From positions 1,979-37,695 of the forward strand of contig MHIM01000013.1 in the NCBI GenBank assembly GCA_001817505.1: a stretch of 35,717 nucleotides of DNA. The letters are read 5' to 3'. Of the stretch, positions 1 through 35,717 are shown piece by piece. The notes beneath the pieces are model-generated. The model did no database searches. It saw nothing but the letters and a program-made list of their open reading frames with translations, and was not told where the DNA came from. Made by a program: the position numbers and the translations under genes. The DNA is from Candidatus Buchananbacteria bacterium RIFCSPLOWO2_01_FULL_39_33. GTDB lineage: Bacteria; Patescibacteriota; Patescibacteriia; 2-01-FULL-39-33. Positions within the stretch are counted from its first letter, which is position 1. Each line of letters opens with the position of its first letter.

Positions 1-50
1 TTCAAAAAACAAATCTTTTTATATTTTATATAGAGCTCTTTTGGGATTTT
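1..50. repeat. Left terminal inverted repeat of unit A
   Basis: Two blocks are exactly complementary to sequence on the far side of the 261-codon gene: 1-17 pairs with 992-1008, and 32-50 pairs with 962-980. The short spacers between the blocks (18-31 and 981-991) are unrelated. The repeat may extend left of the window. The inner block contains the self-palindrome AGAGCTCT. Confidence 0.85.
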
Positions 51-89
51 AGAAAAGAAAACGCCCCGTGTGAAGATCTCACTCGGGGC
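51..89 (-). terminator. Rho-independent terminator of the TIM-barrel-like gene
   Basis: On the minus strand a GC-rich stem (84-89 with 63-68, CCCCG core, extended by GTGA/TCAC) is followed by a T-rich tract (62 down to 51). It lies a few bases past the stop of the minus-strand gene at 95-880. Confidence 0.8.
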
Positions 90-94
90 TTGAT

Positions 95-880
95 TTAGGA
101 AAAAAGCTGTTGAGCTTTGACGAGATAGTTTCCCGCCATACTCCAGTCAATAGGATCTAGAGCGTTTCCGCTCGGACGAAGTCGTCCTTGGGCATCAATA
201 CTTAAGTCCGGGAATACTGCGGTGAGTGGCTCAACTAATTGAATAGTTTCCGGTCCGAGGCCACCAGCGGCACCGATTCCGAGCATTGGAAAACTCTCCC
301 TAATCGCTCGCGCATATGGAATGAGGCCATCGGCATCCATGCCCAGACCCCTCCCCATACTTTTGTCGAGCAATACTCGATGGATAACACCTTCATAGTC
401 ACTGAGACGCTCAACAACTCTTTGCGGATCGTTGCCAACTTCCTCAAGCGCATTCTTGCCAATTTGCAGAATAACCTCAATCTGTTTGCGGGAAATATGA
501 ACTCCGTTAGCGATTTCTCCTGGATCAGGCCAGACCATATCGAGTTGAATGGCCTGAATGCCAATTCCACCATAGAAAATTGCTGTCGCGAGACTTTTCC
601 AAAGCTCGGGGCGATTGTCATAGTCTGCGTAGTGCAAACAGTTATACACCTCGTCCGAGGAAAAGATCTCCGCGATTTGTTCTTTCTGCGGAAAAGCGTT
701 TTGCCACTTACTCTGAATGCCGTGAAGTGTTTTGTAGCTCATCATAACGCCGATATGTAAAACTCGGCTTGATCCCTGCGGTCGGTGAGCGGAAAACACT
801 CGGGACATTTCCCGAACCTGTTCAAAGTCAGTAAAATCAGTAATGCCAATGTATGGATTCATTGCCTGTTCCTCATTCAT
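95..880 (-). CDS. Hypothetical TIM-barrel-like protein, 261 aa
   Basis: Not confidently recognised. The C-terminal half has the alternating strand and glycine-loop pattern of a phosphate-binding (beta/alpha)8 barrel: LLDKSMGRGLGMD, then GIGAAGGLGPET, then LSIDAQGRLRP. This order recalls phosphoribosylanthranilate isomerase-type barrels (substrate loop, glycine-rich strand 7, Ser/Asp strand 8). The N-terminus (YIGITDF) fits a first barrel strand. No catalytic assignment is possible by eye. The start at 880 is supported by AAGGAGG seven bases upstream; a second GAGG plus ATG lies a few codons inside. The gene stands alone with its own promoter and terminator, inside a pair of terminal inverted repeats. 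It therefore looks like cargo of a mobile cassette rather than part of an operon. Confidence 0.75.
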   Translation of the reverse strand: MNEEQAMNPYIGITDFTDFEQVREMSRVFSAHRPQGSSRVLHIGVMMSYKTLHGIQSKWQNAFPQKEQIAEIFSSDEVYNCLHYADYDNRPELWKSLATAIFYGGIGIQAIQLDMVWPDPGEIANGVHISRKQIEVILQIGKNALEEVGNDPQRVVERLSDYEGVIHRVLLDKSMGRGLGMDADGLIPYARAIRESFPMLGIGAAGGLGPETIQLVEPLTAVFPDLSIDAQGRLRPSGNALDPIDWSMAGNYLVKAQQLFS

Positions 881-923
881 TGTCTGTTCCTCCTTATGTA
901 AAAGATCATTTTTTGTTTAAACT

Positions 924-952
924 AGCTTAGCACAAACAACCATAATAATCAA
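924..952 (-). promoter_or_regulatory. Promoter for the gene at 95-880
   Basis: On the minus strand TTGATT, a 17-base spacer and TAAGCT preceded by TGTGC (extended -10). The same TGTGCTAAGCT core with a 17-base spacer occurs before rpmE at 5988-6016. Confidence 0.6.
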
Positions 953-961
953 TGAATAGGA

Positions 962-1008
962 AAAATCCCAAAAGAGCTCTTAAATTAAGGTAAGATTTGT
1001 TTTTTGAA
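962..1008. repeat. Right terminal inverted repeat of unit A
   Basis: Exact complements of 32-50 (at 962-980) and 1-17 (at 992-1008), separated by an unrelated 11-base spacer. Immediately outside it begins a sequence module that recurs after the right repeat of unit B (1009 onward versus 2039 onward). Confidence 0.85.
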
Positions 1009-1083
1009 ACTCAAGGGGGCGCTGCGCTTTCTTTTGCCCCTATATCTGATATAATTACATTAATGAGGGGCAAAAGAACCCTC
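1009..1083 (+). promoter_or_regulatory. Recurrent module: promoter-like -10 inside a hairpin
   Basis: An exact 10-bp inverted repeat (CTTTTGCCCC at 1031-1040, complement at 1067-1076) encloses an extended -10, TGATATAAT (1047-1055). The same arrangement recurs at 2039-2109 and, more loosely, near 5140-5195. No good -35 is visible. The only downstream gene before the next site is on the opposite strand, so its target is unclear. A short ORF across this module (997-1236) was not accepted as a gene. Confidence 0.45.
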
Positions 1084-1183
1084 GGACAACACCGAATAAA
1101 CGGAAAAGTCCTCGGCTCGGACTTTTCGCAAATTTTTCTTCGCTACGTTTCAGAAAAACTTCGTTTATTCGGATACGTTATAA
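1084..1183 (+). repeat. attC-like palindromic site A
   Basis: GGACAAC (1084-1090), one spacer base, arm CCGAATAAACG (1092-1102), its exact complement at 1162-1172, spacer ATAC, then GTTATAA (1177-1183). Inside is a hairpin GGAAAAGTCC-loop-GGACTTTTC with loop TCGGCTC; the same loop occurs in site B. Conserved outer AAC/GTT boxes around a non-conserved palindrome are the hallmark of integron attC sites. The outer box only loosely fits the RYYYAAC consensus. Confidence 0.6.
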
Positions 1184-1238
1184 CGCCATCGCTTCGCTCT
1201 CGGCGTCATAACGGCGGCGCCTATCGTCGCTGTTAGGC
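1177..1238 (+). repeat. Hairpin adjoining site A, ending in GTTAGGC
   Basis: GTTATAACGCC (1177-1187) pairs with GGCGTCATAAC (1202-1212) with one mismatch. GCGGCG then pairs with CGTCGC just before GTTAGGC (1232-1238), a perfect match to the GTTRRRY attC core. Bases 1177-1222 are nearly identical to 3605-3650 after site C. This could be a minimal or empty cassette, or part of a compound attC. Confidence 0.5.
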
Positions 1239-1242
1239 GAAA

Positions 1243-1310
1243 TTTGACGAAGTAATTTAAAATTTTTTCTTTTTAATAAAGAATGTCCTTTTTGATTTTT
1301 TATAATTTTT
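1243..1310. repeat. Left terminal inverted repeat of unit B
   Basis: Block 1243-1258 (TTTGACGAAGTAATTT) is the exact complement of 2023-2038. Block 1287-1310 (24 bases) is the exact complement of 1974-1997. The middle is only loosely related. It begins four bases after the GTTAGGC box. Confidence 0.9.
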
Positions 1311-1346
1311 ACAAAAAGAAGAGGTAAGAAAATTAATTCTTGCCTC
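1309..1346 (-). terminator. Terminator of the 187-aa gene
   Basis: Minus-strand stem GAGGCAAGAA / TTCTTACCTC (one mismatch), followed by TTCTTTTTG. It starts at the stop codon of the gene at 1345-1908. Confidence 0.6.
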
Positions 1347-1908
1347 AGTAGTTTTGCCAAAGCCAGGGTCGTTGTTTTCTTGCTCGCATAAAATCTATAG
1401 ACACTTTTTTTCTTGGATTGTGTGTAGGATACTTATCGGTTGTAAAGTCTCGATCATTTATTCTCCATGAAAAAAATTCTGTCAGATCTTCATCGACAAG
1501 CGTATCCAATCCTATTTCATACGCTCGCTTTGCCAGTTTTTCCACACAATCCCACATGTGAAAACCAGCAATTCTGATTACTCGCACTCCACTTATTTGA
1601 CTTAAAATATTATCCTGATTCGGATACACCTTTTTGGTAGTGTGAGTTTTAAAATCAAGCCCAACTTTGATAATCCGATCTGAAGACCGAATCTCGATAA
1701 TTTCAGAAACCGCACAATCGTCAAAAATCGCCCAATTTATGCCAAAGCCCTTTTGGCGATATCGTTGGTCAATACATTTATTTAGCATGTCGCCGTATTT
1801 TTTTCTAAACGCTTCTACGCCTCCTTTCTCATGCCATCCATGATTTTTGACTTCAAAGTTGATTATTTCCGGAATGGGATATAAAAATACAAATTCTTTG
1901 TTGGTCAT
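1345..1908 (-). CDS. Hypothetical protein, 187 aa
   Basis: Not recognised. The protein is soluble with mixed charge, starts MTNKEFVFLYPIPE, and has an aromatic- and basic-rich C-terminus (ARKQRPWLWQNY). No signal peptide, membrane segment or metal motif is visible. One stretch (IIEIRSSDRIIKVGLDFKTH) alternates strands with acidic and lysine positions, as in some nuclease cores, but this is too weak to assign. The start at 1908 has GGAGG eight bases upstream, and a clear promoter lies about 35-60 bases upstream. The gene is alone inside a two-block terminal inverted repeat, bounded by GTTAGGC on one side and GCCTAAC on the other, as expected of a gene cassette. Confidence 0.75.
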   Translation of the reverse strand: MTNKEFVFLYPIPEIINFEVKNHGWHEKGGVEAFRKKYGDMLNKCIDQRYRQKGFGINWAIFDDCAVSEIIEIRSSDRIIKVGLDFKTHTTKKVYPNQDNILSQISGVRVIRIAGFHMWDCVEKLAKRAYEIGLDTLVDEDLTEFFSWRINDRDFTTDKYPTHNPRKKVSIDFMRARKQRPWLWQNY

Positions 1909-1941
1909 TAGACACCTCCATTTGTTAAAGTTCTATAAAAC

Positions 1942-1970
1942 AGTTAAGCATATTCGAGTCTTATTGTCAA
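1942..1970 (-). promoter_or_regulatory. Promoter for the 187-aa gene
   Basis: Minus strand TTGACA (1970-1965), 17 bases, TTAACT (1947-1942) with TATGC just upstream (extended -10). Confidence 0.75.
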
Positions 1971-1973
1971 GAG

Positions 1974-2038
1974 AAAAATTATAAAAAATCAAAAAGGGCA
2001 ATAAACAATGAAGAAAAATTTAAAATTACTTCGTCAAA
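1974..2038. repeat. Right terminal inverted repeat of unit B
   Basis: Exact complements of 1287-1310 (at 1974-1997) and 1243-1258 (at 2023-2038). The inner block begins four bases from the -35 of the gene's promoter. Confidence 0.9.
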
Positions 2039-2109
2039 CTCAAAGGGACGCTACGCTTTCTTTTTGACTTTTATTTGATAAAATAACAATAAGGCCAAAA
2101 TGAACCTTC
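2039..2109 (+). promoter_or_regulatory. Second copy of the promoter-in-hairpin module
   Basis: Homologous to 1009-1083: ACTCAA-GGG-CGCT-CGCTTTCTTTT, then an extended -10 TGATAAAAT (2076-2084), then a partly complementary right arm (AATAAGGCCAAAA). The arms differ between copies but pairing is broadly kept. Confidence 0.45.
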
Positions 2110-2272
2110 GCCTAACAAAGAATAAAAGGAAAATGCCTCGGCTCGGCATTTTTCCAAATCCCGCACCGATTATGATATGATAGAGCTAGTGCATTTTAAC
2201 AAGTTTTGAGGATAAAATAAGTTTTACGCATGAATACGGGCGCGGGACTTCTTTTATTCTTAAACGTTATAT
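2110..2272 (+). repeat. attC-like palindromic site B
   Basis: GCCTAAC (2110-2116, perfect RYYYAAC), arm AAGAATAAAAG (2118-2128), exact complement at 2251-2261, spacer AAAC, then GTTATAT (2266-2272). Inside are a hairpin with the TCGGCTC loop shared with site A and a further TCCCGC/GCGGGA pairing. GCCTAAC is the exact complement of GTTAGGC at 1232-1238, the other end of the unit. That is what a single excisable integron cassette should show. Confidence 0.65.
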
Positions 2273-2276
2273 GAAA

Positions 2277-2332
2277 TAATTAAAAGTTTTTTCCTGCTTC
2301 GCAGGAATTATTCGGGGTTATTTTTATTTTTT
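2277..2332. repeat. Left terminal inverted repeat of unit C
   Basis: Outer block 2277-2290 (TAATTAAAAGTTTT) is the exact complement of 3498-3511. Inner block 2314-2332 is the exact complement of 3451-3469. The spacer holds a private hairpin, TTCCTGC-TTC-GCAGGAA (2291-2307). The right-hand copy holds a different hairpin in the same place. Confidence 0.9.
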
Positions 2333-2355
2333 TAAATACAAAAAAATACAATCTT

Positions 2356-2580
2356 ATGAGACATGACGACAAAAGAAAAATTAACAATAGAAAAGAGGCA
2401 GTAAAAACATCAATAATAATTGCCGTCATTATCGCCGCATTATGATATTTTGGCGTTAAAACAGATATTATAATTTTAGGTTTATTGATTTTATGCATTG
2501 GAGTCCTTACTTATTTTATGCTTGATTACGATAACAACATAGAAGATATACAAAACAAAATTGACGAATTTAAAAAATAG
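2356..2580 (+). pseudogene. Small two-helix membrane protein ORF with one in-frame TGA
   Basis: From ATG 2356 a 74-residue frame runs to TAG 2578, interrupted only by TGA at 2443-2445 (codon 30). Both sides look coding. The first 29 residues have a basic N-terminus and a hydrophobic segment. After the TGA the frame continues YFGVKTDIIILGLLILCIG, a second hydrophobic segment, then a charged tail. A tryptophan or glycine at the TGA would fit the sequence. Other genes here use TGA as stop, so this is a nonsense mutation, readthrough, or a gene from an organism with another code. A TACAAT element ends only four bases before the ATG, and there is no Shine-Dalgarno. Confidence 0.5.
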
Positions 2581-2605
2581 CTAAAACCGCAAGATTTTAC
2601 CGAAA

Positions 2606-2635
2606 TTAGACAAAACTATAAATTTATGACATAAT
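2606..2635 (+). promoter_or_regulatory. Promoter, probably giving a leaderless mRNA
   Basis: TTAGAC (2606-2611), 18 bases, CATAAT (2630-2635) with TATGA just upstream. The ATG of the next gene lies at 2642, about where transcription would begin. No Shine-Dalgarno is present. Confidence 0.5.
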
Positions 2636-2641
2636 TAAGAT

Positions 2642-2824
2642 ATGTCCAAACAACAAATAACCACAATTTTAAAGGCCTTTCAAAAATCTCCGGCAAAAAG
2701 CAAATTACGCCGAGGTTATTTCAGTATGTTCGAAAAAAGAATGGCTTATCGCACAACTAAGGGTGAAAATCCAGAAGTAACCAAAGGAATGGTGGATAGG
2801 GTTTTTCTTAAAATCAAATCTTAA
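2642..2824 (+). CDS. Small basic protein upstream of Fic, possible antitoxin, 60 aa
   Basis: A lysine/arginine-rich 60-residue protein ending five bases before the fic-like gene, so the two are probably co-transcribed and co-translated. Type I Fic toxins (VbhT family) are paired with a small upstream antitoxin carrying an inhibitory (S/T)xxxE(G/N) motif. Here TTKGEN (about residues 38-43) fits that pattern, but a proline follows directly, which is unusual for a helix-borne motif. The antitoxin role is inferred from position, size and this motif. The protein itself is not a recognised family member by eye. Confidence 0.5.
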   Translation: MSKQQITTILKAFQKSPAKSKLRRGYFSMFEKRMAYRTTKGENPEVTKGMVDRVFLKIKS

Positions 2825-2829
2825 ACAAT

Positions 2830-3459
2830 ATGGCCAAACGCCTAGGCGAAACAAGCTACAAAGAAACAGCTTTTGGCATTATCCCACGATCAAAACTTAT
2901 TCTTCTGGAAATTGAAGGAATTACAAGAGCGTGGGATTTTGTTTTAAAGAAAAAGATCAAAAATAAGCTTCCTCTCACTCCGAACTTTCTTAAAAAGATT
3001 CATGAGATCGGTTTTGGTTGGATTTTTCCCGAGTTGGGCGGAAAATTTAGAAAAATTGATGTCACCGTTTCCAAACATATTCCTCCAAAATTTTATCTTG
3101 TGCCGCAGGAAATGGATAATTTTACCAAAGACCTAAAAATCAGAATAAAACATTTACCTAAGATAGACGACGAAAAATTTATTAACGAATTAATTTCTCT
3201 TTTGTCGTGGTCGCATCATAAATTTCTTTGGATTCATCCATTTCATGATTACAACGGCCGTATTGGCAGATTACTGATTAACATTATTTTGCTAAATCTA
3301 AATCTTCCGCCAATTGAATTAAAAGTAGAAACATCTGCTGGCAGAAAAAATTATGTTAAAGCGTTGCAATTAGCCGACAATCATAATTACACAAAATTAG
3401 AAAACATTTTTAAATCAGCCATAGATGAAATGGTGAAAGAATTGAATTCAAAAAAATAA
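2830..3459 (+). CDS. Fic/DOC family protein, 209 aa
   Basis: The Fic signature is present at residues 136-147: HPFHDYNGRIGR, against the family consensus HxFx(D/E)GNGRxxR. The catalytic His and the final NGRxxR are kept, but the first Gly of the anion-binding GNGR is Tyr. A flap-like segment (KFYLVPQEM) precedes it. Near the N-terminus EIEGI (residues 27-31) aligns with the inhibitory SSxIEGI helix of class II Fic proteins, with the serine replaced by leucine. Most Fic proteins transfer AMP to hydroxyls of target proteins; the Tyr substitution makes the activity uncertain. The gene closes unit C, and its last codons overlap the right inverted repeat. Length is normal for a single-domain Fic protein. 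Confidence 0.85.
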   Translation: MAKRLGETSYKETAFGIIPRSKLILLEIEGITRAWDFVLKKKIKNKLPLTPNFLKKIHEIGFGWIFPELGGKFRKIDVTVSKHIPPKFYLVPQEMDNFTKDLKIRIKHLPKIDDEKFINELISLLSWSHHKFLWIHPFHDYNGRIGRLLINIILLNLNLPPIELKVETSAGRKNYVKALQLADNHNYTKLENIFKSAIDEMVKELNSKK

Positions 3460-3511
3460 AAATAACCCCAAATAAAATTTTGCCACAAGGCAAAATTAAA
3501 ACTTTTAATTA
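3451..3511. repeat. Right terminal inverted repeat of unit C, with terminator-like hairpin
   Basis: Complements of 2314-2332 (at 3451-3469) and 2277-2290 (at 3498-3511). Between them is a perfect 9-bp stem AATTTTGCC-ACAA-GGCAAAATT (3476-3497), followed by a T-rich run. It can act as a terminator for the fic gene on the plus strand. Confidence 0.85.
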
Positions 3512-3515
3512 CATC

Positions 3516-3611
3516 CGATAACAGCGTGTATGCGGTTCGTGCTTGGCTCCGCTAAATACTCTCCCATATCCGCTTAAGTCGGCGGACATCGCATACACGC
3601 GAACGTTATGA
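3516..3611 (+). repeat. attC-like palindromic site C
   Basis: CGATAAC (3516-3522), one base, arm GCGTGTATGCG (3524-3534), exact complement at 3590-3600, spacer GAAC, then GTTATGA (3605-3611). The layout (AAC, one base, 11-bp arm, centre, arm, four bases ending in AC, GTTAT) matches sites A and B although the arm sequence differs. Confidence 0.65.
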
Positions 3612-3650
3612 CGTCATCGCTTCGCTTTCGGCGTCATAACGGCGGCGCCT
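3605..3650 (+). repeat. Hairpin adjoining site C
   Basis: GTTATGACGTC (3605-3615) pairs with GGCGTCATAAC (3630-3640) with one mismatch, followed by GGCGGCGCCTA. Nearly identical to 1177-1222 after site A, so it is a second copy of the same add-on. It ends about 25 bases from the DGR template repeat. Confidence 0.6.
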
Positions 3651-3675
3651 AAAATAGTTCGGGGAGAATAAAAAG

Positions 3676-3778
3676 ACTGGCGGACGCCGCCGAACCACCA
3701 GTTGTCATTCCAGTCGTTGTCGTTGCGGTTGACGTTCACGTTGCGCTCATCGTTATTGCGGTTGAAGGCGGCGTAACA
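3676..3778 (-). other. DGR template repeat (TR)
   Basis: Read on the minus strand, 103 bases match the variable repeat at 4147-4252. All 15 substitutions are at TR adenines (A to G, C or T), and none of the 77 non-adenine positions differ. One codon is missing relative to the variable repeat. AAC and GAC codons are concentrated where the variation occurs, as in known TRs, and the last 26 or so bases are invariant, as expected of an initiation-of-mutagenic-homing region. No ATG-started frame covers it. It lies downstream of the target gene on the same strand, the usual order. The reverse transcriptase that normally follows is absent; a different cassette lies there. Confidence 0.9.
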
Positions 3779-4033
3779 AGCGGAGAAATATGCAACGCAT
3801 TATCTGTGCCACTGCCCCTTGAATACTCTTGAGGCTGTATTTTATTTGGGATTTTTAAATCCACCAATGCGTTGCGCCAAGTATTTTTATTTTTCAAATA
3901 ACGGAAAACACTCTAACGGCAACGTATTGCCGATTATTCCGGTTTGCCCGTTATCCCAGAGTTCAACCGCCTGCAGCCGTAACCGCAGACTGTGTCGTTT
4001 ACTATCCAAAATTATTTTACCACATTTTTTGTT
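3779..4033 (-). ncRNA. Probable leader of the TR transcript
   Basis: A gene-free stretch before the TR on the minus strand. It has a 10-bp perfect inverted repeat (3792-3801 with 3866-3875), a smaller GGCAA/TTGCC hairpin near 3918, and a possible promoter with TAAAAT at 4019-4014 preceded by TGTGG and a T-rich -35 region. DGR template RNAs are known to be longer than the TR and structured. The transcript start is inferred. No credible ORF is present. Confidence 0.4.
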
Positions 4034-4086
4034 ATAAAAAAATATCCCCACACCTTCTTCCTTGTTTCAGAAAGTTGATGCGGGGA
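4034..4086 (-). terminator. Terminator after the DGR target gene
   Basis: On the minus strand TCCCC-GCA (4086 downward) pairs with TGT-GGGGA across a loop of about 25 bases, followed by ATTTTTTT. It would end the target-gene mRNA before the TR and separate the two transcripts. Confidence 0.5.
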
Positions 4087-4106
4087 CTTGAAACGCAAGT
4101 GACGTA

Positions 4107-4121
4107 AGGACTCTAAGTCCT
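4107..4121. repeat. Small hairpin just downstream of the variable repeat
   Basis: AGGACT-CTA-AGTCCT, a perfect 6-bp stem with a 3-base loop, about 25 bases past the stop codon of the target gene. Some DGRs have a DNA hairpin close behind the variable repeat that helps target recognition. This one is somewhat farther away and shorter than usual. Confidence 0.4.
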
Positions 4122-4144
4122 AAACGCCAAAGTGACTAAGCGCC

Positions 4145-4618
4145 TTACTGGCGGACGCCGCCGAACCACCAGTCGTCATACCAGACGTCGACGCCGCGGC
4201 GGCGGACGTTCACGTTGCGCTCAGCGTCAAGGCGGCCGAAGGCGGCGTAACACCAGTTGCCGTCGGCATCCTTCCAATGGGTGCCGTTGGGATACTCGTC
4301 GGCAAAAGCCGGGTCAGCCTCGTTGACCGCGGCTTGAGCATAAGGATCGGGTACAAGGCCGCGTTCCTCATACGCCTTGGCCACTTCGTCATCGTTGGCG
4401 TTCTTGCCGACCCGGAAGAACTCCATGATGACGTTCTCCTCCACGCCGGTGCCGCCGGATGGCATAGCAGCCACCACGGCACTGTTCGTGTACTGGCGCC
4501 GGCCGGTGGCGTCGAGCACTTGCTGGGGGTTGCGGGTGCGGTCGACTCGATTTACTGTCACCACTACCCTCATTTCTGTTACTTTCACTTCCGTTGATGG
4601 GGTCGATGATGTGTTCAT
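4145..4618 (-). CDS. DGR target (variable) protein, 157 aa
   Basis: The C-terminal 35 residues are encoded by the variable repeat and end WWFGGVRQ. The upstream part has the look of a C-type-lectin-like DGR target: AVNEADPAFADEYPNG, THWKDADGNWCYAAF, then the diversified stretch NVNVRRRGVDVWYDDWW. Variable residues replace Asn/Asp codons of the template, while Trp, Phe and Gly framework residues are fixed. No signal peptide or anchor is visible, so location is unknown. The start at 4618 is chosen because GGAGG lies nine bases upstream; an ATG at 4627 abuts the same Shine-Dalgarno and is less likely. The gene is clearly GC-richer than its neighbours. No Avd or reverse transcriptase gene accompanies it. 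Confidence 0.85.
   Translation of the reverse strand: MNTSSTPSTEVKVTEMRVVVTVNRVDRTRNPQQVLDATGRRQYTNSAVVAAMPSGGTGVEENVIMEFFRVGKNANDDEVAKAYEERGLVPDPYAQAAVNEADPAFADEYPNGTHWKDADGNWCYAAFGRLDAERNVNVRRRGVDVWYDDWWFGGVRQ
4147..4252 (-). other. DGR variable repeat (VR)
   Basis: 106 bases homologous to the TR at 3676-3778. Fifteen of the 26 TR adenines are changed and no other base is. One extra codon (GGC or GTC) sits in the AACGAC-repeat part of the template. The 3' end, from TGGTGGTTC to CAGT, is identical to the TR. Confidence 0.9.
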
Positions 4619-4677
4619 CGGCGTCATCCTCCCTTACTTCTTCTTTACACGAAGTTTGCTAGCGGACTACCACAATA

Positions 4678-4730
4678 GTAGTCATAGCTAAAAATCACCT
4701 AGGATTTAAGTACCTTTTAGCTATGACTAC
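4678..4730 (-). promoter_or_regulatory. Long hairpin in the 5' leader of the DGR target gene
   Basis: A perfect 16-bp inverted repeat (4678-4693 with 4715-4730, core TAGCTATGACTAC) with a 21-base loop. It falls within a few bases of the predicted transcription start, so the mRNA would begin with a stable stem-loop. It could protect the RNA, control translation, or be an operator. Confidence 0.6.
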
Positions 4731-4742
4731 ACATTTGTAAGT

Positions 4743-4771
4743 ATATTAAACCATTTAAAAAGAACTAACAA
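4743..4771 (-). promoter_or_regulatory. Promoter for the DGR target gene
   Basis: Minus strand TTGTTA (4771-4766), 17 bases, TAATAT (4748-4743). An 8-bp inverted repeat GTATATTA/TAATATAC (4741-4748 with 4774-4781) overlaps it and could be an operator. The leader to the start codon is about 118 bases. Confidence 0.5.
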
Positions 4772-4781
4772 TCTAATATAC

Positions 4782-4978
4782 CATACATTCTGAATTATGT
4801 CAAATTAGTCAAATAAAATTAAAGATATCCTAAAATTTAGCTAATTTAAACAATATTTGTTGACTAGTTCGCGGCATTCACCCCCAAACCCCTCTGTCGC
4901 TCGCATAAGTGGAAAATCAAATTCTTTATTTAATATAAGAGTATTGGTAAAATGAATATAAGAATAAAAATGTACATC
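4782..4978. other. Gene-free stretch
   Basis: AT-rich except for a GC-richer patch around 4868-4912. I see no ORF, terminator or tRNA in it. Confidence 0.5.
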
Positions 4979-5085
4979 ACACAACATGTTTTAGACGTAA
5001 TCGCTTGGTCGCTTGCGCGATTGACTTTGTCAAATTATATCGCGCCGCGCCCGGCGCGACTCCGCCTAAAACGGAAACGTTTTAT
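4979..5085 (+). repeat. attC-like palindromic site D
   Basis: ACACAAC (4979-4985), arm GTTTTAGACG (4988-4997), complement CGCCTAAAAC (5063-5072, one wobble), spacer GGAAAC, then GTTTTAT (5079-5085). Internal hairpins: TTGAC-TTT-GTCAA (5021-5033) and a perfect 8-bp TCGCGCCG/CGGCGCGA (5040-5059). Confidence 0.5.
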
Positions 5086-5120
5086 AATACCATCATTTCA
5101 CCGCTATTAATGCTTCATGC

Positions 5121-5220
5121 TCAGCTAACGCCGAATACTCGCTTAAATTGCCGATTTTCTTTATTTCTGATAAAATAAAGGCGGAAAATCAGCAACTTTG
5201 CATACACGAGAACGTTGTGT
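5121..5220 (+). repeat. Partial attC-like site E
   Basis: The right end GCATACACGAGAAC-GTTGTGT resembles the right end of site C (GCATACACGCGAAC-GTTATGA), and the centre (GAATACTCGCTTAAATT) also resembles site C. The left arm is missing. The centre carries a TGATAAAAT extended -10 inside a hairpin, like the modules at 1009 and 2039. GTTGTGT is the exact complement of ACACAAC at 4979, so sites D and E may be one composite site. Confidence 0.4.
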
Positions 5221-5240
5221 AAAATAAATAATATTTTTAT

Positions 5241-5525
5241 ATGAATATAGAAAACTTTCCCAATCCAAAAGAAAATGAAAAAATTGGCATAGAAGAAGCT
5301 ACTTCATTTGAAGATTTATACGAAATGTTAAAAATTTTAGGTGATATTGAAGGAACTGGCAGATCATATACTCCAGACAAGATTATTGAATATATTGAGC
5401 AAGTACGCCGTGATGAAATGGATATAGGTTATATTACCAGAAGTCATGGAATACGCAGTACTGTTGAGAAACTTTTAAAAAATGATAAGGTATATCAAGA
5501 AATTGTAAAAAGAAGCGCTGAATAA
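5241..5525 (+). CDS. Hypothetical protein, 94 aa
   Basis: Not recognised. A small, acidic, probably all-helical soluble protein (SFEDLYEMLKILGDIEG, then a charged helix and a lysine-rich end). No cysteine motif, signal or membrane segment is visible. It has no Shine-Dalgarno. A TGTGTAAAAT element overlaps the GTTGTGT box 18 bases upstream and could be its -10, so expression may be driven from within the attC-like site. It is the last cargo of the accessory region. Confidence 0.65.
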   Translation: MNIENFPNPKENEKIGIEEATSFEDLYEMLKILGDIEGTGRSYTPDKIIEYIEQVRRDEMDIGYITRSHGIRSTVEKLLKNDKVYQEIVKRSAE

Positions 5526-5613
5526 AAAAATTAATTACATTGCTTAACGGTGTCGTGGCTCCTGTTATCTGTCTTGCTGCCTCGCGATATTATCGAAGAA
5601 AGTTTAGTTGAAA
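5526..5613. other. End of the cassette region
   Basis: Contains GCTTAAC (5543-5549, an RYYYAAC match) and GTTATC near 5570, but no convincing paired arms. It may be a decayed attC at the array end. No gene is visible. Confidence 0.25.
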
Positions 5614-5642
5614 TATAAAAACCCCGCCAAGTAGCGGGGCTT
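5614..5642 (-). terminator. Terminator of rpmE
   Basis: Minus-strand stem GCCCCGC-TACTTG-GCGGGGT followed by TTTTATATTT, ten bases after the rpmE stop. Confidence 0.85.
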
Positions 5643-5651
5643 TCATATAAA

Positions 5652-5951
5652 TTATTTCTCGACTTCAATCTTAACTTTTTTAGCCGCTTGTTTGGCTTTT
5701 TGCTTGGTTTTTTTAGCTTTCTTGGTTAAAGTTTTTTTGCCGACTTTTTGGGCTACTTCAACTCTCTTTTTAAATTTGTCAACTCGCCTGGCCGAATCCA
5801 CCAATTTTTGCTTGCCGGTGTAAAAAGGATGGCAAGCCGAGCAGATTTCAACGGCAATGTTTTCTAAAGTGGAGCCAACGGTAAAGATCTGGCCGCAAGC
5901 GCAAGTGACTTTGGCCTCTTTAAAATATTTAGGATGGATATTTTTTTTCAT
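5652..5951 (-). CDS. rpmE: Ribosomal protein bL31 with lysine-rich C-terminal extension
   Basis: A large-subunit protein. The N-terminal 65 residues are a typical zinc-binding bL31: MKKNIHPKY, then CAC at residues 17-19, then [13 protein letters not shown] with cysteines at 37 and 40. bL31 is normally about 70 residues; this one has a further 30 or so residues of Lys/Ala repeats ([16 protein letters not shown]) that probably bind rRNA. It is transcribed alone on the minus strand from a TTGCCA-17-TAAGCT promoter to its own terminator. No Shine-Dalgarno precedes the ATG. Confidence 0.95.
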
Positions 5952-5987
5952 TATTTTTATATTTTTATATTCTTGTATTTCTAAACC

Positions 5988-6016
5988 AGCTTAGCACATT
6001 ATTTTATTTTTGGCAA
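5988..6016 (-). promoter_or_regulatory. Promoter of rpmE
   Basis: Minus strand TTGCCA (6016-6011), 17 bases, TAAGCT (5993-5988) with TGTGC upstream. The core is the same as the promoter at 924-952. Confidence 0.7.
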
Positions 6017-6023
6017 GAAGAGC

Positions 6024-6427
6024 TTATTTTCTGTTGTGGATTCTTTTGGAATGGTTGGAAACCGCAAAAACGCCAATAACCACCGTGTACATAACGGCTG
6101 ATTCTTCAGGAATTTTATAAAGCCCGTCAGAGAAGGGAGCCATGATAACAAAAATGGCCATGATAATTGTCCAAGCGATAACAAAACCTTCGCCGGCAAA
6201 TTGGGAGGTGAATCTATTTTTCCAACGCTCATATTCTTTTTCGCTGGTATAAATGCCTAAAATCGCCATGTAAATTATACTAATGGCGCTGCTGGCAATA
6301 TCAAATTCATGGCTGGAGAAAAAATCCAGCATAAAAAAAGCCATCGTTAAAACTGTCCAAAAATTAAGAATGACTTTCAGGACCAGGCGGTCAAAAAAAT
6401 ATTTTCTTTTTTCTTTCCCTTAAACAT
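6024..6427 (-). pseudogene. Small membrane protein gene with a one-base frame offset
   Basis: The open part (6344 down to 6024) encodes hydrophobic helices (about SSAISIIYMAILGIY, VIAWTIIMAIFVIMAP, VMYTVVIGVFAV). The same frame continues upstream as clear coding (DRLVLKVILNFWTVLT) but has no start codon. An ATG at 6427-6425 begins MFKGKKKENIF in another frame, and adding one base to the seven-T run (minus strand, 6399-6393) joins the two. The repaired protein would be about 134 residues with four hydrophobic segments; the function is not recognised. The ATG follows TACAAT by seven bases, suggesting a leaderless mRNA. If the offset is real, the gene is broken or read by slippage. Otherwise it is a homopolymer error. 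Confidence 0.65.
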
Positions 6428-6525
6428 GTCTTATATTGTATATTAAATTCATAGAAATTAGAAATCAAAATAGTGGAAAAATATTGCGAATTACCAATGA
6501 CTAATTACTAATTACCACAAAATAT

Positions 6526-6554
6526 TTGACATATTTACTATAATTTGTTAAATT
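6526..6554 (+). promoter_or_regulatory. Promoter of rpsB-tsf
   Basis: TTGACA (6526-6531), 17 bases, TAAATT (6549-6554) with TTGT upstream. It implies a leader of about 125 bases. Confidence 0.65.
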
Positions 6555-6630
6555 AATAACCGTTATACTACTAATTAATTTCTCATACTTTCCTAAGGGT
6601 CGTTATAACAACCATTATAAATTTTCCTTG

Positions 6631-6650
6631 TTTTCGATATATTTCGAAAA
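6631..6650 (+). promoter_or_regulatory. Hairpin in the rpsB leader
   Basis: TTTTCG-8 bases-CGAAAA, 36 bases before the rpsB start. rpsB leaders are autoregulated by S2 in several bacteria; whether this hairpin does so is not shown by the sequence. Confidence 0.35.
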
Positions 6651-6686
6651 TAAAATGGAAAGTAGAGGCAGAAAGGAAACTAAATT

Positions 6687-7379
6687 ATGACTTTGCCGAC
6701 AATTTTAGAGTTATTGGAAGCTGGAGTCCATTTTGGCCACCAAAAAGGCCGCTGGCATCCGAAAATGAAAGAATACATTTTCACCGAAAGAAACGGAGTG
6801 CATATTATTGATCTGGAAAAAACTTTAGTTAAGCTGGAGGAAGCCGTTGATTTTTTGCGCCAGACAGCGCAAGCCGGCGGCGTGGTTTTATTTGTGGGCA
6901 CCAAAGAACAAGGTCAGCTAATAATTAAAAAATATGCCGAAGCCGCCGGTATGCCTTATATCATTGAAAGGTGGATCGGCGGCTTGTTCACTAATTTTGG
7001 CAATGTCGGCAAACTTATAAAAAAATACCGCAAGCTTAAAGAAGAAAAAGAAGCCGGCGCTTTAGCCAAATACACCAAAAAAGAGCAGGTTGATTTTAAT
7101 AAGGAAATTGAAAGGTTGAAGAAATTCGTTGGCGGCTTGGGCGATTTAAGGAAAATCCCCGATGCAGTTTTTATTTTAGACGCCAAAAAAGAAAAAACCG
7201 CCATTATTGAAGCCAGAAAAAAGCAAGTGCCGGTAGTCGGTTTCTGCGATTCCAATATCAATCCCGAGCTTTTTGATTATCCGATTCCAGCCAATGACGA
7301 TGCGGTGAGATCCATTGAACTGATAACCAAATTAGCGGTTGAAGCTATCCAAGAAGGGAAAGCGAAATTAATAATTTAA
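6687..7379 (+). CDS. rpsB: Ribosomal protein uS2
   Basis: Small-subunit protein of normal length (230 aa). Diagnostic stretches are LLEAGVHFGHQKGRWHPKM at the N-terminus, FVGTKEQ, RWIGGLFTNF (usually WIGGTLTN), and the C-terminal PVVGFCDSNINPELFDYPIPANDDA. The start has AAAGGA about nine bases upstream. It is followed after 95 AT-rich bases by tsf, the standard rpsB-tsf pairing, so one transcript from the TTGACA promoter probably serves both. Confidence 0.97.
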   Translation: MTLPTILELLEAGVHFGHQKGRWHPKMKEYIFTERNGVHIIDLEKTLVKLEEAVDFLRQTAQAGGVVLFVGTKEQGQLIIKKYAEAAGMPYIIERWIGGLFTNFGNVGKLIKKYRKLKEEKEAGALAKYTKKEQVDFNKEIERLKKFVGGLGDLRKIPDAVFILDAKKEKTAIIEARKKQVPVVGFCDSNINPELFDYPIPANDDAVRSIELITKLAVEAIQEGKAKLII

Positions 7380-7474
7380 GAATTTAAAAATTTCTAATTT
7401 CTAAACAATTTTAAAATTTAAGAATTAATTAATTGTTTTTTAAATTGAAAATTAAAAATTGAAAATTAATATTT

Positions 7475-8260
7475 ATGACCATTGATCTTAAAATAATCAC
7501 TCAACTTAGAAACCAAACTGGCGCCGGCATCGCTGATTGCCAAAGCGCTTTAGAAGAGGCCAACAGCGATTTAGACAAGGCCATTGAGATTCTTAGAAAA
7601 AAAGGCGAAATCAAAGCCGCTAAAAAGGCCGACCGAACCACCCATGAAGGCGTAGTGGCGATAGCTAAAAATAAAACTAAGACAGCTGTTATAGTTTTAA
7701 CTTGTGAGACCGATTTTGTCTCCAGAAATGAGAATTTCATTTCGGCCGCTTCTGAATATGCCAATAAACTTTTGGCCATGGGCGAGGCGGGTTTTGAAAA
7801 TTGGGCTGAAGAAAATATCAAAAAAGATCTGGTTTTAAAAATCGGCGAAAATATCAATCTTGATGATTTTGGCCTTTTGGAAGGCGAGACCTTGGGTTTT
7901 TATCTTCATTCCAATAAAAAAATTGCCGCTGTTGTTTCTCTGGTTTCCGGCAATGAGGAACTGGCTAATGTCTTAGCCATGCAAATTGTGGCGATGTCGC
8001 CTAAATGCCTTAGGCCGGAAGATTTGCCGGTTGCAGAATTGGCTAAAGAAAAAGAGATTTATCGCGCTCAAATGAAAGATGAAAATAAGCCGGTAGAAAT
8101 CAGGGAAAAAATAATTATGGGCAAGCTCAACAAGTATTACGAAGAAGTTTGCTTATTGAATCAGCAGTTTATTAAAGATGACACTAAAAAAATCGCTGAT
8201 TTATTAAAAGAAGCTGGTGAAGACGTGGTAATTAAAGAGTTTAGAAAGTTCAGTGTGTAA
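7475..8260 (+). CDS. tsf: Elongation factor Ts
   Basis: Nucleotide-exchange factor for EF-Tu. The N-terminal UBA-like domain has QTGAGIADCQSALEEA, where most bacteria have TGAGMMDCKKAL. The core has the signature CETDFVSRNENF, and the C-terminal part has EEVCLLNQQFIKDD. At 261 residues it is slightly shorter than typical. It follows rpsB on the same strand. The 95-base gap holds only AT-rich near-repeats and no terminator; no Shine-Dalgarno is evident at the ATG. Confidence 0.97.
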   Translation: MTIDLKIITQLRNQTGAGIADCQSALEEANSDLDKAIEILRKKGEIKAAKKADRTTHEGVVAIAKNKTKTAVIVLTCETDFVSRNENFISAASEYANKLLAMGEAGFENWAEENIKKDLVLKIGENINLDDFGLLEGETLGFYLHSNKKIAAVVSLVSGNEELANVLAMQIVAMSPKCLRPEDLPVAELAKEKEIYRAQMKDENKPVEIREKIIMGKLNKYYEEVCLLNQQFIKDDTKKIADLLKEAGEDVVIKEFRKFSV

Positions 8261-8478
8261 TTTGGTAATTGATAAATAGTAATTTTTATTAAATTACAAA
8301 TTCAAAATTTCAAGCTCCAAATAAATCTCAAATTATAATTTTCAAAATCCAAAACTTTTTAATTTATAATTTTGGTCATTGTAATTTATTTGATATTTGT
8401 AATTTTGAATTTGAAATTTTAATCTACAATCTTTAATTTTAAATCAGCAATCCGGCAAGCGGATACAATCGTAAATAT
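8261..8478. repeat. AT-rich spacer with imperfect inverted repeats
   Basis: The left part (about 8293-8317, CAAATTCAAAATTTCAAG) and right part (about 8393-8420, TTTGTAATTTTGAATTTG) are loosely complementary, so the RNA could fold into a long weak hairpin. TACAAT at 8471-8476 lies just upstream of the next start and could be its -10. No gene is seen. Confidence 0.4.
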
Positions 8479-9288
8479 ATGCGACTGGCTATGGTACAAT
8501 TTATTTCTTGGGATAAGTTTTATGCCTTTGACCCACGGGATCTAATGGTTAAAGAAGGTGATTTTGTCGTGGTTACCACTGCCCAGGGGATGGATATCGG
8601 CAAAGTGATAGAATTCAATGATTTGCCAAAAGAAGAATTAGCTGACCTGGGGGAAATCAAACCAATAAACAGGCTAGTGGCTCGCGAGGACTCGGAAATT
8701 TTGGCTGCCAACAATAGCTATTATAAAAAAGAGCAAGCTATTGATTATTGCCATAAGATGATTAAAAAATACGGCTTGGAGATGAAATTAGTTGATTGCT
8801 ATTTTTCTTTTGATAACAACCGTTTGACTTTTGCCTTCATCGCTGACGGTCGAGTTGATTTCAGGAGTTTAGTTAAGGACTTAATCAGGCATTTTCAAAA
8901 ATCAGTCAGGTTGTATCAATTGGGTGTGCGCGATGAGGCCAAAATAGATGGGGATATCGGCTCTTGCGGCCAGAATTTGTGTTGCCGTGGCCATTTACAA
9001 AAATTGGGCAATGTTACTTCCGACTACGCCGAAAACCAACAAGTGGCTCATCGCGGCTCCGAACGACTCTCTGGCATTTGCGGTCGCTTAAAATGCTGTT
9101 TGGCTTATGAAAATAATCTTTATGAGGAGTTAGCCGGTAAATTGCCGGCTATTGGCACTCGGGTCAAGACCAAGCACGGCCGGGGCAAGATTGTCGGCTG
9201 GCATGTTTTGCGCGGCAGCGTTGAGGTGGAAATTGATTCGGAAAAAGACGGCGAGAGAAAAATAGTGGTAGAAGTGCCGATACAGTAG
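8479..9288 (+). CDS. ricT: PSP1-domain protein, RicT (YaaT) family
   Basis: The 269-residue protein has the PSP1 domain with its cysteine clusters: GSCGQNLCC (Cys 163, 168, 169) and GICGRLKCC (Cys 201, 206, 207). In Bacillus RicT these positions help ligate iron-sulfur clusters of the RicAFT complex, which works with RNase Y in mRNA maturation. The N-terminus (MVQFISWDKFYAFD) and the EGDFVVVTTAQGMDIGKV segment are also typical. No RicA or RicF partner is seen nearby. An ATG four codons in (8491) is an alternative start. The first ATG follows TACAAT by only two bases, so if that is the -10 the mRNA would start inside the gene and the later start would be favoured. Confidence 0.88.
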   Translation: MRLAMVQFISWDKFYAFDPRDLMVKEGDFVVVTTAQGMDIGKVIEFNDLPKEELADLGEIKPINRLVAREDSEILAANNSYYKKEQAIDYCHKMIKKYGLEMKLVDCYFSFDNNRLTFAFIADGRVDFRSLVKDLIRHFQKSVRLYQLGVRDEAKIDGDIGSCGQNLCCRGHLQKLGNVTSDYAENQQVAHRGSERLSGICGRLKCCLAYENNLYEELAGKLPAIGTRVKTKHGRGKIVGWHVLRGSVEVEIDSEKDGERKIVVEVPIQ

Positions 9289-9330
9289 CTTATAGCAGAT
9301 GGCTTATTATTTATTGGATGTCCGGACGCT

Positions 9331-9349
9331 GTACGTACACGGTACGTAC
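9331..9349. repeat. Paired GTACGTAC palindromes
   Basis: GTACGTAC at 9331-9338 and again at 9342-9349, three bases apart. Each copy is self-complementary. It lies about 35 bases before the Shine-Dalgarno of the broken zinc-ribbon gene and could be a regulator-binding site. Confidence 0.35.
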
Positions 9350-9383
9350 ATTGAAAAAACGTAAGCTAAGAAGGGGAGTAGTG

Positions 9384-9585
9384 ATGGCTAAATTCTACAC
9401 TGCCAGAAGGAGAGAAATAATAGAATTTTTTTTGTTATAGTTGTCAGATTGTCACTAAGCACAAGTGTATAAATGTTCCTGCTCAATATCAAAGCATGAT
9501 AGGGCCAAGAATTTCCTATGGTAACTATAAATGTCTTGTTTGCGGTCAGGAGATTTTAGCAGAAGTCGGAGGACAAGACAGATAA
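9384..9585 (+). pseudogene. Small zinc-ribbon protein gene with a one-base frame offset
   Basis: From ATG 9384 (GGGGAG upstream) the frame reads MAKFYTARRREIIEFF and stops after 18 codons. Removing one base from the eight-T run at 9426-9433 joins it to a second frame reading CYSCQIVTKHKC, then GNYKCLVCGQE, ending at TAA 9583. The repaired 66-residue protein has two CxxC pairs, a classic zinc ribbon. The length (202 bases) equals 67 codons plus one base. The partner downstream (9616) is also a CxxC-CxxC protein. Function is unknown. Confidence 0.65.
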
Positions 9586-9615
9586 CCATCATCAATAACC
9601 AAGGAGAATAAGCTG

Positions 9616-9912
9616 ATGGGTGAGGATTTTAAACCTCCGGCCGATTGGGGTGTCAAATTAGCCCCCGATATTAAATGGGTTGAGAAATATTATTGTGATC
9701 GTTGTTCAACCAGTTTAGATAATTGGGGAGATATGATAGTTGGTTATACCAATATTGTATTGCCATCACTGAGCCGACCAACAGCTGCTGCTTTTGGTAC
9801 GATAATTATTCAATGTCCAAATTGTACTAAAATGTTTTGGCTTCATGTTGATAAATCTACCATAGAAGGATTGATCTTTTTAAAAAAATTTCTGTCAGCT
9901 AATACTGGCTAA
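9616..9912 (+). CDS. Hypothetical zinc-ribbon protein, 98 aa
   Basis: Not recognised as a named family. Two cysteine pairs, CDRC (residues 27-30) and CPNC (67-70), are about 36 residues apart and predict one zinc ribbon. The rest is aromatic-rich and soluble. AAGGAGA lies upstream of the ATG, unlike the Shine-Dalgarno-poor core genes on either side, and a strong terminator follows at once. With the broken zinc-ribbon gene just upstream it forms a small islet between ricT and gap. Confidence 0.75.
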   Translation: MGEDFKPPADWGVKLAPDIKWVEKYYCDRCSTSLDNWGDMIVGYTNIVLPSLSRPTAAAFGTIIIQCPNCTKMFWLHVDKSTIEGLIFLKKFLSANTG

Positions 9913-9936
9913 CCACTGTCAAAGCAGTGGTTTTTT
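9911..9936 (+). terminator. Terminator of the zinc-ribbon islet
   Basis: AACCACTG-TCAAAG-CAGTGGTT followed by TTTT, directly after the stop codon. Confidence 0.9.
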
Positions 9937-9950
9937 AATTATAAATTTTT

Positions 9951-9959
9951 TGCTATAAT
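9951..9959 (+). promoter_or_regulatory. Extended -10 of gap
   Basis: TGCTATAAT; the -35 region is T-rich without a clear hexamer. It implies a leader of about 75 bases containing TTTCTAATTTCTAAT repeats. Confidence 0.5.
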
Positions 9960-10040
9960 AAAAAGGTAACTGGAAAATGGAAACTGGAAATTAGGTCTTT
10001 GGCTTTAATTTCTATTTTCTAATTTCTAATTTCTAATACT

Positions 10041-11042
10041 ATGAAGAGAATAGCGATTAATGGCTTTGGCCGTATCGGTCGGTCGGCTTTTAAAATTGCC
10101 TGGGAGAATAAAGGCGCCAAGATCGTAGCGGTCAATGATTTGACCGATACCAAAACCTTGGCTTATTTATTGAAATATGATTCGGTCTATGGCCGCTATA
10201 ATCATCAGGTGTCTTATGACGCTAATAATTTGATTGTTGACGGTCGAAAAATCCTGGTTCTGGCTGAAAAAAATCCGGCTAAATTGCCTTGGGAAAAAAT
10301 CGGCGTGGATGTGGTTTTAGAATGCACTGGGGTTTTTGACCAGAAAGCCGATTTAGATCGGCATTTACAAGCCGGCGCCAAAAAAGTCGTTTTATCCGCT
10401 CCGGCCAAAGATGAGTTTTTGACTTTGGTTTTTGGCACCCAGTTCACTAAAGCCAATATTGGCAAAGAAAAAATTGTGGCCAATGCTTCTTGCACCACCA
10501 ATTGCGTGGCGCCGGTCATGCAAGTGTTAGTCAGTAATTTCGGCGTTGAAAAAGCAATTTTAAATACCATCCATGCCTATACCGCCAGCCAAAAAATTGT
10601 TGACGGACCGGATGCCAAGGACTTGAGACGAGGCCGGGCCGGCAGCGCCAATTTAGTGCCCTCAACCACCGGCGCGGCTCAAGCCGTGGCTTTAGTCCTG
10701 CCGGAATTAAAAGGCCAGTTTGACGGTTTGGCTATCCGGGTACCGGTGATTTGCGGTTCGCTTTCGGATATCACTGCTGTTTTAAAGAGAAATACTACTG
10801 TAGAAGAAGTTAATGCGGCCTTTAAAAAAGCGGCCAAGAATCCTTTCTACCAGAAAGTTTTAACTATCGCTGAGGGCGATGATGAGCTGGTGTCTTCTGA
10901 CATTATCGGTACCACTTATTCGGCCATCGTTGATCTTAAATTCACCCGCGTTGTCGGGGGCAATCTGATCAAGGTCTTGGCCTGGTATGATAATGAATGG
11001 GCTTATTCTTGCCGGTTGGTAGAAATGGCTTTAGCCAATTAG
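10041..11042 (+). CDS. gap: Glyceraldehyde-3-phosphate dehydrogenase, type I
   Basis: Glycolytic enzyme converting glyceraldehyde-3-phosphate, NAD+ and phosphate to 1,3-bisphosphoglycerate. The N-terminal Rossmann motif is INGFGRIGR. The active-site NASCTTNC has its nucleophilic Cys at 151. The S-loop has GRAGSANLVPSTTGAA, and the C-terminal NEWAYSCRLV replaces the more usual NEWGYS. Length (333 aa) is normal. No other glycolytic gene is adjacent; it sits alone between two islets of hypothetical genes. No Shine-Dalgarno is visible at the ATG. Confidence 0.97.
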   Translation: MKRIAINGFGRIGRSAFKIAWENKGAKIVAVNDLTDTKTLAYLLKYDSVYGRYNHQVSYDANNLIVDGRKILVLAEKNPAKLPWEKIGVDVVLECTGVFDQKADLDRHLQAGAKKVVLSAPAKDEFLTLVFGTQFTKANIGKEKIVANASCTTNCVAPVMQVLVSNFGVEKAILNTIHAYTASQKIVDGPDAKDLRRGRAGSANLVPSTTGAAQAVALVLPELKGQFDGLAIRVPVICGSLSDITAVLKRNTTVEEVNAAFKKAAKNPFYQKVLTIAEGDDELVSSDIIGTTYSAIVDLKFTRVVGGNLIKVLAWYDNEWAYSCRLVEMALAN

Positions 11043-11111
11043 CTATTTTCCTTAATTTATCGTAGGCTAATAGGGTAGTTGGTTTAACCGCCAAAAAAGG
11101 AGGAAAGTCCG

Positions 11112-11573
11112 ATGTCTGTTTGGCTGTGGCTAATGTCAGTTCATTTTTTAGGGGTGTTTATTTTACCCTTGATTATGTCGTTTGACAATTTCAAATCTTA
11201 CCGGGGCTACCTGCTGTTTGATAACCGGTGGTATTATTATTGTAAAGTGATTGGGGCTTATCTGTTTTGGGAATTTACCCTGCCCTACCATTTGATCAGA
11301 TGTTGGCTGGGTAAATATCTGTTGTCAAAAGAACAAAAAATAACTCCGAAATTTGTTCTTTGTGATGGGGCAATTATTTTAGATAAAAGCTCCAAAGATT
11401 ACCGACGGCGGTACAAGTGTTTGAAATGCTGTCGACCTTTCAGTTCAATTCCAATTCAACATGAGGTTTTAAATCCGAAATTAAGCAAGTTATATAATTC
11501 TCGGTTATATCGTTGGTTTGAACCAAGCGTGTTTAATGCCCTGCATCGGCAAGATTTAAAAATCGGCTATTAG
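11112..11573 (+). CDS. Hypothetical membrane protein with cysteine pair, 153 aa
   Basis: Not recognised. One hydrophobic segment is at the N-terminus (about residues 4-22, possibly a signal anchor) and a second near 45-65. They are followed by a basic, cysteine-containing domain (LCDGAI, then KCLKCC) that might bind a metal. A strong GGAGG precedes the ATG and a perfect terminator follows, so it is an independent unit. It has the same small-islet character as the genes at 9384-9912 and 22756-23386. Confidence 0.7.
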   Translation: MSVWLWLMSVHFLGVFILPLIMSFDNFKSYRGYLLFDNRWYYYCKVIGAYLFWEFTLPYHLIRCWLGKYLLSKEQKITPKFVLCDGAIILDKSSKDYRRRYKCLKCCRPFSSIPIQHEVLNPKLSKLYNSRLYRWFEPSVFNALHRQDLKIGY

Positions 11574-11580
11574 CTGTTAT

Positions 11581-11610
11581 CAGCGTTGCTTTTAAACAAC
11601 GCTGTTTTTT
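11581..11610 (+). terminator. Terminator of the 153-aa gene
   Basis: CAGCGTTG / CAACGCTG stem with an 8-base loop, then TTTTTT. Confidence 0.9.
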
Positions 11611-11648
11611 AATAAATAAAAAATCGCCAGGCAGTTAGACCGGCGATT
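11611..11648 (-). terminator. Terminator of the 180-aa gene
   Basis: Minus-strand stem ATCGCC/GGCGAT with a few further imperfect pairs, then TTTTTTATT. It overlaps the stop codon of the minus-strand gene and forms a convergent pair with the terminator at 11581-11610. Confidence 0.75.
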
Positions 11649-12189
11649 AATTGTCTTCTTCCTTATCCTCAAAGATTTTATCAACTGCTCTGCCTAAATC
11701 AGTCAGGTCCTCTCTTGAGTATTTTCCTGGAATTTGAAAATCTTGATTTTCTCCAGCTCTTGTTATTTCTTCGTCCAGATCTTCATAGGCAATATTTTCT
11801 TCTTCCTCATCATCATAATAATAATCATCATTATCATAACCCATAGATAAGCGATTATATTTGTTAATAATACTGATATTTAATAAATCGCTTAAAGCAT
11901 TATGAAGACCGACAAAAACATCATCAAATATCCCACAATAATCATAATCCTGATTATTATTGTAAAAATAAGCGATTATACTGATATCTCCATCTTTTAA
12001 TTTTTGCGCAATCAAATCAATATCAGTGCCATTTTCACAATAAAATACCGTTCTTTTAAAGAAATTTTCCAAGCTTTCAACTTGGAAGGGGAGTAGAGCC
12101 AAGGGATTTTCAAGATAAATACGCATTAAACTTTCGTCATGCGCAAAAGTTATCAGCGTATAGCCGTCTATTGGCGTTCTCTGAGCCAT
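11647..12189 (-). CDS. Hypothetical acidic protein, 180 aa
   Basis: Not recognised. The first 110 residues look globular (DGYTLITFAHDESLMRIYLEN, later DISIIAYFYNNN). They are followed by a low-complexity Asp/Tyr/Glu stretch around residues 118-140 and a charged C-terminus ending DKEEDN. No signal peptide or metal motif is visible. AGGAG precedes the ATG at 12189. It is the only minus-strand gene between rpmE and the end of the window apart from the broken one at 6024-6427. Confidence 0.7.
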   Translation of the reverse strand: MAQRTPIDGYTLITFAHDESLMRIYLENPLALLPFQVESLENFFKRTVFYCENGTDIDLIAQKLKDGDISIIAYFYNNNQDYDYCGIFDDVFVGLHNALSDLLNISIINKYNRLSMGYDNDDYYYDDEEEENIAYEDLDEEITRAGENQDFQIPGKYSREDLTDLGRAVDKIFEDKEEDN

Positions 12190-12241
12190 GTTTTTTCTCC
12201 TGCTTAGAAAGAGCTAAGGGACTAATCATTGTTTGTATTTA

Positions 12242-12269
12242 TTATTACAAAATATTAATTTTTAAGCAA
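12242..12269 (-). promoter_or_regulatory. Promoter of the 180-aa gene
   Basis: Minus strand TTGCTT (12269-12264), 16 bases, TAATAA (12247-12242) preceded by TTTTG. Confidence 0.45.
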
Positions 12270-12283
12270 CTGCGCTAAGATCC

Positions 12284-12312
12284 TTGCAGAATTACAGTTT
12301 TTTTGATAAATT
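12284..12312 (+). promoter_or_regulatory. Promoter of secD-secF
   Basis: TTGCAG (12284-12289), 17 bases, TAAATT (12307-12312) with TTGA upstream. Divergent from the promoter at 12242-12269, with about 15 bases between the -35 elements. Confidence 0.6.
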
Positions 12313-12339
12313 ATAAGTAATTAAACCTTATATTCACAG

Positions 12340-14181
12340 ATGGCTAAGAATATATTTAAAAATTTTTTTACTCCCGGTCCGCGAGGCCAGCTTCGCTGGG
12401 TTGTTTTTGGAGTGTCCGCGATGTTTTTAGTGTCCTTATTTGTTGATATTATCGGCTTTAGCAATATAATTTCTAATAATCTGGACAGCGTTTTAAGCTC
12501 TCTGCCTGGTGTTAAAGATATGAAAGTTTGGCCATTAGTAGAAAGAAGCCAAGCTGATAACAGTAAAAATTTAAATTTTAAGAATATCAGAGAAATTGAT
12601 TTAGACAGTTACGGTCCGCCCTTTAAATTGGGCTTGGATCTTCTGGGCGGAGCCCATTTGGTTTATGAGGCCGATGTCTCTCAAATTAATTATTCAGAAA
12701 GAGCCAGTTCACTGGCCGGAGTCAGGGATGTGATTGAAAGGAGAGTTAATATCTTAGGCGTTTCCGAGCCGGTTGTCCAAACCAATCAGATTGGTGATAA
12801 TTGGCGTGTCATTGTTGAATTAGCCGGTGTGACTGATGTTAATCAAGCCATAAAAATGATCGGTGAAACGCCGCTTTTGGAATTTAAGGAAGAAAATCCG
12901 GCAGCCAGCCAAATGACAGTTGAACAAAAGACAAAATTAGATGAGTTAAACCAAGGGGCTAAGGACCAAGCCGAAAAAATATTAAAGCAGGTTTTAGCCG
13001 GAGCTGATTTTGCCGCTTTAGCCAAGGAATATTCAGAAGATCCGGGCAGTCAGGACAACGGCGGATTTTATGGTGGTATTAAAAGAGGGGTCTTTGTCCC
13101 TGAATATGAAGATGTTTTGTTTAATAAGATGAAATCGGGGGAAATTTATCCCCAGTTGGTCCAATCGCAATTCGGCTATCACATAATCAAGAAAGAGACG
13201 GTCCGGGGCGAGGGTGATGATTTAGAAATTGATACCCGCCACATTTTATTCAAGACCAAGACGGCAGCTGATATCGGATTGGCTCTGGAACCGGAATGGA
13301 AAACCACGTCTTTAACCGGTAAACAGCTTAAGCGAGCTAGCGTTGATCTCAATTCCAGTTCCGGCATACCGCAAGTCGCTCTGGAATTCAACAGCGAAGG
13401 CGCTGATCTTTTTGCCGAGTTGACCAAGAAAAACACTGGTAAATTATTGGCTATTTTTTTAGACGGCCAGCCCATTAGCATTCCGCGGGTCAATGAACCG
13501 ATTCTATCGGGGCAAGCGGTTATTTCCGGCAGTTTTACCATTAAGGAAGCCAAGACCTTGGCTCAACGGCTTAATGCCGGCGCTTTGCCAGTGCCGATTA
13601 AATTGATTTCCCAAACAACTATCGGCGCCACTTTAGGCAATGAATCAATTATCAAAAGTTTGGTAGCCGGCTTTTGGGGCTTTGTTTTAATCGCTTTATT
13701 TATGATGCTTATTTATCGTTTGCCGGGATTTCTTTCGGTTATCGCCCTTTTGATTTATGTGGCGATTGTCTTAGCTTTATTCAAGCTGATTCCTGTTACC
13801 TTGACTTTGGCCGGCATTGCCGGTTTTATCCTGTCTATTGGCATGGCGGTTGATGCCAATATCTTGATCTTTGAAAGAATGAAAGAGGAGCTGCGCGCCG
13901 GTCGGGACGCCACTACCGCCATTACTCAAGGTTTTTTAAGAGCTTGGAGCTCTATTAGGGATTCTAATATTTCGTCTTTGATCACCTGTGCTATTTTATT
14001 TTGGTTTGGCAGCAGTATTATTAAGGGCTTTGCCCTGACTTTGGCAATTGGTATTATGGTCTCCATGTTTTCGGCTATTACCATCACCCGCCAATTTTTA
14101 AGATTGATTGCTAAGTGGAAAATCAGTCGAGTCAGATGGCTTTATGGCGTTAAAAGCGAATCCAGCCAGTTAAATAAATAA
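12340..14181 (+). CDS. secD: Protein translocase subunit SecD with inserted parvulin-like domain
   Basis: An RND-type membrane protein that uses the proton motive force to aid late steps of Sec export. SecD hallmarks are an N-terminal membrane segment (about residues 20-42), GLDLLGGAHLVYE (98-110), the SLTGKQL motif (324-330), and the six-helix C-terminal half with GMAVDANILIFERMKEE (501-517). Between the LLEF strand (179-182) and W320 is an insert of about 130 residues. Its core (about 207-287) matches a PpiC/parvulin prolyl isomerase: AEKILKQVLAGADFAALAKE, YSEDPGSQDNGG, FGYHIIKKE. The RHIL strand that normally begins a parvulin follows the domain here (300-303). Ten bases separate it from secF. 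Confidence 0.93.
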   Translation: MAKNIFKNFFTPGPRGQLRWVVFGVSAMFLVSLFVDIIGFSNIISNNLDSVLSSLPGVKDMKVWPLVERSQADNSKNLNFKNIREIDLDSYGPPFKLGLDLLGGAHLVYEADVSQINYSERASSLAGVRDVIERRVNILGVSEPVVQTNQIGDNWRVIVELAGVTDVNQAIKMIGETPLLEFKEENPAASQMTVEQKTKLDELNQGAKDQAEKILKQVLAGADFAALAKEYSEDPGSQDNGGFYGGIKRGVFVPEYEDVLFNKMKSGEIYPQLVQSQFGYHIIKKETVRGEGDDLEIDTRHILFKTKTAADIGLALEPEWKTTSLTGKQLKRASVDLNSSSGIPQVALEFNSEGADLFAELTKKNTGKLLAIFLDGQPISIPRVNEPILSGQAVISGSFTIKEAKTLAQRLNAGALPVPIKLISQTTIGATLGNESIIKSLVAGFWGFVLIALFMMLIYRLPGFLSVIALLIYVAIVLALFKLIPVTLTLAGIAGFILSIGMAVDANILIFERMKEELRAGRDATTAITQGFLRAWSSIRDSNISSLITCAILFWFGSSIIKGFALTLAIGIMVSMFSAITITRQFLRLIAKWKISRVRWLYGVKSESSQLNK

Positions 14182-14191
14182 CCGGGTAAAT

Positions 14192-15121
14192 ATGAAATTA
14201 AATATCATTAAAAATAGCAAATATTTTTATCTTTTCAGCGGCACCCTGCTTTTAATCAGTCTTTTGAGCTTAATCGCTTGGGGCCTGAAGCCGGGCATTG
14301 ATTTTACCGGCGGCAGCTTTTTGGAATTAAATTTTATGGCTGGTCGGCCAGCGACCGGCGATATTCAAAAGGCCTTAACCGGTTTGGATTTGGGTGAATT
14401 AAAAATCCAGGAGTCAGGAGAAAAAAATATAATTTTAAGGTTTAAGCATATTGATGAGGAAACGCATCAGAAAATAATCAGCCAAATTAGGGATAATTTC
14501 AAAAATGAGAGAGATCCGGCCCAAGTGGTTCAAGAAGAGCGTTTTGAATCAGTTGGTCCAATTATCGGCAAGGAATTACGGGACAGATCGTGGTTGGCGA
14601 TATTTTTAGCGTCAATTATGATTATTGGCTATATCGCTTACGCTTTCAGAAAGGTCTCTAAGCCGGTGGCTTCTTGGAAATTTGGTGTGATCGCCGTAGT
14701 TGCTCTGATTCATGATATTTTGATTGTGACCGGCACTTTCTCGCTTTTAGGACACTTGGCCGGAGTGGAAGTTGATAGCTTGTTTATCACTGCCCTGCTG
14801 ACTATTTTAGGTTTTTCGGTTCACGATACCATCGTGGTTTTTGACCGGACTCGAGAAAATCTCTCCAAACATTACAGTTTCGATTTTAGCCAAGTGGTTA
14901 ATGACAGCATCAACCAAACTTTGATCCGTTCCATCAATACCTCGGTTACTATTTTATTGGTTTTGATTACTCTTTATATTTTTGGTGGTTCGACCATTTC
15001 TAACTTTGTTTTGGCCTTGATTGTCGGCATAATTATCGGCACTTATTCTTCAATTTTTGTCGCCAGCACTTTGATTGTCAGCTGGCACAATTGGAGCAAG
15101 CGCTTGAAAAAAAAGCCATAA
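14192..15121 (+). CDS. secF: Protein translocase subunit SecF
   Basis: Partner of SecD in the SecDF complex of the cytoplasmic membrane. The N-terminal membrane helix is followed by GIDFTGGS (35-42), the SecF signature. The C-terminal part has five more helices with HDTIVVFDRTREN, the SecF version of the conserved helix-4 motif. Length is 309 aa, as usual. It follows secD by ten bases, so the two are co-transcribed. No terminator is obvious right after it; the next 180 bases hold a large GC-rich palindrome and then a new promoter. Confidence 0.96.
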   Translation: MKLNIIKNSKYFYLFSGTLLLISLLSLIAWGLKPGIDFTGGSFLELNFMAGRPATGDIQKALTGLDLGELKIQESGEKNIILRFKHIDEETHQKIISQIRDNFKNERDPAQVVQEERFESVGPIIGKELRDRSWLAIFLASIMIIGYIAYAFRKVSKPVASWKFGVIAVVALIHDILIVTGTFSLLGHLAGVEVDSLFITALLTILGFSVHDTIVVFDRTRENLSKHYSFDFSQVVNDSINQTLIRSINTSVTILLVLITLYIFGGSTISNFVLALIVGIIIGTYSSIFVASTLIVSWHNWSKRLKKKP

Positions 15122-15154
15122 ATCAAGAAGTAAAAAATTAAAAAATTGGAAATA

Positions 15155-15201
15155 AGACCTGCCTGCCATGCCTATCGGCAGACAAGCCGGCAGACAGGTC
15201 T
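15155..15201. repeat. GC-rich REP-like palindrome
   Basis: AGACCTGCCTGCC (15155-15167) pairs with 15189-15201 (12 of 13), with a smaller TGCC/GGCA pairing inside. It stands out in an AT-rich spacer. A shorter TGCCTG-containing palindrome lies at 27564-27577. It may protect or end the secDF mRNA. The rest of the 304-base spacer holds the sigma-like gene's promoter and leader, and no gene. Confidence 0.6.
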
Positions 15202-15301
15202 GCCCGTTGGCAGTCAAATTCATTAATCCCTGGCAATCATTGGTTTACCAGGTATTTTAAAATGACTGTTTTTTGATTTTTACCATGTTTTGCTCTTCGC
15301 G

Positions 15302-15330
15302 TTGACAAATAGAATTATTCTTGATATAAT
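15302..15330 (+). promoter_or_regulatory. Consensus promoter of the sigma-like gene
   Basis: TTGACA (15302-15307), 17 bases, TATAAT (15325-15330) with TTGA upstream: a full consensus sigma-70-type promoter. The leader of about 90 bases includes a TTTAGCT/AGCTAAA hairpin. Confidence 0.9.
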
Positions 15331-15425
15331 TAAGATGAGAAATTTAATAAATCACTTTTTAGCTATTTTTAGCTAAAGTTTAGTTATTATCACCGTGCTG
15401 GTAGGGAACTATAACACTTTAATTT

Positions 15426-16589
15426 ATGTCCATATTAGATCAAGTCAGAAAAACTCAATTTCAAGATAATATCGCCGGTTTTAACCCCCTACAAACCATT
15501 GATGTTTTGCTTTCACGTCTGACAGAAAAAGAAAAGGATGTGGTTAAGCGTCGGTTTGGCTTATCGGCTGAGAAAAAGGAAACTCTGGAAGAAATTGGCC
15601 AACATTATGGCATTACCAGGGAAAGAGTCAGGCAGATTGAAAACTTAAGCATTAAAAAATTAAAAGAACTTCAAGAATTAAAAGACGAGATTTTAACGGC
15701 TGAAAAGGTGACTGTCCAGCTTTTAGAGCAATATGGCGGCGTCATGGAAGAAGAATTCTTTTTAGAAAATATCTTAAACTATTTGGACGCCAATAAAAGC
15801 AGCGAACATGCCTTGTTATTTTTGGCTGACCATATATTTTCCGATAATATTAACAAGGTCAAGCAAGACAAGGATTTCAACCATTTATGGCAAATCGGTT
15901 CAGTAGACACTGATGCTTTAAAAGAGATGATTGCTGCTATGGTGTCTTTGATTGAAAATCACGGCCGGCCGATCAAGCTGGAAGAGTTGCTCTTAAACTT
16001 CAAAAACTCCGATTATTATTTAAGCAACAAAGAGAAGTTTTTATCAGCTACTACTTTTTTGGAAGCCACCGAACAAGACATTGATAAGGTCTTGGAAAGC
16101 TATTTAAGAGTCAGCCGCCGGGTGAAAGCCAACCTCTTTAACGAATGGGGCTTAATCGCCTGGGGCACGGTTCAGCCGAAAAAAATCAATGATAAAATTT
16201 ATATTGTCTTAAAGAAAGCTGGCCAGCCGCTGCATTTTGTAGATATTGCCAAGGCCATCAACGAAATCAAGTTTGATGAAAAAATTGCTTATGCCCCGAC
16301 AGTCCATAACGAGCTGATTTTAGATGACAAATACGTTTTAATCGGCCGCGGCATTTATGCTCTTAAGGAGTGGGGTTACGAGCCCGGTAATGTCGCTGAA
16401 GTGATAGAGCAGTATTTAAGGGCAAAAGGTTCGGGAACTAAAGATGAAATTATTGACTATGTTTTATCCAAAAGGAATGTCAAAAAATCAACTGTTTATT
16501 TATCTTTGATGAATAATGATAAAATTAAGAAAGCTGATGACGGCAAATATGTCTTAACTGGGGAAGATGACGCTGATAACGCTGCCTAA
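15426..16589 (+). CDS. Sigma-70 region 4 / HARE-HTH-like transcription protein, 387 aa
   Basis: Residues about 28-82 are a sigma-70 region 4: LSRLTEKEKDVVKRRFGL, then the helix-turn-helix TLEEIGQHYGITRERVRQIE, which binds -35 elements. Regions 2 and 3 are absent, so it cannot melt promoters as a normal sigma factor. The middle is helical and acidic. Residues about 255-325 (IVLKKAGQPLHFVDIAKAI, ending GRGIYALKEWGY) resemble the HARE-HTH winged helix of the RNA polymerase delta subunit (RpoE). A third helix-turn-helix-like repeat (330-378, DEIIDYVLSKRNVKKSTVYLSL) follows. It is probably an RNA-polymerase-associated regulator. It has a strong promoter of its own. Confidence 0.8.
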   Translation: MSILDQVRKTQFQDNIAGFNPLQTIDVLLSRLTEKEKDVVKRRFGLSAEKKETLEEIGQHYGITRERVRQIENLSIKKLKELQELKDEILTAEKVTVQLLEQYGGVMEEEFFLENILNYLDANKSSEHALLFLADHIFSDNINKVKQDKDFNHLWQIGSVDTDALKEMIAAMVSLIENHGRPIKLEELLLNFKNSDYYLSNKEKFLSATTFLEATEQDIDKVLESYLRVSRRVKANLFNEWGLIAWGTVQPKKINDKIYIVLKKAGQPLHFVDIAKAINEIKFDEKIAYAPTVHNELILDDKYVLIGRGIYALKEWGYEPGNVAEVIEQYLRAKGSGTKDEIIDYVLSKRNVKKSTVYLSLMNNDKIKKADDGKYVLTGEDDADNAA

Positions 16590-16630
16590 TCAAGCCAGAG
16601 AAATTTAATAATGATTTAGTTTCTGATGCC

Positions 16631-16685
16631 TCTTAACTTACCCAATCGGGCCGAGTAAGCTAAGAGCAACCAGTAACTAAGTTGC
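16631..16685 (+). promoter_or_regulatory. Two consecutive hairpins upstream of the membrane protein gene
   Basis: TCTTAACTTAC (16631-16641) pairs with GTAAGCTAAGA (16655-16665), 10 of 11. GCAAC (16666-16670) then pairs with GTTGC (16681-16685). They have no T-run, so they are more likely a structured leader or processing site than a terminator. No known riboswitch is recognised. Confidence 0.45.
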
Positions 16686-16733
16686 CGTAAAATTGGCGGC
16701 TGACGTTGACCAACTCAAAAAGGTGACAACTTT

Positions 16734-18188
16734 ATGGGGATAAACGGTTTGGAAATAGAAATTGATTTTTTATCAATTTGGAACAAAATTTTGGATTTTG
16801 GCGCCCAGAATCCAACTACCATAGCGCTGAGATTATTTTTAGATGGCGGTTGGGTGATTTTTTTATTACTTTTTATTTACGGCCTTTATACTGTTTGGTT
16901 AGATAACAAAAGAGGGCAATTTGCCGGCAAATGGAAGCATGTTTTATTGGCTATTGATATACCGAAAAATAATATCCAAACGCCCAAGGCGGTGGAAAGC
17001 ATTTTTATCGCTTTGGCGGGAGCGCAAAGTTCGGGCAATTTGATTGACATTTATTGGCAGGGCAAAGTTCAGGAAAGTTTCTCTTTTGAAATCGTCAGTT
17101 TAGAAGGGTATATCCAATTCTTAGTCAGGACGCCCAAACATTTCCGGGATTTAATAGAAGCGGCTATTTATGCCCAGTATCCGGATGCGGAAATCACCGA
17201 AGTTGATGATTATGCTTTGACTTACCAGGCTATCAGATTTCCCAACGACCAATATAATCTCTGGGGGACTGAATTCGTATTGGCTAAAGATTATCCGTTT
17301 CCTATCAGAACTTATGCCGATTTTGAACATAAGCTCAGCGGCGAATTGATTGACCCCATGGCTGGCACATTGGAAATGTTAAGTCGCATCGGTTTGGGCG
17401 AACAGGTCTGGCTACAACTGGTGGTTACTCCGCAAAAGCCGGGTTGGGGCGAGAAAGCCAAGAAGGTCCTAAAAGAAATGAAAGGCGAAACTTATGCTCC
17501 GCCTGAAACATTGACCGATAAAATTATAAAACCCATTGGTTTTATCGGCGAATTGGCGACAGCTGTTACCAGTGAAATTTTCGGTCCGACTGAACCGTCT
17601 TCCAAAAAAGAAGAAGATCAGTGGCGGATGTTTCGACTTTCCCCGGGAGAAAGATTGGTTTTTGAAAATGTCCAGAAAAAGCTCTCCCAGCATTCTTTCA
17701 GGCTAAAATTCCGATTTGTTTATCTGGCCGAAAAAGCAGTTTTCAATAAGGGCCGGGGAGTAGCTTCGGTGATGGCTGGCATCCAACAATTTAATGTCGC
17801 TGATTCCAACGGTTTCAAACCTGGTCCCAGAACTAAAACAGCCGCCGATTATTTTCGGGTTAAGCAGAGAATAATTCAAAGACAAAATCGACTTCTTAAA
17901 AATTATGTAAAAAGAAACAATTATTATGGCGACGAGGTCAGTAATATGTTCTTCTGCAGCGAGGAGTTGGCTTCCTTATGGCACTTCCCGGTTATGAGCG
18001 TAAAAGCGCCGACAGTGGAAAAAATTGGCTCTAAACGATCCGTCCCCCCTTCTCGTTTGCCTTATGAGACCAGGCGAGTTATAACAACTGCCAAACCGGC
18101 TGAAGAAATTAAAATTACTTCAACTGAAATTAAATCGCCGTCCGCAATTCGCCGGCCAATGCCACCGGCCAATCTGCCAACGGTTTAA
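16734..18188 (+). CDS. Membrane protein paired with a T4CP-like ATPase, 484 aa
   Basis: Not a named family to me. One strong membrane helix lies at about residues 33-55 (GGWVIFLLLFIYGLYTVW). A large cytoplasmic domain follows, containing EIVSLEGYIQFLVRTP, a segment reminiscent of proteins that accompany VirB4/HerA-type ATPases in conjugation-like systems. The C-terminal 60 residues are Pro/Lys/Ile-rich and probably disordered. AAGGTG lies upstream of the ATG. The next gene, 30 bases downstream, encodes a VirD4/HerA-like ATPase, so the two probably form a membrane-anchored motor. A secretion or DNA-uptake role is inferred from that pairing only. Confidence 0.65.
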   Translation: MGINGLEIEIDFLSIWNKILDFGAQNPTTIALRLFLDGGWVIFLLLFIYGLYTVWLDNKRGQFAGKWKHVLLAIDIPKNNIQTPKAVESIFIALAGAQSSGNLIDIYWQGKVQESFSFEIVSLEGYIQFLVRTPKHFRDLIEAAIYAQYPDAEITEVDDYALTYQAIRFPNDQYNLWGTEFVLAKDYPFPIRTYADFEHKLSGELIDPMAGTLEMLSRIGLGEQVWLQLVVTPQKPGWGEKAKKVLKEMKGETYAPPETLTDKIIKPIGFIGELATAVTSEIFGPTEPSSKKEEDQWRMFRLSPGERLVFENVQKKLSQHSFRLKFRFVYLAEKAVFNKGRGVASVMAGIQQFNVADSNGFKPGPRTKTAADYFRVKQRIIQRQNRLLKNYVKRNNYYGDEVSNMFFCSEELASLWHFPVMSVKAPTVEKIGSKRSVPPSRLPYETRRVITTAKPAEEIKITSTEIKSPSAIRRPMPPANLPTV

Positions 18189-18218
18189 GTTAGTTCATAA
18201 AGTTAAAAGTTTTATAAA

Positions 18219-19844
18219 ATGGAAAATAACAGCGAGATAACCTTATTTGCCGAAACTAATTTTCGCAATCAAAAAAAACGCTTTGGCATAAAACGCGATG
18301 ACCGCCGCCGCCATGTTTATATTATCGGCAAAACCGGCATGGGCAAAACCACCCTGTTGGAAAATATGATTTTATCTGATATCATCAAAGGCGAGGGCTG
18401 CTGTTATGTTGACCCTCATGGCGATACGGCTGAAAAAATATTGGATTTTATACCACCCAATCGGATAAATGATGTTATTTATTTCAATCCCGCCGATATT
18501 GAATTTCCCATCGCTTTCAATATCCTGGAAGCAGTTGATGAAAAGAGCAAGCATTTGATAGCTTCCGGCTTGGTCGGCGTTTTTAAAAAACAATTTGCTG
18601 AAAGCTGGGGCCCGCGACTGGAATATATTTTGCGCAATGCCATTTTAGCCCTTTTAGATTATCCCGGCAGCACCCTTTTGGGTATTATGAGAATTTTAGT
18701 TGACAAGGTTTATCGCGAAAAAGTGGTGGAAAAAATCAAGGATCCGGTAGTCAAATCGTTCTGGGTCAATGAATATACCAAATGGAATGACCGGGTTTTG
18801 CAAGAAGTTATTTCTCCGATTCAAAACAAAGTCGGCCAGTTTTTATCCAATTTTCTAATCAGGAATGTGGTTGGCCAGGTGAAATCAACTTTTGATTTAC
18901 GGGAAGTGATTGACAATAAAAAAATTTTAATTATGAATTTATCCAAAGGCCGGATAGGCGAAGATACGATGCAACTCTTGGGTTCAATGATTGTTACCAA
19001 ACTTTATTTAGCGGCGATGAGCCGAGTGGATGTTCCGGAAAAAGAGAGACAGGATTTTTATCTTTACGTTGATGAATTTCAAAATTTCGCCACTGATAGT
19101 TTTGCCGATATTTTATCCGAGGCCAGGAAATACCGCCTGAATCTGATAATGGCCCATCAGTTTATTGAACAGTTGCCGGAAAATGTGGCCGCCGCTGTTT
19201 TTGGCAATATCGGCACCCTGATTTGTTTTCGGGTCGGCGCGGCTGATGCAGAAAAATTAGTCAAGGAATTCACTCCGATATTTTTAGAAGAGGATTTGGT
19301 TAATTTGCCGGCTTTCAGTATTTATTTGAAACTGATGATTGATGGCATATCATCCGATCCGTTTTCAGCCGATACGCTACCGCCTTTATTTGATGAATAC
19401 CGGTCTAAGAGCACGGCCAAAGTCATTAAAGTGTCTCGTGAAAGGTACGCTAATTCCCGCGAATCGGTAGAAGACAAGATAAATCGCTGGAGCGGCATGG
19501 ATTTAAGCGAAAAAATGGTGGCGACCAGCGAGGGTAAAATTGATTTTGAATCCGAAAGAGACCGGCAAGTCAAAAAACATAAAAAATCGGGAGAAGCCAA
19601 GCCAGAAAAAGATAAGCCAAGACCAAGAACTGAAAAAAAATACGAAAATAATTATATTGTTGATTGTTTTGCCTGTGGTACTCCAACCGAAATAAACTTT
19701 TTTCCCGACGGTAAGCGTCCGGTCTTTTGCCAGGATTGTTTGGCTAAAAATCGAAAAGAAAGACAAATCCTGTCAGCTCAACCATCTGCCAAACCAACCG
19801 AGGATATTAAAACTCTAAAACTTTCTGATTTGAAAAAAGAATGA
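18219..19844 (+). CDS. HerA/VirD4-like AAA+ ATPase with C-terminal zinc ribbon, 541 aa
   Basis: Walker A is GKTGMGKTT (37-45), followed by CYVDPHGDT, typical of the TraD/VirD4-HerA group. Walker B is LYVDEFQNF with Asp 285 and Glu 286. The conserved EARKYRLNLIMAHQ (sensor region) follows. The region after about residue 420 is charged and variable, and then two CxxC pairs (CFACG starting at Cys 483, CQDC near the end) predict a zinc ribbon. Such ATPases move DNA or protein substrates through membranes in type IV systems; this one lacks its own membrane helices, which the upstream protein may supply. Its stop is TGA, and the next gene starts one base later. Confidence 0.85.
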   Translation: MENNSEITLFAETNFRNQKKRFGIKRDDRRRHVYIIGKTGMGKTTLLENMILSDIIKGEGCCYVDPHGDTAEKILDFIPPNRINDVIYFNPADIEFPIAFNILEAVDEKSKHLIASGLVGVFKKQFAESWGPRLEYILRNAILALLDYPGSTLLGIMRILVDKVYREKVVEKIKDPVVKSFWVNEYTKWNDRVLQEVISPIQNKVGQFLSNFLIRNVVGQVKSTFDLREVIDNKKILIMNLSKGRIGEDTMQLLGSMIVTKLYLAAMSRVDVPEKERQDFYLYVDEFQNFATDSFADILSEARKYRLNLIMAHQFIEQLPENVAAAVFGNIGTLICFRVGAADAEKLVKEFTPIFLEEDLVNLPAFSIYLKLMIDGISSDPFSADTLPPLFDEYRSKSTAKVIKVSRERYANSRESVEDKINRWSGMDLSEKMVATSEGKIDFESERDRQVKKHKKSGEAKPEKDKPRPRTEKKYENNYIVDCFACGTPTEINFFPDGKRPVFCQDCLAKNRKERQILSAQPSAKPTEDIKTLKLSDLKKE

Positions 19845-19845
19845 G

Positions 19846-20394
19846 ATGTTAGATTTGATAATCAAAGCTTTTTATTTTGTTCTGCCGGCTTACTTGGCCA
19901 ATATGGCACCGGTTATTTTTAATAAATTAAAAATTCTAAAGTTTTTCAATCAGCCAATTGACGGCGGCAGAAAAATTGGCTCTCAATTTATTTTTGGTTC
20001 TTCTAAAACTTGGCGAGGATTGATAGCTGGCGCTATTTTTAGTTTGATGGTTGTTAGTTTACAGGCCTGGCTCTATGGTTATGTATTTTTTTATAATATT
20101 TCCATTATTAATTATCAGAATAATTTTATTTTATTCGGCTTAGTCGGCGGCTGGGGGGCGCTGTTAGGTGATTTAGTCAAAAGTTTTTTCAAAAGGCGAT
20201 TGGGTCTGCCCTCGGGAGTTAGCTGGCCGGTTTTTGACCAGCTTGATTTTGTGGCTGGCTTTTTATTTTTTACTTATTTTATTGCCCAGCCGCCAATAGA
20301 AATTATTATCACTATTTTTTTTCTTACTTTAGCGCTCCATCCTTTAACTAACTTAATTTCTTATTTTATCGGCTTTAAAAAGGTCTGGTGGTAA
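19846..20394 (+). CDS. CDP-archaeol synthase (CarS)-family membrane enzyme, 182 aa
   Basis: A polytopic protein with the CarS/CdsA-like motifs GSSKTWRG (51-58), GDLVKSFFKRR and FDQLDFVAG, which bind CTP and the lipid phosphate. In archaea CarS makes CDP-archaeol; bacterial relatives presumably activate another polyprenyl or diacyl lipid phosphate. Five or so hydrophobic helices are visible, and the length fits the family. It starts one base after the ATPase stop. The downstream gene is a lipid-kinase-family protein, hinting at a small lipid-modification pair; the substrates are unknown. Confidence 0.82.
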   Translation: MLDLIIKAFYFVLPAYLANMAPVIFNKLKILKFFNQPIDGGRKIGSQFIFGSSKTWRGLIAGAIFSLMVVSLQAWLYGYVFFYNISIINYQNNFILFGLVGGWGALLGDLVKSFFKRRLGLPSGVSWPVFDQLDFVAGFLFFTYFIAQPPIEIIITIFFLTLALHPLTNLISYFIGFKKVWW

Positions 20395-20499
20395 GATCAA
20401 AAAAACACAAAAACAAAAAAGCAAAGAAACAAAAATTAATTTAAAATTTTAAATTTTTAATCTTTAATTTGCAATCTGTAATTTTTAATCTATAATCAT

Positions 20500-21381
20500 A
20501 TGAAAGCGCTGGTGATTTTTAATCCAACAGCTGGCTTAAAAAGTAAAATTGATGTGGAAGGCATCGTTCGTCATAAACTCTCTAACCTCGGTTACGGAGT
20601 TAATTTGTTATATTTAAACCGTTATTTTGAGGATGAGATTGATAAGTTGGATTTAAACAGCTTGGCTTTGCTATTAGCAGTGGGCGGAGACGGAACAGTC
20701 AAAGTGGCGACCAGGACTATTATTGAAAAAAAACTTGATTGTCCGCTGGCCATTATCCCTTATGGCTCGGCCAATGTCATTGCGATTGCGGCTGGTCTGC
20801 CACTGAATATCAAAAACGCTTTAAAACTTATTGATGAGCCGATAAAAACCATGCCTATTGATGTCGGCTTGGTGAATAAAAAGAATTATTTTGTAGTCGG
20901 CTTATCTATCGGCTATGTTTCTAAAGTGGTTATCGGCGCCAGCCAGCATTTAAAGAACCGCCTGGGATTTTTTGGTTATTTGTTCACCTTTATTTTTAAT
21001 AAAATTAAAATCAGAAAAATAAAATTTGAAATAAAAACCAAAAACCGCACTTTCTGGATCAAAGGCAATAGCTTAATAATCTTTAATGCCCTTAATTACT
21101 ACGGGCTGAAGGTTAAAAAGTCCATAAGTTTTTCTGATGGTATTTTTAACTTATATGTTTTTACCAGTAAGACATTCTTGTCTATATTGGAAGCTTTTTT
21201 ATTGATGATCTTTGTCCATCAGCCGCCTCGTTACGTTTTAGCTTTGGATAATAATTATTTCAAAATAATTTTAAAGCGCCTTACTAATTCTTGCCAGCTT
21301 GATGGAGATTATATTAAATTACCGAAAATAATTGAAGTGGAATTATTGCCCAAGGCCCTGAAGATAGTCGTTAAAAAATAA
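20500..21381 (+). CDS. Diacylglycerol kinase-family (YegS/LCB5-like) lipid kinase
   Basis: The N-terminal catalytic domain has FNPTAG (7-12), the nucleotide-binding VGGDGTVKVA (61-70) and IPYGSANVIA, the last two being the diagnostic DAGK-catalytic motifs (usually GGDGT and PxGTxN; Ser replaces Thr here). The C-terminal beta-rich domain ends LDGDYIKLPK, matching the usual QxDGE motif. It probably phosphorylates a lipid alcohol. It lies between the CarS-like gene and mnmA, one base from the latter. The 105-base AT-rich gap before it has no clear promoter or Shine-Dalgarno. Confidence 0.9.
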   Translation: MKALVIFNPTAGLKSKIDVEGIVRHKLSNLGYGVNLLYLNRYFEDEIDKLDLNSLALLLAVGGDGTVKVATRTIIEKKLDCPLAIIPYGSANVIAIAAGLPLNIKNALKLIDEPIKTMPIDVGLVNKKNYFVVGLSIGYVSKVVIGASQHLKNRLGFFGYLFTFIFNKIKIRKIKFEIKTKNRTFWIKGNSLIIFNALNYYGLKVKKSISFSDGIFNLYVFTSKTFLSILEAFLLMIFVHQPPRYVLALDNNYFKIILKRLTNSCQLDGDYIKLPKIIEVELLPKALKIVVKK

Positions 21382-21382
21382 G

Positions 21383-22513
21383 ATGATAAAAAAGAAAAAA
21401 ATAAAAGTGGTGGTAGCGATGTCCGGCGGAGTGGATTCAGCAGTCGCTGCCGCTCTCTTAAAAAAACAGGGTTATGAGGTGATCGGCGTTTTTATGCAGT
21501 TTTGGTTTCCGACCGGCGTCATTTACGGTGAAAACCGCTGTTGCAGTTTGGAGTCATTCAACTTAGCTAAGGAAACAGCCGATATTTTGGGCCTTAAAAT
21601 TCACAAGCTGAATTTCGGTCGGCAGTTTAAAGAAAAAATCGTTGATGAATTTTTAAGCGATTATGCCCAGTTTCAAACCCCCAATCCTTGCGTGGCTTGC
21701 AATAAATTCATTAAATTTGATTTGCTCTTAAAAAATGTTTTAACTGTTTTTGAAGCCGATTATTTGGCGACTGGGCACTATGTGATAGTCAAGAAAACAA
21801 GAAAACAAGAAAACAAGAAAACCAAAATACAATATAATTTATTAAAAGCTAAGGATAAAAATAAGGATCAGAGTTATTTTTTATATAACTTAAGACAGGA
21901 CCAACTGAAACATTTATTATTTCCTTTGGGTAAATATAGAAAAGAAGAAGTTAGGCAGCTGGCTAAGAAATTTAAGCTGCCAGTTGCCAATAGAGCAGAT
22001 AGCCAGGAAATTTGTTTCGTCGGCCACAACCATTATGATTTTTTAAAAAGATATTTAAAATTGAAGCCGGGGAAAATTGTCGCCTTAAAAAAGTCCCCTT
22101 CTGTTCAGGGAGGGGATGAAGAGAGGTGGGAGGTTTTAGGTCAACATCAGGGTTTGCCGCTTTATACCATTGGCCAAAGAAGCGGTTTGGGTCTCTCGGG
22201 CGGCCCTTGGTATGTAGCGAGCTTAAATAAAAATAAAAATCTACTGATAGTCACTCAAGACCAAAATAAATCTAAAATATTTTCCAAGTCGCTGAAATGT
22301 TATAAAATCAGCTGGGTCAGCGGCGAACCGAAATTTCCTCTTAAATGCCAAGCGCAAATCAGATACCGGGGTCAAGTGGAAAAATGTCTGGTTAGAAAGA
22401 AAAATAATATTTTAACAGTGGAATTTTCCAAGTTCCAGCGAGCTATTGCACCCGGGCAATCGGTGGTTTTTTATGCTGGTGATGAGGTTTTAGGCGGGGG
22501 AGTGATAATTTAA
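21383..22513 (+). CDS. mnmA: tRNA 2-thiouridylase MnmA
   Basis: Installs the 2-thio group on U34 of tRNA-Glu, -Gln and -Lys, using sulfur relayed from a persulfide carrier. The PP-loop SGGVDS is at 14-19. The catalytic cysteines are Cys 103 in PNPCVACN and Cys 211 in EICFVG. Other family motifs present are ATGHYV, DQSYFLY, TIGQRSGLGLSGGPWYV and the C-terminal RYRGQ. Length (376 aa) is normal; a short lysine-rich insert (KKTRKQENKKTK) sits after ATGHYV. It starts one base after the lipid kinase gene. Confidence 0.97.
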   Translation: MIKKKKIKVVVAMSGGVDSAVAAALLKKQGYEVIGVFMQFWFPTGVIYGENRCCSLESFNLAKETADILGLKIHKLNFGRQFKEKIVDEFLSDYAQFQTPNPCVACNKFIKFDLLLKNVLTVFEADYLATGHYVIVKKTRKQENKKTKIQYNLLKAKDKNKDQSYFLYNLRQDQLKHLLFPLGKYRKEEVRQLAKKFKLPVANRADSQEICFVGHNHYDFLKRYLKLKPGKIVALKKSPSVQGGDEERWEVLGQHQGLPLYTIGQRSGLGLSGGPWYVASLNKNKNLLIVTQDQNKSKIFSKSLKCYKISWVSGEPKFPLKCQAQIRYRGQVEKCLVRKKNNILTVEFSKFQRAIAPGQSVVFYAGDEVLGGGVII

Positions 22514-22660
22514 AAAACTAAAAAGCAAGAAAACAAAAAAGCAATAAAGCAAAAAAATAAGAAAACAATCCTCTCCGCGATCAGCCAACTGGCGGAGGCA
22601 GATGGTAGACAAAATAAAAATTTGTTTTATGTTTCAAGTTTCAGGTTTTATGTTTTGTGG

Positions 22661-22689
22661 TTGACAAACACCAAATAATTTTGTATTAT
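22661..22689 (+). promoter_or_regulatory. Promoter of the 22756-23386 pair
   Basis: TTGACA (22661-22666), 17 bases, TATTAT (22684-22689) with TTTTG upstream. The spacer before it (22514-22660) also holds a CTCCGC/GCGGAG hairpin (22573-22597) and otherwise AT-rich DNA. Confidence 0.75.
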
Positions 22690-22755
22690 AAGGACAGTTA
22701 AATAATGATGTCTATCTCGCACTTTAATAAAACAAAACCCCAAAGGAGGTCTTTA

Positions 22756-22977
22756 ATGGAATACCGCATTTGTTTTACAAGGTTAGCTGGAGATAAATCA
22801 GAGCCAATGACTAAAGAATTTTTTGCTAATAGTGATCAGGAAGCTTTAAGAGCTTATCAGGAGTTTTGTTGTAAGGCAAAAGATTCTCATGGCAAGTTTT
22901 ATTCAAATGATTTTCCTGAAGGACTTTTTAGGATTGACCAAAGAGAAGTCCTAACCCGTATACCAGAAAGGGCTTGA
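22756..22977 (+). CDS. Hypothetical protein, 73 aa
   Basis: Not recognised. A small soluble protein: a strand-like start (MEYRICFTRLAGD), then a helix (SDQEALRAYQEFCCKAKD) and a charged end, possibly a ferredoxin-like or DUF-type fold. The start at 22756 is chosen over the in-frame ATG at 22705 because AAAGGAGG lies directly upstream of it with normal spacing. It is followed after one base by the next gene, so the two form an operon. Confidence 0.7.
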   Translation: MEYRICFTRLAGDKSEPMTKEFFANSDQEALRAYQEFCCKAKDSHGKFYSNDFPEGLFRIDQREVLTRIPERA

Positions 22978-22978
22978 T

Positions 22979-23386
22979 ATGTCAGAGCAATCAAAACAAA
23001 TCATCCTTTGCCCGATTTGTTCTCTGGAAATGGATATTTCTTTTGTCAGAAGGGTTGATATAAGTTGGGATAGGGTTGAGATTGGTGATAGGGTTAAAGT
23101 AGGGCAATGTTCAATATGCGGTTTAGTATCTCCAGTTAAGTTATTGGAAAATGATAAGGATCGCGAGATAATTTTCCATTATAAATTGAGGCAACTATTG
23201 AACGTTATTGCCGAGGGTGAAAAAGCTCGCCAGTTAGTTAATCTTCTGCCGCTTTTTCCCAATAACCGCACCGAGCAACTAGTGGCCTTGATGACTGATA
23301 AGATTATAGCTCCTGGTGTTGAATCGCTCATTCCGCTCGACAAAGAGGAAGTGGCAACAGTTAAAAAAATTCTAGGCCTTGATTGA
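22979..23386 (+). CDS. Hypothetical zinc-ribbon protein, 135 aa
   Basis: Not recognised. CPIC (residues 11-14) and CSIC (44-47) form a predicted zinc ribbon in the first 50 residues. A helical domain with Arg/Gln-rich helices follows (KARQLVNLLPLFPNNRTEQLVALM). It is translated right after the 73-residue gene, with a shared promoter and a strong terminator behind it. The two resemble the zinc-ribbon islet before gap in size, strong translation signals and isolation between core genes. Confidence 0.72.
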   Translation: MSEQSKQIILCPICSLEMDISFVRRVDISWDRVEIGDRVKVGQCSICGLVSPVKLLENDKDREIIFHYKLRQLLNVIAEGEKARQLVNLLPLFPNNRTEQLVALMTDKIIAPGVESLIPLDKEEVATVKKILGLD

Positions 23387-23406
23387 TTATTGAGCTCTGG
23401 TTAATT

Positions 23407-23436
23407 AGCAACCCGCTTTATGGGTTGCTTTTTCTT
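23407..23436 (+). terminator. Terminator after the 135-aa gene
   Basis: AGCAACCC / GGGTTGCT stem with a 7-base loop, then TTTTTC. Confidence 0.9.
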
Positions 23437-23501
23437 GCTAAAATTCAATTTTTTGATTAAAATTATAACCATAGACCATAGCTATTTACTATAAACCAGC
23501 C

Positions 23502-25322
23502 ATGACTACCAAAGAACTCAAAGAAAAATATTTGACTTTTTTTGAACGCCGGAACCATAAATTGATTTCTGGCGCTTCTCTTTTGCCGACCAACGACCCG
23601 ACTGTTTTATTTACCACCGCTGGCATGCATCCTTTGGTGCCTTATCTTTTGGGCGAAAAGCACCCAGCCGGCCAGCGGTTAGTCAATATCCAGAAATGCA
23701 TCAGAACCGGCGATATTGACCAAGTTGGCGATGCTTGGCATTTAACATTTTTTGAAATGCTAGGCAATTGGTCTTTAGGCGATTATTTTAAGCCGGAAGC
23801 CATTACCATGAGCTTTGATTTTTTGACTCAAGAATTGGGTATTCCGGTTGAAAAGTTGGCTGTCTCCTGTTTTGAAGGCGAGGAAAAAAATAATATTCCG
23901 CCAGATGATGAATCAGCTAAAATCTGGCAATCCTTGGGCCTAGCAAAAGGACGAATAGCTTTTTTAGGCCGGTCTGATAATTGGTGGGGTCCAGCCGGAC
24001 AAACTGGGCCCTGCGGTCCTGATACGGAAATGTTTTATTGGACTGGTAATGAACCGGTGCCGGAAAATTTTGATCCGGCTAATGATCATAACTGGGTAGA
24101 AATCTGGAATGATGTCTTTATGCAATATAATAAAACAGCTGACGGCCAATATGAGGAGCTAAAGCAAAAAAATGTGGACACCGGTCTGGGCTTGGAGCGG
24201 ACCGCGGCGGTTTTAAGCCATCTTAAAAGTGTTTATGATATTGAGCCGTTATCAACTATTGTTTTACAAATAACTTCTTTAATGTCGGATTTGGAATTAG
24301 CGCCGGAATATGTCAGCGATCTCAACTTAGCTGATCAAGCCGGTCTAGAAACAGAAAAAACTATTAGAATTATCGCCGACCATTTGCGCGCTGCCACTTT
24401 TATTTTAGCCGAAGGCATTGAACCATCTAACGTTGAGCAGGGCTATGTCCTGCGCCGTTTGATCAGACGGGCGATTAGATATGGCCAGAAATTAGGCCTG
24501 GTTGAAAATTTTACTCCCAGAATAGCCGAGGTAGTAATTGACAAAATGGGCGGTTTTTATAAAGAGTTAAGAACTAATCGTGATTTTATAATTAGCCAAT
24601 TGGCAAAGGAAGAAGAGAAATTCAACGAGACCCTGAAAAAGGGGTTGAAAGAATTGGAAAAAATTGGTCAGAATAAAAAAGTCAGCGGTAGCGAGGCCTT
24701 TAAACTTTTTACTACTTATGGCTTTCCTTATGAGATGACAGTAGAATTAGCTAAAGAGCGCGGTTGGGAAGTAGCTGAAAAAGAATATCAAGAAGAATTT
24801 TCAAAACATCGGGAAATTTCCCGGCAGGGCTCCAGCCAAAAATTTAAAGGCGGCTTGGCTGACCAATCAATTGAGACCACTTCGCTGCACACGGCCGCTC
24901 ACTTGCTGCTGGCGGCCTTAAGGCGGGTCTTGGGCAACCATGTCTATCAGAAAGGTTCCAATATTACCGCCGAGAGGTTAAGATTTGATTTTTCTCATCC
25001 TGATAAATTAACTGATGAACAAAAAAAGCGGGTGGAGGATTTAGTTAATGAACAGATAGCTAAAGATCTGCCGGTAACCATAGAAGAGCTGACGGTGGCC
25101 GAAGCTAAAAAACGGGGAGCTATGGGCGTCTTTGAGGCCAGGTATGGTGAAAAAGTCAAGGTTTATTCCATTGGCGATTCTGTCCCAGGCGGACAGGTTT
25201 TCAGCCAAGAAATTTGCGGCGGCCCGCATGCTACCCAAACCGGTGAACTGGGGCATTTTAAAATCCAAAAGGAAGAGTCCAGCAGTTCAGGTGTAAGAAG
25301 AATCAAGGCAATTTTAGAATAA
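23502..25322 (+). CDS. alaS: Alanyl-tRNA synthetase, C-terminally short form (606 aa)
   Basis: Charges tRNA-Ala. The class II catalytic core has RLVNIQKCIRTGDIDQVG and HLTFFEMLGNWSLGDYF. The tRNA-binding domain includes GYVLRRLIRRAIRYG. The editing domain has its zinc-binding residues: HTAAH (463-467) and CGGPH (572-576). The protein ends about 30 residues later, so the oligomerisation and C-Ala domains of the usual 875-residue enzyme are missing, a form I associate with Patescibacteria. The reading frame stops cleanly with TAA, and nothing downstream resembles a lost C-terminus. No Shine-Dalgarno is seen. Confidence 0.96.
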   Translation: MTTKELKEKYLTFFERRNHKLISGASLLPTNDPTVLFTTAGMHPLVPYLLGEKHPAGQRLVNIQKCIRTGDIDQVGDAWHLTFFEMLGNWSLGDYFKPEAITMSFDFLTQELGIPVEKLAVSCFEGEEKNNIPPDDESAKIWQSLGLAKGRIAFLGRSDNWWGPAGQTGPCGPDTEMFYWTGNEPVPENFDPANDHNWVEIWNDVFMQYNKTADGQYEELKQKNVDTGLGLERTAAVLSHLKSVYDIEPLSTIVLQITSLMSDLELAPEYVSDLNLADQAGLETEKTIRIIADHLRAATFILAEGIEPSNVEQGYVLRRLIRRAIRYGQKLGLVENFTPRIAEVVIDKMGGFYKELRTNRDFIISQLAKEEEKFNETLKKGLKELEKIGQNKKVSGSEAFKLFTTYGFPYEMTVELAKERGWEVAEKEYQEEFSKHREISRQGSSQKFKGGLADQSIETTSLHTAAHLLLAALRRVLGNHVYQKGSNITAERLRFDFSHPDKLTDEQKKRVEDLVNEQIAKDLPVTIEELTVAEAKKRGAMGVFEARYGEKVKVYSIGDSVPGGQVFSQEICGGPHATQTGELGHFKIQKEESSSSGVRRIKAILE

Positions 25323-25335
25323 AGTTATTACTTCT

Positions 25336-25364
25336 TGACAAGTGTCTTTTTTAGAGTTAAGATA
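25336..25364 (+). promoter_or_regulatory. Upstream promoter of the infA-rpsI run
   Basis: TTGACA (25336-25341), 17 bases, TAAGAT (25359-25364). Confidence 0.65.
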
Positions 25365-25373
25365 AACTTGTAT

Positions 25374-25401
25374 TGACAAATAATTCAAATCTGCTATAAT
25401 T
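25374..25401 (+). promoter_or_regulatory. Second, stronger promoter of the infA-rpsI run
   Basis: TTGACA (25374-25379), 16 bases, TATAAT (25396-25401) preceded by TGC (extended -10). Tandem with the promoter at 25336-25364. The leader is about 110 bases. Confidence 0.85.
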
Positions 25402-25516
25402 ACCAAAGCAGAAAAAAACCTAAAAATTATCTTAATTAAGTTTAAATTCTGGGCTAACTAAGCAAACAGAGTTTAGTTGCCAAGAATTTTATTTTATAAT
25501 AAAATATCCGTATTTA

Positions 25517-25756
25517 ATGCCAAATCTGGAAGGAAATGCCCAACAGTCCAAGGACTTTTTGGAACTTGACGGAGCAGTGATTGAATCCTTGCCAGCCACC
25601 ACTTTTAGAGTGAGGTTGGATAATGGCCATGAAATTTTAGCTCATTTATCAGGCAAAATGAGAATGTTTAACATCCGTATCTTGCCAGGTGATAAAGTCA
25701 AAGTGCAAATGACTCCTTATGATTTAACTAAGGGCCGGATAACCTATCGTTATTAG
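25517..25756 (+). CDS. infA: Translation initiation factor IF-1
   Basis: Binds the A site of the 30S subunit during initiation. The S1-like OB fold is evident: [32 protein letters not shown], then [26 protein letters not shown], the universal ending. The N-terminus is about eight residues longer than usual. It opens the ribosomal run and is followed nine bases later by rpmJ. No Shine-Dalgarno is evident. Confidence 0.95.
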
Positions 25757-25765
25757 AAGTGTATT

Positions 25766-25879
25766 ATGAAAGTAAGATCATCAGTTAAAAAGATCTGCAA
25801 AGATTGCCAGGTGGTGCGTCGAAAAAAACGCTTAGTTGTTATTTGTAAAAATCCCAAGCATAAACAGCGGCAGGGCTAG
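25766..25879 (+). CDS. rpmJ: Ribosomal protein bL36
   Basis: A 37-residue zinc protein of the large subunit. It reads [15 protein letters not shown], then [20 protein letters not shown], ending QG. The zinc ligands of the C+ form are present: two Cys of CKDC, then Cys and His of CKNPKH. Position between infA and rpsM is the standard bacterial order. Confidence 0.95.
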
Positions 25880-25895
25880 GACAGTTGCAAGTTGA

Positions 25896-25965
25896 AAGTT
25901 TAAAGTTGAATGTTTTTTATAAATATTTTACGTTTAACTTTAAACTTTATAACTTTAAACTTTAT
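25896..25965. repeat. Short direct and inverted repeats before rpsM
   Basis: AACTTTAAACTTTAT occurs twice in tandem (25936-25950 and 25951-25965), and its complement AAGTTTAAAGTT occurs at 25896-25907. The rpsM leader could fold in two alternative ways. Confidence 0.6.
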
Positions 25966-25974
25966 AACTAAATT

Positions 25975-26367
25975 ATGGCAGTCAGAATTGCTGGTACAAC
26001 TTTACCTAACGATAAAAGAGTAGAAATAGGTTTGACCTATATTTTAGGCATTGGCCGTTCGCTAGCCAATAAAATTTTAAAGAAAGCCAAGATTAATCCC
26101 GATATTCGCGTCAAGGATTTAACCGAAGACCAAGCCAATGAACTAAGAATCATTATTGAAAAGCAGCATATTGTTGAAGGCGAATTAAGAAGAGAGGTTT
26201 TAAGCAATATAAAAAGATTAAAAGAAATCAAGTCCTATCGGGGCCTTAGGCATGCTAAAAATTTACCAGTTAGAGGCCAACGAACCAAAACCAACAGCCG
26301 CACTGTCAGAGGTAATGTCAGAAAAACCATGGGTTCCGGCCGAAAAGAAACCGGGCAAAAAACCTAA
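25975..26367 (+). CDS. rpsM: Ribosomal protein uS13
   Basis: Small-subunit head protein contacting the P-site tRNA. Normal length (130 aa). N-terminal [20 protein letters not shown], the helix-hairpin-helix [11 protein letters not shown], the central [23 protein letters not shown] and the basic tail [21 protein letters not shown] are all diagnostic. It is followed by rpsK. Confidence 0.97.
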
Positions 26368-26398
26368 TCCCTAAACCAAACAAAATTAAATTTTGAAA

Positions 26399-26860
26399 AT
26401 GACTGAAGAATCAAAAAATATAGCCCAACCAACGACTGCTTCGTCTGAAGCCAATGAGGCAAAAGAAGTTGTTAAAAAAACTAAGAGCCGAAGCAAAAAG
26501 GGCGTTAGCCGGCAAGTTTCTTCCGGCCGGGCTTATATTAAGTCCACTTATAATAACACCATTGTCACTTTTACCGATCAAAACGGCAATGTTTTGAGTT
26601 GGTCTTCAGCCGGACAGTGCGGTTTTAAAGGCCCTAAAAAATCTACTCCCTATGCCGCCAGTATTATTGTCAAAGATGCTTATGAGAAAGCTAAAAAATA
26701 CGGCTTAAAGGAAGCGTCGGTTTTTGTTAAGGGTATTGGCGGCGGACGGGAAGCGGCTATCAGGGCTTTAAATGCCAATGGCCTTAATGTCAACAACATC
26801 AAAGACGTGACTCCGATTCCTCATAACGGCTGCCGAGCCAAAAAACCGCGTCGAGTTTAA
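26399..26860 (+). CDS. rpsK: Ribosomal protein uS11
   Basis: Small-subunit platform protein. The core begins at about residue 40 ([18 protein letters not shown]) and includes [13 protein letters not shown] and the C-terminal [17 protein letters not shown]. The 40-residue N-terminal extension (Glu/Ala then Lys-rich, [12 protein letters not shown]) is longer than in most bacteria. I chose ATG 26399 over an in-frame TTG at 26393. It lies between rpsM and rpsD as usual. Confidence 0.96.
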
Positions 26861-26869
26861 TCATCATTA

Positions 26870-27520
26870 ATGATCAGTCAATATTCAAATATAATGAAGA
26901 ATCAAGATCCACAATGCAAAAAATGCCGCCGGGCCGGTGAAAAATTATTTTTAAAAGGCGAAAAATGCGAGGGCGCCAAGTGTACTTTGGTTAAAAGAAA
27001 TTTTGCTCCCGGCGTTCATGGCAATAAGGGTTTTAAACGGCTGACCAATTACGGCAAGCAATTAGCTGAAAAGCAAAAAGCTAAAAGGCTGTATGGCTTA
27101 AGAGAAAAGCAGTTTAGGAATTATTTTGAAAAGTCCTTCAAAAAAGTCGGTAAAACCGGCGAATTATTATTTGGTCTGTTGGAAAACAGATTAGATAATA
27201 CTGTTTATCGGCTGGGTTTTGCTAAATCCAGAAATCAGGCCAGACAGATGGTTAATCATGCCTTAATTGAAGTCAATGGCCAAAGAGTTAATATCCCGTC
27301 TTATCAGGTAAAAATCGGCGATCTTATTTCAATCAAAGAAAAATCTATGAAATCGCCACTCTTTGAAAATATCAGGTCAGATCTGGAAAAAAAGGATTTG
27401 GTACCCTGGCTGTCTTTAGACAAAAAAGAATTAAAAGGCAAGGTAACCGGTGTGCCCAGTTTAGCCGAGGTTGCTTTAAATATTGATTGGCAAAGCATAG
27501 TTGAATTTTATTCTAAGTAA
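26870..27520 (+). CDS. rpsD: Ribosomal protein uS4
   Basis: Primary 16S rRNA-binding protein. A zinc-binding four-cysteine N-terminus (CKKC at 16-19, then Cys 33 and Cys 38), RNFAPGVHG and the S4 domain (LENRLDNTVYRLGFAKSRNQARQMV, HALIEVNGQRVNIPSYQVKIGD) are clear. The first eight residues are atypical, and ATG at 26894 (MKNQDPQCKKC) is an equally good or better start. Length is near normal. Confidence 0.96.
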   Translation: MISQYSNIMKNQDPQCKKCRRAGEKLFLKGEKCEGAKCTLVKRNFAPGVHGNKGFKRLTNYGKQLAEKQKAKRLYGLREKQFRNYFEKSFKKVGKTGELLFGLLENRLDNTVYRLGFAKSRNQARQMVNHALIEVNGQRVNIPSYQVKIGDLISIKEKSMKSPLFENIRSDLEKKDLVPWLSLDKKELKGKVTGVPSLAEVALNIDWQSIVEFYSK

Positions 27521-27563
27521 AATAAATTAATTTTATAAAACCAAAACCTATCTAAGCTAAATC

Positions 27564-27577
27564 TGCCTGTACAGGCA
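27564..27577. repeat. 14-bp perfect palindrome in the rpoA leader
   Basis: TGCCTGTACAGGCA. The TGCCTG half also occurs in the large palindrome at 15155-15201. It lies 32 bases before the rpoA start, just upstream of its Shine-Dalgarno. Confidence 0.5.
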
Positions 27578-27608
27578 AGGTTCCGGCGGTTATAGGAGGA
27601 TAAAAAAT

Positions 27609-28445
27609 ATGAAACACATTTCATTACCGAAAAAATTTATTGTCGAAGAAGTAGAAAAAAATAAAAAAGCCATCATCACTATTGAGCCATGCTTTCCTGG
27701 TTATGGTTTGACTTTAGGCAATGCTTTAAGAAGGGTTCTTTTATCATCTTTGCCTGGCGGAGCAGTTACCGCTGTAAAAATCGAAGGCATCGGTCATGAA
27801 TTCAGCGCCATTGATAAAGTAGCCGAGGATGTGGTGGAAATCATACTTAATCTTAAGCAGTTAAGAGTCAAAGTCCACAGTGATGAGCCGGTAGTTTTAA
27901 ATTTATCTGCCAAAGGCGAGGGCAAAATTACTGGCAGTGATATTGAAATGTCTTCGGATGCCGAGATCATTAATAAAGACCAGGTTATTGCCACTTTAAC
28001 CAGTCAAGACGCTAAACTTAATATGCAAATTACAGTTGCCAAGGGTATTGGCTATGTGCCGTCTGAAGAACAAATCAATAGCAAAGAAAAAGGTGAAATC
28101 GGGATAGTTTTGATTGATTCTATCTTTACACCGGTAGTTAATGTTGGCTTGGATGTGGCCGCCACCCGGGTTGGCCAAAAAGTTGATTATGACAAAATTA
28201 TTTTAGATATTGAAACCGACGGCACGATTACTCCCAAAGAAGCTGTTCAAAAAGCAGCGGAAATTTTGGCCAATCAATTCAGCTGGATTATGGAAGGCGG
28301 GGAGTTGACTATGGCCGAAGTTGATGTTGAAAGGCCGGTTGAATTATCAGGAGTTAGAGAGGGTTTTGAAGATTTGCTGAAAGAAGAGGAAAAAAAGATC
28401 ACTAAAAAGAAAAAAGAATCGGCTATTGAGGAGGCGGGAGAATAA
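27609..28445 (+). CDS. rpoA: RNA polymerase alpha subunit lacking the C-terminal domain
   Basis: The alpha N-terminal domain dimerises and nucleates RNA polymerase assembly. Clear motifs are EPCFPGYGLTLGNALRRVLLSSLPG, AVKIEGIGHEFSAI and the beta-contacting second half (VGLDVAATRVGQKVDYDKIILDIETDG). The usual alpha is about 315-330 residues. This one is 278 and ends in a charged tail (EEEKKITKKKKES), with no helix-hairpin-helix C-terminal domain to bind UP elements or activators. The clean stop is followed by rplQ, so this looks native. GGAGG lies eight bases before the ATG, the strongest ribosome binding site in the run. Confidence 0.97.
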   Translation: MKHISLPKKFIVEEVEKNKKAIITIEPCFPGYGLTLGNALRRVLLSSLPGGAVTAVKIEGIGHEFSAIDKVAEDVVEIILNLKQLRVKVHSDEPVVLNLSAKGEGKITGSDIEMSSDAEIINKDQVIATLTSQDAKLNMQITVAKGIGYVPSEEQINSKEKGEIGIVLIDSIFTPVVNVGLDVAATRVGQKVDYDKIILDIETDGTITPKEAVQKAAEILANQFSWIMEGGELTMAEVDVERPVELSGVREGFEDLLKEEEKKITKKKKESAIEEAGE

Positions 28446-28468
28446 TTTAATTATTAGATAGTAGGTTG

Positions 28469-28538
28469 TAGCTTTTTAGCTTATTAGGGATCATTTGTAA
28501 AAAATAATATAAATAAACCCTAATAAGCTAAAAAGCTA
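28469..28538 (+). repeat. 21-bp perfect inverted repeat between rpoA and rplQ
   Basis: 28469-28489 is the exact complement of 28518-28538 (core CTTTTTAGCTTATTAGGG) with a 28-base loop. No T-run follows, so it is not a standard terminator. It may be a processing or attenuation site reducing rplQ expression relative to rpoA. Confidence 0.8.
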
Positions 28539-28553
28539 ATAAGCTAAAATAAA

Positions 28554-28907
28554 ATGAGGCATCAAAAGAAGGGAAAAACTTTAGGCCGGAAAAAAGGGCC
28601 GAGAAAAGCCATGCAAAGAAACTTGGTAACTAGTTTTATTATTTATGAAAAAATAAAAACCACTGAAGCCAAAGCCAGGGTTTTACGACCATTGGTTGAA
28701 AAAATAATCACTTTAGCCAAGGTTGACACTTTGCATCATCGCCGCCAGGCCTTGAAAACATTATATCTGCCGGCTACTGTTAAAAAATTATTTGAAGTAA
28801 TCGGTCCGAAATATCAAGGCCGAAAGGGCGGTTATACCCGACTAGTCAAATTACCGCCCAGAAAAAACGATGGAGCAAAAATGGCTGTTCTGGAATTAGT
28901 TGAATAA
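28554..28907 (+). CDS. rplQ: Ribosomal protein bL17
   Basis: Large-subunit protein next to the exit tunnel. The N-terminus MRHQKKGKTLGRKKGPRKAM is close to the usual MRHRxxxxKLGRxxxHRxAM. Then come TTEAKARVLRPLVEKIITLAK and GGYTRLVKLPPRKNDGAKMAVLELVE, the family ending. Length is normal for this group (117 aa). Standard position after rpoA. Confidence 0.97.
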   Translation: MRHQKKGKTLGRKKGPRKAMQRNLVTSFIIYEKIKTTEAKARVLRPLVEKIITLAKVDTLHHRRQALKTLYLPATVKKLFEVIGPKYQGRKGGYTRLVKLPPRKNDGAKMAVLELVE

Positions 28908-28939
28908 TTCTGCAAATTAATGGCGAATCTATAAATAAA

Positions 28940-29296
28940 ATGTCAGAAATAAAAAGACCAACTCATCAAATTGACGCTACTGATAAGCCGCTGGGCCGAT
29001 TAGCCACGGCAGTGGCAGTGGTTTTACGCGGAAAAAATAAACCGGATTTTCAACCGCAGATTGACGGCGGTGATTTTGTTGAAGTAGTCAATGCCGACAA
29101 AATAAAATTCACCGGTAAGAAATTGGAACGGAAAGAATTTATTACCCATAGCAATTATCCCGGCGGTTTGAAAAGAAAAAAAGTCAAAGAAGTTTTTGCC
29201 GCTAACCCCGGCGAAGTTTTAAGACACGCTGTCATCGGTATGCTGCCTAAAAATAAATTGCGTGACTCAATGATTAAGAGATTGATTATAAAATAA
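28940..29296 (+). CDS. rplM: Ribosomal protein uL13, short form
   Basis: Early-assembly large-subunit protein. Recognised from HQIDATDKPLGRLATAVAVVLRGK, VVNADKIKFTGKKLERK, the THSNYPGGLK loop and AVIGMLPKNKLRDSMIKRL. At 118 residues it lacks the C-terminal 20-25 residues of typical bacterial uL13 (about 142). It is separated from rpsI by one base, the usual translationally coupled pair. Confidence 0.96.
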   Translation: MSEIKRPTHQIDATDKPLGRLATAVAVVLRGKNKPDFQPQIDGGDFVEVVNADKIKFTGKKLERKEFITHSNYPGGLKRKKVKEVFAANPGEVLRHAVIGMLPKNKLRDSMIKRLIIK

Positions 29297-29297
29297 T

Positions 29298-29735
29298 ATG
29301 GCTGAAACCAAGAAAAATTTATCGGCTGCCAAGTCAGTTATCAATAAAAAATATATTTATAGCAAGGGAGCCAGAAAAACTGCCATTGCCCAAGTTAGAT
29401 TGTATGAAAAAGGCAAAGGTAATTTTGAAGTCAACGACCTGAAATTAAAAGATTATTTTAGGACCCAAAACCTGCAGGAGGTGTTTTTAAGTCCGCTTAA
29501 ATTAACCGGTCATTTAAAAGACGTTGATGTAACTGTCCGGGTTCATAGTGGCGGTTTGACAGCCCAAGCTGACGCTTGCCGCCATGGGATTGCGCGAGCT
29601 TTAAATGCCCTAGATGGGGAATTAAGGCCGGCTTTAAAAGCCCAAGGGTTTTTAACTCGCGATCCGCGAGTCAAGGAAAGAAAGAAACCGGGTCTAAAAA
29701 GAGCCAGAAAATCACCGCAGTGGAGCAAACGGTAA
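29298..29735 (+). CDS. rpsI: Ribosomal protein uS9
   Basis: Small-subunit protein whose C-terminal tail reaches the P-site tRNA. Motifs: YSKGARKTAIAQVRLYEKGKG, VTVRVHSGGLTAQADACRHGIARAL and the basic end RDPRVKERKKPGLKRARKSPQWSKR. The final residues replace the usual FSKR with WSKR. A short N-terminal extension of about 20 residues precedes the core. It ends the ribosomal run; a strong terminator follows. Confidence 0.97.
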   Translation: MAETKKNLSAAKSVINKKYIYSKGARKTAIAQVRLYEKGKGNFEVNDLKLKDYFRTQNLQEVFLSPLKLTGHLKDVDVTVRVHSGGLTAQADACRHGIARALNALDGELRPALKAQGFLTRDPRVKERKKPGLKRARKSPQWSKR

Positions 29736-29782
29736 ATTTCATATAATATATAATAAGATGAGAAAGTAATCAAAGTTCAATT

Positions 29783-29812
29783 AAAAAGCTCTCAATCGAG
29801 AGCTTTTTTTCT
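29783..29812 (+). terminator. Terminator of the infA-rpsI run
   Basis: AAAAAGCTCTC-AATC-GAGAGCTTTTT stem followed by further T residues. Confidence 0.92.
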
Positions 29813-29826
29813 TGTCAAATTTCAGT

Positions 29827-29832
29827 TATAAT
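29827..29832 (+). promoter_or_regulatory. -10 element before the flippase gene
   Basis: TATAAT, eight bases before the ATG at 29841, so the mRNA would have almost no leader. The -35 region overlaps the T-run of the preceding terminator and has no clear hexamer. Confidence 0.5.
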
Positions 29833-29840
29833 TAGGTCAT

Positions 29841-31280
29841 ATGAGCAAGGAAAAATTAGTCCAAAACACTTTCTTTTTCACCTTAGCTTTGGCCATCCAG
29901 AAAGCCATATCTTTTGTTTATTTTATTTTTATTGCCCGGGCAATCAGCGTGGAGGATTTGGGCAAGTATTCTTTTGCTCTTAGCTTTTCCACCATCTTTG
30001 CTATGTTTTTGGATTTTGGCATGGCGCAGGTCTTAGTGCGGGAAAGCGCACGCGACAAAAATAATTCCCAAAAATACCTTTCCAATGTCTTGGGCATCAA
30101 GCTTATTGCTTCAATTTTTGTCTATCTCTTAGTGGTGGTAACTGTCAACTTAATGGGTTATCCGGCTTTAACCAAAAAACTGGTTTATGTTTCCGGCTTA
30201 GTGATGGTTTTAGATTCTTTCGGCTTGATTTTTTATTCGGTTTTACGCGGTTTGCAAAATCTTATTTTTGAAAGCCGGGGCGTTATTTTAAATCAAATAA
30301 TAATTTTAATCATCGGCTTATTGGTTTTAAAACTTAAGCTGGGGCTGGCTATTTTAATCGGTGTTTATTTTATTGGCAGTTTATTCAACTTGATTTATGC
30401 CGCCTCGCTTTTGGGCTTTAAATACCAGGTCTGGCCCAAGCCGCAAGTGGCCAAAGCCATGGTGGTAAAAATATTCAAGTTGTCTTTGCCTTTTGCTATT
30501 GCCGGTATTTTTATCCGCCTTTATTCTTATATGGATGTGGTTTTACTTTCCAAGTTAACCAATGATGAGGCGGTGGGCATTTACAGCGTGGCTTATAAAG
30601 TGGCTTTTGCTTTACAATTTATCGGCGTAGCTTTTTCAGCCGCCATTTATCCGGCTTTCTGCAAATATTTTGTTTCTTCCCAGGAGCTATTGGCTAAAAG
30701 TTTTACCAAAGCCGTTTATTATTTGCTGTTAATCGCCCTGCCTTTGTCAGTGGGCCTAATGACCATTGCCGATAAAGTTATCAGCCCGATTTTTGGCTAT
30801 CAGTATCAGGCCTCAATCCTGCCCTTGCAAATCATGATGGTAGCGTTGGTGATGATTTTTTTGACTTTTCCGGTTGGCGCCATGTTAAACGCCACCAATA
30901 GACAAAGCACCAATACCGCTTATTTGGGCATAATTTCAATTTTTAATATCATGGCTAACCTGGTCTTAATCCCGCTTTTCAGTTATGTCGGCTCGGCTTT
31001 AGCCACTCTCTTAAGTTATATTTTATTGTTTTGTTTAGGAATTTTTACAGTCAATAAGATAATCAAATACGACAAATATTATCTGGCAGTTTCTTTTTTA
31101 AAAATATTTTTTAGCTGTTTGGCGATGGGACTGGTGATTATTTTAACTAAAGAATATTTTCATTTTATTCTAATTATTCCTTTAGGCGCCTTAGTTTATT
31201 TAGCTGTTCTTTATCTGATCGGCGGCTTGACTAAGAATGATGTCATTCAGCTTCGAGATCTGGTGTTAAAAAGAGCTTAA
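29841..31280 (+). CDS. Wzx-type oligosaccharide flippase
   Basis: A MATE/MOP-superfamily membrane protein of 479 residues, about 12-14 hydrophobic helices. The N-terminal NTFFFTLALAIQKAISFVYF and ARAISVEDLGKYSFALSF are typical of polysaccharide-repeat flippases, which move lipid-linked glycans across the cytoplasmic membrane. It heads a glycan gene group: two glycosyltransferases and two methyltransferases follow on the same strand with gaps of at most ten bases or small overlaps. No polymerase gene (Wzy) is in view. No Shine-Dalgarno is visible. Confidence 0.92.
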   Translation: MSKEKLVQNTFFFTLALAIQKAISFVYFIFIARAISVEDLGKYSFALSFSTIFAMFLDFGMAQVLVRESARDKNNSQKYLSNVLGIKLIASIFVYLLVVVTVNLMGYPALTKKLVYVSGLVMVLDSFGLIFYSVLRGLQNLIFESRGVILNQIIILIIGLLVLKLKLGLAILIGVYFIGSLFNLIYAASLLGFKYQVWPKPQVAKAMVVKIFKLSLPFAIAGIFIRLYSYMDVVLLSKLTNDEAVGIYSVAYKVAFALQFIGVAFSAAIYPAFCKYFVSSQELLAKSFTKAVYYLLLIALPLSVGLMTIADKVISPIFGYQYQASILPLQIMMVALVMIFLTFPVGAMLNATNRQSTNTAYLGIISIFNIMANLVLIPLFSYVGSALATLLSYILLFCLGIFTVNKIIKYDKYYLAVSFLKIFFSCLAMGLVIILTKEYFHFILIIPLGALVYLAVLYLIGGLTKNDVIQLRDLVLKRA

Positions 31281-31289
31281 CTTGGAGTC

Positions 31290-32402
31290 ATGAAAAAAAC
31301 GCTTTTAGTAACTTATTTTTTTCCGCCGGCCATTGGCGGCATTGAAAGTTATTATCTGAACTTAAGCGCTAATTTACCGGCGGCTGATTTAGTGGTCTTA
31401 ACCCAGAATAATCAGACAGCTGAAAAGTTTGACAGTAATCAAAAGTATAAAATTTACCGCACTGATTTTTTTGGCGGTTTAATGCCGCCTCGCTGGTGGC
31501 CGCTCAAACGCCAAATCGGTAAAATTATTAAAGAGGAGGGGATCAAACAGCTGGTCTTCGGCCATTTTCATCCTTTGGCGGTTTTAGGCAATTATTTTGG
31601 TCTGCCGTATTTTTTATTTGTCCATGGCACTGATGTCAAACAAATTAAAAATAATTTATGGCAGAAAATTATTTTTAAAAAAGTTTATAAGAATTGTCAG
31701 AAAATAATTGCCAATAGTAAGTATCTAGCCCAAGAGATAAATAAAATAGTCGGTGATAAAAGCAAGGTGGAGGTGGTTTATCCGGGAGTCAATTATTCGG
31801 TTCTTCAAAGTCAAGCAGAACTGTTGCTAAACAAAAAACAGGAATTGGTCATTAAAGAGGATGATTTGGTGATGTTGAGCTTGGGACGGCTCATTAAGCA
31901 GAAAAATTTTGAGGCAATTATTAAATCAATGCCTGATTTATTAAAAAGTTTTCCTAATTTGAAATATGTCATTGCCGGTGATGGGCCGGAACTCGGCAAT
32001 TTAAAGGATTTGACAGCCAGATTAGATTTAAAATCAAGGGTTGAATTTGTCGGTCCAGTTGATAATATTGATGACAATAAAAAGGTCTATTACCAATTGG
32101 CTGATTTATTTGTTTCTGTCTCCAATATCGGCGAGGGCTTCGGCATCAGTTATTTGGAGGCCCAGGCCAGCGGACTATCGGTTATCGCTTCTAAATTTGG
32201 CGGCAGCGCTGAAGCAGTCATAGACCGGCAAACGGGAATTTTAGTTGAACCGGATAATTTAAAGCAGATTAAAAAGGCGATTTCTGAATTATTAAACGAT
32301 AAGCAAAAAAGAAAAACTTATGGCCAAGCCGGCCGAAGGTTAGTAAGGGATAAATTTAATTGGTCAAACCAAGTTGATAAAATAAAAGAAATTTTGAAAT
32401 AA
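31290..32402 (+). CDS. GT4-family glycosyltransferase, 370 aa
   Basis: GT-B fold retaining transferase. The N-terminal FPPAIGGIESYYLNLSANLP has the glycine-rich acceptor loop. The C-terminal domain has LVMLSLGRLIKQKNFEAII, YVIAGDGPELGNL, and the donor-binding EGFGISYLEAQASG, with the EX7E glutamates of GT4 enzymes. It probably adds a sugar to a lipid-linked precursor exported by the adjacent flippase. The sugar specificity cannot be told. It begins nine bases after the flippase stop. Confidence 0.93.
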   Translation: MKKTLLVTYFFPPAIGGIESYYLNLSANLPAADLVVLTQNNQTAEKFDSNQKYKIYRTDFFGGLMPPRWWPLKRQIGKIIKEEGIKQLVFGHFHPLAVLGNYFGLPYFLFVHGTDVKQIKNNLWQKIIFKKVYKNCQKIIANSKYLAQEINKIVGDKSKVEVVYPGVNYSVLQSQAELLLNKKQELVIKEDDLVMLSLGRLIKQKNFEAIIKSMPDLLKSFPNLKYVIAGDGPELGNLKDLTARLDLKSRVEFVGPVDNIDDNKKVYYQLADLFVSVSNIGEGFGISYLEAQASGLSVIASKFGGSAEAVIDRQTGILVEPDNLKQIKKAISELLNDKQKRKTYGQAGRRLVRDKFNWSNQVDKIKEILK

Positions 32403-32407
32403 GCACT

Positions 32408-33100
32408 ATGACAAAAATAAGCGTCATTATACCGGTTTATAATGCTCAAAAAACAATTAATCAATGCCTGCGAAGCATTTTTAATCAGACCTTCAAAGAT
32501 TTTGAAGTCATAGTTGTAAATGACGGTTCAACTGACTCTTCTTGGTCAATTTTGGAAAGTTGGCAAGACAAAATTAAAATTTTTAATCAAGAAAATAAAG
32601 GAGCGCCGGCCGCCAGAAATTTCGGTTTTGAAAAAAGTTCCGGAGAATATATTATATTTTGCGATGCTGATATTATTATGAAACCGACAATGCTGGAAAA
32701 AATGTCTTGGGTATTGGATAAGGATAAAGATTTGGCTTATGTTTATTCTTCATTTAAATTTGGCTGGAAGACATTTAAACTTTGGCCGTTTGATTTGGCT
32801 AAATTGAAACAGATGCCTTATATTCCAACCACTTCGTTGATTCGCCGAAATTATTTTTCTGGTTTTGACCAGTCGCTTAAAAAATTTCAGGATTGGGATT
32901 TGTGGTTGACCATAAGCGAAAAAGGTGGCAAGGGAATATGGTTGAATGAAATTTTATTTTTGGCTGTTAGCGGCGGGACGATGAGCAATTGGTTTCCAAA
33001 AATATTTTTTTATTTGCCACTACAGCCAAAAAAAATAAAAAAAGAAATAGAAAAATTTAATTCAGCCAAGGAGATAATCAAAAATAAGCATGGAATTTAA
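32408..33100 (+). CDS. GT2-family glycosyltransferase, 230 aa
   Basis: GT-A fold inverting transferase. The N-terminus has SVIIPVYNAQKTINQCLRSI, VVNDGSTDSS and the metal-binding DAD in IFCDADI. A QDWDLWLTISEKG segment matches the ED/QDWDLW acceptor motif of the family. It is on the short side, lacking C-terminal membrane helices. It starts five bases after the GT4 gene and overlaps the following methyltransferase by 11 bases, so the group is translationally coupled. Confidence 0.93.
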   Translation: MTKISVIIPVYNAQKTINQCLRSIFNQTFKDFEVIVVNDGSTDSSWSILESWQDKIKIFNQENKGAPAARNFGFEKSSGEYIIFCDADIIMKPTMLEKMSWVLDKDKDLAYVYSSFKFGWKTFKLWPFDLAKLKQMPYIPTTSLIRRNYFSGFDQSLKKFQDWDLWLTISEKGGKGIWLNEILFLAVSGGTMSNWFPKIFFYLPLQPKKIKKEIEKFNSAKEIIKNKHGI

Positions 33101-33926
33101 AGACAACGAGAAAAGATATTGGAATAGTTTTTATTCGACTGATATTGGTAATTATTCCATTAATCGCGATTTGTCTTATCATAATAATTTTAAAAATCTT
33201 CTAAAACAATTACCGGCCGGCAGTAAAATTTTAGAGTTAGGTTGCGGTGTCAGATGTGACGGCCTAGAAATCGCTATTAGTGGAAAAACTGTTTATGAAA
33301 CGGATATTTCGCAAGTGGCGGTAGATAACGCCAAAAAAATTTATCAGAATTTGGGTTTGGAAAAACAAGGTATTTTTTTAACCTGTGATGCTGAAAATTT
33401 GCCCTTTGCTAATAATTTTTTTGACGGCGTTTTTATGGCTGCCGCTTTTCATCATTTGGCGAATCAATTAGTTGCTTTGAGGGAAATGAAAAGAGTGGTT
33501 AAACCCGGCGGATTAATTATTTTGGGAGTTGAACCCAATGCTTGGCCTTATTTTACGATTTTTATACTCCTTAAACCGTTAAAAATTTTTATAAGAAAAA
33601 TAAATCAGAAAAAATTCAGCTCTGTGGCCGATGATACCACCAGGGGATTCACCAAAAAACAGCTTAAAAAAGTGTTTAAAAATGCCGGTTTGGAAATATT
33701 ATTTTTAAAACGCGCTAAATATTTAAGCGAATTTTATGATTCTGGTTTAAGATTATTAAATAAGATGCTGGGAAAAGATTTTTCTACTAATCGCTATTTG
33801 GAAAAAATATTAGTTGTTACGGATTCTGTTTTAGTTAAAATTCCTTTGATTAATTGGTTTAATTGGCATTGGAGCGTTATTGCTTGTAAGCCAATCAATA
33901 AAAAAATAAATAATAAAGTTTTTTAA
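33090..33926 (+). CDS. Class I SAM-dependent methyltransferase, 278 aa
   Basis: SAM-binding motif I is ILELGCGVRCDGLEIA, motif II ends the TVYETDIS strand, and LTCDAENLPFANNFFDGVFMAAAFHHL gives the post-motif region typical of the Methyltransf_11 group; RVVKPGGLIILGVEPNAW is motif III. Placement inside the glycan group suggests it methylates a sugar or lipid-linked intermediate. No membrane segment is obvious apart from a hydrophobic helix near PYFTIFILLKPL. The substrate is unknown. Confidence 0.9.
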   Translation: MEFKDNEKRYWNSFYSTDIGNYSINRDLSYHNNFKNLLKQLPAGSKILELGCGVRCDGLEIAISGKTVYETDISQVAVDNAKKIYQNLGLEKQGIFLTCDAENLPFANNFFDGVFMAAAFHHLANQLVALREMKRVVKPGGLIILGVEPNAWPYFTIFILLKPLKIFIRKINQKKFSSVADDTTRGFTKKQLKKVFKNAGLEILFLKRAKYLSEFYDSGLRLLNKMLGKDFSTNRYLEKILVVTDSVLVKIPLINWFNWHWSVIACKPINKKINNKVF

Positions 33927-33929
33927 GTT

Positions 33930-34783
33930 ATGAAAAAAATTATTAAAAAAATATTAAATAATTTGACACATTTGATGGGAAAAATTAACGGAAAATATTA
34001 TTTTGAAGATTATGTTAGGGTTTATCCGGCTGGTTTGACATTTAATTATTTTGGTAAAAAAAGAAGTTTAACTAAAGATGATTTGAATAATTTTTTAAAT
34101 CATTGCAAATTTTATCGTTTTTCGGCTCAATTTGTCAGTAAAAAAAGGTTGCGGATGTTGGTTGTGGCAGTGGCTATGGCAGTAAAATTTTAAAAGAAAA
34201 TGGAGCTGTTTCTATTAACGGTTATGACATCTCAAAATCAAGTATTAAATATGCAAAATCAAATTTTGGTGATTATGGCGATTTTAATCTGGCTTCTATC
34301 ACTGATATGAAGGTGGCGCCTGATGATAATTTTGACATCACAATCTGCTCCGAAGTGTTGGAACATATCAAGGAATATAAATTGGAGCAAAAAGCAATAA
34401 ATCAGTTAAAACTAATTACTAAAAATGATGGTTTAATTATTATCAGTACTCCAAATTCTGAATTGTTGGAAAATCATGGTTTTTCGTTTGACGAAATCAA
34501 TAATTTATTTAAAAATAATTTTTCTCAGTATTATATTTTTGAAAATGCTTTTATTCCTATTGGAAAAAATGAATTATTATGGAAAAAAAGATTAAATAAT
34601 GAAAATATTGGGATTATTGTATCTGAATTAATTAATTTTAATGAAGCAGTTTTACCAAATGGAAAAATTCCTGAAATAAAACAAGGTTTGCCAGCTGGAT
34701 TATTTAAATTTAACGGCTATGAAATAGATACTTCCTTGCTTCATAATACTCACTCTTGGGTGATACTTGCTATTAATAATTAA
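33930..34783 (+). pseudogene. Second SAM-dependent methyltransferase, frame-offset by one base
   Basis: From ATG 33930 the frame is coding to about 34146 and then runs into an early stop at 34193. A second frame carries on exactly where it breaks: VADVGCGSGYGSKILKE (motif I), INGYDISKSSIKYAK, DITICSEVLEHI and a C-terminal domain to TAA 34781-34783. Adding one A to the seven-A run at 34140-34146 joins them into a 284-residue enzyme with an intact SAM site. If the offset is real the gene is inactive or needs slippage. If it is a sequence error it is a normal methyltransferase of the glycan cluster. Confidence 0.8.
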
Positions 34784-34864
34784 AATTTTTGATAATTTTA
34801 AGAGCCTATAAAAGGCTAAGGATATTATTCTTAAAAAACATTAACTTAAATAAGTTATAAGATT

Positions 34865-35539
34865 ATGATGCGGTTGCAAAAATTCTTAGCTGACGCCGGC
34901 GTGGCTTCCCGTCGTCAAGCCGAAGAACTGATTGTCTCCGGCCAGATAAAAGTCAATAGCCAGGTGATTAGAGAATTGGGAACTAAAGTCAGCGAGAATG
35001 ATAAAGTAGAATATAACAGCCGAGAAATAAAAATAAAATCAGCTAAGATTTATATTGCTTTAAATAAACCCGTCGGCTATATTGCCAGTGCTGTGAATGA
35101 TCAAGGCCAGTCGGTTTTGGATTTGGTGGATATTAGGGAGAGAATTTATCCGGTCGGTCGCTTAGACAAGGATTCCAGCGGTTTGATTATCTTAACCAAT
35201 GACGGCGACTTTACCAACAAAATAACTCATGCCAGCTACGGCTGTGCCAAAGAATATGAGGTAAAATTAAACAAGCCATTGGCTGACGCCGATAAACAGG
35301 CCTTTGAAGCCGGCTTAAAATTACCCGGATATAAATTACGGCCCGTCAAGGTAACCTTGGTCAGCGGCTACCGAGTTAGATTGATTTTAAAAGAGGGGAT
35401 TAACCGGCAGATTAGGAAAATGATGGGCCGACGCGGTTATTATGTTAATGATTTAAAAAGAATTAGAATTGGCAAATTGAAACTGGGCAATTTGCCGGAA
35501 GGTAAATGGAAATTTATTAAAAACACGGATGTGTTGTAA
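34865..35539 (+). CDS. Pseudouridine synthase, RsuA/RluB/E/F family
   Basis: Converts a specific rRNA uridine to pseudouridine. The N-terminal S4 domain (RLQKFLADAGVASRRQAEELI, GQIKVNSQV) is followed by ALNKPVGYIAS and the catalytic GRLDKDSSGLIILTNDG with its essential Asp. The C-terminal EGINRQIRKMMGRRGYYVNDLKRIRIG is the family end motif. At 224 residues it fits the RsuA/RluB branch; whether the target is 16S or 23S rRNA is not decidable. The first two codons are both ATG. The 81-base gap before it has a small AGCCT/AGGCT hairpin and no clear Shine-Dalgarno. Confidence 0.93.
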   Translation: MMRLQKFLADAGVASRRQAEELIVSGQIKVNSQVIRELGTKVSENDKVEYNSREIKIKSAKIYIALNKPVGYIASAVNDQGQSVLDLVDIRERIYPVGRLDKDSSGLIILTNDGDFTNKITHASYGCAKEYEVKLNKPLADADKQAFEAGLKLPGYKLRPVKVTLVSGYRVRLILKEGINRQIRKMMGRRGYYVNDLKRIRIGKLKLGNLPEGKWKFIKNTDVL

Positions 35540-35547
35540 ATAAGAGT

Positions 35548-35717
35548 ATGGATTTATCAATAATCATTGTTTCTTGGAACACTCAAGACCTATTGAGAAA
35601 ATGCCTTAATTCAATCTATCAAAACCTAGACGGTTTAAATCTGGAGATTTTTGTGGTGGATAATAATTCCAGCGATAAGACAGCTCAAATGGTAAAAGCT
35701 GAATTCCCCCAAGTTAA
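35548..35717 (+). CDS. GT2-family glycosyltransferase, N-terminal part only
   Basis: Starts eight bases after the pseudouridine synthase stop and runs off the window. The 56 visible residues begin MDLSIIIVSWNTQDLLRKCL and continue to FVVDNNSSDKTAQM, the nucleotide-sugar-binding start of rhamnosyltransferase-like GT2 enzymes. It suggests the glycan locus continues to the right. Confidence 0.88.
   Translation, partial: MDLSIIIVSWNTQDLLRKCLNSIYQNLDGLNLEIFVVDNNSSDKTAQMVKAEFPQV

Follow-up and report, generated by a model that had tools for sequence, protein, structure and literature searches.

A reverse transcriptase-less diversity-generating retroelement unit with a conserved leader RNA lies in a cassette-like array and may be diversified in trans

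We analysed a window of 35,717 nucleotides (C13:1979–37695, the whole stretch under study) from the 973-kb, 97% complete genome of Candidatus Buchananbacteria bacterium RIFCSPLOWO2_01_FULL_39_33, a member of the class Paceibacteria. On its minus strand, a unit resembling a diversity-generating retroelement (DGR) comprises a putative promoter, a leader, a template repeat (TR) and a target gene ending in a variable repeat (VR), all lying beside a series of attC-like sites (Table 1). No reverse transcriptase (RT) was found near this unit.

Table 1 Features of the DGR unit and its surroundings (window positions)
Feature	Position	Strand	Evidence or remark
attC-like site	1084..1183	+	scan
attC-like site	2110..2272	+	scan
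Fic-domain gene, neighbouring cassette	2830..3459	+	PF02661, E 2.9e-15
attC-like site bounding the DGR unit	3516..3611	+	score 23.5
~50-bp repeat adjoining/overlapping the R' end of the attC-like site	3601..3651	.	four copies on contig
5' half of the hairpin found after TR in relatives	3652..3675	-	cut at cassette junction; comparison with relatives
Template repeat (TR)	3676..3778	-	reads CYAAFNRNNDERNVNVNRNDNDWNDNWWFGGVRQ in VR frame; 15/15 differences to VR at TR adenines
Whole leader, putative promoter to TR	3779..4013	-	conserved in RT-linked DGRs
Leader RNA core: helix P1 (3876-3866 with 3801-3791) and two inner hairpins	3786..3887	-	covariance model
Putative extended -10 (TGGTAAAAT) of TR transcript	4014..4022	-	conserved element
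Target gene, 160 aa, C-terminus diversified, without known domain	4145..4627	-	ORF
Variable repeat (VR)	4147..4252	-	3' end of target gene
Putative target-gene promoter, TTGACA-17-TATATT	4775..4803	-	11/12 consensus matches; consensus match alone
Weaker attC-like site, far side of unit, tentative	4979..5085	+	score 15.5-18

In the 103-column alignment of TR and VR, which share one orientation, every one of the 15 mismatches falls on a TR adenine; TR contains 27 adenines and 76 other positions, and none of the latter (0/76) differs from VR (hypergeometric P = 4.3e-11 for the adenine-only placement). The adenines are replaced by G (n = 8), T (n = 4) and C (n = 3). An earlier note on this DNA, made from the sequence alone, had located both repeats correctly and reported the same fifteen adenine-confined differences, while giving the unchanged bases as 77 instead of 76 and passing over one extra codon (3 nt) in VR. 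This insertion is best read as the work of a two-unit CGC repeat that arose by mutagenesis and later gained a third unit, and thus falls outside the adenine rule. In a whole-genome comparison, covering the note's suggestion that other genes might match the template, the sole convincing match of TR was its own VR, and VR likewise matched only TR.

VR forms the 3' end of the protein-coding ORF 4627–4145, which agrees with its earlier placement at the C-terminus of a target protein. The description of that protein as lectin-like is not supported: despite a confident structure model (pLDDT 87.6), searches by sequence and by fold returned no match to C-type lectins, and a lectin fold was rejected. 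The fold search with the model gave no fold match, and a search of viral contigs with the target gave no relative. Homologues were nevertheless found at 44 loci by scanning the genome collection with a narrower target alignment as query, in records named Parcubacteria, Nomurabacteria, Staskawiczbacteria, Paceibacterota and other CPR groups. Roughly half of these loci carry leader, TR and RT (whole or in part) directly downstream, and target-leader-TR-RT in cis is likely to be the ancestral order. At one homologue (G201:C15, L043:10556–10664), the leader RNA has an unusually long outer helix and is followed by no TR.

The surroundings of the unit are cassette-like. Six attC-like sites, all pointing the same way and interspersed with small genes, occupy C13:1103–5589 (~4.5 kb), where about 0.1 would be expected from the 21 places (0.022 per kb) that the same scan, a simple purpose-made one and not a curated attC model, marked in 948 kb of related DNA. 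The DGR unit begins directly after the last strong site and its repeat (3601–3651), and sites of the same orientation lie around it, the one at the far border being a weak match. The cassette junction truncates the hairpin normally found 3' of TR. The earlier note had seen an attC-like site and a Fic cassette in the place expected for the RT, and both were confirmed, by the attC scan and by PF02661, respectively. The ~50-bp repeat has a palindromic core and adjoins four attC-like sites (L012 at 1191, 1870, 3153 and 5578); cassette starts are not normally conserved. Separately, an inverted repeat (window 1–50 and 962–1008; arms of 28 and 19 nt, 82% and 100% complementary) flanks a minus-strand ORF at 95–880. 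Our search for an integron integrase in this genome, in which the contig begins inside the array, yielded Xer-like recombinases only. Integrons do occur in the class, as another genome encodes an integron integrase (G208:C17:2627–3577; 435.6 bits, above the TIGR02249 cut-off). A broken integron integrase was also seen in G172:C5.

While the locus itself indeed has no RT, as the earlier note had stated, the genome-wide search for a DGR-type RT and Avd that it proposed recovered both on contig C28. Searches with RVT_1 and with a DGR RT protein gave exactly one RT in the genome (~17099–18178 of C28), the best PDB match of which is the RT of 8ub7 (E 4.6e-44), the BPP-1 DGR RT. Avd (PF22296, above cut-off) is encoded between TR and RT on the opposite strand, and the TR/VR pair of this second locus differs at adenines only (20/20). 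The cell therefore has the machinery, away from the C13 locus. The target of the C28 DGR (L013:4400–6326) is apparently split by a frameshift into two overlapping frames, reflecting either sequencing error or decay.

Alignment of the DNA 5' of TR from C13, C28 and RT-linked DGRs of other class genomes revealed a leader of ~250 nt common to C13, C28 and RT-linked Paceibacteria DGRs. It starts with a conserved extended −10, which sits at a similar distance in nearly all compared units. The leader core consists of three helices, with 97.3% of cells paired across 11 sequences and 18 of 20 pairs showing changes on both sides, exceeding all 500 shuffles and all slid controls (35–51% paired); the structure was drawn by hand on the tested sequences, which favours it somewhat. 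C13 keeps 10 of the 11 P1 pairs (GCAACGCATT with AATGCGTTGC). A covariance model was built from ten RT-linked leaders, C28 among them and C13 left out (G272, misaligned by MAFFT, was excluded). Run on the genome, it scored 103.1 bits at C13 (E 9e-21), 91.6 at C28 and 80.4 at C34, the C13 leader fitting the RT-linked model better than that of C28. Identity between the C13 and C28 leaders is 69%, which is no higher than with leaders of other genomes, so that cross-recognition would rest on shared structure. The Rfam families RT-16, RT-7 and RT-11, which are RT-associated RNAs, match at the same place and over the full model length, but every match at the leader sites stays below the gathering score (RT-16 at C13: 32.8 bits, threshold 50) and serves as a pointer only. 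Being frequent in the class and under every Rfam gathering threshold at the tested loci, the leader RNA could become a separate family.

The same genome holds a further leader, TR and VR at C34:80240 (3886–4612 of the stretch C34:76000–86000), where 14 of 17 differences fall on adenines. An apparent avd fragment follows, joined to the last RT codons, from which we conclude that an internal deletion probably removed RT and Avd there. In total, the genome has one RT and three TR/VR/leader units (C13, C28 and C34).

Across the class, the leader model matched in 116 of 381 genomes. Among 150 leader matches listed, 95 precede a listed RT by 424–632 bp; the other 55 were read locus by locus (52 stretches and three further loci). 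Many of these have a weaker or partial RT or a contig border, but in ~20 the stretch is long enough to hold an RT and contains none. One RT-less unit (G038:C22; L129, 2139–3460) differs at adenines only (21/21), its genome encodes an RT on another contig, and downstream of its TR lie a terminator-like hairpin and, beyond it, a long tRNA-synthetase-like gene. The pair in G036:C18 is likewise adenine-only (12/12), yet no RT turned up in that genome, indicating that the signature can outlive the enzyme. RT fragments accompany the pairs of G014:C3 (25/26 at A) and G111:C76 (10/10), whereas the RT-less pairs of G128, G077 and G059 are decayed. RT loss by deletion was seen at C34, L166 and G111. Such loss is thus recurrent, and the signature by itself does not tell trans activity apart from an RT that was lost recently. 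Sorting the RT-less units by whether their genome has an RT elsewhere or none did not separate adenine-only from decayed pairs, and this uninformative split is not used as proof of trans activity. Since RT-less TR/VR units recur in the class, the absence of an RT is not what sets C13 apart, which qualifies the earlier note's view that an RT-less TR/VR unit in an apparent gene cassette is unusual; its cassette setting does, the attC array being the part seen only here, with none of the other target loci read lying in such an array.

The DGR module at C13 is thus genuine: it lacks an RT, retains an intact leader RNA and sits in a cassette-like array, in a cell that bears a DGR RT and Avd. The earlier note had offered two options, diversification in trans or separation of the system from its enzyme. 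Both were apt, and the C28 RT and Avd, the covarying leader and the promoter favour the first. We consider it reasonably probable that C13 is a non-autonomous, cassette-borne unit diversified in trans by the resident RT and Avd. In such a scheme, the unit, made up of a promoter, the leader RNA, TR and the VR-bearing target gene and lacking RT and Avd within the attC array, would transcribe its TR RNA from its own promoter; the C28 RT/Avd would recognise this RNA via the conserved leader and copy it with errors at adenines, and the resulting cDNA would replace the neighbouring VR. We infer that the TR is transcribed, that the C28 RT recognises its RNA, that the unit is active today and that the cassette is mobile. 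In favour of the scheme as a whole are the adenine-only differences, the single DGR RT and Avd in the genome, the close fit and nearly complete P1 of the C13 leader, the promoter-like element before TR, the third, RT-less unit at C34 and the independent G038:C22 unit. Metagenomic work has also led to a proposal of trans diversification in another bacterium (PMC10907252). Set against it are the truncated hairpin after TR, the modest identity of the C13 and C28 leaders, the adenine-only pair of G036, a genome that yielded no RT, and the 3-nt VR insertion, which adenine mutagenesis does not explain.

The main competitor, which we regard as distinctly less probable, is a recent relic, i.e. a unit that diversified in cis, lost RT and Avd on becoming a cassette and is now frozen, its signature and leader as yet undecayed. 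The RT deletions and the decayed RT-less pairs described above, together with the truncated hairpin, are what such a history would leave; yet no non-adenine position has changed, the leader is intact while the genome continues to encode RT and Avd, and no RT/Avd scar lies beside the C13 unit, unlike C34. A mixed population, in which other cells keep the RT in cis and the assembly captured an allele with a deletion, has precedent at two loci of Thiohalocapsa PB-PSB1 (PMC10907252), but seems improbable given a clean attC-side junction, and not a deletion scar, in the place of the RT. A decayed gene duplicate or chance repeat unrelated to DGRs can be practically dismissed: TR does lie in the same reading frame as VR, but the differences are confined to adenines, leader, promoter and spacing are as in RT-linked DGRs, and the covarying leader and the homologous target-leader-TR-RT loci already contradict it.

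Our preferred reading, diversification of C13 in trans, suggests that separate and possibly mobile units may draw on a common apparatus for targeted gene hypermutation. In that case, a single DGR enzyme would serve several template/target units that are independent of one another, and selection would act on the RNA-tagged TR/VR pair as its unit, a pair that could be acquired in cassette form. More tentatively, and with rather less confidence than in trans diversification itself, integron-type cassettes may carry non-autonomous DGR units that pass from cell to cell and work wherever a resident RT/Avd recognises the leader, so that hypermutation would be a modular service shared by such units. 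In addition to that, the leader model finds RT-less units that RT-centred DGR surveys would miss.

Among known systems, integrase-less cassette arrays (CALIN) resemble the C13 array in their one-orientation attC-like sites with small unrelated genes between them, and differ in that the C13 array harbours a DGR unit, which runs antisense to the attC sites; our literature search found no publication joining the two. In Thiohalocapsa PB-PSB1, remote targets without their own RT match the TR of another, complete DGR (PMC10907252), so that there, as here, the enzyme lies elsewhere in the genome; the RT-less unit of C13, in contrast, is equipped with a TR and leader of its own. Cellular DGRs of Patescibacteria/CPR (DGR clade 2, PMC8144416) share adenine-specific TR/VR differences, a target upstream of TR and homologous RT-linked loci in the same class, a likeness in locus features, whereas the C13 locus has neither RT nor Avd and lies in an attC array. 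With the DGR of the Bordetella phage BPP-1, the system shares RT family, Avd and adenine mutagenesis. The RNA recruiting RT-Avd in BPP-1 is the spacer 3' of TR (PMC12875486), while the conserved RNA of C13 lies 5' of it; given this difference, we infer a role of the leader as a handle for the RT from its position, conservation and covariation. The covarying leader accordingly offers a concrete candidate recognition signal 5' of TR, as opposed to the 3' spacer of BPP-1.
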